This document shows positions 1 to 64,000 of a stretch of DNA of 64,000 bases, piece after piece (position 1 is the first letter of the stretch; every line of letters starts with the position of its first letter). Position numbers and translations under genes: made by a program. The notes beneath the pieces are model-generated. The model worked only from the letters and a program-made list of their open reading frames with translations. It was not told where the DNA came from and searched no databases. The stretch lies in contig NZ_UGTV01000015.1 in NCBI RefSeq assembly GCF_900454865.1, forward strand, positions 930,001 through 994,000. The letters are read 5' to 3'. The DNA is from Pasteurella canis (GTDB lineage Bacteria; Pseudomonadota; Gammaproteobacteria; Enterobacterales; Pasteurellaceae).

Positions 1-2
1 CC

Positions 3-911
3 GAGCATTTTCGCTTAAATACTCCTATTCAAAACCAGCCAATCACAATTAATATTAAAGGTAGCCCACCTTGGCAACCACGTAATTACGATCGCAAATA
101 CAGTGGTCCAGTGATGTTTATGGATGCCTTAGCTCGCTCATTAAATATTCCAACTGTGAATATCGGTATGCAAGTTGGTTTAACTAATGTCATTGAAACA
201 CAGCAAAAAATGGGGTGGGATAAAGTAAAAATTCCAAAAGTACCATCAACTTTATTAGGTGCTTATGCTATTTCACCTTATGAAGTTACTCATTTATATC
301 AAGTCATTGCAAACCAAGGTCAAAAAATTCCATTAGTGACGATTGACAGTGTCACTGATCAACAAGGTAATTTATTATATCAACGTCGTTTAGAACCAGA
401 ACCTGTCGTGCCAGCAGAAGCAGCTTACCAGACACTGTATGCTATGCAACAAACCGTTGAGCGAGGCACTGCACGTAGCTTGCAAACGCAGTTTGCCCAT
501 TTACACTTAGCAGGAAAAACAGGTACGACAAATGACGCACGTGATACATGGTTTGTTGGGATTGATGGCACACATATTGCCACAGTTTGGTTAGGGCGAG
601 ATGATAACGCTGAAACAAAATTGACAGGCGCTTCTGGAGCATTACAAGTATATAGAGACTACTTACAGCGTAATACTACACGTCCTCTGAATTTAGCCTC
701 ATTAGCTACAATAGAGTGGATAGGTATTAATGAACACGGTGCTTGGGACTGTACAAGTACACGTAAAATTCCTGTGTGGAGAAATAAAGAGCAATCTTTC
801 TGTCAAACGACTGAATCTATACCATATAAACAAAATATTTGGGATGTATTAGGTCCAGAATACCAATCGCCAAACCTACCTGCTCCAGTAGAAGAAGCAA
901 CGGCAAATTAA
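3..911 (+). CDS. mrcB: Penicillin-binding protein 1B, C-terminal part (partial)
   Basis: The gene runs in from the left edge; the reading frame is open from base 3, leaving 302 residues. This is the transpeptidase half of a bifunctional class A penicillin-binding protein, which polymerises and cross-links peptidoglycan on the outer face of the inner membrane. Visible motifs are the SxN motif (SLN, in ARSLNIPTVNIG, about residue 44 of the fragment) and the KTG triad (GKTGTTND). The SxxK nucleophile and the glycosyltransferase domain lie outside the window. The surrounding NYDRKYSG and RSLNIPTVN segments resemble PBP1b rather than PBP1a. The gene ends just before an inverted uptake-signal hairpin that faces a convergent gene. 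Confidence 0.88.
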   Translation, partial: EHFRLNTPIQNQPITINIKGSPPWQPRNYDRKYSGPVMFMDALARSLNIPTVNIGMQVGLTNVIETQQKMGWDKVKIPKVPSTLLGAYAISPYEVTHLYQVIANQGQKIPLVTIDSVTDQQGNLLYQRRLEPEPVVPAEAAYQTLYAMQQTVERGTARSLQTQFAHLHLAGKTGTTNDARDTWFVGIDGTHIATVWLGRDDNAETKLTGASGALQVYRDYLQRNTTRPLNLASLATIEWIGINEHGAWDCTSTRKIPVWRNKEQSFCQTTESIPYKQNIWDVLGPEYQSPNLPAPVEEATAN

Positions 912-917
912 TACACA

Positions 918-954
918 AAGTGCGGTTAAAATTCTGAAAATTTCAACCGCGCTT
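918..954. terminator. Inverted uptake-signal pair acting as terminator
   Basis: AAGTGCGGTT at 918-927 pairs with AACCGCGCTT at 945-954 (one mismatch). It lies between the ends of mrcB and the convergent peroxidase gene, so it probably terminates both. Confidence 0.7.
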
Positions 955-974
955 CATATTGCACAATAAATGAC

Positions 975-1865
975 TTACAAGTTTTTCAGTTTATCCAAAG
1001 ATGGAGCAAAATAGTAACTACCTGTCACGGCTTTAGTAAAGCCTAACAAGCGATCGGTTTTACCGTCTTTTTCACCAAACATATTCAACAACTGCTGTTC
1101 AATATTATATAAAGTTGCACAATAAGCAATAAAGAATAAACCATGCTTACCACTCGCTGTACCATAAGGTAAGCTCTGACGTAAAATCTTTAACCCAACA
1201 CCATTCTCTTTTAAATCTGTACGTCCTACATGAGATGTATCTAATTTGTTATCTAATTCAACACTATCAGGCTTTGTACGACCAATAACAGTTTCCTGTT
1301 TTGCTGTCGTTAGCTTTTCCCATTTAGTTAAATTGTGTTCATAGCGTTGTGTAAATACATAACTGCCATCAATATCATCGCCTTGTGCAATTAATGCCAC
1401 TTCAGCACGCTTAGCATCCTGTGGGTTTTCAGTACCATCAACAAATCCTGTAAAATCACGCTCTTCAATCCAGCGGAAACCATGAATCTCCTGTTGAACA
1501 TCAATTGCATTTGCAAACGCTGCCATAGCTGCTTGTGCAACAGAAAAGTTAACATCTGGACGTAATGATTGAATGTGAACTAATAGATCATATTGTGTCG
1601 CAGGTGCAGAAGCATCGCCTTTACCTAAAGTCATAAAAGGCTTTAATTCTTGCGCACTCTTTTCGCCTGCTAATTGTTTCCAAACTTTATCACCAAATGC
1701 GACAACTGCACCCAATCTAGTATCTGGAAATTGTTGTTGTAATTGGGCTAACTTTTCACAAAACTGACGACTTGCCTCTGGAATTGCAGCTAAGTTTGTA
1801 ATATTTGCCTCTAAATAAATTGCTGCTTTACAATGTTCTAATAATATACCACTTTGCGCTGTCAT
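975..1865 (-). CDS. DyP-type haem peroxidase (YfeX-like)
   Basis: 296 residues, the usual length of cytoplasmic YfeX-type dye-decolorizing peroxidases. These bind haem b and oxidise aromatic substrates with H2O2; a role with porphyrins has been discussed for YfeX. The GxxDG signature is [10 protein letters not shown] with the distal Asp at residue 143; the likely haem-ligating His is residue 212 (DTSHVGR) and the distal Arg is residue 229 (ILRQSLPYG). No Tat or Sec signal is seen, so it should be cytoplasmic, unlike EfeB. The start ATG has a GAGAGAA ribosome site. It sits downstream of pepE on the same strand, across a 104-base gap that holds an inverted repeat. Confidence 0.88.
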
Positions 1866-1906
1866 GTTATTCTCTCTCTATCAAATCTAAAAAGTGACTC
1901 AAATTA

Positions 1907-1962
1907 TAAGCGGTTATGCGTTTTTCAACAAATAAAGTTAGATAAAAGATCATAACCGCTTA
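1907..1962. repeat. 12-bp perfect inverted repeat between pepE and the peroxidase gene
   Basis: TAAGCGGTTATG (1907-1918) and CATAACCGCTTA (1951-1962) are perfect inverted copies 32 bases apart. There is no T-tract, so this is not a classical terminator. The core AAGCGGT resembles the second Pasteurellaceae uptake-signal dialect, but its flanks do not fit well. Confidence 0.55.
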
Positions 1963-1969
1963 GATTAAA

Positions 1970-2677
1970 CTAATAGTGGACAGCTGAACCAGTTGAAATC
2001 ATTTCTAATTGCATATTTTCACTAAATAATAAGATATCATGGTTTCCTAAAACAGTTGCAGAATCACCCTCAATAGATAATGCCGTGCCTTCTGGTAAGG
2101 CATATACTTTTGAATTAGGATTAACGATCAGAAATTCAGCTAGCCTTTCCTCTCGACTCTCACCATTATGTCCTTGTGGCTTACCAGAAATAAAATGTGG
2201 ATTTATTTGATGTGGAAATAAATTTAAGGCATCGAATGATGGAGGATAAGTAATTGGCATATCATTAGTTGTCATAATAGAACAACCAGCAACATTTGCT
2301 CCCGCACTCCAACCAAAATAAGGCGTGCCCGATTCAACTTTAGCACGGATTGCTTCAATCAAGTTATGCTCATACATCCCTTTTAACAAACAAAACGTAT
2401 TCCCACCACCAATTGCAATCACATCAGCTTGCTCAATCATATCTACATGTTTTGCTGTGCGATGAACAGAAACGATATTCACTTGAAGTTCAGCTAGTGC
2501 TTTTTGTACTTTTGCTTCATATTCATCATAAGATTGACGTACACCTGCATAAGGAATGAAAGCGACTGTTTTCCCCTGATAATCAGCTAAAAATTGTTTT
2601 AACCACGGGATCGTATGGACTAAATAATCGGTTTGTTGGTATTTAGAACCACTCATTAATAACATTTTTTTCATCAT
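1970..2677 (-). CDS. pepE: Peptidase E (alpha-aspartyl dipeptidase)
   Basis: 235 residues. A cytoplasmic serine peptidase that hydrolyses dipeptides with N-terminal aspartate, the S51 family. The nucleophile lies in GWSAGAN (Ser124), with Asp139 (TTNDMPI) and His161 (INPHFIS) completing a triad; each is shifted by four from the known E. coli/Salmonella Ser120, Asp135 and His157. Two ATG codons at 2677 and 2674 are both usable behind GCGAGGC. The upstream region carries a near-perfect CRP site, pointing to carbon-source control. Confidence 0.93.
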
Positions 2678-2759
2678 AAGCCTCGCTGTATTTTACACTT
2701 AATTAATGCTCTCATTATGCAATGCCTCTCAAGAAAGATAAAAATAAAGTTATGTATTT

Positions 2760-2775
2760 CGTGAGCGAAATCACA
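2760..2775. promoter_or_regulatory. CRP binding site
   Basis: CGTGAGCGAAATCACA matches TGTGA-N6-TCACA at nine of ten fixed positions. It lies about 90 bases upstream of pepE, with a TAAAAT-type -10 on the minus strand at 2690-2695. Control of the divergent iron operon is possible but it lies further from that start. Confidence 0.65.
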
Positions 2776-2915
2776 CAATCCTGTTGTGATGTTAAATTTC
2801 CGTTAAGTCAAATTTAAGAACTCTGATAAAACTTGTGCTTTCAATCACATTTTCAATATGTTCTGTTTATTTTTGTTGCGAAAAAAACTCATAAGCGCAT
2901 AATTGCATTAACGAA

Positions 2916-2934
2916 GATAATAATCACTATCATT
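2916..2934. promoter_or_regulatory. Fur box upstream of the iron operon
   Basis: GATAATAATCACTATCATT matches 13 of 19 positions of the Fur consensus GATAATGATAATCATTATC, including an intact GATAAT half. It ends 12 bases before the FTR1 start codon, downstream of a possible promoter (TTGCGA at 2876, CATAAT at 2898), where bound Fur would block transcription. Confidence 0.7.
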
Positions 2935-2946
2935 TAGGTTAGTTAT

Positions 2947-4854
2947 ATGAGCCGTTTTCACTGGATACGATATATTTTTTTCACTGTTATAGTTTTTCTC
3001 TTTTCTACTGCACAAGCCAAAGATAATTATGCACAATGGGTACAAGATATTGAAAGTCGCCTAGATAAAACTGCATTGTTATACCAGCAAAACAATATTG
3101 ATGATGCGCGTACTGAAGTACAGATGGCGTATTTTGAAGTTTTTGAAAATCTAGAAGGTCCAATCCGAATTAATTTCTCCGCACAAAAAAGCTATCAAAT
3201 GGAAGCCACTTTTGGCGAGATTCGTAAAATGATTGGTGAACAAAAACCACTTACGGAAATACAAAATAAAATTGATGGATTAAAAGCGGAGCTGCACGCT
3301 GTCTTGCCAGCTCTGACAGAAGGACATCAACTCAATGCTTCTGGACAACATGATGTTTATACTAATCAACACATTGCACAACATTGGCAACAAAGTTTTA
3401 AAATCATTGATGATTTATTAGCACAAGCTATTACAGCTTATGAAAATAGTGATTTTACTCAAGCTAAAAAACTCGTCCAGCAAGCACAATATGATGGTTT
3501 TAAAAACTCAGAAATGGAAATGTCAATTCGTCAAAACCGTTCAGCCGCAATTTCTGCAGGAATTAACCAACAGTTTTATGATTTGATCCGTTTGAGTGAT
3601 AAACCTGATCAAATAAATCATCTAGGCTACCAAATCACAGTATTACTGCAAGATATTGAAGAGCAATTACCTGATTTACCAACCACACGTGAGCATCAAG
3701 TTGCACAATCATCAGCAGTGCAACTCACTGATGATACACTAAATCAAGATTGGAATAAGATCACGACTGAAATCAATCAAGGTATCCAACAAGCTATTAC
3801 ATTATATCAACAAGGTGATAGTAAAAAAGCAATGCTTACAGTACAAGATACTTACTTTGATGTGTTTGAAAGTAGTGGTATGGAAAATAAAATTGGCTCG
3901 CGTGATAGCCAATTTAAAGCTAAGCTTGAAGGCTATTTCACTCGCTTAGTCAGCTTAATTAAAGCGAATGCCAGCATAAATCAATTACAAGAACAGGCTA
4001 CAGGTTTAGCACAAGACCTGAATAATGCAGTAGATATGCTACAAGGTGAAAACCAAAGCCATTGGTCGATGTTCCTTTATAGCTTACTGATTATTTTACG
4101 TGAAGGTCTAGAAGCATTACTCATTGTAGCTGCAATTATCACTTATTTGATCAAAAATAATCATCAAGACAAACTCCCTGTGATTCGCCAATCTGTATAT
4201 ATCGCATTAATAGGTAGCTTAATTACTGCAGCAATATTCCAGTTAGTCTTTTCAAATGCGGGTGCTAGCCGAGAGCTATTAGAAGGCTTCACTATGATGA
4301 TCGCGGTAGTCATGTTATTCATGATGAGTTATTGGTTACTTTCTAAGGTTGAGGCACAAAATTGGAAACGTTATTTAGAAGGTAAATTATCTACTGCCCT
4401 AACTACAGGATCATTAGTTGGTTTATGGCTAACTAGCTTTTTAGCGGTCTATCGTGAAGGTGCCGAAACTGTCCTGTTTTATTATGCTTTAGCTGGTGAT
4501 GCCACAACTGCTGTGAGTTATTTCTATCTTTTGGCGGGCTTTTTTGTTGGCATTATTATTCTGGCAATTTGCTACTTCATCATGCGCTATACCGTCGTGA
4601 AATTGCCATTAAAACCATTCTTTATGTTCACTGGCATATTTATGTATCTCATGGCATTTGTTTTTGCAGGAAAAAGTGTTCTTGAGTTAATTGAAGGTAA
4701 ATTATTTGAACCCACCCTCATTACAGGTATCCCTGAAATTAGTTGGTTAGGTATTTATCCTTATGTTGAAACATTACTACCACAAGTTGTTCTAATTTTT
4801 GCAGCAATTTTTGCTTTGTTCTATATGAAGTATCAAAGTAATAAAGCTATTTAA
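2947..4854 (+). CDS. FTR1-family iron permease with long periplasmic N-terminal domain
   Basis: 635 residues. A signal sequence (about 1-24) is followed by a long acidic, helical periplasmic region to about residue 370, then about seven membrane helices. The two RExxE iron-binding motifs of the FTR1/EfeU family are visible: REGLE near residue 385 and REGAE near residue 503. Known FTR1/FetM/FtrC-type proteins move iron across the inner membrane. The N-terminal region contains three divergent copies of an approximately 65-residue unit built around V/Q-x-x-Y-F/D-x-F, starting near residues 55, 175 and 295. It is the first gene of the locus, next to p19, as in the Campylobacter P19 and E. coli FetMP systems. 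Confidence 0.9.
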   Translation: MSRFHWIRYIFFTVIVFLFSTAQAKDNYAQWVQDIESRLDKTALLYQQNNIDDARTEVQMAYFEVFENLEGPIRINFSAQKSYQMEATFGEIRKMIGEQKPLTEIQNKIDGLKAELHAVLPALTEGHQLNASGQHDVYTNQHIAQHWQQSFKIIDDLLAQAITAYENSDFTQAKKLVQQAQYDGFKNSEMEMSIRQNRSAAISAGINQQFYDLIRLSDKPDQINHLGYQITVLLQDIEEQLPDLPTTREHQVAQSSAVQLTDDTLNQDWNKITTEINQGIQQAITLYQQGDSKKAMLTVQDTYFDVFESSGMENKIGSRDSQFKAKLEGYFTRLVSLIKANASINQLQEQATGLAQDLNNAVDMLQGENQSHWSMFLYSLLIILREGLEALLIVAAIITYLIKNNHQDKLPVIRQSVYIALIGSLITAAIFQLVFSNAGASRELLEGFTMMIAVVMLFMMSYWLLSKVEAQNWKRYLEGKLSTALTTGSLVGLWLTSFLAVYREGAETVLFYYALAGDATTAVSYFYLLAGFFVGIIILAICYFIMRYTVVKLPLKPFFMFTGIFMYLMAFVFAGKSVLELIEGKLFEPTLITGIPEISWLGIYPYVETLLPQVVLIFAAIFALFYMKYQSNKAI

Positions 4855-4894
4855 TATTATATATCAATACTTAAAGATTGAGAGGAGATTGAGT

Positions 4895-5416
4895 ATGAAA
4901 AAAGCACTTTTCACAACAACCTTGTTAGCTAGCATTTTGGCTGCACCATCCGCATTGGCATTTAAAGAATATCCAATCGGTGAGCCAGTTGAAATGAATG
5001 GTATGGAAATTGCAGCAGTATATCTACAGCCAGTAGATATGGAGCCACGTGGTATGGGGCTGCCTGCAGCAAAATCTGATATTCACTTAGAAGCAGATAT
5101 CCATGCGATTAAAGGTAATGTGAATGGCTTCGGTGAAGGTGAGTGGATGCCATATTTAACTATCAACTATACTTTAGTAAATACGGATACAGGTGAAAAA
5201 CAAGAGGGAACATTTATGCCAATGGTAGCTGGCGATGGTCCACACTATGGTTTAAATATTAAAATGATGGGTGTAGGTAACTACAAATTGACATACCACA
5301 TTGAGCCACCACCAAAAGCAGGTATGCACCGCCACACTGATGAAGAAACTGGTGTGGGTCGTTGGTGGAAACCATTTGATGTAAACTATGAATTTAAATA
5401 CACAGGTTTAAATTGA
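4895..5416 (+). CDS. P19-type periplasmic iron transport protein
   Basis: 173 residues from the ATG at 4895, chosen because AGAGGAG stands 7 bases upstream; a TTG two codons earlier overlaps that site less well. A Sec signal peptide (MKKALFTTTLLASILAAPSALA) precedes the mature protein. It belongs to the P19/Tpd/FetP family (PF10634), periplasmic dimers that bind copper and iron and hand iron to the FTR1 partner. His- and Met-rich patches typical of the family are present (MEPRGMG, DIHLEADIHA, DGPHYG, MHRHTDEE). It is encoded 40 bases after the permease. Confidence 0.92.
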   Translation: MKKALFTTTLLASILAAPSALAFKEYPIGEPVEMNGMEIAAVYLQPVDMEPRGMGLPAAKSDIHLEADIHAIKGNVNGFGEGEWMPYLTINYTLVNTDTGEKQEGTFMPMVAGDGPHYGLNIKMMGVGNYKLTYHIEPPPKAGMHRHTDEETGVGRWWKPFDVNYEFKYTGLN

Positions 5417-5425
5417 TAAAAAGAT

Positions 5426-5448
5426 AAGGTGCGTGATAAACGCACCTT
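5426..5448. repeat. Hairpin just after p19
   Basis: AAGGTGCGT and ACGCACCTT form a 9-bp stem with loop GATAA, without a following T-tract. It may stabilise the 3' end of the p19 message or reduce read-through into the membrane genes. Confidence 0.55.
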
Positions 5449-5471
5449 CGCTATTTGTTATCTACTCTTTT

Positions 5472-5517
5472 ATATTTCCAATGACTATTTCCACATCAAA
5501 ATAGTCATTGGAAATAT
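5472..5517. repeat. 19-bp perfect inverted repeat inside the iron operon
   Basis: The arms at 5472-5490 and 5499-5517 are perfect reverse complements around an 8-base loop (CCACATCA). There is no T-tract after it. It lies between p19 and the DUF2318 gene, following another hairpin at 5426-5448. Confidence 0.8.
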
Positions 5518-5568
5518 TAGTATTTTCACTGAAATATCATTTCGGGCTGAATTCTACACGGATATATT

Positions 5569-6966
5569 ATGAATTATTTTTTTACATTTTTATTGCAAAA
5601 TCTACTACCTTTTGCCTTACTCCTTGGTTGTGCTTGGTCATATTATCCGCAAGTTAAAACCAAACCGCTTATTTGGATTTCTATCATCAGCTTTACTTTA
5701 GGAGTGATAACAATTCTTCATCTGCCAAGAAGTCAAACTGTCAATTTAATCCTAACAAGCTTTATCCTAGTTAGCCTAATTTTGTTTTATATTTGCCAAT
5801 TTTTTCACACCTATAAAATAGCCTATCTATGGCACGTACTACTAACATTTATCGCAGGAGTTTTTTGGGGAAAAGATCCTAATCTTTCTGCAATTACCAA
5901 CACCGATGTTATCAATACTGATTTTATTTTGCATAGTAGTGCAATTATTCTTGGCATCCTACTCTGCTTATTCGTTACAATCTGGATTAATATTTTATTA
6001 AAGCAATGCAAAATACAAAACAGACTAACTGTACTCTCTTATTTTATTACAACATTAGTGACATTACTTCTGATTACACCACTATTTGGCGATCTACTAC
6101 TGACTTTAATGAAATTACAGATAATAGACTTAACAAAACCACGCCTTAGCTTCGTTGCTAAATCAGGTAATATAGCCAACTTCTTTAACTACATTCATAC
6201 TGTCATATTATTTATTGTTATTCTTGCGTTTACTATCAATATTCACTTCGTGCGAAAACATGCGATGCAACAGGAGTCTCAACCGATCGAAAAACGCAAA
6301 AAACAAGCCGCACTTTTAGTGTCACATCGCTTAATTTTTTGGGGCATAGTCATCATTTTCTTAATATTAAGCACTCAACTTTACTGGGATAAAATCGCCT
6401 CCCAACCGCCACGTTTATCTGAAGCAACACCTGTTCAAATGGATAACAATAACCAAGTTTCTATTCCAATTGAGAAAGTAAAAGATGGTAAACTCCACCG
6501 TTTTGTTTGGATTGCTGATGATGGTAAAGCAGTACGCTTCTTCTTAATTAATCGTTTACCCGATCGCCTCAGTTTAGCCGCTGTATTTGATGCCTGTATT
6601 TTATGTGGTGATCAAGGATATGTGATGGAAGGCGATCAAGTCGTCTGTGTTGGCTGTGGTGTAAGAATGTTTATTCCTTCCATTGGTAAACCAGGTGGTT
6701 GTAATCCTGTCCCTATTGAAAATTGGCAACAAAATGATACACATGTGATTATTACGAAAAAAAGTTTAGAAGAGGGATTAAACTATTTTTCTACTATCGT
6801 CGAAATTGATGTTATTGATCCTGTTGATCATACTCAACTAAAAAATACGAAAACAGAACATAAATATAGCTATGAAGGTAAAACCTACTTCTTTGCTAAT
6901 GACAAAAACCTCAATTTATTCCGCGAAGAGCCAGAAAAATATCTCAAAATTGAAGGAGGTCAATAA
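5569..6966 (+). CDS. DUF2318 Fe-S-containing membrane protein of the P19 iron locus
   Basis: 465 residues. The first ~280 residues contain about eight hydrophobic segments. The C-terminal domain holds a cysteine-rich stretch (CILCGDQGY near residue 343, then CVGCG and a later GGC) and ends in a YHS-like segment (YEGKTYFFAN). This matches the DUF2318 family found in P19/FetMP-type loci (Cj1660-like), annotated as Fe-S-containing membrane proteins and suspected of electron transfer, possibly to reduce Fe(III). The stop overlaps the next ATG by one base, so it is translationally coupled to the permease. Confidence 0.85.
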   Translation: MNYFFTFLLQNLLPFALLLGCAWSYYPQVKTKPLIWISIISFTLGVITILHLPRSQTVNLILTSFILVSLILFYICQFFHTYKIAYLWHVLLTFIAGVFWGKDPNLSAITNTDVINTDFILHSSAIILGILLCLFVTIWINILLKQCKIQNRLTVLSYFITTLVTLLLITPLFGDLLLTLMKLQIIDLTKPRLSFVAKSGNIANFFNYIHTVILFIVILAFTINIHFVRKHAMQQESQPIEKRKKQAALLVSHRLIFWGIVIIFLILSTQLYWDKIASQPPRLSEATPVQMDNNNQVSIPIEKVKDGKLHRFVWIADDGKAVRFFLINRLPDRLSLAAVFDACILCGDQGYVMEGDQVVCVGCGVRMFIPSIGKPGGCNPVPIENWQQNDTHVIITKKSLEEGLNYFSTIVEIDVIDPVDHTQLKNTKTEHKYSYEGKTYFFANDKNLNLFREEPEKYLKIEGGQ

Positions 6967-8288
6967 TGTTAACTCGTATGCTCATTCAGTCTTGGCGCTT
7001 TGGTTTAAAACGTAAATTACTGGCTATTGTTACCATTTTCCTCGCTGCGGGCTTAGTCTCTGCCTTACTCGCAGTCTCTATTGATATTGGCGATAAAATG
7101 GCTCGCGAGCTAAAATCTTATGGGGCAAACATTTTAGTTGAGCCTGCCAGTAGTGCTATCCTGCCGCAAGATGTAAATGGAGCAAGCTCACTGGCAAGCC
7201 AAGACTTTCTTGACGAAAAAGAATTAGCCAATGTTAAAGACATTTTCTGGCGTAATAATATTGTTGGTTTCGCTCCACTTTTAAATGCAGAGGTACAGGC
7301 ACAAAAAATCGATCAAAATGCAGTGCAAACAGTCCAAATTTTAGGCACATTCTTCGACCATCAAATTGCCATTCCCGATGAAGAGGATTATCACACAGGA
7401 CAAAAGATCATTAGTCCATATTGGAAAGTTCAAGGCGAATGGGTAGATGATCGAAAAGATGATTTCACTGATCTCATCCCTGCTCTAATTGGTGAACAAT
7501 TGTCAAAAACAACACAATGGCAACAAGGCGATCAAATACAACTTAACTATCAAGAGGCTGAATTTACTCATCAATTACGTGTTGAAATTAAAGGTATTCT
7601 TGCTACGGGTGGACAAGAAGAAAAACAACTTGTCCTGCCATTAAGTGCGGTACAAGATCTACTAGGTTTACAAGGTAAAATACAAGCAATTAAAGTATCG
7701 GCGCTTACCGTCCCTGAAAATGCACTTTCACGTAAGGCACGTGCAAATGTCGATGGACTAGATGCTGAAGAATATGACCGTTGGTATTGTACAGCCTATG
7801 TTTCCTCTATCTCACACCAACTTGAAGAGGCTATTTCAGGAGCTATAGTGCGTCCAATCTGGCAAGTTGCAGCATCTGAAGGTGTAGTCATTGAAAAAAT
7901 TCAACTACTACTCGCTGTAGTCACAATTGCTGCCTTAATTGCTGCTGCAATGGGAATTGCCTCATTAATGACTACAACCATCATTGAGCGAAGCAAAGAG
8001 ATTGGTTTGATGAAGGCTCTTGGTGCATATCAATGGCAAATTGTACTCTTATTTTATTGTGAAGCTATCATTAGTGGATTATTAGGGGGTATTGCTGGTT
8101 GTATCGCAGGTTGGGGATTAGCAAAATTTATTGGTACCACATTATTCGGTGCACCACTAGATTTTGCATGGATTGTGGTGCCTTGCGTATTAGTACTCTC
8201 AATACTTATTGCTCTAATCGGTACATGGTTCCCTGCACATCGTATTGCACGCTTGTATCCAGTGGAGGTGCTTTATGGTCGCCAATAA
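6966..8288 (+). CDS. ABC transporter permease, FtsX/MacB-like (first of pair)
   Basis: 440 residues. An N-terminal membrane anchor, a large extracytoplasmic domain (about residues 45-310) and three C-terminal helices give the FtsX/MacB_PCD topology. The segment IIERSKEIGLMKALGA after the second helix is the typical coupling loop of this family. Homologues are the two ABC permeases of the Campylobacter Cj1661-Cj1663 cluster beside P19. The substrate is unproven; a mechanical or reductive role in iron handling is inferred from context. It contains an uptake signal at 7643-7651 and overlaps the next gene by 14 bases. Confidence 0.85.
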   Translation: MLTRMLIQSWRFGLKRKLLAIVTIFLAAGLVSALLAVSIDIGDKMARELKSYGANILVEPASSAILPQDVNGASSLASQDFLDEKELANVKDIFWRNNIVGFAPLLNAEVQAQKIDQNAVQTVQILGTFFDHQIAIPDEEDYHTGQKIISPYWKVQGEWVDDRKDDFTDLIPALIGEQLSKTTQWQQGDQIQLNYQEAEFTHQLRVEIKGILATGGQEEKQLVLPLSAVQDLLGLQGKIQAIKVSALTVPENALSRKARANVDGLDAEEYDRWYCTAYVSSISHQLEEAISGAIVRPIWQVAASEGVVIEKIQLLLAVVTIAALIAAAMGIASLMTTTIIERSKEIGLMKALGAYQWQIVLLFYCEAIISGLLGGIAGCIAGWGLAKFIGTTLFGAPLDFAWIVVPCVLVLSILIALIGTWFPAHRIARLYPVEVLYGRQ

Positions 8289-9414
8289 GTCAAAATCTAT
8301 GTTTTGGCGTTTAATTTTACGCGCTTTACGTTTACGCTTGCAGCGTGTATTTATCATCTTTGCAGCCTTAACCGTTGGTGCCAGCATTGTCACCGCAATG
8401 GCTGCCGTCTATTTTGATATCAATACGAAAATGAGCCAAGAGTTACGTACTTTTGGGGCGAATTTCTATATTGGACCAACTACCAGTGGCTTAATTCAAG
8501 AACAACAATTACAACAAATCCTTACTCAAGCGCCGCAAGGTTTTATCACTGCAGCAAGCCCCTACTTATATGGTATTACACGCAGTGAACTAGAAAAAAT
8601 TGTCCTCATGGGAGTATGGTTTGAAGATATGAAAACTTTAGCGCCCTACTGGCAAATTACAGGCTCACAAATTGGCGTCAATTTTGATGACCGTAATGCA
8701 ATGATTGGTAAAACATTAGCAGAACGCTTAAATTTAAAAGTGGGAGATAAAATTACACTTAGTAAAAATGCTGTAGAAAAGCAGAGTTTTAATATTAAAG
8801 CTATCATTGAGTCAGGTGATGCTACTGACAATATGTTAATTGTCAACTTAGAATTTGCTCAAAATTGGTTAGAAAAAGAAGGGCAAGCAACAAACGCCTT
8901 ATTAAATGTTAAAAATGATCAAGGACAAGTGGAAGCCTTTGCAACACAATTACAACAACATTATCCTGATTTAGAAATTCGCCCTATTCGTAAAGTTTCT
9001 GCTTCTGAAGGGCAAATTTTAGATAAAATTAAAGGCTTAATGGGTTTAATATCAATCGTTATCTTAATTCTTGCCACATTATGTGTGAATACAACATTAA
9101 TTGCGATTGTTGGTGAACGAGCGAAAGAATTTGCATTACAAAAAGCATTAGGCGCTAAACAACAAGATATTATTAGGCAAATTGGCACAGAAACATTCAT
9201 TATTGCACTTTGTGCTATTATCACGGGATTAATCATCGGCTATTTACTAGCACAAATTCTAGGATTGACTGTTTTCAAAGCCTATATTGATATGCGATTA
9301 CCTGTTATACCTATTACGATTATCTTATCATTATTAGTCGCATTCATTGCTGTCATTGTACCAACACGACGCGCTTTAGATATCCAAACTGCCAATGTAT
9401 TAAAAGGCGAATAA
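8275..9414 (+). CDS. ABC transporter permease, FtsX/MacB-like (second of pair)
   Basis: 379 residues from the ATG at 8275, chosen because GGAGG lies 6 bases upstream; a TTG at 8245 would need a deeper overlap and has no such site. It has the same topology as its neighbour: one N-terminal helix, an extracytoplasmic domain and three C-terminal helices with the loop GERAKEFALQKALGA. It is slightly shorter than the first permease. The two probably form a heterodimer driven by the ATPase encoded 80 bases downstream. Confidence 0.85.
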   Translation: MVANKSKSMFWRLILRALRLRLQRVFIIFAALTVGASIVTAMAAVYFDINTKMSQELRTFGANFYIGPTTSGLIQEQQLQQILTQAPQGFITAASPYLYGITRSELEKIVLMGVWFEDMKTLAPYWQITGSQIGVNFDDRNAMIGKTLAERLNLKVGDKITLSKNAVEKQSFNIKAIIESGDATDNMLIVNLEFAQNWLEKEGQATNALLNVKNDQGQVEAFATQLQQHYPDLEIRPIRKVSASEGQILDKIKGLMGLISIVILILATLCVNTTLIAIVGERAKEFALQKALGAKQQDIIRQIGTETFIIALCAIITGLIIGYLLAQILGLTVFKAYIDMRLPVIPITIILSLLVAFIAVIVPTRRALDIQTANVLKGE

Positions 9415-9494
9415 TGTGCTATAACACGATTGTAAAAATATAATACAGTACAGCAGAAAACCTCCTGTAGTACTCACTTAGCAAAAGGTAGACT

Positions 9495-10166
9495 ATGTCA
9501 AACTATGTCATTGAAACACAGCATTTATACAAACGATTTGATCAAGTGACCGCACTTGAAGATATCAATATCCAAATAAAAAAAGGTGAATTCGTTGCAA
9601 TTATGGGGGCTTCTGGCTCAGGTAAAACTACATTAATGAACATTCTCACAGGCTTAGATACAGCGTCTGAAGGGAAAGTTATCTTAGATGGTATTGATGC
9701 GGCACAACTTGATGAGGTTGGTCGGCAACGTTTTCGGGCTGAAAAAATTGGTTTAGTATTTCAACAATTTCATTTAATCCCATATCTCACTGCACTTGAA
9801 AATGTCATGCTAGCTCAACACTACCATAGCGTGATTGATGAAGAGACAGCCAAAGTAGTACTAAAACAAGTAGGGCTAGATCATCGTTTTGATCATCGAC
9901 CAAGTCAGCTATCAGGTGGGGAACAGCAACGAGTATGTATTGCCCGAGCATTAGTTAACCAACCACCTGTCATCTTCGCAGATGAGCCAACGGGAAATCT
10001 GGATGAAAAAAACGAACAACTCGTGCTAGATTTATTGATTGAATTGAATAAGCAAGGTAGAACTGTTGTCATGGTGACGCATAATCCAGAGCTAGGCAAG
10101 TTAACACATCGTACAATTTTCTTACAACATGGTAAATTTCTACGAGAAGAACATAATGAAAATTAA
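9495..10166 (+). CDS. ABC transporter ATP-binding protein, LolD/MacB type
   Basis: 223 residues. The Walker A motif is GASGSGKTT (near residue 38), the Q-loop is FQQFHL, the signature is LSGGEQQR, Walker B is [13 protein letters not shown] and the switch His is in VTHNPE. This is the MacB/LolD/FtsE branch, which powers FtsX-like permeases. The ATG has AAAAGGTAG upstream. An uptake signal lies at 9549-9557. The 3' end overlaps the start of the thioredoxin-like gene. Confidence 0.88.
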
Positions 10167-10656
10167 TGACCTTCTAACTGCATTACTCAAACTCATACTG
10201 CTAAGTGTGGTCTGTTTTTCTTTGATGTCATGTAAAGAGCAACAAGCTGTTGTTGGGCAATCCGCTCCAGATATTGCAGCATTTGATTTACAAGGGAATA
10301 AAGTGAGTCTCTCTGATTGGAAAGGAAAAACGATTATCCTTAATTTCTGGTCTGAAACTTGTGGAATTTGTATTAATGAATTGAAATCATTTGAACAATT
10401 TATGCAAAATTACCCTAACAATAATTTACATATTATTGCAATGAATATTGATGGTGAGAAAATAGATACTCAAGCTACTGTAACTAAAAGGAAAATTCAG
10501 CTTCCAGTAGTTAAAGATCAGCTTAAGATCAGTGCAGAACGCTATCAATTAATTGGTACCCCCACCTCTTTCGTTATTGACCCAGAAGGGAAAATCCTTT
10601 ATAAATTCGAGGGCTTAATTCCCCCTAAAGATTTACATTTACTCTTTAAAGGCTAA
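10156..10656 (+). CDS. TlpA/ResA-like thioredoxin-fold lipoprotein
   Basis: 166 residues from the ATG at 10156, preceded by GAGAAG; an upstream in-frame ATG (10129) adds nine residues that would spoil the signal peptide. The N-terminus is a lipoprotein signal ending at a lipobox (SLMSC). The AhpC/TSA-Redoxin fold follows, with the redox pair CGIC in [11 protein letters not shown] and the cis-Pro loop GTPTSFVID. It is a membrane-anchored periplasmic oxidoreductase. P19 clusters of Campylobacter also end in thioredoxin-like proteins. It overlaps the ATPase gene by 11 bases. Confidence 0.88.
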
Positions 10657-10659
10657 ATA

Positions 10660-10962
10660 ATGAAAAAAATTTACTCTACTCTATTAATTATGAGCTGCGC
10701 AATTTCAACAGCACAAGCAGAAGTAAGCGCAGAACGTGGAAAGCAATTATTCAAACCTTGTGCATTTTGTCATGGTAATAATGCGGAAAAATCAGCATTA
10801 AATCAATCACGGCCACTAAAAGACTTAGCGGCAAACGAGATTATCAATGCGTTAAAAGCGCGTAAAGATGGGCAAGTTGTAGGTGCTGGCAATGCCGCTA
10901 AATCTCGCTTATCTGATGAAGATATGCAAAGTATCGCGAAATTTATCGAAACATTAAAATAG
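10660..10962 (+). CDS. Small class I c-type cytochrome
   Basis: 100 residues. The Sec signal peptide (MKKIYSTLLIMSCAISTAQA) precedes a single haem-binding site CAFCH, with a likely Met ligand in DEDMQS near the C-terminus. The fold and size are those of periplasmic cytochrome c553-like carriers. It starts 3 bases after the thioredoxin stop, so it is part of the iron operon, where it could carry electrons to or from the DUF2318 or P19 proteins (inference). Confidence 0.87.
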   Translation: MKKIYSTLLIMSCAISTAQAEVSAERGKQLFKPCAFCHGNNAEKSALNQSRPLKDLAANEIINALKARKDGQVVGAGNAAKSRLSDEDMQSIAKFIETLK

Positions 10963-10973
10963 AATTAACTTTG

Positions 10974-11000
10974 ATGGCGTAATAATAGTACGCCATTTTC
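10974..11000 (+). terminator. Terminator of the iron operon
   Basis: ATGGCGTA and TACGCCAT form an 8-bp stem (10974-10981/10989-10996) with a 7-base loop, followed by TTTTC. It lies 12 bases after the cytochrome stop. Confidence 0.7.
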
Positions 11001-11026
11001 TTACACTTTCAGCTAAACAAAATCGT

Positions 11027-11410
11027 ATGACCCGAATTAATCTTGTATCACCAACTGAACTTTGCGACCAGCACTTACTTGCAGAACATCGTGAATTAAC
11101 TCGTATACCGAATGCAGTGGCAAAAGGAAAATATGATTTAACTGGTCAACCCGATGATTATAAATTAGGTACTGGACATGTTCGTTTTTTCTTTAATAAA
11201 CTCACTTTTCTAAAAAAACGTTATGATTTATTACATCACGAATGTAAAGCACGTGGTTTTAATGTGCAATACATTTGGCCACAGAACTTACCTACTGATA
11301 AAAAATTGTGGTTAGATTATCAGCCAAGCGAACAGGCATTAAAAATAAACCAAGCACGTATTTTAGAAAGAATGCCTGCTAAAGCTCGATTTACACCTGC
11401 AAAATTATAG
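11027..11410 (+). CDS. T4 endonuclease V-type pyrimidine dimer DNA glycosylase
   Basis: 127 residues, close to the 138 of phage T4 DenV. The enzyme cuts the glycosyl bond at UV-induced pyrimidine dimers and nicks the abasic site. The N-terminus MTRINL is shared with T4, the catalytic Thr2 and Glu23 (AEHREL) occupy the same positions, and [18 protein letters not shown] matches the T4 GAGHV-FFYDKL region. No ribosome site stands out before the ATG. The gene converges on ycgL and the two overlap by 6 bases at their ends. A phage-type repair enzyme kept in a bacterial chromosome; related copies are known in some Pasteurellaceae. Confidence 0.9.
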
Positions 11411-11656
11411 TTTAAATAACCAATCGTCTTCCTTTGGCATTTGCAAATAAAAACCTTGCTGTTGAATCTGTTCTAATACTTGTTTTTTATCTGCATTAAC
11501 CAAAAGTTTATTGCCTGCGAGATTAAACATCATCACAAAAATAGGCACACCAAACGCCTCTCTTAATCCTTCTGGTACAGGATCAAATTGATCTCGCTTA
11601 GCAACATATAAATATGTCCCAACTCTTCGTTGACTTTTATAAATTGCACATAACAT
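11405..11656 (-). CDS. ycgL: YcgL domain protein
   Basis: 83 residues, matching the conserved YcgL family (DUF709) of gammaproteobacteria: [18 protein letters not shown] at the start, [12 protein letters not shown] in the middle and [14 protein letters not shown] at the end. The function is unknown. As in E. coli, it sits divergently next to minC, so this synteny is old. Confidence 0.9.
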
Positions 11657-11748
11657 TGATTTACTTCCAATTTTGGCAAAAAAGATTTGCTGATCCTAAC
11701 ACAATTCTTTATGATTAAAACAGACAATTTGTTTATTTGGACTCAATT

Positions 11749-12420
11749 ATGGCACAGGATATTGTAGAATTTCGCACAGGACAATTTTCATCAATTTTTA
11801 TTACATTAAATAGCTCAAGTCTTACCGTCATCAAACGTTCATTAGCCCAAAAAGTCAAATCATCGCCATCTATTTTCCAAAATATTGCCGTTATCCTTCA
11901 ATTTACATCCGCTCTTGAAAAAGTGAATTTAGAGATTCTAAAATCGCTTTTCGCAGAATTTAATATCCAAATTATTGGCGTATCTGATTGGAAAAACCAC
12001 CTACAAAAAGAACTCATTATAGCAGCTGGTCTTCCTTTATTAGGAAAAAGTGGAGAATTTTCTGATATCTTACCTGAACCACGTTATTTACCCGTCAAAA
12101 TCATCGATCAACATGTTGAAAATAAACAAGTTATTTATGCTAAAAATAGTGATTTAATTATTCATGGTAATGTTGAGCAAGGTGCTGAGGTCGCTGCTGA
12201 TGGAAACATCCATATTTATGGAAAACTGTTAGGAAGAGCAATGGCTGGTGTAAATACTAATTCAGGCTCTGTCTATACTCAATACTTAAACGCTGAATTT
12301 ATTGCCGTCAGCAGCCGCTTCCTATATCAAGAAAAGATACCTGCAGAATATCTATATAAAGCAGTACGTATTTTTGCTGAAAAAGATAAATTAAACTTTC
12401 AATATTTACTCAGCCAATAA
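11749..12420 (+). CDS. minC: Septum site-determining protein MinC
   Basis: 223 residues from the ATG at 11749; a TTG four codons earlier is the only alternative and neither has a strong ribosome site. MinC inhibits FtsZ ring assembly away from midcell. The N-terminal FtsZ-interacting domain spans roughly 1-110 and the C-terminal beta-helix roughly 115-223, with DLIIHGNVEQGAEVAADGNI and GRAMAGVNT as in E. coli. The loop that reads RSGQ in E. coli MinC, needed for contact with MinD, reads ENKQ here. No minD or minE follows: a terminator and an unrelated gene come next. Confidence 0.88.
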   Translation: MAQDIVEFRTGQFSSIFITLNSSSLTVIKRSLAQKVKSSPSIFQNIAVILQFTSALEKVNLEILKSLFAEFNIQIIGVSDWKNHLQKELIIAAGLPLLGKSGEFSDILPEPRYLPVKIIDQHVENKQVIYAKNSDLIIHGNVEQGAEVAADGNIHIYGKLLGRAMAGVNTNSGSVYTQYLNAEFIAVSSRFLYQEKIPAEYLYKAVRIFAEKDKLNFQYLLSQ

Positions 12421-12430
12421 AATAAATCAA

Positions 12431-12457
12431 AAAACCACCTTTTTCAAGGTGGTTTTT
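12431..12457. terminator. Bidirectional terminator between minC and the repeat lipoprotein
   Basis: AAAACCACCTT pairs with AAGGTGGTTTTT, with T- and A-rich flanks on both sides, between convergent genes. Confidence 0.85.
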
Positions 12458-12468
12458 ATCACTTAGAA

Positions 12469-13092
12469 TTATTGTTTCGGTAAAACAACTTCTTCTGCTT
12501 TTTCTTTTACCTCTTCTTTCATTTCAGCTGCTTTTTCCGCTGTAGCATCTTTTGCTTCCGCCATCGCTGCTTTCGCTTCTTCCATTTTAACCGCAGCAGC
12601 TTCTTTCATTTCTGTGGCTTTTTCTGCTGCAGTCTCTTTTGCCTCTGTCATCGCTGCCTTCGCTTCTTCCATTTTAACAGCAGCAGCCTCTTTCATTTCT
12701 GTGGCTTTTTCTGCTGCAGTCTCTTTTGCTTCTGTCATTGCTGCTTTCGCTTCTTCCATTTTAACAGCAGCAGCCTCTTTCATTTCTGTGGCTTTTTCTG
12801 CTGCAGTCTCTTTTGCTTCTGTCATTGCTGCTTTCGCTTCTTCCATTTTAACAGCAGCAGCTTCTTTCATTTCTGTGGCTTTTTCTGCAGCGGAATCTTT
12901 AACTTCTTTTGCGGCTTCAACTACTGAGTTTTTCACTTCACCCGCTGCACTGACTACGGTCTCTTTTGTTTCAACAACGCTAGCTTTTGCCTTCTCTACT
13001 TCTTGACTCGCTTTGCTATCTTTATCAAAACAACCTGTTACAGTTAAACTCGCACCTAATACTAATGCAGCTAATACTGATTTTTTCATCAT
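12469..13092 (-). CDS. Alanine/lysine/glutamate-rich repeat lipoprotein
   Basis: 207 residues. A lipoprotein signal (MMKKSVLAALVLGASLTVTGC) is followed by a linker and then tandem 29-residue units of the type EKATEMKEAAAVKMEEAKAA, rich in Ala, Lys, Glu and Met. The pattern predicts long amphipathic helices, like apolipoprotein or LEA-type repeats. It ends EEVVLPKQ. Five units can be aligned; the three internal ones are nearly identical and the last is diverged. The function is not recognised; an envelope-anchored helical rod or spacer, or a stress-protective protein, are options. The number of repeats is likely to vary between strains. Confidence 0.8.
   Translation of the reverse strand: MMKKSVLAALVLGASLTVTGCFDKDSKASQEVEKAKASVVETKETVVSAAGEVKNSVVEAAKEVKDSAAEKATEMKEAAAVKMEEAKAAMTEAKETAAEKATEMKEAAAVKMEEAKAAMTEAKETAAEKATEMKEAAAVKMEEAKAAMTEAKETAAEKATEMKEAAAVKMEEAKAAMAEAKDATAEKAAEMKEEVKEKAEEVVLPKQ
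12517..12951. repeat. 87-bp tandem repeat, five copies
   Basis: The same motif (TTTCATTTC...) recurs at 12517, 12604, 12691, 12778 and 12865, an exact period of 87 bases (29 codons), all within the lipoprotein gene. The copy at 12517 is the most diverged. Confidence 0.92.
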
Positions 13093-13389
13093 TTCTCCTA
13101 AACTTTACTAAAGTTTTCAAATAAAAAACTCACAAAGAATATCACTTTGCTGGATATAGTGTGTATTAAATTACATAAAAAAGAAATCATTATTTACATT
13201 TTTTACGAAACAAAAAATAATTTTTACAACAGTAAAATATTTGAATGAACAAATAACAAATTGAATTTAATGAAAAAATAGATAAATCTATTTATTTTAT
13301 GTGAAGTAATGTAAATAATTGAACTTTCAAAATTGTTTAAATTTAATACAAAAATATTGAATACCATTACATTATCTTATGATAATGAA
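13093..13389. other. AT-rich intergenic stretch
   Basis: 297 bases, very AT-rich. It should hold the lipoprotein promoter on the minus strand. A short palindrome (CATTATC-TTAT-GATAATG, 13370-13387) follows the sixA stop without a T-tract. I see no gene or RNA in it. Confidence 0.5.
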
Positions 13390-13848
13390 TTATTCTGGAT
13401 ATTTTGTCTTTACTACAGTCCCCATCTCACCATCCCATTCAATTTGTGCAATAGTTGAAGGATAAAAGCTCACTGAATTACGCCCACATAATGCGGCAAC
13501 AATTTCCCCCACTAAAGGTAAATGTGAAACGAGCAGAACAGATTCAATGCCTTGTTCAGCTAAAACACTAAGATAGCTCACGACAGTATGTGCATTGCCA
13601 TAAGGTGTAATTGCATCCCAAGTTTCAACTTTGCTTAATAGCTGATCATTATGGATTTGATTGATCTGTTCAAAAGTTTGTTGTGCCCTAATATAGGGGC
13701 TCACAATTACATGTCCTAAAAGTGCGGTCGATTTTAGCCAAGTGCCTTGTGCAATAGCTTGCTGTATTCCACGACTATTCAAACAACGATCTTTATCGGA
13801 TCTTGACATCAATTCTGCTTCACCGTGACGCATCACAAAAATATCCAT
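13390..13848 (-). CDS. sixA: Phosphohistidine phosphatase SixA
   Basis: 152 residues. A cytoplasmic histidine-phosphatase-fold enzyme that removes phosphate from histidine phosphocarriers (in E. coli, NPr of the nitrogen PTS and ArcB). The RHG motif is at residues 7-10 (MDIFVMRHGEAE), an internal Arg is in SPYIRAQQT, and the second catalytic His is in LLVSHLPLVGE. An uptake signal lies inside the gene at 13720-13728. It follows glmM on the same strand after a probable terminator. Confidence 0.9.
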   Translation of the reverse strand: MDIFVMRHGEAELMSRSDKDRCLNSRGIQQAIAQGTWLKSTALLGHVIVSPYIRAQQTFEQINQIHNDQLLSKVETWDAITPYGNAHTVVSYLSVLAEQGIESVLLVSHLPLVGEIVAALCGRNSVSFYPSTIAQIEWDGEMGTVVKTKYPE

Positions 13849-13875
13849 AGAAAATTCTCAATAAGACAAAAACAA

Positions 13876-13897
13876 ACTGAGCACAATAAGGCTCAGT
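13876..13897 (-). terminator. Terminator downstream of glmM
   Basis: ACTGAGC and GCTCAGT form a 7-bp stem with an 8-base loop; on the minus strand it is followed by TTTGTTTTTG. It lies 19 bases after the glmM stop. Confidence 0.65.
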
Positions 13898-13915
13898 TGA
13901 TAAACCATGAAATGA

Positions 13916-15250
13916 TCAATTTGTGCGAACAGCATCCGCAATTTCTTCTGCACATTGTTGAGCAAGCTCTCCATCTTCACACTCGACCATTACTCGAATT
14001 AATGGCTCAGTACCTGATTTACGTAATAAAATACGCCCTTTCCCAACAAGTCTTTTTTCAACATCGGCAGCAATAGCCTTTACTGCCTCTGTTTCAAGTG
14101 GATTAGAACCGCCAACAAAGCGCACATTAATTAATACCTGTGGAAACAATGGCACAGCACTTGCTAATTCATTTAAAGATAATTTATGCTGAACCATCGC
14201 GGTTAATACTGCTAATGAAGCAATAATACCGTCCCCTGTCGTATTTTTATCTGCAATGATAATATGGCCTGAATTTTCACCACCATATAACCAACCTTTC
14301 TCTTGCATTTTTTCTAACACATAGCGATCACCTACATTAGCACGCACAAATGGTATAGCAAGTTGCTTGAGTGCTAATTCAAGGCTCATATTGCTCATTA
14401 ATGTGCCAACTACACCACCTTTTAGGTTACCAGCACGTAATGCTTCACGTGCAATAATAAATAAAATTTGATCACCATCTACTTTATTACCTAGATGATC
14501 AACCATAATTAAGCGATCCCCATCACCATCATAAGCTAAGCCAACATCCGCTTTTACTTCTAGTACTTTATCTTGTAATGCTTTAATATCTGTTGCACCA
14601 CATTTTTCATTAATATTCATGCCATTGGGTTTAGTTCCGATCTCAATGACTTCTGCCCCTAATTCACGCATAACATTAGGTGCAATGTGGTAAGTCGCGC
14701 CATTTGCACAATCGACAACAATTTTATAATTTTCAAGGCTCAAATGTGCAGGAAAGGTTCCTTTGCAAAACTCAATATAACGACCAGCAGCATCAGTAAT
14801 ACGGCTCGCACGACCAAGATCAGCTGATTCAACGCAATCCATCGATTGGTCAAGCATTGCTTCAATCGCCTCTTCAACATCATCAGGTAATTTAGTTCCC
14901 TGTGCTGAGAAAAACTTAATTCCATTATCATAATAAGGATTATGTGATGCAGAAATAACTATCCCTGCTTCTGCACGAAAAGTACGTGTCAAATAAGCAA
15001 TCGCTGGAGTTGGCATTGGTCCCGTAAATGCCGCAGATAGTCCAGCAGCAGCTAGACCAGCCTCTAATGCTGATTCGAGCATATAGCCAGAAATGCGAGT
15101 ATCTTTACCAATTAATACAGTACGTGAACCTTGTGTTGCCAATACTTTACCCGCAGCCCAGCCTAATTTAAGTGCAAAATCAGGAGTAATTGGTGCGCTA
15201 CCTACTTTTCCACGCACTCCATCTGTGCCAAAATATTTACGTTCTGCCAT
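13916..15250 (-). CDS. glmM: Phosphoglucosamine mutase
   Basis: 444 residues from the ATG at 15250 ([14 protein letters not shown]), with AGGGAC upstream; earlier in-frame starts overlap folP and lack homology. It interconverts glucosamine-6-phosphate and glucosamine-1-phosphate for peptidoglycan and LPS precursor synthesis. The phosphoserine loop is [12 protein letters not shown] (Ser near 102), the metal loop is DGDGDR, the sugar loop is GGENSGH and the phosphate loop is [12 protein letters not shown]. It follows folP by 17 bases, the same order as in E. coli. Confidence 0.96.
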
Positions 15251-15267
15251 TTTAATTGTCCCTTTAA

Positions 15268-16098
15268 TTAAATATATTGTTGTGTCTCTTGCCAAATTTT
15301 TAGTGCATCTGCTGTTTCGTCCACATCATGTACCCGCAAAATCTTTGCACCATTCATCGCAGCAATCAGAGCCCCTGCTACACTACCGATCATTCGTTGA
15401 TCTACTGTTTTATTTAACACAGCACCAATCATCGACTTTCTTGACAACCCAGCCAATACAGGTCGCCCTGCTGTACAAAAGTGCGGTAAGTTTTGGAGTA
15501 ATTTATAGTTATGCTCAACAGTTTTACCAAAACCAAATCCCATATCCCAAATGATATTTTCTTTACGAACACCAGCTTGGATACATTCTGCTGTACGTTG
15601 TTGTAAAAAAGAAAATACCTCTGTCACAACATCATCATATTGTGGAGCATTTTGCATTGTACGAGGCTCTCCTTGCATATGCATAAGACATACTGGTAAA
15701 TCAAGCTGTACTGCTGTTTTTAACGCATTTTCTTCACGTAAGGCTCGAATATCATTAATTAAATCCATACCAACTTGTGCTGCGGCTTTCATGACTTCAG
15801 ATTTTGAGGTATCTACTGAAATCCAACAATCAAAATTGTAACTGACTGCTTCAACAACAGGTATAACACGTGCTAACTCTTGCTCAAGACTTACTTCATC
15901 AGCCATCGGTCGTGTTGATTCGCCACCAATATCAATAATCGTCGCACCCGCTTTAAGCATTTTCTCTACATGAAAAAGCGCTTTATCCAAAGAAAAGAAT
16001 TGTCCACTATCAGAAAAAGAATCAGGTGTAAAATTAAGAATACCCATAATTTGAGGAGTTGATAAATCTAGGACTTTATTATTCGCGTATAGTTTCAT
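15268..16098 (-). CDS. folP: Dihydropteroate synthase
   Basis: 276 residues. It joins p-aminobenzoate to hydroxymethyldihydropterin pyrophosphate in folate synthesis and is the target of sulfonamides. Signature motifs are [15 protein letters not shown] near residue 18 and [15 protein letters not shown] near residue 55; [15 protein letters not shown] and GLSRKSMIG also fit. An uptake signal lies at 15479-15487. It is probably cotranscribed with glmM. Confidence 0.96.
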
Positions 16099-16192
16099 TG
16101 ATTATTGCCATGAGAAAAATTGTTGCTAATTATAGCGAAATATGGACGGGGAAAAAATAACTTCTTACAAAACGAGTAATAAAGCTAACAAA

Positions 16193-16224
16193 AAAACCTC
16201 TTTAACTTGCATTAAAGAGGTTTT
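16193..16224 (-). terminator. Terminator downstream of ftsH
   Basis: A 13-bp stem (AAAACCTCTTTAA / TTAAAGAGGTTTT) with loop CTTGCA; the minus strand continues into T7. Confidence 0.85.
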
Positions 16225-16246
16225 ATCTATGAGGATTTAATTTATT

Positions 16247-18148
16247 CTAAGATTCTTTAGTTTCTGTCTCTTCAGCTTTTTCAACTGTACTGTCTTGTTC
16301 AGTATTGCTAGTTGATTTTGCTTGTGAACGTTCAGTTTCTTCCCAGCCTGATGGTGGCGTAACAGGTTGACGCTGCATGAGCTGTTCAATTTGTTCTTCT
16401 TCAATAGTTTCATATTTTACCAATGCGTCTTTCATCGCATGTAAAATATCCATATTATCAACTAAGATCTGTCTTGCACGCTCATAATTACGTGTCACAA
16501 TGGCTCTCACCTCTTCATCAATCAGATGCGCTGTTTCATCAGACATATGTTTTGCTTTCGCCATTGAACGCCCTAAAAACACTTCACCATCATCTTCTGA
16601 ATACAGAATAGGACCAAGTTTGTCAGAAAAGCCCCATTGTGTCACCATATTACGAGCAATATTAGTTGCTACTTTAATATCATTTGAAGCACCCGTTGAA
16701 ATATTTTCTTCACCATAAATAAGATCTTCAGCTAAACGCCCAGCATACAGTGTAGATAACTTACTTTCCAATTGTTTTTGACTGATACTGACTTGATCGC
16801 CTTCTGGCAAAAAGAAAGTCACACCTAATGCACGGCCACGTGGAATGATCGTTACTTTATGTACAGGATCATGTTCAGGTACTAAATATCCAACAATAGC
16901 ATGACCCGCTTCATGGTAGGCAGTAGATTCTTTTTGTTTCTCTGTCATAATCATAGTACGGCGTTCAGGTCCCATATTAATTTTGTCTTTCGCTTTTTCA
17001 AACTCAAGCATTGTGACTAAACGCTTATTCGTGCGTGCCGCAAATAAGGCAGCCTCATTAACTAAATTGGCTAAATCTGCTCCTGAATAACCAGGTGTAC
17101 CTCTCGCTAATGTCATTGCGTCCACATCAGGTGCAATTGGCACTTTACGCATATGTACTTTTAAGATCTGCTCGCGACCGCGTACATCTGGCAAGCCGAC
17201 AACAACTTGGCGGTCAAAACGACCTGGGCGAGTCAGTGCTGGGTCTAGTACATCTGGACGGTTAGTTGCTGCAATCACAATTACTCCTTCATTGCCTTCA
17301 AAACCATCCATTTCGACGAGCATCTGGTTTAAAGTTTGCTCACGTTCATCATGACCTCCCCCTAAACCTGCACCACGCTGACGACCAACAGCATCAATTT
17401 CATCAATAAAGATCAAACAAGGTGCATTCTTCTTCGCTTGTTCAAACATATCACGCACACGAGAAGCACCGACACCAACAAACATCTCAACAAAATCTGA
17501 ACCTGAAATGGTAAAAAATGGGACTTTTGCTTCCCCTGCAATTGCTTTTGCTAATAATGTTTTACCTGTTCCTGGTGGACCAACCATTAAGATACCTTTA
17601 GGAATCTTACCGCCTAATTTTTGAAATTTGGCAGGATCTCGTAAAAAATCAACAATTTCACCTACTTCTTCTTTCGCTTCATCACAGCCAGCAACATCGG
17701 CAAAGGTCGTTTTGATTTGCTCTTGCGTCATCATACGCGCACGGCTTTTACCAAAACTCATCGCTTTGTTACCACCACCTTGCATTTGGCGCATAAAGAA
17801 CAACCAAACCCCAATTAACAATAACATTGGGAACCAAGAAATTAAGATTTGTGAGAAGAATCCACGTTTTTCAGGTGGAGTACCTTCAATTTTGACTTTT
17901 TTATTTAATAAATCATTTAATAACTTGTCATCATTTAATGGCATCACAGTGGTATACTTTGAACCATCCGCTTTGGTCACATAAATTTCGTTGTAATCAA
18001 AACGAGCTTGACGAACCTGATCATTACCTAAATCAGTAATGAAAGTTGTATAGTCAGTGGAATTTCCTGACGAAGTCGAATTAAAGCCTTGGTATGCCGT
18101 CATCATCACGACAGCAACTACAATCCAAAGGACTAAATTTTTTACCAT
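16247..18148 (-). CDS. ftsH: ATP-dependent zinc metalloprotease FtsH
   Basis: 633 residues from the ATG at 18148 (MVKNLVLW), which aligns with the family start; a TTG at 18157 has better spacing to AGAGG and is an alternative. A hexameric inner-membrane protease that degrades misassembled membrane proteins and regulators such as LpxC and sigma-32. Two membrane helices (about 4-22 and 98-118) flank a periplasmic domain. The AAA module has Walker A GPPGTGKT, Walker [10 protein letters not shown] and the arginine region TRPGRFDRQ; the zinc site is HEAGH in [12 protein letters not shown]. It lies downstream of rlmE, as in E. coli. Confidence 0.97.
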
Positions 18149-18280
18149 ATCGTTCAAGGTTTAACCTCTTTTTGTCTAACGTTAATAATTTGTTGCAAGA
18201 TTACTATATTTGTTATGAAATTGGAAATTATCTTATCAATAGCTAATATTTAGCGAAATGACTTTCAAAATTGAATTTTT

Positions 18281-18910
18281 CTAATATTTATAACCTGTTG
18301 CAACAATATACACCTCACGAGAACGTCCTCGAGAAGCCTCAGGTTTCCGTACTTTTACAACACTAAAGAGAGAGCGGATCTCTTTTAAGTATTCATCAAA
18401 ACCTTCACCCTGAAAAACTTTGACGACAAAACTACCTTTTGTCGCTAATACTTGCTTACACATATCTAATGCAAGTTCTACTAAATACATAGCACGTGGA
18501 ATATCAACTGACGGCATACCACTAAAATTTGGCGCCATGTCAGACATCACTACGTTTACTTTTCCTTCACCAACACGGTTTAACAAGGCTGATAACACAT
18601 TTTCATCACGAAAATCACCTTGTAAAAAATCAACACCAGCAATGGGATCCATTTCTAGTATATCACAGGCAATAACACGTCCTTTATCACCAATTTGACT
18701 CACAACATATTGTGACCAACCGCCTGGCGCAGCACCAAGATCAACCACTGTCATGTCAGGCTTAAATAGACGATCTGTTTGTTGAATTTCATCTAATTTA
18801 AAATAGGCACGTGAACGCAATTTTTGCTTATGTGCTTTTTGTACAAAAGGATCTTTAAAATGTTCATTTAACCAGCGAGAAGAGCTTGCTGAACGTTTTT
18901 TCTTTCCCAT
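18281..18910 (-). CDS. rlmE: 23S rRNA 2'-O-ribose U2552 methyltransferase RlmE
   Basis: 209 residues, the usual length. It methylates U2552 of 23S rRNA late in 50S assembly. The SAM loop is [14 protein letters not shown] (near residue 56); the catalytic K-D-K-E residues fall in [30 protein letters not shown] and [14 protein letters not shown]. It is followed by ftsH after 132 bases. Confidence 0.96.
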
Positions 18911-19092
18911 AAATGACTTCTATTACCTAAATGTTTTTTGAATATGGGGCATTATACACAAGTTTCAAGGCTAATTTAGTAGAAAAAATAGATTACAGAA
19001 TAAATTAAATTGCAAATTTCGCTTTTCTAGTTATTCGCAAATACAATTGATTTATAACAGCCCACACTTCTCTTGCTTACTTTGCCTTTAAA

Positions 19093-19126
19093 CTGTCATA
19101 AAACTGTCATATTTCCTCTCTAAAAT
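19093..19126 (+). promoter_or_regulatory. Pho box and -10 element of the pst operon
   Basis: CTGTCATA-AAA-CTGTCAT (19093-19110) is a near-perfect 18-base PhoB box of two direct 7-base repeats. A TAAAAT -10 begins at 19121, 10 bases after the box, which is the spacing seen in PhoB-activated promoters where the box replaces the -35. Confidence 0.92.
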
Positions 19127-19177
19127 ATCTCACGCTACTACAAAGTAGTGATTATAAACTTAAAAGGAGTAATATTT

Positions 19178-20212
19178 ATGACCAAACGTGTAATGCTTTT
19201 ATCTATTCTTTTAGGTGCATTCACTTTCACTGCTAATGCGGAAACAATTACGGGTGCAGGAGCATCTTTTCCTTACCCAATTTATGCTAAATGGGCATCA
19301 ATGTATGAAAAACAAACTGGCCATAAAGTCAATTATCAATCTATTGGATCAGGAGGTGGACAACAACAAATCATTGCCAAGACAATTGATTTTGGTGCCT
19401 CAGATGATCCAATGAAAGCAGAACAACTCACACAACATCAACTTCTTCAATTTCCAGCAATTATTGGCGGTACAGTCCCTGTCATCAATATCCCTGAAAT
19501 CAAAGCTGGAGAACTCAAACTGTCAGGTCAGGTACTTGCTGATATTTTTTTAGGCAAAATCAAAAAATGGAACGATCCTGCTATCGCTGCTCTAAATTAT
19601 GGTATGGCATTGCCCGATAAAACGATCATTGTTGTGCATCGTTCAGACGGTTCAGGCACCACATTCGGTTGGACCAACTATTTATCTAAAGTGTCAACAG
19701 AATGGCAAGAAAAAGTAGGACAAGGTAAATCCGTGAAATGGCCAACAGGACAAGGTGGAAAAGGTAATGAAGGTGTTGCTGCTTATGTCAGCAAAATCAA
19801 ATATTCCATTGGCTATGTAGAATATGCTTATGCTAAACAAAACCATTTATCTTGGACAGCTTTACAAAATAAAGCAGGTCAATTTGTTCAACCTTCAAGT
19901 GATAGTTTTATGGCAGCTGCAGCTAATGCTAATTGGGAAAGTGCGGTCGGAATGGGTGTGATTTTAACGAATGAAGAGGGAGAAAAATCATGGCCAATTA
20001 CAGCAGCTAGCTTCATCTTATTACATAAAAATGCTGAAAAACCAGCGCAAACTAAATCAGTATTTGATTTCTTTGATTGGGCATTTAAACAAGGGAAACA
20101 AGCAGCAATAGAGCTTGATTATGTCCCCTTACCTGACGAAGTCATCAATAAAATTCAGCAACAATGGAAAACCGATGTAAAAGCAACGAATGGTACTGTT
20201 ATTTGGCACTAG
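19178..20212 (+). CDS. pstS: Phosphate-binding periplasmic protein PstS
   Basis: 344 residues from the ATG at 19178, preceded by AAAAGGAG. The signal peptide MTKRVMLLSILLGAFTFTANA precedes ETITGAGASFPYPIYAKW. Phosphate ligand segments GAGASF, GSGGGQQQI, FGASDDPM and HRSDGSGTT are as in E. coli PstS. It captures phosphate for the PstCAB transporter and is the first gene after the Pho box. Confidence 0.96.
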   Translation: MTKRVMLLSILLGAFTFTANAETITGAGASFPYPIYAKWASMYEKQTGHKVNYQSIGSGGGQQQIIAKTIDFGASDDPMKAEQLTQHQLLQFPAIIGGTVPVINIPEIKAGELKLSGQVLADIFLGKIKKWNDPAIAALNYGMALPDKTIIVVHRSDGSGTTFGWTNYLSKVSTEWQEKVGQGKSVKWPTGQGGKGNEGVAAYVSKIKYSIGYVEYAYAKQNHLSWTALQNKAGQFVQPSSDSFMAAAANANWESAVGMGVILTNEEGEKSWPITAASFILLHKNAEKPAQTKSVFDFFDWAFKQGKQAAIELDYVPLPDEVINKIQQQWKTDVKATNGTVIWH

Positions 20213-20219
20213 GGGCTTA

Positions 20220-20238
20220 GGGCAGATATCCTCTGCCC
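20220..20238 (+). terminator. Hairpin between pstS and pstC
   Basis: GGGCAG and CTGCCC form a 6-bp GC-rich stem with a short loop and only a brief T-run. It probably limits read-through or protects the pstS mRNA end, so that PstS is made in excess. Confidence 0.55.
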
Positions 20239-20269
20239 TTCTCATTAAAATAAGATTAAGAAGGTGATT

Positions 20270-21235
20270 ATGTCACTCAATCATAAAACACAAACAGAAC
20301 TGAACAAGCTAAATCATCATTTCATTGAGCTTTTTTTTAAAAACATGACACGCTTTTTTGCCGTATTCGTTTTTTTAATCTTAGCCGCTGTGATGATTTC
20401 GTTAATTATTGGAAGTTGGGATTCATTAAGTCAATTTGGACTCAGGTTTCTTTGGATAAATGATTGGAACCCCGTACAAAATAGCTATGGGGCACTAGTC
20501 CCAATTATTGGGACTTTGATTACTTCATTTTTAGCTCTGCTGATTGCTGTCCCTATTTCTTTTGGTATTGCAATCTTTCTTACAGAATTAGCACCAGAAT
20601 GGTTGAAACGACCAATTGGTACTGCGATTGAAATGTTGGCTGCAATTCCTTCGATTATTTATGGGATGTGGGGGCTATTTATTTTTGTTCCACTCTTCCA
20701 AGAACACCTTCAACCAAGTCTGATCGATTGGTTTGGTGAGCTACCTATACTGCATTATCTATTTTCAGGCGCCCCTTTTGGTATCGGTTTATTCACGGCA
20801 GGTTTAGTCCTCGCAATTATGATTATTCCGTTTATTGCGTCTGTAATGCGAGATGTTTTTACAATTGTACCTGCAATCTTAAAAGAATCTGCTTATGGAT
20901 TAGGAGCAACAACTTGGGAAGTCATGTGGAAAGTTGTATTGCCGTACACTAAAACAGGCGTTGTTGGTGGAATAATGCTTGGTCTTGGGCGTGCATTAGG
21001 TGAAACAATGGCTGTGACATTTGTTATTGGTAATGCCTTTCATTTACCTGAATCCTTATTTTCTCCCTCGACTTCTATTGCATCCTCCATCGCAAACGAA
21101 TTTAACGAGGCAAGTGGTTTACAGAAAGCAGCCTTGATGGAGCTTGGTTTAATTTTATTCCTAATTACTACTATTGTGTTATCACTCTCCCGCCTCTTAA
21201 TTATGCGTATTGAGAAAAAAGAAGGACGTCGCTAA
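20270..21235 (+). CDS. pstC: Phosphate ABC transporter permease PstC
   Basis: 321 residues from the ATG at 20270 with AAGAAGG upstream; a GTG two codons earlier sits inside that site. About six membrane helices. The EAA coupling loop is seen as [29 protein letters not shown]. The stop overlaps the pstA start by one base. Confidence 0.95.
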
Positions 21236-22077
21236 TGAGTAAAACTCACTTCCATTGTCGTAAACTCAAAAATAAATTTATGCTAACTCTCTCCTTTCTT
21301 GCCGTGGGATTTGGATTATTTTGGTTATGTTGGATTATTTTGACTTTGATTACTAAAGGCATTCCAGCACTTTCTATACAATTATTTTTACAGCCAACAC
21401 CCGCCCCTAATGAATCGGGTGGTCTTCTCAATGCAGTTATTGGTTCTACCATGATGATTATCGTCAGTACCGCCATTGGGACACCTATCGGCATTCTAGC
21501 AGGTACCTATTTGGCAGAATACGGCCGTTATAGCAAATTAGCGAAAGTGACAAGGTTCTTAAATGATGTCTTACTTTCAGCACCGTCTATTGTGATTGGC
21601 TTATTCATTTATGCCATTTATGTGTCACAAGTGAAACATTATTCAGGCTGGGCTGGCTCATTGGCACTAGCGATGATCATGATTCCTGTTATCGTACGTA
21701 CTACAGATAATATGCTCAATTTAGTACCTAATAATTTACGTGAAGCTGCTGCATCATTAGGTTGCCCACAATGGCGTGTGATAACGATGATTTGTTATCG
21801 TGCAGCACGTTCAGGGATTTTAACAGGTGTGCTCCTTTCTATTGCACGTATTTCAGGTGAAACCGCACCGTTGTTATTTACTGCTTTGTCAAACCAATTT
21901 ACTTCATTCGATATGAATGGCCCAATGGCAAATATTCCTGTTGTGATTTATCAATTTGCTGCCAGCCCATTCCAAGACTGGAATGAACTTGCTTGGGCAG
22001 GTGCTACGCTGATCACCCTGTTTGTTTTATTACTCAATATTTTTGCTCGTGTTTTCTTCCCACAGAAAACGAAATAA
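21235..22077 (+). CDS. pstA: Phosphate ABC transporter permease PstA
   Basis: 280 residues with about six membrane helices. The EAA loop is [23 protein letters not shown]. It pairs with PstC to form the inner-membrane channel. Its ATG overlaps the pstC stop. Confidence 0.95.
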
Positions 22078-22095
22078 TCAATGGAGATACAAAGA

Positions 22096-22875
22096 ATGAC
22101 TAATCACATTGTAAAACCAGAAGAAACAAAATTAGAAATTACTGATCTTAACTTTTACTATAATGACTTTCACGCATTAAAAAACATCAATATGCGTATT
22201 GCTAAAAATAAAGTTACCGCTTTTATCGGGCCATCTGGTTGTGGTAAATCGACATTATTACGCTCATTTAATCGTATTTTTGAGCTCTATCCCAATCAAC
22301 GTGCAACAGGTGAAATTAAATTAGATGGGGAAAACTTGTTAACATCCCCCATGGATATTTCCTTAATCCGTGCAAAAGTGGGGATGGTATTTCAAAAACC
22401 AACGCCTTTCCCTATGTCAATTTATGACAATGTAGCATTTGGTATCCGTTTATTTGAGAAATTAAGCAAATCTGAGTTAAATGATCGGGTAGAATGGGCA
22501 TTAACTAAAGCAGCACTTTGGAGCGAAGTAAAAGATAAGCTTAATCAAAGTGGAGACAGCCTTTCGGGTGGGCAACAGCAACGCTTATGTATTGCTCGAG
22601 GAATTGCGATCAAACCTGAAGTCCTACTACTTGACGAGCCTTGTTCTGCATTAGATCCAATTTCAACAGCGAAGATCGAGGAATTGATCTCAGAGTTAAA
22701 ACATGATTATACCGTTGCAATGGTCACACATAATATGCAACAAGCGGCACGCTGTTCGGACTATACTGCATTTATGTATTTAGGCGAGCTGATCGAATTT
22801 GATAAAACACAGCATATTTTTGATAAACCACGCATTCAGCGTACTGAAGACTACATTAAAGGACGTATGGGCTAA
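22096..22875 (+). CDS. pstB: Phosphate ABC transporter ATP-binding protein PstB
   Basis: 259 residues from the ATG at 22096 with GGAG 9 bases upstream; an ATG at 22081 has no ribosome site. The Walker A motif is GPSGCGKST, the signature is LSGGQQQR, Walker B is [12 protein letters not shown] and the switch His is in VTHNMQQA. It energises phosphate import. No phoU follows, as also in H. influenzae; a betaine-type transporter comes next instead. Confidence 0.95.
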
Positions 22876-22954
22876 CCCTATTGAGAATAATCCATTGCAT
22901 CTGAAATGTATTTGATTACAATTTGTGATACCTAACCATCAAAAAGGATTTAAT

Positions 22955-24796
22955 ATGAAAAGCTTAAAATGCTTAGGTATCGTATTTGTTTTATTTTTTA
23001 GTCGTTATGCTTATACCTGCGATACCGATAAGCCAATCAAGTTAGGCGCATTAGATTGGGAAAGTGGACAATTCTCTACCGCACTTTTAGAGCTCATTTT
23101 ACGTGAAGGCTATGGATGCCAAACAGAAACTGTACCAGGCGCAACAAACGCGTTAGAAACGGCTTTAGCTCAAGATGACATTCAAATTATTGCAGAACAA
23201 TGGGTTGGTCGCTCTCCTATTATTGAACAAGCACTCTCTGAAGGAAAAGTCCAAATTATTGGTGACACACTCAAAGGTGGTGCCACACAAGGTTGGTATA
23301 TTCCAGATTATGTGAAACAACAATATCCTGAATTAAATAATGTACAGGATCTTGCTCAATTCGCCACACTCTTTTCCGATCCTGAACAACCGAATAAAGC
23401 TCGTTTTCTAAACTGCCCAACAGGCTGGTCTTGTGAAATATTTAACACACATTTATTAAAAAATACGGGATTAAACCAACAATTTAATAATGTTCACCCT
23501 GGTACAGGTGCAGCACTTGATGCTGAAATTACATCAGCTTATGAACAACATAAACCGATTCTCTTTTATTATTGGCAACCAACAGGATTAATGGCTAAAT
23601 ACCCATTCGTTCCCCTTCATTTCCCTGACTATCAAGCTGAATGTTGGCTGGATTTATTACGCTCAGAAAGCAAAACAAATTGTATCAGTGGTTTCCCTCG
23701 CTCAAAACTCGCAATGTCAGTTTCTAGCCAATTTGCAATAAAACACCCTGATTTGTTGATGTTAATAAATAATATTCAATTTGAACCGCACATACTCAAT
23801 CAAGCAATATTAGAAATGACAGAAAATAAACGAAATGGCTCTACACAAGCCTATATTTTCTTACAACAACATCCTCAATTATGGCAGCAATGGCTTTCTT
23901 CTAAAGCAGCTGAAAAGCTACAACAATACTTAGAACAAGGTGACAACAGCCATCATGCTCTGTTTCCATCATGGTCTGTCGCAGACAAACTCAATCGTTA
24001 TTTGGTCAATACAGTACAAGATTATGGTAGCCATTTCCGCCAAGTCAGCCAGCTCTCCCTTGATTATTTACTCCTGCCTGTTGAAAAGCTACTTCAGTCG
24101 ATGCCAGTATGGTTGATGTTATTACTTGTTGCATTTATTGGTTGGCATGCAACACGTAAGATCTGGTTTGCCTTGCTTTGTGTTGCGGGTTTCTATTTAA
24201 TTGGTGCATTTGGACTTTGGTTGTCCTTGATGCAAACCCTCGCTTTACTTATTGTTTCAGCACTTTTCATCACATTACTTGGTATTCCAATTGGGATACT
24301 CATGGCATCAAACAAAAGGATACATCAAGTTTTACAGCCCATATTAGATGTTATCCAAACAATGCCAAGCTTTGTCTATTTAATCCCTGTTCTTATGTTA
24401 TTTGGTATTGGTAAAGTGCCTGCATTATTTGCTACTGTTGTTTACGCCATTGCGCCACTCATTCGATTAACTGCACTTGGTATTCGTCAAGTGAGTCCAC
24501 AAATGATTGAGGCAGCTCAATCTTTTGGTAGTACAAATTGGCAGTTATTATTATGGGTTCTGTTGCCTCAAGCAAAAACAAGTATTATGGCAGGTATCAA
24601 TCAAGCCGTAATGATGTCTTTGGGGATGGTCGTACTTGCCTCAATGATTGGCGCCAAAGGCTTAGGTGAACATGTACTACAAGCGATTCAGACATTAAAT
24701 ATTGGACAAGGTGTTGAAGCAGGTGCAGCTATTGTTATTTTAGCGATTATAATTGACCGCATTACACAAGCTTATGGACGTGGTAAAAAATACTAG
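22955..24796 (+). CDS. Glycine betaine/choline-type ABC transporter, fused solute-binding protein and permease
   Basis: 613 residues from the ATG at 22955 with AAAAAGGA upstream. A signal peptide (about 1-20) leads into an OpuAC/ProX-type binding domain (about 22-300; IKLGALDWESGQFS, EQWVGRS, GATQGWYIPDYV). A linker and about six membrane helices follow, ending in a ProW-type permease (about 400-610; GIPIGILMAS, LDVIQTMPSFVYLIP, EAAQSFGSTNWQLLLWVLLPQAKTSI). Substrate class is known from the family; the exact substrate is not clear. The binding domain is N-terminal, the reverse of the permease-then-binding order in Lactococcus OpuABC. An uptake signal lies at 23078-23086. Confidence 0.88.
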   Translation: MKSLKCLGIVFVLFFSRYAYTCDTDKPIKLGALDWESGQFSTALLELILREGYGCQTETVPGATNALETALAQDDIQIIAEQWVGRSPIIEQALSEGKVQIIGDTLKGGATQGWYIPDYVKQQYPELNNVQDLAQFATLFSDPEQPNKARFLNCPTGWSCEIFNTHLLKNTGLNQQFNNVHPGTGAALDAEITSAYEQHKPILFYYWQPTGLMAKYPFVPLHFPDYQAECWLDLLRSESKTNCISGFPRSKLAMSVSSQFAIKHPDLLMLINNIQFEPHILNQAILEMTENKRNGSTQAYIFLQQHPQLWQQWLSSKAAEKLQQYLEQGDNSHHALFPSWSVADKLNRYLVNTVQDYGSHFRQVSQLSLDYLLLPVEKLLQSMPVWLMLLLVAFIGWHATRKIWFALLCVAGFYLIGAFGLWLSLMQTLALLIVSALFITLLGIPIGILMASNKRIHQVLQPILDVIQTMPSFVYLIPVLMLFGIGKVPALFATVVYAIAPLIRLTALGIRQVSPQMIEAAQSFGSTNWQLLLWVLLPQAKTSIMAGINQAVMMSLGMVVLASMIGAKGLGEHVLQAIQTLNIGQGVEAGAAIVILAIIIDRITQAYGRGKKY

Positions 24797-24806
24797 AGCA
24801 AAGAAA

Positions 24807-25628
24807 ATGACACAAATTAGGTTTAACAATATCAATAAAATTTATGGTAGGGCATGCGATCAAGCACTCAACCTATTAAAAGAGAACGCCTCTAATGCAG
24901 ACATATTTCAAGCAACAGGTTGCCAAATTGGTTTACGAAATATTAATTTAGAAATTAATGGAAATAGCATCTTTTGTATCATCGGTTTATCAGGTTCAGG
25001 TAAATCAACACTTGTACGTCATATCAACCGCCTCATCGAACCTAGCTCTGGTGAAGTTTGGGTGTGTGATACGAATGTGACCGCCTTAAATCAACAAGAT
25101 TTACGCCAATTCCGACAACAGCGCATAAGTATGGTATTTCAACATTTTGGATTATTGCCACATTTAACCGTCAGACAAAATGTGGCTTACCCACTAAAAG
25201 TGCGTGGCATTGCAAAAAAAGAACGCCAACAACAAGCAGAGTATTGGTTAAATGAGGTTGGGTTAGCTGGATACGAAAAAGCCTATCCTATACAACTTTC
25301 AGGCGGCATGAGACAACGCGTTGGGCTTGCTCGAGCCCTAGCTGCTGATACGGATATCTTATTAATGGATGAGGCATTCTCGGCACTGGATCCATTGATT
25401 CGGATCAAGCTACAAGACCTTGTCTTAAACTTACAACAACGATTAAATAAATGTATCGTATTTATTACGCATGATATTGACGAAGCAATCAAAATGGGAA
25501 ACCAAATTGCTATTTTAAATGAAGGTGAGTTAGTGCAAGTAGGAACACCACAACAATTACTACAGCATCCTACAAATGATTATGTAGCAGAATTTATGCA
25601 AACTGCGAAAGGCAATAATGTACGTTAA
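24807..25628 (+). CDS. Glycine betaine/choline-type ABC transporter ATPase (no CBS domains)
   Basis: 273 residues from the ATG at 24807, 11 bases after the previous stop. It has the extended N-terminal segment of ProV/OpuAA ATPases ([16 protein letters not shown]), then Walker [11 protein letters not shown]-loop [12 protein letters not shown], signature [15 protein letters not shown], Walker [14 protein letters not shown] and switch His FITHDIDEA. ProV and OpuAA usually carry C-terminal CBS domains used as ionic-strength sensors; here the protein ends soon after the ATPase core. It partners the fused permease upstream. Confidence 0.9.
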
Positions 25629-25666
25629 GAAAGCAGACAGCAGTTTACATAAACCAAGGGGGAAAA

Positions 25667-26362
25667 ATGACAAAAATACTTGTTGTTGAAGATGAAAGTG
25701 CTATTCGAGAAATGATCGTTTTATTCTTGAGCCAGCAAGGTTACGAGATTCTAGAGGCATCAGATTATCAAAGTGCGGTCAAAAAACTTGCCGAAAAACC
25801 ACAGTTAGTTCTGCTAGACTGGATGCTTCCTGGTCGCTCAGGAATCCAGTTTATTCAATATATAAAGAAACATGAAGACACTAATAAAATCCCTATTATT
25901 ATGCTCACAGCAAGAAGTGATGAAGAAGATTGTGTTACTTGTTTAAACACAGGGGCTGATGATTACATAACCAAACCTTTTTCACCGAAAATATTACTTG
26001 CTCGTATTGATGCTGTTATTCGACGAGTATATGAGCAAAATAACCCTATTCTCGAAATTGATGGTCTCTGCTTAGATCAAAATGCTCTGCGTGTTTCTTA
26101 TAACCAACAACTTATTAATCTCAGCTCCACCGAATTTAAATTACTCAAATTTTTTATGGAACACCCTGAAAAAGTCTATACAAGAGAACAACTACTGGAT
26201 TTTATTTGGGGCAATGATATTTATGTAGAAGATCGTACAGTCGATAGCTATATTCGCCGTTTACGTCGAAGTCTAGAACCGTATGGATTTGAGCGTTATA
26301 TTCAAACAGCTCGTGGAACAGGATATCGTTTTTCTAGCCAGATTCAGGATGACAGTAGATGA
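25667..26362 (+). CDS. phoB: Phosphate regulon response regulator PhoB
   Basis: 231 residues. The receiver domain has acidic residues VEDE (8-10), phospho-acceptor Asp51 ([11 protein letters not shown]) and Lys in YITKPFSP. The C-terminal winged-helix domain ends GTGYRFS. Phosphorylated PhoB binds Pho boxes such as the one before pstS. The ATG follows AAGGGGG, and the stop overlaps phoR by four bases (ATGA). An uptake signal lies at 25771-25779. Confidence 0.96.
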
Positions 26363-27651
26363 AAAGAAAATTTTCGATTAAGTATCTTTTAGTTGAATTA
26401 ACAATAGCTATCAGTATTGCTACTCTGTTTTCCTATTTCACTCAATCTTTTCAATTTTGGCTCATAATCGTCTTACTTTGTTTGCTTGTTTGGCATCATT
26501 ATAATGAATTTAAGCTACTCAAAATGCTGACCCCAGAAAGTGATCCAAGTATAAGGAAAACGCATTTATTAGATAATATTTCACAAACTGCGGCTTACTA
26601 TAAGAGCAAAAATCGTCGCGAAAAAATTAAAACATTACGCCTACTGTCTAAACTTAATAAGAACATTCAATATTTACCTGATGCAATTCTCATTTGTGAT
26701 GCCATGGGAAATATTTCTTGGTGTAATAATGCATCACAAGAAATGTTTTTATTTTACTGGCATAAGAAAATCCTCAATAAAAGCATATTTAGTGTGATTT
26801 TTTATCATGAATTTAAACAGTACTTTTCTCAGAATATACGTAAACGTCCGTTGGTGTTATTAACCAATGAAAATCGTTATATTGAGATCAATATTCATCA
26901 AGATGATAATCAATCTAGTGTGATTATCGCACGTGATGTCACTCAAATGATCCGTTTATTACACTCTCGCCAGACTTTTCTATCGAATATTAATCATGAG
27001 TTACGGACACCTCTTACTGTATTACAAGGGTATTTAGAATTACTAGAAACTGAACAAAATCAGACCGCACTTTCACAAAAAGCAATCCACGCGATGCAAG
27101 AACAAAGTAAACGCATGTCAAACTTATTACAACAACTTAATTTACTAGCTAAAATCGAAAATGCATCGAATAGCGAGCATCAAGTTGTCAATATGTCACG
27201 TTTAATCTCAAACTTAAAAGAAAATGCCGCTTTTTTAAACCAACACAATCACCAAATCAACTTTGAGATTACCCCCGATATTTATATTCTGGGCGATGAT
27301 AACCAGCTACAAAGTGCAGTTTCGAATTTAATCTACAATGCGATTAAACATTCAGGTGAACATTGTCAAATTGATATCCGATGGCACTATTGTGAAGAGG
27401 GTGTAAAATTTAGTGTACAAGATAATGGAATTGGCATAGCCGAACATCATTTATATCATTTAACTGAACGTTTTTATCGGGTTGATGAATCACGCAATAA
27501 TCAAACGGGAGGAAATGGATTGGGTTTAGCAATTGTTAAACATGCTCTCGAACATCACCACTCTCAGCTACATATTGAAAGTAAAGAGCAAAAAGGAAGC
27601 TGTTTTTCGTTTATTATTCCTTCTCAATTAATTCATGAAGTTCATCCATAA
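26359..27651 (+). CDS. phoR: Phosphate regulon sensor kinase PhoR
   Basis: 430 residues. Two N-terminal membrane helices, a short charged linker and a PAS domain ([15 protein letters not shown]) precede the HisKA domain, with the phospho-acceptor His213 in [13 protein letters not shown]. The ATP-binding domain shows [26 protein letters not shown] and [12 protein letters not shown]. It senses phosphate status through the Pst transporter and phosphorylates PhoB. Uptake signal at 27064-27072. Confidence 0.95.
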
Positions 27652-27652
27652 T

Positions 27653-27683
27653 AAAAAATCTCTTAGCAGCTAAGAGATTTTTT
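27653..27683 (+). terminator. Terminator of the pst-pho region
   Basis: A 14-bp stem (AAAAAATCTCTTAG / CTAAGAGATTTTTT) with a CAG loop, right after the phoR stop. It also works on the other strand for the convergent gene. Confidence 0.9.
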
Positions 27684-27716
27684 ATTTAGAAATGACAACT
27701 AAGCACTATTTTAGCA

Positions 27717-29468
27717 TTATTTTTTCTTAAAACGCGCCGCACGCCCCACTTCTTCATCCAAGCTAATAATTTGTTTGAAGCTATTTAATAATTGTTCTTT
27801 ATTTTTTGCCTCGTAATAATGATTGCCGACACATTTTTTCCAAGCAGTAACTTGATCTGCTGGTGGATTAAAACCAAATGCAACAAAGGCGATTCTTGTC
27901 GGTAGCTTATGATAATTTTTATCTTGTAAGGAATCTATTTTACCTTGAATTCGATGACATAGCCCTGCATCTATCAATTTCACTAATGTATCTTTTGACG
28001 GTTGGTTATCCGTACCATCTGATAGCACAAGTATAATACGTTGAGTATTAGTTTGTATTTTGTCAGGTTGTGCTTCTGCTGTTTTATTTTTATCCATCAT
28101 GATATTTGCCCCAATAAGTAATCCTGATGTGACAGCCGTTCCCCCCTTTGGATTAACGCTTTCTAATGCATAAGATATATTTGGATTATTTTTATCAAAC
28201 CACGCTTTCGTCGTTACAGTACCTTGATTCTCACCTAAACAAAAACGTTCATCCTTGAATTCAAATTCATAGTTTTTTTTATTCCCACTAAAAGTATCAA
28301 TATCATTTAATGTCCTATTAACATCAAGAAATTTATTAAAAATGCGATTAATAGTTTCCCAATCTCCTATCCTCAATGCTTCTTTAAGTAAATCTTTAGG
28401 CTGAACTTGAATATCGCAAGTTTCATTTACATTTACGTAATTACTATTATTTAACTGACACTGAACTCCAGAAATAACGTTAGAATATTGATTATGAAAA
28501 AGGCGATATTTATCCTCTCTATCTAAAATAACTTTTTTAACAGTTAAACTTTTTTTTCCCTCTTCTAAATAATAAGGCAAAACACATTTCTCCGTATTAT
28601 CTCTTTGTCTAGCCCCCGCAGCAAAAGTAGTAAATCCCATACGATTATATGGACTTATCCCTTCTGTCTCTTTGCTAGGTAGTAACATTTGAGAAATATC
28701 TTTCACAACATCACGAAGAATATCTATTTTTCTATTTGGATATTTTCCCTGAGGCAACTCATTTCCTCTTTCATCTCTCTCTTTTTGCCCCACTTCCCAA
28801 AGCATAGATTTCGAAAAATCCGACACTAGCATTAGATCAATAGGGGTCGTCAGACCATTTTCTTTCACCGCCATAGAGATACCCGAATACATTGGCAAAC
28901 GTCCACCTTTAGTTTGTGGCTTAACTAACTGTTCACTTAATGGAATCCAAAAACGACGACGAATATTCCCATCCACAACACAACTTACTGATTTAGTCGG
29001 GCTTTGTTGTGCTGTTTTTGCAGCAATTGTTTGCTCACAATGATAATTAAAAGGTTCAGGAATAGTCACTGGTTGATCTTTCTCACTACCGCCTTTATTT
29101 TCAGAGCGTAAGTATACTTTTACCATTCCTTGAATCATTTCTTGATTACGCTTATCCTGTTGTGCATCGAGCAGTGACTTATAATTTTTTTGTTCTTCTA
29201 CGGTAACTTTTTGATTTTTAACGTCTTGATGATGTGGATTTTTCCTAAATTGGTTATTTTCCGCAACGAGCATTAATGCTGCCTGTTCTGTTGCTTGAGA
29301 AAGTCTTGCTTTATCTAACAAAATCCCTGTTCCATCCACTGTAAAAGCCACTAATACAAGCAAAGGAAACGTTAATAATGCTGTCATAACAGCATAAACA
29401 CCCTTTTGACTTTTATAAAAACGTTTAATCTGTAAATAATAGCGATAAATTAAATAATATTTTTTCAT
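27717..29468 (-). CDS. TadG-like von Willebrand factor A domain protein
   Basis: 583 residues from the ATG at 29468, with ATGGA about 8 bases upstream; an earlier ATG at 29498 has no ribosome site. The N-terminus is the TadE/TadG hydrophobic anchor (KGVYAVMTALLTFPLLVLVAF, about 24-46) followed by KARLSQATEQAAL. A vWA domain has a MIDAS-type DxSxS motif (VSDFSKSM) and a late VLSDGTDN. TadG proteins belong to Flp/Tad pilus machines, but no other tad gene is in this window. Codon and base composition are AT-rich. It could be an orphan surface or adhesion factor. Confidence 0.8.
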   Translation of the reverse strand: MKKYYLIYRYYLQIKRFYKSQKGVYAVMTALLTFPLLVLVAFTVDGTGILLDKARLSQATEQAALMLVAENNQFRKNPHHQDVKNQKVTVEEQKNYKSLLDAQQDKRNQEMIQGMVKVYLRSENKGGSEKDQPVTIPEPFNYHCEQTIAAKTAQQSPTKSVSCVVDGNIRRRFWIPLSEQLVKPQTKGGRLPMYSGISMAVKENGLTTPIDLMLVSDFSKSMLWEVGQKERDERGNELPQGKYPNRKIDILRDVVKDISQMLLPSKETEGISPYNRMGFTTFAAGARQRDNTEKCVLPYYLEEGKKSLTVKKVILDREDKYRLFHNQYSNVISGVQCQLNNSNYVNVNETCDIQVQPKDLLKEALRIGDWETINRIFNKFLDVNRTLNDIDTFSGNKKNYEFEFKDERFCLGENQGTVTTKAWFDKNNPNISYALESVNPKGGTAVTSGLLIGANIMMDKNKTAEAQPDKIQTNTQRIILVLSDGTDNQPSKDTLVKLIDAGLCHRIQGKIDSLQDKNYHKLPTRIAFVAFGFNPPADQVTAWKKCVGNHYYEAKNKEQLLNSFKQIISLDEEVGRAARFKKK

Positions 29469-29537
29469 AATAAATCCATTTAACTTATTATTTCTCATCC
29501 CATGAGAAATAAAGATAAAATTAAAAATACATAATCA

Positions 29538-29675
29538 TTAAAACCATATACTCAGTATCTTGTTAAACACAAAATAAAGAAAAGGAAGTAAGATAACATC
29601 GAATAGAAATAGAAGAACAAGGAAAGAAAATGTGTTTTTTCTAAAATGAATACGTTGGAACAATTGCTTACTCAT
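29538..29675 (-). CDS. Possible small membrane protein (45 aa)
   Basis: A short frame with GAGG 11 bases before the ATG. It encodes a basic N-terminus (MSKQLFQRIHFRKN) and one long hydrophobic segment (about residues 16-38). It lies 69 bases upstream of the TadG-like gene on the same strand. No family recognised; it may be a real small protein or the remnant of a lost gene. Confidence 0.35.
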   Translation of the reverse strand: MSKQLFQRIHFRKNTFSFLVLLFLFDVILLPFLYFVFNKILSIWF

Positions 29676-29963
29676 CAATCTTAGTACCTCATAACCTAAC
29701 AGAGATCAATATACATTATATGTGTTCAACTAATACTGTAGAATAAATATAGATGATATTAAATTTTAATCTAAAAGAAAAAACTAATAGAGTTAGATAA
29801 AAATTCTATTTCAATTCATCTATAAATAAAAATAAAATAATAGATTATAATAAAGTGGTCGTACCAGAAATTAAAAATAAAGCAAAATAAACATTAAAAA
29901 TAAACAAAACCAGTTTAATTTAAAACCAGTAAGAAATATATGACTTTATATATAAAAATAAAA
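29676..29963. other. AT-rich intergenic stretch with no recognised gene
   Basis: About 290 bases of very AT-rich DNA between the TadG-like region and the terminator of the TPR gene. It probably holds the promoter of the TadG-like gene. I see no ORF, RNA or strong repeat in it. Confidence 0.5.
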
Positions 29964-29987
29964 AGGAAATATGTATATCTATTTCCT
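29964..29987 (-). terminator. Terminator of the uvrB-TPR transcript
   Basis: AGGAAAT and ATTTCCT form a stem with a 10-base loop; the minus strand continues TTTTTATTTTTAT. It lies 64 bases beyond the TPR gene stop. Confidence 0.65.
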
Positions 29988-30050
29988 CTTCAAATATAAG
30001 ATAACATGCTCAATCATCTTGCTACAAACTATATACGTTTATTTAGTAAT

Positions 30051-30830
30051 TTAAGCTTTGCCAAAAAAAGCGAGTATATTATGTCGAATCGCTTTTATCG
30101 GAAATTTCACTAATAATTGCCACTGTGCTTCAGTATAAAATTGATTATGAAATGGTCTTAAACGCTTATATACCTCAAAAGACTCCTCTCTACGCCCTAA
30201 ACGATATAATGCCTCTGCCCAAATTAACTGTGCTTTAGCATACATAGTGATATCATCTTCTGCTGAGACCATCGTACAGGTCGCAATACATTCAGAATAA
30301 CGCTTCAAATTCTTTAACAGTAAAGCCATATTCGTTTTAGCCGTAGCAAATAAACTCGCACCATCAGCTTGTTTAATTGTGTTAAGCAATTTTAGCGACT
30401 CTTCTACTTTATTTAAGCTAATCAGCACTGAACTTAAGAAAAGTTTGTCTTCTGCATCTAGAACTATTTGTTGAGAAAAGTCCAAATATAGCTGTTCTAG
30501 TTCATCAAATTTTTTCAAATAAATAAGCAAGTTTGCTAATTGCATTTGAGCTGAACGATACACCATTTTATTCTCATTAGGAATATGACGATAAATATCA
30601 AAAACATGCTCAAAGTTCCGTAACATCTTAGCGGGTTTCTCTCTTTCTAAGATCTCTAATAAAGCGGCTTTTTGAATTTGGAGTAAATGGTATAGCTCTG
30701 GTTCTGTTTGCTGATCAATATCCATTTTGTCTAATACTAATAGAGCTGCTTTCGTCTTTTTTTGTTTTGCTAACGCAATAGCTGGTCCTGCTACGCTTAC
30801 AAATCGCTGGGTTATTTTGTCATCTAACAT
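30051..30830 (-). CDS. Tetratricopeptide-repeat protein
   Basis: 259 residues from the ATG at 30830 (MLDDKITQRF); a TTG at 30851 overlaps the uvrB end and is the alternative. No signal peptide is visible, so it is probably cytoplasmic. Degenerate TPR-like helical pairs run through the protein (for example AKTNMALLLKNLKRYSECIA and AKAQLIWAEALYRLGRREES). Its partner and role are unknown. It starts 10 bases after the uvrB stop and is likely cotranscribed with it. Confidence 0.75.
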   Translation of the reverse strand: MLDDKITQRFVSVAGPAIALAKQKKTKAALLVLDKMDIDQQTEPELYHLLQIQKAALLEILEREKPAKMLRNFEHVFDIYRHIPNENKMVYRSAQMQLANLLIYLKKFDELEQLYLDFSQQIVLDAEDKLFLSSVLISLNKVEESLKLLNTIKQADGASLFATAKTNMALLLKNLKRYSECIATCTMVSAEDDITMYAKAQLIWAEALYRLGRREESFEVYKRLRPFHNQFYTEAQWQLLVKFPIKAIRHNILAFFGKA

Positions 30831-30840
30831 AATTAACTCG

Positions 30841-32874
30841 TTAAACCTCAAAAAAATGTTGTCTTAATTGCTGTAATTGATCGCGAACCGCCGCCGCTTT
30901 TTCAAATTCAAGGTTTTGTGCATATTTATACATTTGCTGCTCTAACTTCTTAATCTGTTGCTGATATTCTTTTGGTGTTTGTGGTAATTGATAAAGTGCG
31001 GTCGACTCTCCCGACTTTTTAGCCGTTTTATTGGCTTTTGCTTTATTATTTGCCCCCTGACCAATATCCAACAATTCACCAACTTTTTTATTTAGAGCTT
31101 GTGGAATAATGCCTCGCTCTTGATTATATTTCATTTGTTTTTCACGGCGACGATGCGTTTCACCAATCGCTTTTTCCATAGAGTTAGTTACACGATCTGC
31201 ATATAAAATGGCTTTGCCTTTCAAGTTACGCGCTGCTCGACCAATAGTTTGTATCAGTGAGCGTTCTGAACGTAAAAAGCCTTCTTTATCCGCATCTAAA
31301 ATAGCCACTAATGATACTTCGGGAATATCTAAGCCTTCTCTTAATAGGTTGATCCCTACTAACACATCAAATTCCCCTAAGCGTAAGTCACGAATGATTT
31401 CAACACGCTCGACCGTATCAATGTCTGAATGTAAATAACGCACTCGGATACCATGTTCATCAAGATAGTCCGTCAGATCTTCTGCCATTTTCTTAGTCAG
31501 GGTTGTCACTAATACTCGCTCATTTTGATCAGCTCTTTGACGTGCTTCAGAAAGCAAATCATCGACTTGAATAGCAACAGGGCGAATCTCGATCTCAGGA
31601 TCCAGTAAACCTGTTGGACGTACAACTTGATCAATAATTTCTCCACCAGACTTTTCCAGCTCATAAGGTCCAGGTGTTGCGGATACATAAATAGTTTGTG
31701 GCGCTAAACGCTCAAACTCTTCAAAACGTAATGGTCGATTATCCAAAGCTGAGGGTAACCTAAAGCCATATTCAACTAATGTTTCTTTACGTGAACGGTC
31801 ACCACGATACATACCACCAATTTGCGGGACTGTGACATGAGATTCATCAATAATTAATAACGCATCAGATGGCATGTAATCAAATAATGTTGGTGGTGGC
31901 TCTCCTTCATTTCGCCCCGAGAGATAACGTGAATAATTTTCAATTCCAGAACAATAACCCAATTCATTCATCATCTCGATATCAAATTGTGTACGTTGTG
32001 TAATACGCTGTTCTTCTAACAGCTTGTTATTTTCTAACAAGAATTTTTTACGCTCTGCCAATTCAGCCTTAATTTTTTCAATTGCATCTAAAATACGCTC
32101 ACGAGGCGTCACATAGTGCGTTTTCGGGTAAATCGTATAACGAGGGACTGCACCGAAACTTGTTCCAGTGAGAGGATCAAATAAACTTAACCGTTCAATC
32201 TCATCATCAAATAATTCAATCCGTATTGCTCTGTCATCTGATTCAGCAGGAAAAATATCAATAATTTCCCCACGTACACGAAATGTGCCACGTTGAAATG
32301 CTTGATCATTACGGGTGTACTGTAATTCAGCTAATTTTGCTAATATTTGACGTTGGTTAATAATTGCTCCTGTTTGTAGATGGAGCATCATTTTGAGATA
32401 AGAGTCAGGATCACCCAAACCATAAATGGCAGATACAGAAGCAACAACAATAGTATCTCGGCGCTCTAAAAATGATTTTGTCGCTGACAAACGCATTTGT
32501 TCAATTTGATCATTAATTGAAGCATCTTTTTCAATAAAAGTGTCACTACTAGGCACATAAGCTTCTGGCTGATAATAATCATAATAAGATACAAAGTATT
32601 CCACTGCATTTTCGGGAAAAAATGCTTTCATTTCAGCATAAAGCTGTGCGGCTAATGTTTTATTAGGTGCGAGTAACATTGCTGGACGATTTAGCGTCGC
32701 AATCACATTCGCAATAGTAAAGGTTTTACCTGAACCTGTTACACCTAATAAAGTCTGATGACCTAAACCATTTTCTAAACCATCAATAAGTTGTTGAATT
32801 GCCTGAGGTTGATCGCCAGAGGGTTGAAAATCAGAGTGTAAAATGAAAGACTTTGTATTAATTTTTTGTGCCAT
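30841..32874 (-). CDS. uvrB: UvrABC excision repair protein UvrB
   Basis: 677 residues, close to the 673 of E. coli. UvrB verifies DNA damage, loaded by UvrA, and recruits UvrC. Seen: Walker [11 protein letters not shown] (near 45), the beta-hairpin [12 protein letters not shown], the helicase motif [10 protein letters not shown], motif [11 protein letters not shown] and the C-terminal UvrC-binding UVR helix pair ending near [11 protein letters not shown]. An uptake signal lies at 30994-31002. Upstream lie an uptake signal (32897-32905) and a pair of DnaA boxes. Confidence 0.97.
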
Positions 32875-33143
32875 ATCGTCTCAACGGATCAGTTAAAAGT
32901 GCGGTCAATTTTAGCATAGTTTTACACGAAATCTTGTACTAAAAAATCTAGGTTTTACACAGACTTATAATTGTCAAGATTGAAACTTCACAAATTTGAA
33001 AAAAAATTTAAAAAATTTGCTAGAGTTTTTATAACTAATTGATAAATAAAAAAATGTTATTTTATAACCAATTAAGTGATGAAAGTGAATAATACTAGTA
33101 ATGGCTTAGAGTTAGCGATTTTTTTTAACAACAACTCACAGAG

Positions 33144-33166
33144 TTATCCACAACCTCTGTGGATAT
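33144..33166. promoter_or_regulatory. Inverted pair of DnaA boxes
   Basis: TTATCCACA (33144-33152) is a perfect DnaA box; TGTGGATAT (33158-33166) is an inverted copy with one mismatch, five bases away. They lie in AT-rich DNA between uvrB (minus) and tRNA-Asn (plus). Confidence 0.6.
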
Positions 33167-33208
33167 AAAAATCATCTAAAAAAGTTGCATGTTTTTCTTT
33201 TTTTAAGG

Positions 33209-33237
33209 TTGACAAGGAATAATAAGCACATTATCAT
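33209..33237 (+). promoter_or_regulatory. Promoter of tRNA-Asn
   Basis: TTGACA (33209-33214), a 17-base spacer and TATCAT (33232-33237), 33 bases before the mature tRNA. Confidence 0.85.
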
Positions 33238-33270
33238 ACGCCACCTAAATTCTTTGTGATACAGGATTTT

Positions 33271-33346
33271 TCCTCCTTAGTTCAGTCGGCAGAACGGCGG
33301 ACTGTTAATCCGTATGTCGCTGGTTCAAGTCCAGCAGGAGGAGCCA
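33271..33346 (+). tRNA. tRNA-Asn (GTT anticodon)
   Basis: 76 bases including an encoded CCA end. The acceptor arms TCCTCCT and AGGAGGA pair; the D-loop is AGTTCAGTCGGCAGA, the anticodon loop is CTGTTAATC with anticodon GTT, and the T-arm is CTGGTTCAAGTCCAG. It closely resembles E. coli tRNA-Asn. Confidence 0.97.
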
Positions 33347-33412
33347 ATTTTTCTTTTGGTAGACTTTTATTTGTCTCCTTTTATAAAAGTTTATTTTTAA
33401 CCAAAAGACTTT

Positions 33413-33444
33413 AAGCCCATATCCTCCTTATGGGCTTTTATTTT
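33413..33444 (+). terminator. Terminator after tRNA-Asn
   Basis: AAGCCCAT and ATGGGCTT form an 8-bp stem followed by TTATTTTTT. Confidence 0.85.
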
Positions 33445-33526
33445 TTCATCAGTTCATCTTCTCTTTCTCTACTTTTGCATATATTATACGCGTCCAAATT
33501 TCACTATTTTTATAATAGGATTGTAG

Positions 33527-34495
33527 ATGTTATTAGAAGCTTCTTTTGCTATTATTATCGGGTTAATTATTTTAGTTTGGAGTGCAGATCATTTTGTTGA
33601 TGGCGCTGCAGCCTTAGCCCGCTATTTAGGAATGTCTCCATTATTGATTGGTATTTTAATTATTGGTTTTGGTACCTCAATGCCAGAGATGGTCGTCTCA
33701 GCACTTTCTGCATTTAATGGCAGTCCAGGTATTGCATTAGGTAATGCCTATGGTTCCAATATCACAAATATTGCGCTAATTCTCGGTTTAACTGCATTAA
33801 TCAAACCATTAACCGTACATGGTAGCGTAATAAAAAAAGAGCTGCCAATATTGCTTGTTGTCACATTTATATCAGCTTATTTCTTACTTGATATGCAAAT
33901 TTCCGTTTTAGAAGCTTGCATTTTACTAGGCTTTTTCATTATTTATGTGCTGTGGACAATTTGGTCAAGTAAAAAACAACGCGCATCTATCCAAGCCGCC
34001 TATGAGGAAGAAGGGGCAGAACAACACATATCACTAAAAGCATCCCTCTTTTGGCTAATTGGAGGACTTATTTTACTGATGTTGAGTTCTCAGTTACTCG
34101 TTTGGGGGGCGATAAAAGTCGCTAATTATTTAGGAGTAAGCGATCTTGTTATTGGATTGACTGTGGTTGCAATCGGAACCTCATTGCCTGAAGTAGCAGC
34201 TTCTATAGCAGCTGCGCGTAAAGGTGAAGTAGATCTTGCAGTAGGCAATATTATTGGTTCAAACTTATACAATACGTTAGCAGTTGTAGGATTAGCTGGC
34301 GTTATTATGCCAATTGAAGCAGAAAATGAAGTACTCACTCGTGATATGGTAGTGATGTCAGCCCTGACGATAGCATTATTTATCTTTGGTTTTATTGCCT
34401 ACAAAAAACGCTATGCTCTAGGTCGATTAGTAGGTTTACTCTTTTTTACTAGTTACATCAGTTACACTATCTTTTTAATTCATAGCACAATTTGA
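33527..34495 (+). CDS. Calcium/sodium antiporter, YrbG-like
   Basis: 322 residues of an inner-membrane cation exchanger of the CaCA superfamily with about ten helices. The two alpha-repeats are clear: GFGTSMPEMVVSALSAFNG followed by ALGNAYGSNITNIALILG, and AIGTSLPEVAASIAAARKG followed by AVGNIIGSNLYNTLAVVG. A central cytoplasmic loop is short and charged. The ATG is preceded by ATAGGA. A strong terminator follows. Confidence 0.93.
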   Translation: MLLEASFAIIIGLIILVWSADHFVDGAAALARYLGMSPLLIGILIIGFGTSMPEMVVSALSAFNGSPGIALGNAYGSNITNIALILGLTALIKPLTVHGSVIKKELPILLVVTFISAYFLLDMQISVLEACILLGFFIIYVLWTIWSSKKQRASIQAAYEEEGAEQHISLKASLFWLIGGLILLMLSSQLLVWGAIKVANYLGVSDLVIGLTVVAIGTSLPEVAASIAAARKGEVDLAVGNIIGSNLYNTLAVVGLAGVIMPIEAENEVLTRDMVVMSALTIALFIFGFIAYKKRYALGRLVGLLFFTSYISYTIFLIHSTI

Positions 34496-34511
34496 TACAT
34501 CTTATAAAATG

Positions 34512-34537
34512 AAAAGCAGATCTTATGATCTGCTTTT
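34512..34537. terminator. Bidirectional terminator
   Basis: AAAAGCAGATC-TTAT-GATCTGCTTTT, an 11-bp stem between the antiporter and the convergent metal transporter gene. Confidence 0.9.
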
Positions 34538-34599
34538 TCCATTATTATGCATAAAAAAAGCAATTTACTGCAAATAGCCTTCATTGTATTTGTTTAAAA

Positions 34600-35613
34600 T
34601 TAACGCATAAATAAAGCGGCTCCTCCAGTAGTAGATAATGTAGTGCCATACAATAAACTCGTTGCAAAAAAGACTAGTAAAACGCCAGCGAGCAACTTAA
34701 TTAAACTTTCACTATTATGCGGTAAGCTTGATGAAAATTGGTACCATTTGCTAATTCGTAATGCACTATGCCTTGCATATAACACAATTAAAGCAAAACA
34801 AGATAAAGTCAATCCTGTTCCTATTGCCATTGCAAAAGTTGCGATAACTCCCCACAAATAGAGATCAAGCATATAAGCTAAAAACAAAATAAAAATCGCT
34901 CCTGAACATGGTCGCATACCAATACTACAGATCACTAAAAATTGTGATTTCCAATCCATCGCAGCTGCTAACTGAGTTTGATTGGGTAAGTGTTGATGAC
35001 CACAACCACAAGATTGATGATGATCATGATGTGATGAAACTAACTGTTGCCCTACTTTAATTACATTTAGTGATGGGGTCTTAACGGAGAGAATTTGAGG
35101 TTGTTGTTTTCTCCTGCTTTTTACGTAAGATAAATAATAGTTTTTCCCATATTGATAACACCAACTTAATCCTAATAAAAATAACAAGAGAAAAGCTGTA
35201 CGTTCTAACCAAAGTTGCGTTAATTTAAAATACTGAGAAGAAAGGTTAAGTAACACAACAATAATAGATGTTGCCGCCACAGCAACAGCACCTTGCATTA
35301 AAGAAGAAAGCAAAGTCAATTTCATACTAGTTTTTAGCTGCGTTTGATGAGTAGATAAATAAGTTGCAATGATGAATTTACCATGTCCAGGACCTAAAGC
35401 ATGAAATACACCATAAAAAAAACTTATAATAATTAACCAACCACCCGCATACGCCTTATCTTCATTAATTTGATGTAAATAGCCTGACATTAACTGGTTA
35501 AAATCACGTTGCCAAATGGCTATTTTGAAAAATAAATAAGGAAATAAAAAATAAGCTGTAACACCTAATAATAACAAAATAATACTATACTTTATTGGAA
35601 AATTTATTCGCAT
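34600..35613 (-). CDS. NicO/RcnA-family nickel/cobalt transporter
   Basis: 337 residues with about six membrane helices. The first half contains HALGPGHGKFIIATYL, the HxxxxGHGK metal motif of the NicO family. A His/Cys-rich cytoplasmic loop (HHDHHQSCGCGHQH, about residue 195) should bind metal, and GMRPCSGAIFILF is the second family motif. Members either import or export Ni/Co. It overlaps the end of the upstream DUF1007 gene by 10 bases, an arrangement also seen in H. influenzae. Confidence 0.88.
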   Translation of the reverse strand: MRINFPIKYSIILLLLGVTAYFLFPYLFFKIAIWQRDFNQLMSGYLHQINEDKAYAGGWLIIISFFYGVFHALGPGHGKFIIATYLSTHQTQLKTSMKLTLLSSLMQGAVAVAATSIIVVLLNLSSQYFKLTQLWLERTAFLLLFLLGLSWCYQYGKNYYLSYVKSRRKQQPQILSVKTPSLNVIKVGQQLVSSHHDHHQSCGCGHQHLPNQTQLAAAMDWKSQFLVICSIGMRPCSGAIFILFLAYMLDLYLWGVIATFAMAIGTGLTLSCFALIVLYARHSALRISKWYQFSSSLPHNSESLIKLLAGVLLVFFATSLLYGTTLSTTGGAALFMR

Positions 35614-36245
35614 ATTAACATCACTTTTTGCGCAAATAGTACACCCAAAGAATCATCTTCATCACGCTGAGTTTGATCTAATGAATTCGCATATTGTTTA
35701 ATTTTTGCATCAACTTGTGGTTCAACAACCTCTCCACGACAATGTGTAGAAATTTGTGAAAAATCGACCGCACTTTGCTTTGTTTGATCATAATACATTG
35801 AGACATAATAAGTAGGATCATATGTCAATAAAGTGAACTGATTATTCACTAACTCTTGGGGCTTAGACAACAAAAAATCAAAATAGTACATTACTTGGTT
35901 ATTATTTGCTTTCATACCGTAATTTTGTGGTTTAGCGCTATATTTTACTTTATTTCCTTGCTTATCGAATAAATAGCTGAAATAGTGTTCATGTACAATG
36001 TTACCCATCACTTCATCAATTAATTTCTGTAATGCCTTTTTATTGCCTCTTGTTTGCCGAATATCATATAGCATCGTCGCAGAACTGGCTTCATCCAAAA
36101 CCCATTCCATTGAAAATCCAGTTAACAGCCCTTCTTTCACTAATATTTTTGTTTTCATTTCAATAAATGCATGTGGATGTGCATGAAGATTAAATGAAAA
36201 TAAGCTGATAAAAAATAAGAAAACACTAATAGAAAACGGTTTCAT
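35604..36245 (-). CDS. DUF1007 periplasmic protein linked to metal transport
   Basis: 213 residues. A signal peptide (about 1-22) precedes a mature N-terminus rich in His (HAHPHAFIEMKT), typical of DUF1007 proteins, which are commonly encoded beside NicO or zinc/nickel transporters. It probably binds the metal in the periplasm. An uptake signal lies at 35767-35775. It is the first gene of the two-gene operon. Confidence 0.85.
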   Translation of the reverse strand: MKPFSISVFLFFISLFSFNLHAHPHAFIEMKTKILVKEGLLTGFSMEWVLDEASSATMLYDIRQTRGNKKALQKLIDEVMGNIVHEHYFSYLFDKQGNKVKYSAKPQNYGMKANNNQVMYYFDFLLSKPQELVNNQFTLLTYDPTYYVSMYYDQTKQSAVDFSQISTHCRGEVVEPQVDAKIKQYANSLDQTQRDEDDSLGVLFAQKVMLICE

Positions 36246-36398
36246 TCTATCCTATCTCCGAAATGTAAATTTACGTAACAATAGCTTATAAAAGTTAATA
36301 ACATAATTCATTTTTGTTATAATAAATGCGTATTTTTTTACTAAAAATCACAAAAATAGTTACATTAAAGAGATTAAATACTTATTTAAAGTGATTTT

Positions 36399-36414
36399 TG
36401 TGACAAACTTCAAA
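36399..36414 (+). promoter_or_regulatory. Possible CRP site upstream of candidate sRNA
   Basis: TGTGA-CAAACT-TCAAA matches the CRP consensus at nine of ten fixed positions; its centre lies about 60 bases before the predicted RNA start, a class I activator position. Confidence 0.4.
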
Positions 36415-36465
36415 AATAATGTAAAAATTGTTTCACATCAGTGTAAATTTATGTAAAATACAAAC

Positions 36466-36561
36466 CGTCAAGTGATTGCTTGATATTCATAAAGTTCCTA
36501 AATAAAATAATCATAAATAGCTAAACTACTTTCCTACCCTCCAGTTCGGAGGGTTTTTTTT
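36466..36561 (+). ncRNA. Candidate Hfq-type small RNA
   Basis: About 96 bases between a promoter-like element (TTCACA at 36432, TAAAAT at 36454) and a strong intrinsic terminator (36537-36561). The 5' part can form a small hairpin (TCAAG/CTTGA), followed by an A/U-rich unpaired stretch, then the terminator stem with a U8 tail, the layout of Hfq-bound sRNAs. No ORF occupies it, the nearest upstream + gene ends 2 kb away, and ettA has its own promoter-like element downstream. It could instead be a leader attenuator of ettA. Confidence 0.45.
36537..36561 (+). terminator. Strong orphan intrinsic terminator
   Basis: CCCTCC-AGTTC-GGAGGG followed by eight T residues. No protein gene on this strand ends near it. 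Confidence 0.9.
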
Positions 36562-36569
36562 ATCTCTAA

Positions 36570-36599
36570 TTGGCTAATCTAGCAAATTTCAAGTAAAAT
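36570..36599 (+). promoter_or_regulatory. Probable ettA promoter
   Basis: TTGGCT (36570-36575), an 18-base spacer and TAAAAT (36594-36599), followed at once by an uptake signal (36601-36609). Confidence 0.45.
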
Positions 36600-36642
36600 A
36601 ACCGCACTTTTTTTCTATTTTACAAGTATAACGAGAGAAATT

Positions 36643-38313
36643 ATGTCATCACAATTTGTTTATACGATGCATCGCGTTGGCAAAATCGTGCCTCCGAAGC
36701 GTCATATTTTAAAAGATATCTCACTTAGCTTCTTTCCTGGCGCAAAAATCGGCGTACTCGGTTTAAACGGTGCGGGTAAATCGACTTTACTACGCATTAT
36801 GGCGGGAATTGATAAAGAAATTGAAGGGGAGGCTCGCCCACAGCCAGGGATTAAAATTGGTTATTTACCACAAGAACCAAAATTAGATCCTCAACAAACT
36901 GTACGTGAAGCAATTGAAGAAGCCGTGAGTGAAGTGAAACAAGCATTAACTCGCTTAGATGAAGTGTACGCGCTTTATGCTGACCCAGATGCAGATTTTG
37001 ATAAGTTAGCAGCAGAGCAAGCTAAATTAGAAGCGATTATTCAAACTCACGATGGACATAATCTTGAGAATCAATTAGAGCGAGCAGCTGATGCATTACG
37101 CCTACCAGATTGGGAGGCTAAAATCGAACATTTATCAGGGGGAGAGCGCCGCCGAGTCGCGCTTTGTCGATTACTGCTCGAAAAACCGGATATGTTACTA
37201 CTAGATGAACCAACTAACCATTTAGATGCAGAATCTGTTGCTTGGTTAGAGCGTTTCTTACATGATTATGAAGGTACCGTTGTAGCAATTACTCACGATC
37301 GTTACTTCTTAGATAACGTTGCAGGTTGGATCTTAGAACTTGACCGTGGTGAAGGTATTCCTTGGGAGGGTAATTATTCTTCTTGGTTAGAACAAAAAGA
37401 AAAACGTTTAGCCCAAGAACAAGCTGCTGAATCTGCACGTCAGAAATCAATTGAGAAAGAATTAGAATGGGTTCGCCAAAATCCAAAAGGTCGCCAAGCA
37501 AAAAGCAAAGCACGTATGGCACGCTTTGAGGAACTCAATAGTGGCGAATATCAAAAACGTAACGAAACTAATGAACTATTTATTCCACCAGGTCCACGTT
37601 TAGGTGATAAAGTCATTGAGGTACAAGGACTCACTAAATCTTATGGTGATCGTACATTAATTGATAATCTTTCATTCAGTATTCCTAAAGGGGCGATTGT
37701 AGGTATTATTGGTCCTAATGGCGCAGGTAAATCCACTTTATTCCGTATGCTTGCGGGGCAAGAGCAACCTGATTCAGGTAGTGTTACTTTAGGTGAAACA
37801 GTCGTACTTGCTTCTGTTGATCAGTTCCGTGATGCGATGGATGATAAAAAAACAGTCTGGGAAGAAGTCTCTAACGGGCAAGATATTTTACGTATAGGCA
37901 ACTTTGAAATTCCAAGCCGTGCTTATGTGGGACGCTTTAACTTTAAAGGCGTGGATCAACAAAAACGTGTAGGTGAATTATCTGGTGGTGAACGTGGTCG
38001 TTTACATCTGGCTAAACTCTTACAAGCTGGTGGTAACGTATTGTTATTAGACGAGCCAACTAACGATCTTGACGTGGAAACTCTACGTGCACTTGAAAAT
38101 GCGATCTTAGAATTCCCTGGTTGTGCAATGGTGATCTCACATGACCGCTGGTTCTTAGACCGTATCGCAACTCATATTCTAGATTACGGCGATGAAGGAA
38201 AAGTCACTTTCTATGAGGGCAACTTCTCTGACTATGAAGAGTGGAAAAAGAAAACTTTTGGTGCCGATGCAATCCAGCCACATCGAATTAAATACAAACG
38301 TATTACTAAATAA
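36643..38313 (+). CDS. ettA: Energy-dependent translational throttle protein EttA
   Basis: 556 residues, an ABC-F protein with two ATPase modules. It binds the ribosomal E site and gates the first elongation steps according to ATP/ADP ratio. Walker A motifs are GLNGAGKST (near 38) and GPNGAGKST (near 356); signatures are LSGGERRR and LSGGERGR; Walker B segments are MLLLDEPTNHLD and VLLLDEPTNDLD. Between the modules lies the P-site tRNA interaction segment with KSKARMARFEEL. The ATG follows ACGAGAG. Confidence 0.95.
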   Translation: MSSQFVYTMHRVGKIVPPKRHILKDISLSFFPGAKIGVLGLNGAGKSTLLRIMAGIDKEIEGEARPQPGIKIGYLPQEPKLDPQQTVREAIEEAVSEVKQALTRLDEVYALYADPDADFDKLAAEQAKLEAIIQTHDGHNLENQLERAADALRLPDWEAKIEHLSGGERRRVALCRLLLEKPDMLLLDEPTNHLDAESVAWLERFLHDYEGTVVAITHDRYFLDNVAGWILELDRGEGIPWEGNYSSWLEQKEKRLAQEQAAESARQKSIEKELEWVRQNPKGRQAKSKARMARFEELNSGEYQKRNETNELFIPPGPRLGDKVIEVQGLTKSYGDRTLIDNLSFSIPKGAIVGIIGPNGAGKSTLFRMLAGQEQPDSGSVTLGETVVLASVDQFRDAMDDKKTVWEEVSNGQDILRIGNFEIPSRAYVGRFNFKGVDQQKRVGELSGGERGRLHLAKLLQAGGNVLLLDEPTNDLDVETLRALENAILEFPGCAMVISHDRWFLDRIATHILDYGDEGKVTFYEGNFSDYEEWKKKTFGADAIQPHRIKYKRITK

Positions 38314-38320
38314 CGTCCAA

Positions 38321-38350
38321 AATAAACCGCACATTAAAGTGCGGTTTATT
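38321..38350. terminator. Inverted uptake-signal terminator after ettA
   Basis: AATAAACCGCAC and GTGCGGTTTATT form a 12-bp stem; the right arm contains a full AAGTGCGGT (38337-38345). It lies between convergent genes. Confidence 0.85.
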
Positions 38351-38369
38351 TTTGTGGAATTTTACCCAG

Positions 38370-38594
38370 TTATTTTATACGCTTTAAACGCCATAATTGA
38401 TAAATATGAATAATGACTAAAAACGTATTCAATCCAGCGACAGGATATGCTTGAATTCGCAATGCATAGATTATAAAGAAAATTGCGCCTATCCCATTAA
38501 TAACGCGTATAAAAACGATATTCTTAAATAAAAAAGAAATTGCGACTAATAATCCTGCAATATAGCCTAATAGCTCATTTACATTAAATTCCAT
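38370..38594 (-). CDS. Small integral membrane protein (74 aa)
   Basis: Two to three hydrophobic helices (about 8-24, 27-45, 52-66) and a basic C-terminus (WRLKRIK). The pattern, with LGYIAGLLVAISF and a later NGIGAIFFIIYALRIQAYPV, recalls YgjV-like or SemiSWEET-type small membrane proteins, but I am not certain of the family. It stands alone between ettA and azlD. Confidence 0.65.
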   Translation of the reverse strand: MEFNVNELLGYIAGLLVAISFLFKNIVFIRVINGIGAIFFIIYALRIQAYPVAGLNTFLVIIHIYQLWRLKRIK

Positions 38595-38749
38595 GTTGCC
38601 TCTTTAAAATAAATTTTCTATCTCATTGATAACACTATGATAAATTATTTTTTTATTGACTTAAAGATCATCATAACTAGGCAAACGGTTGCTAGAAAGT
38701 AAATTCATTTATTTTTTAAGAAAAATTAATATAAATGTTTTTTTAGATT

Positions 38750-39079
38750 TCAAATAAAGATAAATTGAACTAAAAACATATATAAGCCAGTCCCTACTGC
38801 AATAGAAAGAAACATATTTTTCTGCCCAAAATGCAGTAATAACACTACTATACCAGCAACAAAATCAGGGATACCATGATGAGCATTCAGTATATCTACA
38901 TTTTTATAGCAATATACAACTAACATACCAAACATTGCTGCTGGTAATACTTTACCTAAATATTGAATATAAGCTGGTATAGGTCTATTGGCAGGGAAAA
39001 CCCAAAATGGCAGCCAACGAAAAAGCTGTACACCACATATTCCCATTACAATCGTAATAATTTGCTCAGTTAAAGTCAT
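38750..39079 (-). CDS. azlD: Branched-chain amino acid exporter small subunit AzlD
   Basis: 109 residues from the ATG at 39079 (MTLTEQIITI), with GGAG upstream; longer in-frame starts would overlap azlC. Three to four membrane helices with VQLFRWLPFWVF and LPAAMFGMLVVYCYKNV, typical of AzlD. It starts 2 bases after the azlC stop and is expected to form the exporter with AzlC. Confidence 0.88.
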   Translation of the reverse strand: MTLTEQIITIVMGICGVQLFRWLPFWVFPANRPIPAYIQYLGKVLPAAMFGMLVVYCYKNVDILNAHHGIPDFVAGIVVLLLHFGQKNMFLSIAVGTGLYMFLVQFIFI

Positions 39080-39081
39080 AC

Positions 39082-39804
39082 TTACTCCACGCTCTCTAAT
39101 TTTGCACTTAATTTCACACGACGTAAGGTTAATACAAGCCAAATCCCAATCAGAGTCGGTAGTAAGAAATGTTTTTCACCTACTATTAATAATGTAGTAA
39201 ATGCAATACCTAAGCCTAATAAAGAGCTTTCATGTGAGCTTTCCTTACTCCATTGTTCTGCAAAAATAACTAAAAAAAGTGCAGTCATTGCAAATTCGAT
39301 ACCTGTTAAATCAAAAGGTAAAATTGAGCCAAATAATGCCCCTATTGCTGTACCAATTACCCAATAGAGTTGTAGATATAAACTAATGAAGAAAAAATAC
39401 CAACCACGGTCAACATTTTGCGGCACTTTTGCCATATAGTTTAATGAGAATGCTTCATCCACTAATGTACTTATCAAATACCAACGTTTTTTACCCAAAT
39501 AAGCTCCATATTTTTCTAACATAGAAATGCCATAAAAAATCTGTCGTCCACTAACCATTAATGTGATCAATAACACATTGAGGGGGGCAAAAGGTGCAAC
39601 GAGTAATCCTGCGACAATAAACTCAACCGAACCAGCATAAATAAGTAATGCCATTAAAATAGGATAGATAGCCTCAAAACCAAGTGCCTTCATATAGACA
39701 CCATAAGCAATCCCTAAAAATAAAAAACCAGATAAAATAGGTAAACTATAAGGAAATGCTGCTTTAGCAGCACTGAAAATTGGTCGCTCATTTACATCTA
39801 ACAT
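39082..39804 (-). CDS. azlC: Branched-chain amino acid exporter large subunit AzlC
   Basis: 240 residues of the AzlC/YgaZ family: GFLFLGIAYGVYMKALGFEAIYPILMALLIYAGSVEFI near the start and TLVDEAFSLNYMAKVP in the middle. Such pairs export branched-chain amino acids, and in E. coli (YgaZH) also methionine. Being 5 bases downstream of metR fits a methionine-linked role here. Confidence 0.9.
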   Translation of the reverse strand: MLDVNERPIFSAAKAAFPYSLPILSGFLFLGIAYGVYMKALGFEAIYPILMALLIYAGSVEFIVAGLLVAPFAPLNVLLITLMVSGRQIFYGISMLEKYGAYLGKKRWYLISTLVDEAFSLNYMAKVPQNVDRGWYFFFISLYLQLYWVIGTAIGALFGSILPFDLTGIEFAMTALFLVIFAEQWSKESSHESSLLGLGIAFTTLLIVGEKHFLLPTLIGIWLVLTLRRVKLSAKLESVE

Positions 39805-39809
39805 ATTAC

Positions 39810-40736
39810 TTATTCCAACACAGATAGACCTGGTAAAGTCGAAAAACTTTGTGCTTTCACTGTTTCATAAAAATCATCAACAAATGCAATCTTCGCATCA
39901 ATCTCACGAATAGCTGCATATAAATTACTATGTAATCCTACTTCTGTAATTTGACGTGCGACTAAATAACCTCGATCTAAATAAGGTTTTGCTGCCCAAA
40001 AAGGTAATGCTGCAATTCCTCTTTTACTTGCAACTAATTGGATTATTGCAATAGTGAGTTCACTTGTACGACGAATAGGATTAATCCCTTTTGGATGTAA
40101 TACTTTACGTAATAAATCCAGCATATCATCAGGAACAGGATAAGTGATTAGCGTTTGATCAGCAAAATCTTCTGCTTGCCACACAGTTTTATGTGCCAAA
40201 GGATGATCCTTTGCACAAAGCCCAACCATTTCATAAGAAAATAATGGCTTATGTATAATACCTGTAGTTTCTTCAATTTCAGAAACCACTGCCCAATCAG
40301 CACGATGAGTCAATAATAAACCAACCGCATCCGTATGAAAGCCTGACACGATATCTAGTTCAACTAATGGCCAATTTTGACGAAATGAGTCCATTGCAGG
40401 CATTAACCAATCAAAACAAGTATGGCATTCTACTGCAATACGTAATTCACCTGCTTCACCTTGTTTAACTTGAGAAAGATCTCGCTCTGCCTCGATCACT
40501 TTCGGTAAGATTTCATTAGCCAGTTTAATTAAACGCTCACCCGCTGGAGTAAACCGCAAAGGTTGTGTTTTACGTTCAAATAGCGGTAGCCCATAATGCT
40601 CCTCTAGTAATTTTAATTGGTGCGAAAGTGCGGACTGAGTTAAATATACACGTTTAGCTGCCAGAGACACACTACCTGTTTCTTTAAGTGCAAGTAATGT
40701 TTTAAGGTGACGTAATTCTAAAAAAATTGGTTTCAT
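39810..40736 (-). CDS. metR: LysR-type regulator MetR
   Basis: 308 residues. The N-terminal winged HTH (LRHLKTLLALKETGSVSLAAKRVYLTQSALSHQLKLLEE) is followed by a LysR effector domain. The sequence and the divergent position next to metE identify MetR, which activates metE in response to homocysteine. It is the first gene of metR-azlC-azlD. Confidence 0.92.
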   Translation of the reverse strand: MKPIFLELRHLKTLLALKETGSVSLAAKRVYLTQSALSHQLKLLEEHYGLPLFERKTQPLRFTPAGERLIKLANEILPKVIEAERDLSQVKQGEAGELRIAVECHTCFDWLMPAMDSFRQNWPLVELDIVSGFHTDAVGLLLTHRADWAVVSEIEETTGIIHKPLFSYEMVGLCAKDHPLAHKTVWQAEDFADQTLITYPVPDDMLDLLRKVLHPKGINPIRRTSELTIAIIQLVASKRGIAALPFWAAKPYLDRGYLVARQITEVGLHSNLYAAIREIDAKIAFVDDFYETVKAQSFSTLPGLSVLE

Positions 40737-41108
40737 TAAAATAATTCATAAAAAAGTAAAAGAATTGAGATTCCTATCATATATTAAAATGGATAAAAAA
40801 GAATAAAGTGCGGTTATTTTTTCACAATTTTTCTCTCGTATCTCTACTCTGTGAACTTTCATTCAAATAACAACACAAACGTCACATCACTACACTCTCA
40901 AAAGCTATGACAGAACTTTTTAACTAAGTTAAATATATTTAAAATTCACCGCACTTTTTCCTTAACAAACCTATATCATTAAAAATTTTCATGTTATCTG
41001 TGAAAATTATGATGTTGCATAATATTAAAAAGTCCGCCATTCTACATTAAAACAGACGTTTAGACGTCCAATTTTAAAATAAATAATATCACTTTAAGAG
41101 GAATTACT
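40737..41108. promoter_or_regulatory. metR-metE divergent control region
   Basis: 372 bases. Contents: two uptake signals (40806-40814, 40948-40956); a MetR-like TGAA-N6-TTCA element (40852-40865); an inverted repeat AATTTTCA-N9-TGAAAATT (40984-41008); and a tandem MetJ operator just before metE. The AT-rich remainder should carry both promoters. Confidence 0.7.
41054..41069 (+). promoter_or_regulatory. Tandem MetJ operator (two met boxes)
   Basis: AGACGTTT and AGACGTCC stand side by side (41054-41061, 41062-41069), each matching AGACGTCT at six of eight positions or better. MetJ binds cooperatively to two or more such boxes with S-adenosylmethionine. It lies 39 bases before the metE ATG. 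Confidence 0.88.
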
Positions 41109-43382
41109 ATGACAACATCTCATATCGCAGGCTTTCCGCGTGTTGGAGCCAAGCGTGAACTTAAATTTGCCCAAGAACGTTATTGGCGCGGTGAAATTAA
41201 TGAACAAGATTTATTAGAAATTGCACAAAAATTACGAGCAATCAACTGGCAGCACCAAGCGAATGCGAACACTGATTATGTTTCTGTTGCTGATTTTACA
41301 TTCTATGATCATATTCTAGATCTACAAGTTGCTACAGGTGCTATTCCTAGTCGCTTTGGCTTTGATAGCCAAAATTTAAGCTTAAATGAATATTTTCAAC
41401 TTGCTCGAGGTAATAAAAATCAATTTGCTCTTGAAATGACAAAATGGTTTGACACTAACTACCACTATCTCGTACCAGAATTGACTAAACAGACAAAATT
41501 TAAAGCAAACCCAACGCATTATGTACAACAAATTCGCGAAGCAAAAGCATTAGGTTTGAAATGTAAACCTACTATTGTTGGACCATTAACTTTCCTATGG
41601 CTTGGTAAAGAAAAAGGTGACCGATTCAATCGTTTTGAACTCCTCGCAGAACTGCTGCCTGTCTACATAGATATTCTGAATGCATTAACCGCTGAAGGCG
41701 CTGAGTGGATTCAAATTGATGAACCAGCTTTAGTCGTAGATTTACCAGATGAGTGGCTTGATGCTTATAACGCGGTATATACAATATTAAGCGAGACTGT
41801 TAACGCGAAACTACTTATCGCCACTTACTTTGGTTCAGTAGCAGAACACGCAAAACTACTCAAATCATTGCCTGTAGCAGGAATACATATTGACTTAGTA
41901 CGAGCACCAGAACAACTTGTTGCATTTGAAAACTATGACAAAGTGCTTTCTGTTGGAGTAATTGATGGACGCAATATTTGGCGATCGAATTTACATGAGG
42001 TACTAGATATTCTTGAACCGTTAAAAGCAAGATTAGGAGAAAATCTTTGGATCGCACCAAGCTGCTCATTACTTCATACACCTTATGACCTTGAAGTTGA
42101 AACACAGCTCAAAGCAAATAAACCTGAACTGTATGATTGGCTAGCCTTTACATTACAAAAAATACAAGAATTACGCATTATTAAAACTGCACTTGAACAA
42201 GGTCGTCTTGCCGTTCAAGCTGAACTTGATGCAAGCCAAGTGGCGGCTAATACTCGTGAAAATAGTCGCGAGATTCATCGTCCCGAAGTCACTGAACGTT
42301 TAGCTAACTTACCAATCAATGCAGACCAACGTCAATCACCTTTTGCAGAACGTATTATCAAACAAAATGCTTGGTTGAATTTACCTAAACTCCCAACAAC
42401 TAATATTGGCTCATTCCCACAAACTGTTGAAATTCGTCAAGCGCGAGCTAAATTTAAGAAAGGTGAACTTAGTCTAATAGATTATGAGTCGGCAATGAAA
42501 AAAGAAATTGAATTTGTTATACGTCGCCAAGAAGAGCTTGAACTTGATGTATTGGTGCATGGAGAAGCAGAACGTAACGACATGGTGGAATATTTTGGTG
42601 AATTATTGGATGGATTTGCATTCACAAAATTTGGCTGGGTACAAAGTTATGGCTCACGTTGTGTCAAACCGCCCATCATTTATGGTGATGTAGTACGTCC
42701 ACAACCGATGACAGTACGCTGGTCTAAGTATGCGCAAAGTCTGACCAATCGAGTGATGAAAGGCATGTTAACTGGTCCAGTGACGATTCTACAATGGTCA
42801 TTTGTACGTAACGATATTCCTCGTTCCACCGTATGCAAACAAATTGCAGTCGCACTTTCTGATGAGGTATTAGATTTAGAAGCAGCTGGTATCAAAGTAA
42901 TTCAAATTGATGAACCTGCAATTCGCGAAGGTTTACCACTAAAACGCGCAGATTGGGATAGTTATCTCCAATGGGCAAGCGAATCATTCCGTTTAAGTGC
43001 AATGGGCTGCCAAGATGACACACAGATTCATACCCATATGTGTTACTCTGAGTTTAACGATATTTTACCTGCAATTGCCAGTTTAGATGCGGATGTGATC
43101 ACGATTGAAACGTCACGTTCTGACATGGAATTATTAACGGCATTTGGAAATTTCAAATATCCAAATGACATTGGACCAGGTGTGTATGATATCCATAGCC
43201 CACGTGTACCAGAAGCAAACGAAATTGAACATTTGTTACGCAAAGCGCTCAAGGTTATTCCAGCAGAGCGCCTATGGGTTAATCCAGATTGTGGCTTAAA
43301 AACACGCGCTTGGCCTGAAACTATTGCTGCATTACGAGTTATGGTTGAAGTAACTAAAAAATTACGTGCAGAACTTAGCTAA
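41109..43382 (+). CDS. metE: Cobalamin-independent methionine synthase
   Basis: 757 residues, the family length. It transfers a methyl group from 5-methyltetrahydropteroyl-triglutamate to homocysteine. The N-terminal motif [14 protein letters not shown] and the C-terminal catalytic barrel are both intact. Zinc ligands fall in [10 protein letters not shown] (His, Cys), [14 protein letters not shown] (Glu) and NPDCGLKTR (Cys); the general acid region reads [11 protein letters not shown]. The ATG follows AAGAGGAA. Controlled by MetJ and MetR sites upstream. Confidence 0.97.
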
Positions 43383-43407
43383 ATTTACCAATTGCTCCTA
43401 ACATATT

Positions 43408-43440
43408 GCTCCCAATAGCGTCAATGCTGGGGGCTTTTTT
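43408..43440 (+). terminator. Terminator after metE
   Basis: GCTCCCA pairs with TGGGGGC (one G-U), followed by six T residues. Confidence 0.75.
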
Positions 43441-43529
43441 ATTGATAAATGAAATCAAAAATATTGACGAAGGCGTGATTCCTACTCAAAATACGGCATT
43501 ATTTCTTGTCCACAACTTAGGGTGTAATA

Positions 43530-44567
43530 ATGGATTCACTTACACAATTTGTTTTAGGTTCTGCTATACAAGGTGTTGGCATGGGAAAGTATCAAGGACG
43601 CAAATCGTTAGTTTACGGTGGGTTACTTGGTACACTTCCTGATTTAGATGTATTTATTCGCTATGCCGATCCTATTTCTTCTATGACTTATCATCGTGGT
43701 TTTAGTCATTCGATTTTCTTACTAACCGCACTTGCGTTCTTAATTACATGGATTACATTTAAGCGAAAAAGTCATTTACCTTTTACCTTTCGAAGGTTAT
43801 TTCTAACGCTCACCTTAGTACTTATCACACACCCTATTATTGATGCTATGACGGTCTATGGTACTCAACTTTTTTGGCCGCTACCATTTGAACCGATTAC
43901 TTTTTCAACTGTTTTTGTGATCGATCCAATTTATACTTTGCCATTAGTGTTCACTTGTATCTGGGCATATTGCAAGAAACTAGACAGCCGTTCAGTAACA
44001 GCTATGTCCATTGCACTCTTATTTGGTTGTATATACTTTACTATTGGTTTTCTTGGGCGCAGTTACCATGAGCAACGCGTTGAAAACATGTTGACTCAAC
44101 AAGGTATTGAAGTAGACAAAGTATTAGCCACACCGACTCCATTTAATACTGTGCTTTGGCGTGTACTTGCTATAGATAAACAAGGTAATTTATATGATGC
44201 AATAAGTGGTTGGCTTGATAATGGCTCTCCCGAATTCATTAAAATCCCATTGAATCTTGAATTAAAAGCAAACATTATTGCCGATTCACCACAATTACAA
44301 CGTTTAGAATGGTTCAGTGGCCATTGGATTCATTATGAACAAATTGAAGATCAACTTATCGCAAGTGATACTCGAATGGGCTTAGCGGGTCAGTTTAACT
44401 TCCGCTTTGTCGTAGCTGAAAAGCAGAATCAAGAATGGAAAGCCATTCTACCAATTCAATACCCAACAGCTACTTATCATATCAACAAGACAATCTTGGT
44501 AAAATTTTGGCAACGTATTTGGTCAGACGACGAGCCTCTTCCTTTAGAAGACTGGGCAAGGCTATGA
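43530..44567 (+). CDS. DUF457 membrane-bound metal-dependent hydrolase-like protein
   Basis: 345 residues. The N-terminal half has four to five helices and conserved family motifs: GGLLGTLPDLDVFIR and TYHRGFSHSIF, with THPIIDAMTVYG further on (DUF457/YdjM-like). His and Asp residues in these motifs are thought to bind metal. The C-terminal ~160 residues form a soluble domain. The function is unknown. An uptake signal lies at 43725-43733. Confidence 0.85.
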   Translation: MDSLTQFVLGSAIQGVGMGKYQGRKSLVYGGLLGTLPDLDVFIRYADPISSMTYHRGFSHSIFLLTALAFLITWITFKRKSHLPFTFRRLFLTLTLVLITHPIIDAMTVYGTQLFWPLPFEPITFSTVFVIDPIYTLPLVFTCIWAYCKKLDSRSVTAMSIALLFGCIYFTIGFLGRSYHEQRVENMLTQQGIEVDKVLATPTPFNTVLWRVLAIDKQGNLYDAISGWLDNGSPEFIKIPLNLELKANIIADSPQLQRLEWFSGHWIHYEQIEDQLIASDTRMGLAGQFNFRFVVAEKQNQEWKAILPIQYPTATYHINKTILVKFWQRIWSDDEPLPLEDWARL

Positions 44568-44585
44568 CTTGTTTTAAACTAATCA

Positions 44586-44621
44586 AAGTGCGGTCAAATT
44601 TTTTATATTTCTACCGCACTT
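44586..44621. terminator. Inverted uptake-signal pair after the DUF457 gene
   Basis: AAGTGCGGT (44586-44594) and ACCGCACTT (44613-44621), with AAA/TTT extensions, form a perfect stem 19 bases past the stop. Confidence 0.85.
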
Positions 44622-44639
44622 TGTGTTAACAAATACATA

Positions 44640-45440
44640 AAACACTTACTATTTATAATATCTAGATAGTGACTATCCGATAACTCAAACCTACACCAAC
44701 AAGAATACAGTCTTGCATTATTGACTATTTTCCCTCCATAGACTTTAACAAAAAACTTATGTATTCCCATCATAAATGCCATCCTTGGCTAAAATAATTA
44801 CATTTCCTACTGTAAATTGCTTTGCTTGTAGAGAGTCTATGTCTGATTAGCTATTTAGTTTCCCAACTAATTCTTTAATACTTGTGCCATTATCCATATG
44901 TAAATATGTTGCTATCCTATGCTCTGAATGATGTCGTTCTGTTGATAATTCATCGCGATATATTCATCTCTAAAAAGGTAAATACTTTTACTTATTTGTA
45001 TTTTTTCGACCCCTTTAGCAATATCAGTTTTGATCTTTTCTACAAGCTATATTATGTAATTAACTATATACTGTCGGCATGTGGTATCTCTCACTATTTT
45101 AGTAAATAATTGACCAAAGTTAGACTGTTCCTTATTAACCAGTGAAATATCCCTTCTTGTTGACCACGAGTGTTTCTTATCTCCAGTAAGCATGCTTTTT
45201 TTAGTGGTATTCAGTTCACCTGCTTTGATGTCTTTCTCTCATCAAACAGTTACCCCGATATTTACTCCCTAATATTCATCTTTGTTGAACCTGTTTTAAA
45301 TTTTCTGGTTATTCTAGATTGACAGCATCCTTGCTGTCTTTACCATCCATGAAATTTTAATTTACTTTTGCTTTATCAACATATCCTACTGTTACCAGCA
45401 TGCTAATAACTGTAGGATATAGTTCCTTTCTTTCCATTAT
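44640..45440 (-). pseudogene. Decayed fragments of a large exoprotein (filamentous haemagglutinin-like), probable
   Basis: No intact gene lies here, but the minus strand shows protein-like frames broken by stops and shifts. From 45238 downwards it reads EKDIKAGELNTTKKSMLTGD, then KKHSWSTRRDISLVNKEQ and FGQLFTKIVRDT for 63 codons to a stop at 45047; 44 further codons follow in the same frame (KIKTDIAKGVEKIQ). A shifted frame continues with HRIATYLHMDNGTSIKEL. The repeated polar style resembles C-terminal parts of two-partner secreted FHA/PfhB-type proteins; this family call is inference. Confidence 0.45.
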
Positions 45441-45705
45441 AAAGGGCATCATTTTTTAGATTATTCAAGCGATTATGCTGAATAATTTCATTCACAATTT
45501 TTGGAATATCAATATAAGATTGAGTTGGTAAAGAGAAAAATAGAAGTGAGGCTAAAGTAATTAATAGGGATTTAAGTAGCTCTTTATTTAAACTAATTTT
45601 AGTTATAGAAGAAAAAAATAGTCTATTATGTTCTTTGATTAATTTATCTTTCCTTATTTTTGATGACATTATTCTATTTTCAATAATGTAAGAGATGTAA
45701 TTCAT
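45403..45705 (-). CDS. Hypothetical protein with signal-like hydrophobic segment
   Basis: 100 residues from the ATG at 45705, which has AAGGA 6 bases upstream. A basic N-terminus (about 1-40) precedes one hydrophobic segment (LLKSLLITLASLLFFSLPTQS, about 44-64 with its flank), then a short polar tail. The long basic lead before the hydrophobic stretch is like the extended signal peptides of large exoproteins and autotransporters, so this may be the N-terminal remnant of the decayed gene beside it. It could also be an unrelated small protein. Confidence 0.4.
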   Translation of the reverse strand: MNYISYIIENRIMSSKIRKDKLIKEHNRLFFSSITKISLNKELLKSLLITLASLLFFSLPTQSYIDIPKIVNEIIQHNRLNNLKNDALYNGKKGTISYSY

Positions 45706-45889
45706 AAAGTTCCTTTTTGTATATAAAAATAAGCAGCTCAAAAAATAAATAATTAAAAGTAAATTAATTTATACTTTCCAAAAACATGGGGCGCGTATTC
45801 TACTCATCTCTTAATATAATGTCCAAAATAAAAATAGAGGAAAATGTTCAAGAGATGAGTTTATATACAAAGTGAGTTTTAATTATAAT

Positions 45890-46099
45890 CTAATAACGTT
45901 CTGGCCATATTTCTTGTACAGGAATACCAATAAAATCAGCGATTATTTTTTCACCTTTAGGGTATTTTCGATCTAATGCATTATTAAGTGTTCGGGGATG
46001 TAAACCTGCTTGAATTGAAAGTTGAGCGAGTGAACTGCCTTTTTCCTTAATTGCAGCAATAATATATGCACGGTGCATATTCTTTTTACTCTTTTTCAT
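45890..46099 (-). CDS. Ner-like DNA-binding protein (Mu family)
   Basis: 69 residues: MKKSKKNMHRAYIIAAIKEK, then an HTH (SSLAQLSIQAGLHPRTLNNAL) and IADFIGIPVQEIWPERY, the hallmark end of the Nlp/Ner family. In phage Mu, Ner represses the early and repressor promoters during lytic growth. It is divergent from the repressor-like gene at 46296, as in Mu-like phages, but no transposase genes follow it. Confidence 0.88.
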   Translation of the reverse strand: MKKSKKNMHRAYIIAAIKEKGSSLAQLSIQAGLHPRTLNNALDRKYPKGEKIIADFIGIPVQEIWPERY

Positions 46100-46159
46100 T
46101 ATGTGATATCCTTATGACTTAAATTAATACATGCTTTAGCACACATGTGAGTAACTGAT

Positions 46160-46284
46160 AAGAACTATACAATCATTTTAAAAGGAACTCAATAGTTCTT
46201 TTCAATAAATTTATTCCTTTGCTTGAATTACAAGCAATATAATAGAGTTAAAGCATCACAAAATTAACATCACTCGAGTTCCTT
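46160..46284. promoter_or_regulatory. Operator-like half-sites between ner and the repressor
   Basis: AAGGAACTC (46182-46190) recurs inverted as GAGTTCCTT (46276-46284); related AAGAACT (46160-46166) and AGTTCTT (46194-46200) lie nearby. A palindrome TTGCTTG-AATTA-CAAGCAA (46219-46237) abuts a TATAAT (46238-46243). Confidence 0.5.
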
Positions 46285-46295
46285 AAAAGGTTTTT

Positions 46296-47003
46296 ATGCA
46301 GAACTATCAAGAATGGTTTTCAATAAAAGAACTCATGGAAAAAGGATTATATTTACCTTCATCCGATAAAGGTATTGTAAAAAAAGCAGCCCGTGAAGGC
46401 TGGAAAAAGCGCCAAAGAGAGGGAGTTAAAGGAAGAACATTTGAATACCACTATTCTTCATTTCCAGTGGCTGTACAAAAACAACTCGGGTTGTATGATG
46501 AAAATAATCCAACAAATACATCCACTTGTCTTAATGATATCGATGAGAAAACGCATCATTATTCAACTCAGCTACAGATTACACAAGCCATAAATACAGC
46601 ACAACAGATACAAATTCCTGTTTACCATCATCTTACGACAAATTGTTTTAAACATTCAGCTGATGATTATATTGGCTTAAATCCACAATGGTTAAGTTTG
46701 AGAGGAATTACACCTAATCAGCTTGTATTTGTAATTGCTTCAGGTGATAGTATGCAGCCTACTATTCATAGTGGCGATATTTTATTGATTAACCGAGCAA
46801 TCACAACACCTAAAGATGGTGAAATTTATCTCATGCGTTTTGGTAAACAAATATGGATAAAGAGAATTCAAGGAGTACCAAATGGTATTCGCTTAATTAG
46901 TGATAACCAGATTATTTATCCACCTATTGAGTTGAATCTTGAAACAGCTGAAAACTTTGAAATTATTGGTCGAATTGTCTTTATAGGTCATCATTTAATT
47001 TAA
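46296..47003 (+). CDS. Mu-type HTH / S24 peptidase phage repressor
   Basis: 235 residues. The N-terminus (about 1-70; WFSIKELMEKGLYLPSSDKG, AAREGWKKRQREGVKG) is the HTH Mu-type DNA-binding domain found in MuA, Mu c and related repressors. The C-terminus (about 105-235) is an S24/LexA-like domain with catalytic Ser152 (SGDSMQPTIHSGD) and Lys189 (WIKR). The usual Ala-Gly or Cys-Gly self-cleavage dipeptide is absent from the linker, which reads IPVYHHLTTNCFKH. AAAAGG precedes the ATG by 5 bases. It would control the ner promoter region. Confidence 0.87.
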   Translation: MQNYQEWFSIKELMEKGLYLPSSDKGIVKKAAREGWKKRQREGVKGRTFEYHYSSFPVAVQKQLGLYDENNPTNTSTCLNDIDEKTHHYSTQLQITQAINTAQQIQIPVYHHLTTNCFKHSADDYIGLNPQWLSLRGITPNQLVFVIASGDSMQPTIHSGDILLINRAITTPKDGEIYLMRFGKQIWIKRIQGVPNGIRLISDNQIIYPPIELNLETAENFEIIGRIVFIGHHLI

Positions 47004-47204
47004 TTTTGAAAAAAGAATATTGATTTTACTTTTGGTTAACTTTTATTTGAATACTATAAAAATTAGCTATTAAAAATAAAATTTTTATTACAAAATTAAA
47101 TTAATATAAATAAATTAACTTAAGTAAAGACATATATAATTCAATTTTTAATTTAAAATAATTATAAAAAGACGAGATTTTATCTTTATTTTATTCTATA
47201 AAAA

Positions 47205-47247
47205 ATCTGCACTTAAACTGAATAATTCTTCTAGTCTAAGTGCAGAT
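47205..47247 (-). terminator. Terminator downstream of pgi
   Basis: ATCTGCACTTA and TAAGTGCAGAT form an 11-bp stem; the minus strand continues into a run of T residues. Confidence 0.8.
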
Positions 47248-47274
47248 CTTATTTTGTTTTATCTTAAATAAAAC

Positions 47275-48960
<1,686 letters not shown>

Positions 48961-48969
48961 TTAAATTAA

Positions 48970-50052
48970 TTAATCCACATATTCTGTTAATACACGAGGC
49001 GTTAACTTGGTAATAAGTTCATAACTGAGCATACCACTAATTTGTGCTATTTCCTCAATTGGTAACTGTTTACCCCATAAAATTACTTCATCGCCTACTT
49101 TATCTTGGCTTTCCAAACCTAAATCAACTGTTAACATATCCATAGACACTTTACCCACTATTGGTACACGACGACCATTTAAATACACAGGTGTACCTGT
49201 TGGTACATCTCGTGGATAACCATCCCCATAACCAATTGCCACTACACCAATTTTTGTCTCTTTATCACTCACCCACACACCGCCATAACCCACTGGCTCA
49301 CCTTTTTTGTGTGGTTTAATCGAAATTAACGAAGAAGTAAGCGTCATAACAGGAGTAAGATCATATTCTTGAGCGGGAATATTCACTGGTGAAATACCAT
49401 ACATAATAATACCAGGGCGAATCCACTCTAAGTGAGAATTTTCCCAAAATAAGATTCCACCTGAGGCTGCAATACTACGCTCACCCTGTTTGTCTTTTGT
49501 CGTGTGTAAGAAACGGTTTAATTGAAGTGCGGTGTAATCTGAGTTAATTTCATCAGCTCGGCTAAAATGACTAACAAAGCCAATATTCGCATCAACATTT
49601 GGAGAGTTTTTTAACGCTTGATAAAACTCGTCTACTTGAGTTAAATCAACACCAAGTCGATGCATGCCTGTATCAATTTTCAACCAGACTTTGATTGGAT
49701 TGGGTAATTCGGCTTTTTGTAATGCTTGTAATTGTTCAATATTATGTACTACAGTTTGAATATTATTTACTGCTAAAATCGGTAAGTCTTTACTACAAAA
49801 AAAGCCTTCTAATAACAAAATAGGCTTAGTAATACCATTAGAACGTAATCTTAACGCTTCTTCTAAACGGGCAACGCCAAAGCAATCGACCATTTCCTCT
49901 ACTGCAGATGAAACAAAAACGACACCATGCCCATAAGCATTGGCTTTGACTACCGCAATAATTTTACTATTGGGAGCTTTTTGTTTAATAGTTTGGATAT
50001 TGTGTTTTAAAGCAACAGAACTTATTTTGGCTGTTGCAGGTTTCATGTTCAT
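48970..50052 (-). CDS. alr: Alanine racemase
   Basis: 360 residues. It makes D-alanine for peptidoglycan using PLP. The PLP lysine is in AVVKANAYGHG (near residue 36), and the second catalytic Tyr falls in EPVGYGGVW / GYGDGYPRDVP. The ATG at 50052 overlaps the dnaB stop by one base; a second ATG two codons on is possible. An uptake signal lies at 49525-49533. Confidence 0.95.
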   Translation of the reverse strand: MNMKPATAKISSVALKHNIQTIKQKAPNSKIIAVVKANAYGHGVVFVSSAVEEMVDCFGVARLEEALRLRSNGITKPILLLEGFFCSKDLPILAVNNIQTVVHNIEQLQALQKAELPNPIKVWLKIDTGMHRLGVDLTQVDEFYQALKNSPNVDANIGFVSHFSRADEINSDYTALQLNRFLHTTKDKQGERSIAASGGILFWENSHLEWIRPGIIMYGISPVNIPAQEYDLTPVMTLTSSLISIKPHKKGEPVGYGGVWVSDKETKIGVVAIGYGDGYPRDVPTGTPVYLNGRRVPIVGKVSMDMLTVDLGLESQDKVGDEVILWGKQLPIEEIAQISGMLSYELITKLTPRVLTEYVD

Positions 50053-51455
50053 TAATAATCGTCTCTCATGTCTCGTTGTTCAGCTAAATTATCAAAGCGA
50101 GAATATTGTCCTCTAAAGGCAAGTCTAACTCGTCCAATCGGACCATTACGTTGTTTACCAATAATAATTTCTGCAATCCCTTTATCCTCAGAATTTTCGT
50201 TATACACTTCATCACGATAAATAAACATGATTAAGTCAGCATCTTGCTCAATAGATCCTGACTCACGTAAATCTGAGTTAACTGGGCGTTTATCAGCACG
50301 GTTTTCAAGCGTACGGTTCAGCTGTGACAAAGCAATAACAGGTACTTCTAATTCTTTTGCAAGCGCTTTTAAAGAACGAGAAATCTCAGCAATTTCTAAA
50401 GTACGGTTATCCGCAAAACCTGGTGCACGCATTAACTGTAAATAGTCCACCATAATTAAGCTCAAGCCACCATTTTCTCGATAGACTCGTCTCGCTCTTG
50501 AGCGCAATTCTGTTGGTGTCAAACCTGAAGAATCATCAATATATAAATTCGGTTTATTCGCAAAAAGTCCCATTGTACTCCCAATCTTAGACCAATCGCT
50601 TTGATCTAATCCCTGTCCAGTACGAATTTTTGTCTGATCAACACGAGATAAAGAGGCTAATGAACGCATCATGATTTGTTCCGCAGGCATTTCCAAGCTG
50701 AACACCAGTACAGGCTTCTCACTTTTCAACGCAGCATTTTCACACAAGTTCATCGCAAAAGTAGTTTTCCCCATTGATGGTCGAGCTGCAACAATAATCA
50801 AATCGGAAGGCTGTAATCCTGCTGTTTTTTTATCAAGCGCATCAAATCCCGTACTCACCCCAGTAATCCCGTTATGCCCTTCTGCTTTACTTAAGAGCTC
50901 AATACGATCAATGGTTTTTTCGAGAATAGAACAGATATTTTGCGGTCCTTCATTGGATGTTGTGCGTTTTTCAGAAATCGCAAACACTTTACGTTCAGCT
51001 TCATCTAAAATATCTTTGACCTCCATGCCCTTTGTTGTATAACAGCTTTGTGCAACATCATTACTTACACTAATTAAGTCACGCAAAATTGCTCGATCAC
51101 GTACAATTGCAGCATAAGAGACAATATTCGAGACACTTGGTGTATTCTTGGACAATTCAGCTAAATACGCAAATCCACCAACATCCTCACTTAAATTTTT
51201 CTCTTTCAGAAATTCATAAATATTAATTAAATCAATTGGTTTTCCTTGTCGTACCAAATTTTCCATTTCTTGAAAAATCACACGGTGAGCAGCTAAATAG
51301 AAATCATCAGGAATTAACATATCGCTAATGCTATCCCAATGTGCGGGATGAATCAGAATCCCACCTAAAACAGACTGTTCCGCCTCTAATGAATGAGGAG
51401 GCACAATACCTTGCTCCAGTGGTTTATTTGAAATCGAGGAGTTTTTTTTTGCCAT
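50052..51455 (-). CDS. dnaB: Replicative DNA helicase DnaB
   Basis: 467 residues from the ATG at 51455 (MAKKNSSISNKP); a TTG nine codons earlier is unlikely. The hexameric 5'-3' fork helicase. An N-terminal primase-interacting domain (PPHSLEAEQSVLGGILI) precedes the RecA-like motor with Walker A ARPSMGKTTFA, Walker B LIMVDYLQLM and arginine-rich QLNRTLENRADKRPVNSDLRESGSIEQDAD. No intein is present. It leads a dnaB-alr-pgi series. Confidence 0.97.
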   Translation of the reverse strand: MAKKNSSISNKPLEQGIVPPHSLEAEQSVLGGILIHPAHWDSISDMLIPDDFYLAAHRVIFQEMENLVRQGKPIDLINIYEFLKEKNLSEDVGGFAYLAELSKNTPSVSNIVSYAAIVRDRAILRDLISVSNDVAQSCYTTKGMEVKDILDEAERKVFAISEKRTTSNEGPQNICSILEKTIDRIELLSKAEGHNGITGVSTGFDALDKKTAGLQPSDLIIVAARPSMGKTTFAMNLCENAALKSEKPVLVFSLEMPAEQIMMRSLASLSRVDQTKIRTGQGLDQSDWSKIGSTMGLFANKPNLYIDDSSGLTPTELRSRARRVYRENGGLSLIMVDYLQLMRAPGFADNRTLEIAEISRSLKALAKELEVPVIALSQLNRTLENRADKRPVNSDLRESGSIEQDADLIMFIYRDEVYNENSEDKGIAEIIIGKQRNGPIGRVRLAFRGQYSRFDNLAEQRDMRDDY

Positions 51456-51585
51456 AAGAATTGGGATTTTTATTCGAATCAAAATTAGCCTATATCATAT
51501 ACTAATTCTTTTTTTTATTTAAGTAAGAATTGGTAGTAAAACATGAAGTCACTAGATCTATTCAGTACAAATTTTGCCAAAACAA

Positions 51586-51594
51586 ACCGCACTT
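51586..51594. repeat. DNA uptake signal (intergenic)
   Basis: ACCGCACTT in the gap between uvrD and dnaB. Confidence 0.8.
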
Positions 51595-51661
51595 AAAGCA
51601 GTATATACAGACTGTTTTATCAAAATTTATAACCACATGGCTGAACAATATTAATAATATA

Positions 51662-53842
51662 TTAACGTAGCTTTTCTAATTTTGCTAAATGCGCAATGAG
51701 CCATTTAATACCTTGATTTTGAAAAGCAATTTGTAAACGTGTATTACTATCAGTACCTTCAACATTAATGATTGTACCTTGTCCAAATTTAGCATGTAAC
51801 ACTTTTTGCCCCATTTTCCATTCGCTTTCACTTAGATTAGGAGCAACAGAACCGATTTTTTGTTGGTTTATCGCACGAGTGACTGTACCTCGTAAACGCA
51901 CTTCTTGAATACATTCTGGCGGTAACTCAGCGATAAAACGTGAAGGTAAGTGACGTTCTTCTTTTGCATATAAACGACGACTTTCAGCGTAACAAATTGT
52001 CAACTTTTGTTTCGCACGCGTAATTCCAACGTAAGCTAATCGGCGTTCTTCTTCTAAACGTCCTGGTTCTTCAAAAGAACGGAAACTTGGAAATAACCCT
52101 TCCTCAACACCGACCATAAATACACGTGGAAATTCTAAACCTTTCGCAGAATGCAATGTCATCATATCGACATAATCTTGGTGTGGAGAGGCTTGCTCTT
52201 CGCCAGCTTCTAAAGAAGCGTGCGTTAAAAATGCAGTTAAATCGGAAAGATCTTCTGCTCCATCTGGTTTCACAAACTCTTTTGTCGCAGTGACTAACTC
52301 TTCCAAGTTTTCAATGCGCACTTCGCCCTTTTCCCCTTTTTCCTGCTTATACATTTCATATAAGCCAGAATGTTTAATCACAAAATCCGTTTGGGCAAAT
52401 AAGGGCATTTCAGTACTGTCTTGCTGCAAGGAATTGATTAACTCCATAAAACGTTGTAATGCTGTAGCTGCACGTCCAGTTAATAAATTTTCATTAATTG
52501 CTAGGCAAGTCGCCTGCCATAATGTGACCTCTCTTTCTCGTGTCAATTGACGTAAAACATCTAAAGTACGATCACCTATTCCACGGGCAGGTGTATTAAT
52601 AACACGTTCAAAAGCAGCATCATCTTGGCGATTCGCAATTAAGCGTAAATACGCCAATGCATCTTTAATTTCTTGACGTTCAAAAAAGCGCATACCACCA
52701 TAGATACGGTAAGGAATTTGAGCACGAATCAACGCTTCCTCTATCACACGCGATTGGCTATTACTACGGTACAAAATAGCACAGTCATGTAATTTTCCCC
52801 CCTTCTCTAGCCATTGTTTTATTTGGGAAGTAACAAATAACGCCTCATCAAGTTCATTAAAGGCAGCATAAATTCCAACTGGTTCACCTTGTTCACCATC
52901 TGTCCATAAATTCTTACCGAGACGATTGCTGTTATTAGCAATAAGCTGATTAGCGCTTTGTAAAATATTGCCCGTAGAGCGGTAATTTTGTTCAAGGCGA
53001 ATCGTTTGTGCTTGAGGGAAATCATCTAAAAAGCGTTGAATATTTTCAATTTTTGCACCGCGCCAGCCATAGATCGATTGATCATCATCACCGACAATCA
53101 TGACTTTTCCTTGCTCGCCTGCCAGTAATCGAATCCAAGCATATTGAATTTTATTAGTGTCTTGAAACTCATCGACCAAAATATGCTGAAAGCGTTGTTG
53201 ATAACGTTGTAAAATAACGGGCTTTTTTAACCATAACTCATAAGCACGTAATAATAACTCAGCAAAATCGACTAAACCTGCTCGATCACAAGTATCTTGA
53301 TAAATTTGGTAAATTTTAATCCATTCACGTTCATAACGATCATTATTATCATCAATTTGATGGGCACGTAATCCATCATCTTTTTTATTATTGATATACC
53401 AACATACTTGCTTTGGAATGAATATCTTTTCGTCAAAATTATGTAATTTAAGTAACCGCTTTACTAAACGCAGTTGATCATCTGAGTCAAGAATTTGGAA
53501 ATCTTGTGGCAAATTAGCATCAAGATGATGAGCTCGTAATAAACGGTGAGCAATACTATGAAATGTGCCAATCCACATGCCGAAAAGACGTTGAGAGGAA
53601 TGTTCAGATAATGTTTTTTCAATTCGATGGCGCATTTCAGCAGCCGCTTTATTGGTAAATGTTACGGCCATAATACTGCCTTCAGAAATCTGTTCAACCG
53701 CAATCAACCAAGCGATACGATGCGTTAATACCCGCGTTTTTCCGCTACCTGCGCCAGCTAAAATTAGGTAATTGCCTAAAGGTGCAGCGACAGCCTCTCG
53801 CTGTTTATCGTTTAACCCATTTAATAATTCTGAAATATCCAT
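51662..53842 (-). CDS. uvrD: DNA helicase II UvrD
   Basis: 726 residues, close to the 720 of E. coli. An SF1 3'-5' helicase in mismatch and excision repair. Motifs: Walker A LAGAGSGKTRVL (near 31), motif Ia TFTNKAAAEMRHR, motif II LVDEFQDTN, motif III GDDDQSIYGWRGA, motif IV RLEQNYRST, motif V MTLHSAKGLEFPRVF and motif VI AYVGITRAKQKL. The C-terminal Tudor-like tail has HAKFGQGTIINVEG. Confidence 0.97.
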   Translation of the reverse strand: MDISELLNGLNDKQREAVAAPLGNYLILAGAGSGKTRVLTHRIAWLIAVEQISEGSIMAVTFTNKAAAEMRHRIEKTLSEHSSQRLFGMWIGTFHSIAHRLLRAHHLDANLPQDFQILDSDDQLRLVKRLLKLHNFDEKIFIPKQVCWYINNKKDDGLRAHQIDDNNDRYEREWIKIYQIYQDTCDRAGLVDFAELLLRAYELWLKKPVILQRYQQRFQHILVDEFQDTNKIQYAWIRLLAGEQGKVMIVGDDDQSIYGWRGAKIENIQRFLDDFPQAQTIRLEQNYRSTGNILQSANQLIANNSNRLGKNLWTDGEQGEPVGIYAAFNELDEALFVTSQIKQWLEKGGKLHDCAILYRSNSQSRVIEEALIRAQIPYRIYGGMRFFERQEIKDALAYLRLIANRQDDAAFERVINTPARGIGDRTLDVLRQLTREREVTLWQATCLAINENLLTGRAATALQRFMELINSLQQDSTEMPLFAQTDFVIKHSGLYEMYKQEKGEKGEVRIENLEELVTATKEFVKPDGAEDLSDLTAFLTHASLEAGEEQASPHQDYVDMMTLHSAKGLEFPRVFMVGVEEGLFPSFRSFEEPGRLEEERRLAYVGITRAKQKLTICYAESRRLYAKEERHLPSRFIAELPPECIQEVRLRGTVTRAINQQKIGSVAPNLSESEWKMGQKVLHAKFGQGTIINVEGTDSNTRLQIAFQNQGIKWLIAHLAKLEKLR

Positions 53843-53903
53843 GCAGCTTACCTTAATTTTTATCTAGTTATCTACCAGCATCTTATACATAATGAAATGG
53901 AAT

Positions 53904-53937
53904 AAATCAGGGCAGATGCTATGTCCTGCCCTGATTT
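53904..53937 (-). terminator. Hairpin downstream of fdhD
   Basis: AAATCAGGGCAG and CTGCCCTGATTT form a 12-bp perfect stem with a 10-base loop, between the fdhD stop and the uvrD start. The following minus-strand bases (ATTCC) are only weakly T-rich. Confidence 0.65.
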
Positions 53938-53989
53938 TAAGTATGTTATCAAACTGGCTTTTTATACAGTAAAATTATAGAGAAAATTC

Positions 53990-54811
53990 TTAAAAAAACA
54001 ACCGCTCTTCTCCCGTATATATTGTAGCTCTGCCTTTTCGAGCAAAACCTATTAATGTTAATCCACACTCTTCTGCCATATTTACGGCTAATGCGGTGCC
54101 TGCTGAAATTGCAACTAACATTTCAATACCACAAACTGCGGTTTTTTGGACCATTTCATAACTTGCTCGACTAGTAACCAATACAAAACCGATAGGGTTA
54201 TTTTGCTTAGCATGCCAACCTAACAACTTATCTAACGCCACATGGCGCCCAACATCCTCGCGAATAGCAAGTAAATGACCTTCTGTATCAAAAAAGCCTG
54301 CTGCGTGTGTCGCTCCTGTTTGTTTCCCTAACTCTTGTGCGTTTTCTAATTGTATTAAACAATGATCTAATTTATTAGCATCAAACTGTAAAGTGCGGTT
54401 CAATTTTACTAATTTTTTATATACTTGTTGTAATTGTTCTGTGCCACAAATACCACAGCCCGTTCGCCCTGCCAACGTTCGTCGTTGTTCTTTTAAACGC
54501 ACAAAGCAACGACTCGCTAACTCAATTTGGATTTCAATACCATTAGACACTGGATTGATATCAATACCATAAATATCACTCACTTTATCAATAATACCTT
54601 CAGCTAAGGAAAAACCTAATGCAAAGTCTGTTAAATTTTGTGGTGAGCACATCATCACTGTATGGGAAATTCCATTGTAGACTAAAGCGACAGGCATTTC
54701 TGTCGCTAGATTTTCTTCTTTTACATCATAAGTTATTGTTTTGTTTTTGATTTGTTTGTTTTTTGTTAATTTTTCAAAAAAACGAACTTTTGTTTTTGTG
54801 ATCCAAGTCAA
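53990..54811 (-). CDS. fdhD: Formate dehydrogenase sulfurtransferase FdhD
   Basis: 273 residues starting at a TTG (54811) behind AAGGAAAA; the next ATG would drop 38 residues that align with the family. FdhD passes sulfur from IscS to the molybdenum cofactor of formate dehydrogenase. The catalytic pair is CGIC in [28 protein letters not shown] and [15 protein letters not shown] are conserved. Uptake signal at 54391-54399. Divergent from fdnG. Confidence 0.94.
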
Positions 54812-55060
54812 AATTTTTTTCCTTATTAATGGTTATGAGTTATAGATTTACCATTAAAAAATCAGTATCCTAAAAGGTGCTTAAATTGTAAGGTATTTAC
54901 ATACTTGTATGAAGTATATCGACAATTCGAAACTTGGTACGATTGTAATACAATTTTAACAAGTGAAAAACAAGCCTAAAAACATTTAATGATTTATTTA
55001 ACGAATTTACTACTATCACATGCTAACAAACTGGTTTTGTTACGCTAAGGAGTATTATCT

Positions 55061-58000
55061 ATGCAGGTCAGTAGAAGAAAGTTCTTCAAGATCTGTGCAG
55101 GGGGAATGGCGGGAACATCTGCTGCAATGTTGGGCTTTGCGCCAACAGAAGCATTAGCAGCTCCTCGCAATTACAAATTATTGCGAGCGAAAGAAACGCG
55201 TAATACCTGTACTTACTGTGCCGTTGGTTGCGGTATGTTGCTTTATAGTTTGGGCGATGGCTCAAAAAATACAAAAGGCAAATTATTCCATATTGAAGGT
55301 GACCCAGATCATCCAGTGAGTCGCGGTGCACTCTGTCCTAAAGGTGCGGGCGCATTGGATTATGTCAACAGCGAGCGTCGAGTGCTTTATCCAGAAGTAC
55401 GTGAAGCTGGCTCAAAAGAATGGAAACGTATTTCTTGGCATGAAGCGATTGAACGTATCGCTAGACATATAAAAACCGATCGAGATGAAAATTTTATTAC
55501 TCATAACGATGCTGGTGTTGAGGTTAACCGTTGGATGACATCAGGATTCTTAGCTGGTTCTGCATGTAGTAATGAAACAGGTATCCTAACACAAAAATTC
55601 GTTCGTTCTCTCGGTATGATTTTTACCGACAACCAAGCGAGTATCTGACACGGACCAACGGTAGCAAGTCTTGCTCCATCATTTGGTCGCGGTGCGATGA
55701 CAAATCACTGGGTTGATATCAAAAATGCCGATCTTGTTATAGTAATGGGTGGTAACGCCGCAGAAGCTCATCCTGTAGGATTCCGCTGGGCAATTGAAGC
55801 GAAAAAACAAAACGGTGCTAAGTTAATGGTGGTTGATCCACGCTTTAACCGCACAGCTGCTGTTGCTGATATCTATATGCCATTACGTCCAGGTACGGAT
55901 ATTGCTTTCCTATCAGGCGTTATTCGTTATTTGTTAAACAATGACAAAATCCAGCACGAATATGTTAAACATTACACTAACGCAACATTTTTAGTAAATG
56001 AAAACTTCAAATTTGAAGACGGCTTATTCTCTGGTTACGATCCTGAAACACGTAAATATGATCGCTCAACATGGGCATATCAATTTGATGAAAATGGTGA
56101 GCCGAAACGTGATATGAGTATGCAAGATCCACGTTGTGTGCTCAATATGTTAAAACAACATGTTTCTCGTTATACACCAGAAATGGTTGAACGTATTACT
56201 GGTACAAAACAAAAAGATTTCCAAATTTTCTGTGAGGAAATCGCAAAAACTTGTGCACCAGATAAAGCCGCTACTTTTATGTATGCATTAGGCTGGACTC
56301 AACATACTGTTGGTTCACAAAATATTCGTACGATGGCAATGATCCAGTTACTATTAGGTAATATTGGTGTGTCTGGTGGTGGTGTAAATGCATTACGTGG
56401 TCACTCAAATGTACAAGGGATTACAGATTTAGGCCTATTCCCTAATCGTCTACCTGCTTATCTTCCATTACCAACGGAAACAGATACGACACTAGATGTA
56501 TTCTTAAACCGTATCACCCCTAAACGTTTAATGAAAGATCAAGTCAACTATTGGCAAAACACGCCTAAATTTATGGTCAGTATGCTGAAAACGTTTTATG
56601 GTAATAATGGTACTCAGGATAACGAGTTTGGTTATCACTATTTACCAAAACTACCAAAAGGCGGCATGGATCATTTACGTTACATTGAGGAAATGTATCA
56701 GGGTCGTGTAAATGGTTATTTCTGTCAAGGTTTCAATCCGATTGCCTCTTATCCAAATTCAGGCAAGATCATTAAAGCACTAAGTAACTTGAAATACTTA
56801 GTCATTTTTGATCCACTAATTACTGATACTTCTGAATTCTGGGTAAATCATGGTGAGCATAATGATGTAAAAACAGAAGATATTCAAACTGAGGTCTTCC
56901 GTTTACCAACAACTTGTTTCGCTGAAGAAGATGGCTCAATTGCCAATTCTGGCCGTTGGCTACAATGGCACTGGAAAGGTGCGGAACCACCTGGTGAGGC
57001 AAAAACAGATGGTGAAATTCTATCTGAAATTCGAGCTGAATTAATCCATCTATACAAAACAGAAGGTGGAAAAGCACCACTTGAACCATTAGAAGCGATG
57101 AGCTGGGATTATGCAAATCCATTAGAACCAAAAGCAGAAGAAGTGGCTAAAGAAAATAATGGTTATGCATTAGAAGATCTCCTTGATGCAAACGGCAATG
57201 TGATTCTGAAAAAAGGGCAATTGCTTTCAAGCTTTGGTCAAATGCGTGATGATGGTAGCACTTCTGGAGGTTGCTGGATCTATACAGGTCAATGGACAGA
57301 AAAAGGTAACCAAATGGCAAACCGTGATAATTCTGACCCATCTAACTTAGGTAATACATTGGGTTGGGCATTCGCATGGCCACTGAATCGTCGTATTTTA
57401 TATAACCGTGCAAGTGCTGATTTAGCGGGTAATCCATTTAATCCAAAACGCCCATTAGTAAAATGGAATGGCAAAAACTGGAACTATATTGACGTGGCTG
57501 ACTTCGGTAGTGCACCGCCAAATAGCCCGACATTACCATTTATTATGCAGCCAGAAGGTGTGAGTGGCTTATTCGTACGCGAGCGTATGGTTGATGGCCC
57601 ATTCCCAGAACATTATGAACCAATGGAGAGCCCAATTGGAACAAACCCACTACATCCAAATGTAGTCTCTAGCCCAGTTGCTCGAATTTTACCATCAGAT
57701 AAAGAGGATTTAGGTACATCTGCAGACTTCCCTTACGTTGGTACCACTTATCGTTTAACTGAACATTTCCATTACTGGACTAAGAACTCTCTATTAAACG
57801 TTATTGCTCAACCAGAGCAATTCGTTGAAATTGGCGAAGATCTTGCTAAAGAAAAAGGCATTAATAATGGTGATACAGTGAAAGTCAGCTCAAAACGTGG
57901 CTATATCAAAGCTGTTGCTGTTGTCACGAAACGTATCCGTACACTAATGTCTGATGGAAAACCAATTCATACTATAGGTATCCCAATTCACTGGGGTTTC

Positions 58001-58120
58001 TCTGGTGTAGGTAAAAAAGGCTTCTTTGCGAATAACTTAACTGTTCGTACTGGTGATGCTAATACACAAACACCTGAGTCAAAATGTATGTTAGTTAATA
58101 TTGAGAAAGTGGGGGCTTAA
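55061..58120 (+). CDS. fdnG: Formate dehydrogenase-N alpha subunit, selenocysteine-containing
   Basis: 1019 residues if the TGA at 55646-55648 (codon 196) is read as selenocysteine, the same position as in E. coli FdnG. The frame continues [10 protein letters not shown] without a break. A Tat signal ([15 protein letters not shown]) targets the folded protein to the periplasm. A [4Fe-4S] site ([12 protein letters not shown]...CPKG) and bis-MGD domains follow. It oxidises formate and passes electrons to the beta and gamma subunits. It is the first gene of fdnGHI, with AAGGAG before the ATG. In Haemophilus it is called fdxG. Confidence 0.96.
55646..55689 (+). promoter_or_regulatory. Selenocysteine codon and bacterial SECIS hairpin
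   Basis: Right after the TGA, GACCAA (55653-55658) pairs with TTGGTC (55683-55688), and an inner AGCA/TGCT stem (55663-55675) presents an AGTCT loop, matching the layout of E. coli fdn/fdh SECIS elements bound by SelB. Confidence 0.88.
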
Positions 58121-58121
58121 A

Positions 58122-59030
58122 ATGGGTGTTGTTCAATCTCAAAATATTATTAAAGCCTCTGCGACATCAAACTTTACACCGGCACCACAAGCGCGTGATC
58201 ATCAAACTGAAGTTGCTAAATTAATTGATGTTACGACTTGTATTGGTTGTAAAGCTTGTCAAGTAGGCTGCTCTGAATGGAATGATTTACGAGCTGAACC
58301 AGAACCTTGTGTAGGTGTATACGATAACCCAATTGATCTCAATGCTAAAGCATGGACGGTCATGAAGTTTAACGAAGTTGAAGAAAATGATCGTCTTGAA
58401 TGGTTAATTCGTAAAGATGGATGTATGCACTGCAGTGAACCAGGTTGTTTAAAAGCTTGTCCTGCTCCAGGTGCAATTATTCAATATGCGAATGGTATCG
58501 TTGATTTCCAATCAGACAAATGTATTGGTTGTGGTTACTGTATTGCAGGTTGCCCATTCAATGTGCCACGTATGAATCCTGAAGATAATCGAGTCTACAA
58601 ATGCACATTATGTGTTGATCGTGTGACAGTAGGACAAGAGCCTGCTTGCGTCAAAACTTGTCCAACTGGTGCAATTCGATTTGGTAGTAAGGAAGATATG
58701 AAGCACTATGCAGCACAACGTATTGCTGACCTGAAATCACGTGGCTATGAAAATGCAGGCTTATATGATCCTGAAGGTGTCGGTGGTACGCATGTTATGT
58801 ATGTACTACACCATGCTGATAAGCCTGAATTATATTCTGGCTTACCAAAAGATCCGAGCATTGATATCAGCGTCAAACTTTGGAAAGACGTACTGAAACC
58901 AGTTGCTGCTGTCGCAATGGGTGGTATCGTATTGAGCGAAATTGCTCACTATATCGCAGTAGGCCCGAATACAGAAGAATTGGACGAACATGATGAAGAC
59001 GAAGCACATAATGGAGGCGAACATGAGTAA
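58122..59030 (+). CDS. fdnH: Formate dehydrogenase-N beta (Fe-S) subunit
   Basis: 302 residues from the ATG at 58122, directly after the fdnG stop with GGGGG upstream. Four cysteine clusters for four [4Fe-4S] centres are seen: [33 protein letters not shown] and CTLCVDR...CVKTCP. A C-terminal membrane anchor ([20 protein letters not shown]) is followed by an acidic tail. Its end overlaps fdnI by 8 bases. Called fdxH in Haemophilus. Confidence 0.95.
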
Positions 59031-59700
59031 GATTAAGATCAGTAACGATCGTAAAATCGTGCGTCATAAATTGCCAGCACGTCTTAGTCACTGGTTACTT
59101 GTTATCTGTTTCTTCGTAACTGGATTATCAGGGCTTGCGTTTTTCTTCCCTGATTTCGCATGGCTAACAGAAATTCTCGGTACACCACAGCTTGCGCGTT
59201 TTGTACACCCATTTACGGGAATTATTATGTTCATCGCATTTCTTAACTTATGTCGTATTTATTGGCGCCATAATTTCCCTGAAAAAAATGACTGGGTTTG
59301 GTTAAAAAATATTGATGAAGTATTAAAAGGCAATGAACATGCCGTTTCTGACAATGGTAAATATAATCTTGGTCAAAAAATGCTATTTTGGACTTTGATT
59401 CTTGCAATGCTAACCTTACTGGTTACAGGTATCATCATGTGGAGACAATATTTTTCACATAATTTCCCAATCCCTGTAATTCGTATTGCTATACTATTCC
59501 ATTCTGTCAGTGCATTCTTACTTTTCACTGGTATCATGGTACATATTTATATGGCATTCTGGGTGAAAGGTTCTATCCGTGGTATGGTTGAAGGCTGGGT
59601 GACAGTACGTTGGGCGAAAAAACACCACCCACGTTGGTATCGTGAAGAAGTACTGCCTCAATTAGAAAAAGAAGAGCAAGAAAAACATAGCCAAAACTAA
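59023..59700 (+). CDS. fdnI: Formate dehydrogenase-N gamma (cytochrome b556) subunit
   Basis: 225 residues from the ATG at 59023, with GGAGG 4 bases upstream. Four membrane helices with haem-ligating His candidates in [27 protein letters not shown] and MVHIYMAFW. It passes electrons to menaquinone. Called fdxI in Haemophilus. Confidence 0.95.
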
Positions 59701-59718
59701 GCTATACTAACTCAATCA

Positions 59719-59764
59719 AAGTGCGGTCAATTTTTCAGAAATTTTCTAAAAAACGACCGCACTT
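59719..59764. terminator. Inverted uptake-signal pair between fdnI and fdhE
   Basis: AAGTGCGGT (59719-59727) and ACCGCACTT (59756-59764) are inverted, with extended pairing of flanks (AAAGTGCGGTC / GACCGCACTTT). Confidence 0.85.
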
Positions 59765-59791
59765 TATTTGTTACTTAAACAAGGAAAAAGG

Positions 59792-60721
59792 ATGAGTATC
59801 AGAATTTTACCCGAGTCGGAAATCAAACAAGCGGCAAGTTCATTCAGTGCGCCCGCCTTGCTATTCGCTAATCCTAAAAATCTCTATCAACGCCGTGCAG
59901 AGCGTTTTACAACACTTGCTAAAGCTCACCCTTTAGCTGACTATTTAATGTTTGCAAGTTTAGTCTCTGAAGCACAGCTCGTTGTATTAAAAAATTACCC
60001 AATCCCAGTGGATTCTCGTCTAAACGAACATAATCTCACTGCTGAATTACTGGCAACACAGCCGTTACATTTTAAAAACTGGCAACGAGATCCCATTTGG
60101 CTAACATTATTAACTGCGCTTTTAAATGAGATAAAACCTAAAGCAAATGATACTATTCTCACAACTATTGAATGGTTAGAAAAAGCCTCTACAGCAGAGT
60201 TAAACCAATTAGCAGATCATTTACTCGCACAAGAATTTAGCCAAGTCAGTAGTGACAAAGCTGTTTTCATTTGGGCCGCACTGTCTCTATACTGGTTGCA
60301 ATTAGTTCAACAAATCCCACACTCTAGCCACAAGGAAAGTAGCGAAAATTTACATGTTTGTCCTGTTTGTGGCTCAGCACCTGTAGCGAGTGTCATTCAC
60401 TTTGGTTCAGAGCAAGGTTTACGTTACTTACATTGTGCGCTATGTGAAAGTGAATGGAATGTAGTACGTTCGAAATGTACTAATTGTGATCAAACTGGTA
60501 AGCTTGATTATTGGTCACTAGATAGTGAAGTTGCGCCAGTTAAAGCAGAAAGTTGTGGAGATTGCCATAGCTATTTAAAAGTACTCTATCAAGAAAGAGA
60601 TCCGAAAGTAGAAGCCATTGCTGATGATTTAGCAACATTATTTTTAGATGTTGAAATGGAAGAAAAAGGCTTACAACGAAGTGGATTGAATCCATTTCTC
60701 TTTCCTAATAGTGAAGAATAA
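59792..60721 (+). CDS. fdhE: Formate dehydrogenase maturation protein FdhE
   Basis: 309 residues from the ATG at 59792 behind AAGGAAAAAGG; same length as E. coli FdhE. A cytoplasmic iron-binding rubredoxin-like chaperone needed for active periplasmic formate dehydrogenases. Four CxxC motifs are visible: [24 protein letters not shown] and CGDCHSY. Confidence 0.94.
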
Positions 60722-60759
60722 TTATGTTTATTTAATTAACTAGACAGCAAATATGACTA

Positions 60760-60793
60760 AAAATAGGCAGATCATAATGCTCTGCCTATTTTT
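60760..60793. terminator. Bidirectional terminator
   Basis: AAAATAGGCAGA and TCTGCCTATTTT form a 12-bp stem with a 9-base loop between convergent fdhE and the Sel1 gene. Confidence 0.9.
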
Positions 60794-60810
60794 GTTGATA
60801 TCCTTTATAC

Positions 60811-61482
60811 TTATTGAAGGGCTGATAAACGTTGTTGTGCTAAAGCAGCAAGTTCACCTTGTTGATGAGATAATTTTTGATACCAATAAACAGCTTGTTT
60901 CTTGTTTTTCTTGGTACCTTCTCCTTTTTCATACATCATTGCTAAACGATATTGTGCATCATGATTACCTGCTTCCGCTGCTTTTTTAAACCATTTAAAT
61001 GCGTTAGAAAGTTGTTTTAGTTCATTTTCATAAATTTGTCCGAGTACCATCATCGCATCTTGCGAACCTGAATTTGCTGTTTTCTCGAATAACTTAATAC
61101 TATGTTGAATATCTTTCTTAACACTATTGCCTTGTAAATAAAATACAGCTAAGTTATTGATTGCTTTGATGCTTCCTTTCTCCGCAGCTTCACTAAACCA
61201 CCAATACGCTTTTTCGAAATCCTGTTCAACCCCCTGTCCTCGCGCATATAAAATACCTAAATTCGCTTGAGCTTGATAATCCCCTTTCTGCGCTAAAGGT
61301 AAAATTAACTCAAAAGCGGCTTTCCAATCTTGCTTATCTGCAGCCTGCAAAATCAATTGTCGGCGATCGTCATCACTCAATTCTTGCAAAACTTGTTCAT
61401 TTTCAACCGCACTTGACGCTAATATCTGAGTATGTACGAATAACGCGCTAAATAACATACCCAATACAATCATTTTTTTCAT
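60811..61482 (-). CDS. Sel1-repeat periplasmic protein
   Basis: 223 residues. A signal peptide (about 1-22) is followed by about four Sel1-like repeats of ~36 residues (for example AQANLGILYARGQGVEQDFE and AQYRLAMMYEKGEGTKKNKK). Sel1 repeats form alpha-solenoids for protein-protein contact. No specific role is evident. An uptake signal lies at 61406-61414. It begins 9 bases after the YwiC-like stop. Confidence 0.85.
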   Translation of the reverse strand: MKKMIVLGMLFSALFVHTQILASSAVENEQVLQELSDDDRRQLILQAADKQDWKAAFELILPLAQKGDYQAQANLGILYARGQGVEQDFEKAYWWFSEAAEKGSIKAINNLAVFYLQGNSVKKDIQHSIKLFEKTANSGSQDAMMVLGQIYENELKQLSNAFKWFKKAAEAGNHDAQYRLAMMYEKGEGTKKNKKQAVYWYQKLSHQQGELAALAQQRLSALQ

Positions 61483-61491
61483 AGCTAAACC

Positions 61492-62208
61492 TTATAATGT
61501 TGCCACTAATAACATCACAAAAAAGATGAAAGAAACTACCATTTCAACTAACCCAACTTGTTTTACGCTAAGTTTAATTTGTGGTAAACAAACAGCACGA
61601 ATTAATGGTGGTAAATAAGCTAATGCTAACAAATATTGTTGCAAAGGTAAAAACATCAATACACAAAGTGAATGAAAAATAATAGAGGCTTTCAGATAAA
61701 TTGGATTTTTACGCTCTCTCAAAACAGACTTAACATATAATGTTGTACCAATAAAAAATAAGCTGGGATATAACGCAACTAACCAGATTTCAGCATCAAG
61801 TCGACGCTCAGCAAAATAATACGCAGCCATTCCTGCAATTGCGAAAATAACGATACCAGCGAAGTCATTTAATAGCGCACGTTCATCTTTTTGTTTCACA
61901 TAATAAATATTTACAGCAACAAATGGCAACATTGCAATCACAAAGTAAATAATATGCCAGTTATACCATAATGCGGGTACGGCAAATAATGCACTGACTC
62001 CACCATAAATCCAGCTCCATTTTATATTCAGTGGCATATTTCTGCCTTTGAATAAGTTCAAAAAAGGATAAGTCATCAGATACAAGGCAGCCCAAGCTAA
62101 AAATAAGAAAAGATACTGCCAATTTGGTTGCGATAAAAGCATACCATACAAAAATGGTATGAGTGCCATCACAATTGCACCATGTTGATTAGAAATAAGT
62201 AACTTCAT
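61492..62208 (-). CDS. YwiC-like membrane protein
   Basis: 238 residues with about eight hydrophobic helices. The start (NQHGAIVMALIPFLYG) and the motif YLMTYPFLNLFKGRN match the YwiC-like family, whose function is unknown. It probably shares a transcript with the Sel1 gene. Confidence 0.82.
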   Translation of the reverse strand: MKLLISNQHGAIVMALIPFLYGMLLSQPNWQYLFLFLAWAALYLMTYPFLNLFKGRNMPLNIKWSWIYGGVSALFAVPALWYNWHIIYFVIAMLPFVAVNIYYVKQKDERALLNDFAGIVIFAIAGMAAYYFAERRLDAEIWLVALYPSLFFIGTTLYVKSVLRERKNPIYLKASIIFHSLCVLMFLPLQQYLLALAYLPPLIRAVCLPQIKLSVKQVGLVEMVVSFIFFVMLLVATL

Positions 62209-62307
62209 TTTTCAATCGCCAGACTAAAATTAAGTTGCGTAATTTTATCCAGTTTGATACAAAATAGATATGTTATTTGCATATAATTCAATTAAAAGAG
62301 GATAAAA

Positions 62308-62661
62308 ATGGTAAGTATTCAACGTTTTCACTCCACAAATCGTTTATCTGAAATAGCAATTTACAATGGCGTGATCTATTTAGCGGGTCAAGTACCAGAA
62401 GCAACAATACAGGAAAGCGCTTATGAACAGACAAAAGAAGTACTAAGTTTTATTGATAAATTATTATCTGAAGTCGGATCAAATAAAAGCCGTATCATAA
62501 ATGCACAAATTTATCTCGCGGATATGGATTATTATGATGAAATGAATCGTGCTTGGGATGAATGGGTTGATACAACTTCTCCTCCAACACGTGCGACTGT
62601 TGAAGCAAAATTAGCTCTACCTGATTGGAAAGTTGAGATTGTTATCACTGCTGCAGCTTAA
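62308..62661 (+). CDS. RidA-family protein
   Basis: 117 residues of the YjgF/YER057c/UK114 (Rid) family, which hydrolyse reactive enamine/imine intermediates. The motif IYLAGQVPE and the C-terminal PPTRATVEAKLALPDWKVEI include the conserved Arg of active members. The ATG follows AGAGGA. A terminator follows. Confidence 0.9.
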   Translation: MVSIQRFHSTNRLSEIAIYNGVIYLAGQVPEATIQESAYEQTKEVLSFIDKLLSEVGSNKSRIINAQIYLADMDYYDEMNRAWDEWVDTTSPPTRATVEAKLALPDWKVEIVITAAA

Positions 62662-62731
62662 TTTACAAGTGTACTAATAGTACATGTAAATTTATGCTTT
62701 CTAATTAAATAAACTTTACTTTATACTTAAT

Positions 62732-62765
62732 AGGCTAATTTCTATATGACATTAGCCTTTTTATT
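62732..62765 (+). terminator. Terminator after the RidA gene
   Basis: AGGCTAAT and ATTAGCCT form an 8-bp stem followed by TTTTATTTT. Confidence 0.85.
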
Positions 62766-62787
62766 TTATATCTCTGGAAAGCATCCT

Positions 62788-64000
62788 ATGAATCTTTACA
62801 CTTATATTTGTTTTTTATCTGCTATTTCTATTTTAATTGGCTTTGTAACACGAAAACTGAACGATAAAATTCAATACACTATCGCTATTACCGCTACTTC
62901 AATTGTTGTTTCTGTTCTGTTTCTTATTTTCGGTCACCTATCTTGGTTTAAGCTTGATGTTATTGCAACACGAATGATGGAGCAGCTAGATTTCAAAAGC
63001 TTCTTACTAAATGGGATACTTGGTTTCTTATTATTTGCTGGTGCATTAGGAATTAAGCTTCCTGTGCTCAAAAACCAAAAATGGGAAATTACTACGTTTG
63101 CACTCTTCTCTACGCTTGCCTCTACGTTTATTATTGGTTTTCTGCTCTATACAATTTCTACAATTATCGGGCTACAAATCGAACTCATCCATTGTATTCT
63201 ATTTGGTGCATTAATTTCTCCAACTGATCCTATTGCTGTGTTGGCTATTATTAAAAATTTAAAAGCACCAAAACGTTTATCCATGCAAGTAGAAGGCGAA
63301 TCACTATTTAATGATGGCGTTGGCTTAGTGATTTTTACAACAATATTTGCTGTTGCTTTTGGTGGGCATACGCCAACAATTGGTGCTATTGCTGAGCTAT
63401 TTTTACAAGAGGCTATAGGGGGTATCCTATTTGGTTTTGCTATTGGCTTTATTGCACACTTATTAATTTCTGCAACAGATGATGGTAGTCTCGAAATTTT
63501 ACTGACTTTAACAATCCCAACTGCAGGATTTATGTTAGCTAACTTATTGCACGTTTCTGGTGCACTGGCTATGGTCGTTTCTGGTATTTTAATCGGCAAC
63601 TGGACAAGGCATACAGGCTTTTCCAAACAAAGCCGTCTTTATCTTGATCATTTTTGGGAAATGATCGATCACTTCTTAAATTCTCTTTTATTCTTGCTTA
63701 TCGGTCTTGCATTATTATTAGTGGATTTTACAGCACAAGGAATTTTCCTATTACTCCTAGCAATCCCAATTTGCCTTGCTGGTAGATATCTCAGTGTATG
63801 GATACCTTTCCAGGTCATGCAACGATTCCGCAGTTATAATCCCTATACTCTACGTATTCTCACATGGGGAGGATTACGTGGCGGCTTATCCCTTGCAATG
63901 GCATTATCTATTCCTAAAGGCGTACTATTCATGCAACATATCGGTATGGATGTGCGTGATTTACTGCTTGTAATGACGTATGCTGTGGTTACTTTTTCCA
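62788..64000 (+). CDS. CPA1-family Na+/H+ antiporter (partial, runs off the right edge)
   Basis: 404 residues are visible from the ATG at 62788 (TGGAAAG upstream) with the frame open to the window end. An NhaP-like antiporter: about eleven helices so far, with the ion-binding motif ISPTDPIAVLAI, then VEGESLFNDGVGLVIF, and GGLRGGLSLAMALSIP near the end. It should exchange Na+ or K+ for H+ at the inner membrane. Confidence 0.9.
   Translation, partial: MNLYTYICFLSAISILIGFVTRKLNDKIQYTIAITATSIVVSVLFLIFGHLSWFKLDVIATRMMEQLDFKSFLLNGILGFLLFAGALGIKLPVLKNQKWEITTFALFSTLASTFIIGFLLYTISTIIGLQIELIHCILFGALISPTDPIAVLAIIKNLKAPKRLSMQVEGESLFNDGVGLVIFTTIFAVAFGGHTPTIGAIAELFLQEAIGGILFGFAIGFIAHLLISATDDGSLEILLTLTIPTAGFMLANLLHVSGALAMVVSGILIGNWTRHTGFSKQSRLYLDHFWEMIDHFLNSLLFLLIGLALLLVDFTAQGIFLLLLAIPICLAGRYLSVWIPFQVMQRFRSYNPYTLRILTWGGLRGGLSLAMALSIPKGVLFMQHIGMDVRDLLLVMTYAVVTFS

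Follow-up and report, generated by a model that had tools for sequence, protein, structure and literature searches.

A conserved small RNA gene with a putative FNR-activated promoter upstream of ettA in Pasteurellaceae

FNR is a protein that senses the lack of oxygen, and FNR-activated small RNAs have been described in Enterobacteriaceae and Neisseria. The sequence of the enterobacterial one, FnrS, includes a seed of the anti-Shine-Dalgarno type, resembling that of the RNA described here, and the gonococcal one has a meningococcal counterpart, AniS. FnrS is induced under anaerobic conditions in an FNR-dependent way and, through base pairing, represses mRNAs of aerobic metabolism. CyaR, in turn, is a CRP-activated small RNA, and the classical place of a class I activator site is -61.5. 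According to the sections of one report that deal with these RNAs (PMC3032703), fnrS homologues were not seen outside Enterobacteriaceae at that time, and the FNR sites of both FnrS and the gonococcal RNA are at -41.5; the latter RNA, 108 nt long and strongly induced anaerobically, consists of an FNR-box promoter, a 5′ stem-loop, an unstructured middle and a terminator. Table 3 of another report includes Rna02 of Actinobacillus pleuropneumoniae, whose family is AaHKsRNA20 (RF02898), among the RNAs recovered with Hfq (PMC9577009).

Here we describe a small RNA locus found in a stretch of 64,000 nucleotides of the Pasteurella canis genome, referred to as the window. Comparison across the family indicates that it is a real, independently conserved gene of roughly 96 bases, which forms a new family among small RNAs of an already described kind. 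The original prediction had started from a terminator without a preceding gene on its strand, and this was confirmed: the stem leads into a T run, and no plus-strand open frame of at least 60 aa ends just before it, the nearest one (35998-36186, 62 aa) being antisense to the DUF1007 gene. A promoter-like element (TTCACA-16-TAAAAT), a CRP-like site, a 5′ hairpin and an A/U-rich, unpaired linker between that hairpin and the terminator had been pointed out as well, and all of them are present in the sequence (Table 1).

Table 1. Features of the small RNA locus and of its neighbours, in window coordinates.
Feature	Position	Strand	Remarks
DUF1007 gene, divergent upstream neighbour	35604..36245	-	Pfam PF06226
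Activator box, FNR-type, hybrid in this genome	36400..36413	+	GTGACAAACTTCAA; left half TGTGA of CRP type, right half TCAA of FNR type
-10 element TAAAAT	36454..36459	+	TAnnnT at the same place in 81/83 orthologues vs 13/83 in a control stretch
Small RNA gene, about 96 nt	36466..36561	+	match of model R1 at G000:C1:966466-966561, 125.3 bits, the window sequence being itself included in R1
5′ hairpin, 7 pairs	36467..36484	+	both-side changes at 3/7 pairs among 36 sequences
Seed A CATAAAGTTCCTAAA, conserved, unpaired	36488..36502	+	complement of the usual ribosome-binding site and the start codon after it (TTTAGGAACTTTATG)
Seed B CTACTTTCCT, conserved, unpaired, anti-Shine-Dalgarno type	36526..36535	+	exact in 81/84 loci
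Intrinsic terminator	36536..36561	+	7-pair stem 36536-36554, then U tract; both-side changes at 4/7 pairs
ettA promoter motif TTTCAAGTAAAAT	36587..36599	+	like motif before ettA in genomes without the small RNA
ettA, downstream neighbour, outside the RNA unit	36643..38313	+	NCBIfam NF008775, 1020.5 bits

The predicted 5′ end of the RNA, near 36466, was placed from the position of the -10 element and from the conserved hairpin. The two seeds, of which seed A has a core (CATAAAGTTCCTAA) conserved to the letter in 83/84 loci and in 19/19 of a smaller set, would be the parts that pair with mRNA, and the U tract of the terminator is likely the Hfq-binding end. From a single sequence, the statistics of the locus are weak: a scan of 35700-37300 gave 10 promoter-like sites vs 6.4 expected and one terminator vs 0.9 expected, and the folding z-score of the window RNA is -2.40, with 4 of 200 shuffles folding equally well. 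Despite this, the small RNA stands above the chance level because it is conserved across the family.

Indeed, the covariance model R1, built from 11 orthologues, matches 84 of 140 Pasteurellaceae genomes, distributed in 21 of 43 genera, with one copy in each except G094, which has two; under stricter filters, 56 of the 140 genomes gave no match. Two other members of the window's genus, Pasteurella oralis (the sequenced isolate WCHPO000540) and Bisgaard Taxon 45, are among the carriers. A search of 61 genomes at the DNA level found matches in 21, 19 of them carrying the small RNA; the two remaining matches (G034 and G054) are short, with best R1 scores of 17.8 and 22.1 bits. The second of these, in another family of the same order, lies just before a gene (L020, G054:C103, 1484-1569; E 0.0075 in 6 kb) and may be either a chance match or a distant relative, so that it is excluded from the member count. 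In 16 orthologues picked for diversity out of the 83 others, identity with the window amounts to 85-100% over the initial 73 bases of the RNA, 50-92% over the promoter spacer and 41-74% over the downstream flank.

Furthermore, both stems show compensatory changes. Among 36 matches, taken from 35 selected loci, whose alignment was fitted to the model and whose cells count sequences and not evolutionary events, 99.4% of the cells are paired and 41 are double-change cells, vs 10.3 after shuffling and at most 4 with the partner slid; none of 500 shuffles was as high for paired cells, double-change cells or score. The first, unfitted set (n = 11) has 100% of its cells paired and 12 double changes vs 4.8, with two of five measures (pairs changed on both sides and further pair types) not clear of the shuffles. 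The search in relatives that had been proposed as a check of the candidate therefore speaks in its favor, as does its occurrence without an adjacent ettA, which is treated below. Between genera, the linker carries insertions of 1, 2, 4 and 5 bases; since these are not multiples of three and would shift any frame across it, a coding function for this stretch is disfavoured.

A possible single origin was examined on an ettA tree of 30 small-RNA-positive and 19 negative rows; this tree is poorly resolved, and the small RNA is scattered over it in patches (12 changes vs 15.3 when shuffled, 21 of 500 shuffles being as low). Among 20 genomes without an R1 match that were searched for diverged copies, ettA was located in 19, and no such copy was detected before it (best E 0.26). 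The two copies of G094 are separated by 1.5 kb, and the diverged one (42.7 bits) lies directly before ettA (L148, G094:C2:139493-143103).

With locus L116 dropped for its truncated upstream sequence, 83 loci were scored over one class I interval of nine positions, with the box centre 57-65 bases before the hairpin. Of these, 69 agree there with the FNR box TTGATnnnnATCAA in at least nine of ten positions and 34 in all ten; among 332 control windows drawn from these loci, none scores 9 or more and two score 8 or more. The distance between the box centre and the first base of the -10 element is 48 bases in 71 of 81 loci with such an element, and 46-49 bases in 79 (47 in the window); this fixed distance puts the box near -60, and the class I spacing of the original prediction is thereby retained. 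Over the 81 scored sites, which were selected by FNR score after exclusion of two under 7/10, the right half is the TCAA of FNR, not the TCAC of CRP, in 80-81 per position, and in the left half 50 sites carry the T of FNR and 25 the G of CRP. No box is recognisable in L017, a genome positive for the RNA, and the box is displaced further up by 9 bases in L019 and by 7 in L144.

An FNR box at a productive position is thus a trait of the family, with a score of only 7/10 in the window genome and in three of the six members of its genus. In the window, another upstream 14-mer reaches 8/10 for FNR, a score also attained by 20% of the shuffles. The window genome encodes Fnr (491 bits vs a cut-off of 228, with the CAIHCQDCSISQLC cluster). 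The family-wide regulator would be of the FNR type, and the activation by CRP that was originally proposed finds no support as a general rule.

We consider it probable that this RNA is an FNR-activated, base-pairing and likely Hfq-dependent regulator, which would work in the way of the enterobacterial FnrS. It would be a trans-acting molecule of about 96 nt made from its own promoter: without oxygen, FNR bound to the box some 60 bases before the start, in class I position, would recruit RNA polymerase, and transcription would stop at the strong terminator. The hairpin would protect the 5′ end of the product, an unpaired linker rich in A and U would follow, and Hfq would hold the terminal U tail; the two anti-ribosome-binding-site seeds of the linker would pair with the start regions of mRNAs, blocking or destabilising them. 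Transcription, dependence on FNR, binding of Hfq and repression of targets are all predictions made from sequence, which offers a promoter proper to the RNA, a terminator with a long U tail and an hfq gene in the same genome. As the promoter carries an FNR site, the RNA probably helps in the adjustment to life without oxygen.

Regarding the targets, the linker was compared with 741 gene starts, a rough prediction by script that covered 864 kb of a genome of 2.34 Mb. Under one scheme its pairing outdid that of each of 10 shuffled linkers at ranks 10, 20 and 100 (not at 1, 5 and 50), and under another that of each of 8 at ranks 10 and 50 (not at 1, 5, 20 and 100); this amounts to no more than a weak tendency. 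The pattern complementary to seed A, searched in six genomes, gave fewer matches than its reversed control in five, and inspection by eye of 14 seed A sites revealed no gene common to several genera. Two of those sites, both in the window's genus (L100 and L103), look alike.

Three genes were considered and discarded as conserved targets: sodC, with pairing kept in 2 of the 25 loci read (the window genome and G003; one further locus lacks a start), glnB, with pairing kept in 2 of 30 loci, and a Sel1-repeat gene, with pairing kept in 3 of 21; two other Sel1 loci (L269 and L273) pair elsewhere, over 13 and 10 bases. At window 60811-62208 (minus strand), a YwiC-like gene precedes the Sel1-repeat gene, whose start (GTTTAGCTAT) is the part that could pair with the small RNA in the three loci. 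In two other genomes (L155 and L156), the small RNA gene adjoins a YwiC-like gene, by eye the same one.

Activation by CRP has to be weighed against this reading. It would imply that cAMP-CRP bound to TGTGACAAACTTCAAA activates the RNA on poor carbon sources, and there are reasons to take it into account: the crp gene is present in the window genome, and the box scores 9/10 for CRP in 23 of 84 loci, including the window (where FNR scores 7/10) and all six members of its genus. The left half has drifted here to the TGTGA of CRP, which is the reason for the earlier CRP call and makes an input of CRP possible at this particular promoter. However, the palindrome TGTGA-N6-TCACA is complete in none of the 84 loci, the best score being 9/10 with a right half of the FNR type, and the 34 of 83 loci whose FNR box is both perfect and properly placed score 6-7 for CRP. 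A genuine contrast is provided by AaHKsRNA20, with a CRP box of 9-10/10 in 6/6 loci examined. We therefore regard a CRP-activated small RNA as unlikely. A related idea, tentative and rather doubtful, is that the family has seen a rewiring of this promoter: a pure FNR site would be ancestral, and the hybrids of g1 (the genus of the window) and of genera such as g8 and g15 would respond to both oxygen and carbon, or would have partly switched regulator. CRP scores are 9/10, with FNR scores of 7-9, in all six g1 and all three g8 loci, and both scores are 9/10 in six of the seven g15 loci; a CRP-type left half joined to an FNR-type right half would let the same RNA answer both signals or mark such a partial switch. 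The change would presumably have run from FNR to hybrid.

The other two alternatives concern not the activator but the nature of the RNA itself. Transcription starting at 36466 might only produce a leader, with the terminator controlling read-through into ettA, as the original prediction had itself proposed as its refutation, and ettA does begin at most 251 bases downstream in 65 of the 84 loci. Nevertheless, it is 742-1573 bases away in nine loci, with open frames between (eight belong to one genus, at 742-890 bases, and the ninth is at 1573), and is absent from the 1-1.5 kb stretch read downstream in ten, so that in 19 of 84 loci ettA is either distant or outside the stretch read. Moreover, ettA keeps a promoter motif of its own, as was also predicted: a TTCAAGTAAAAT-like motif follows the small RNA in 69 of 84 loci (reversed-motif control, 7) and precedes ettA even where the small RNA is missing, in 14 of 19 genomes (control, 0/19). 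On gene order and on this motif the leader was rejected, and we hold it to be extremely improbable. Finally, the RNA could act by binding a protein instead of by base pairing, a notion favored by the fact that no conserved target was found; yet the unpaired anti-ribosome-binding-site linker is its most conserved part and the letters of the stems vary, which makes protein binding very unlikely in comparison with the pairing role that we propose.

Two further observations refer to the surroundings of ettA. Eight loci of genus g7, L045 and L047 among them, have small open frames in the interval from the small RNA to ettA; by eye, these frames look antitoxin-like. Just 3′ of the ettA promoter motif, at window 36601-36609, there is a 9-mer, ACCGCACTT, that we take to be uptake-signal-like and that has the same place in a number of the other aligned genera.

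Rfam gave nothing at the locus at gathering score. A permissive search (up to E 10) returned five matches in the window, with E 1.2-8.9 and all far below the gathering scores, FnrS not being among them. In another region of the window (55061-58120), a gene split by one stop, presumably formate-dehydrogenase-like, contains a SECIS_3 match (RF01989) at 55643-55701; this is ordinary use of selenocysteine. As for the literature, we found no description of the small RNA in the texts consulted, and a text search with six pieces of 14-15 letters matched nothing, although it may be one of the unnamed entries in the Histophilus or A. pleuropneumoniae lists. Table 3 of PMC9577009 includes 14 Hfq-bound RNAs, none flanked by a named ettA and several with bare locus numbers as flanks, and in Table 3 of PMC10204968 the Histophilus RNAs are given by locus number, so that an orthologue may sit there unnamed.

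If the proposed reading is true, this would be the third FNR-activated small RNA, spread over 21 genera and without a sequence match to FnrS, suggesting that FNR repeatedly acquires a small-RNA arm. With its exact sequence and promoter, it would also make a repressive component of the anaerobic response testable in Pasteurellaceae, a family that includes mucosal bacteria of animals and humans, and the natural variants of the promoter would constitute material for studying how a site shifts between FNR and CRP.

Within this family, a described RNA to be compared is AaHKsRNA20, of similar size and with the words AAATAGC and CTTTCC in common. It differs in occupying a separate locus of the same genome, and its similarity stays within the range of chance (reached by 443 of 2000 shuffles), by which a sibling by descent was discarded; its model scores 16.9 bits (E 4.7) at our locus, below the gathering score of 43 bits, and has its true member elsewhere. 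That member (G000:C1:780844-780920, minus strand; also L064 and L157) has a CRP-type box (9-10/10) about 100 bases before a GCTTTCC motif, and the same type of box in the six loci examined, drawn from the 22 genomes that matched, makes AaHKsRNA20 likely a CRP-activated small RNA. CyaR (RF00112) matches weakly, with 13.8 bits (E 7.7) vs a gathering score of 47, and differs from the present RNA, whose box is of the FNR type across the family.

The model of FnrS itself (RF01796, frnS) matched in 0/21 genomes, 13 of them Pasteurellaceae, with E. coli as a positive control. FnrS has its FNR site in class II position, at -41.5, according to the sections of PMC3032703 mentioned above, whereas the box described here would lie near -60 from the predicted start, in class I; on both grounds, membership in the FnrS family was rejected. 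The likeness is one of architecture: an FNR box in the promoter, an unpaired stretch and an intrinsic terminator. The same is true for the FnrS-type RNA of Neisseria gonorrhoeae, which has its FNR site at -41.5 and another genomic place, but which, to judge from its description in that part of the source, shares with the Pasteurellaceae RNA an FNR-box promoter, a 5′ stem-loop, an unstructured middle and a terminator.
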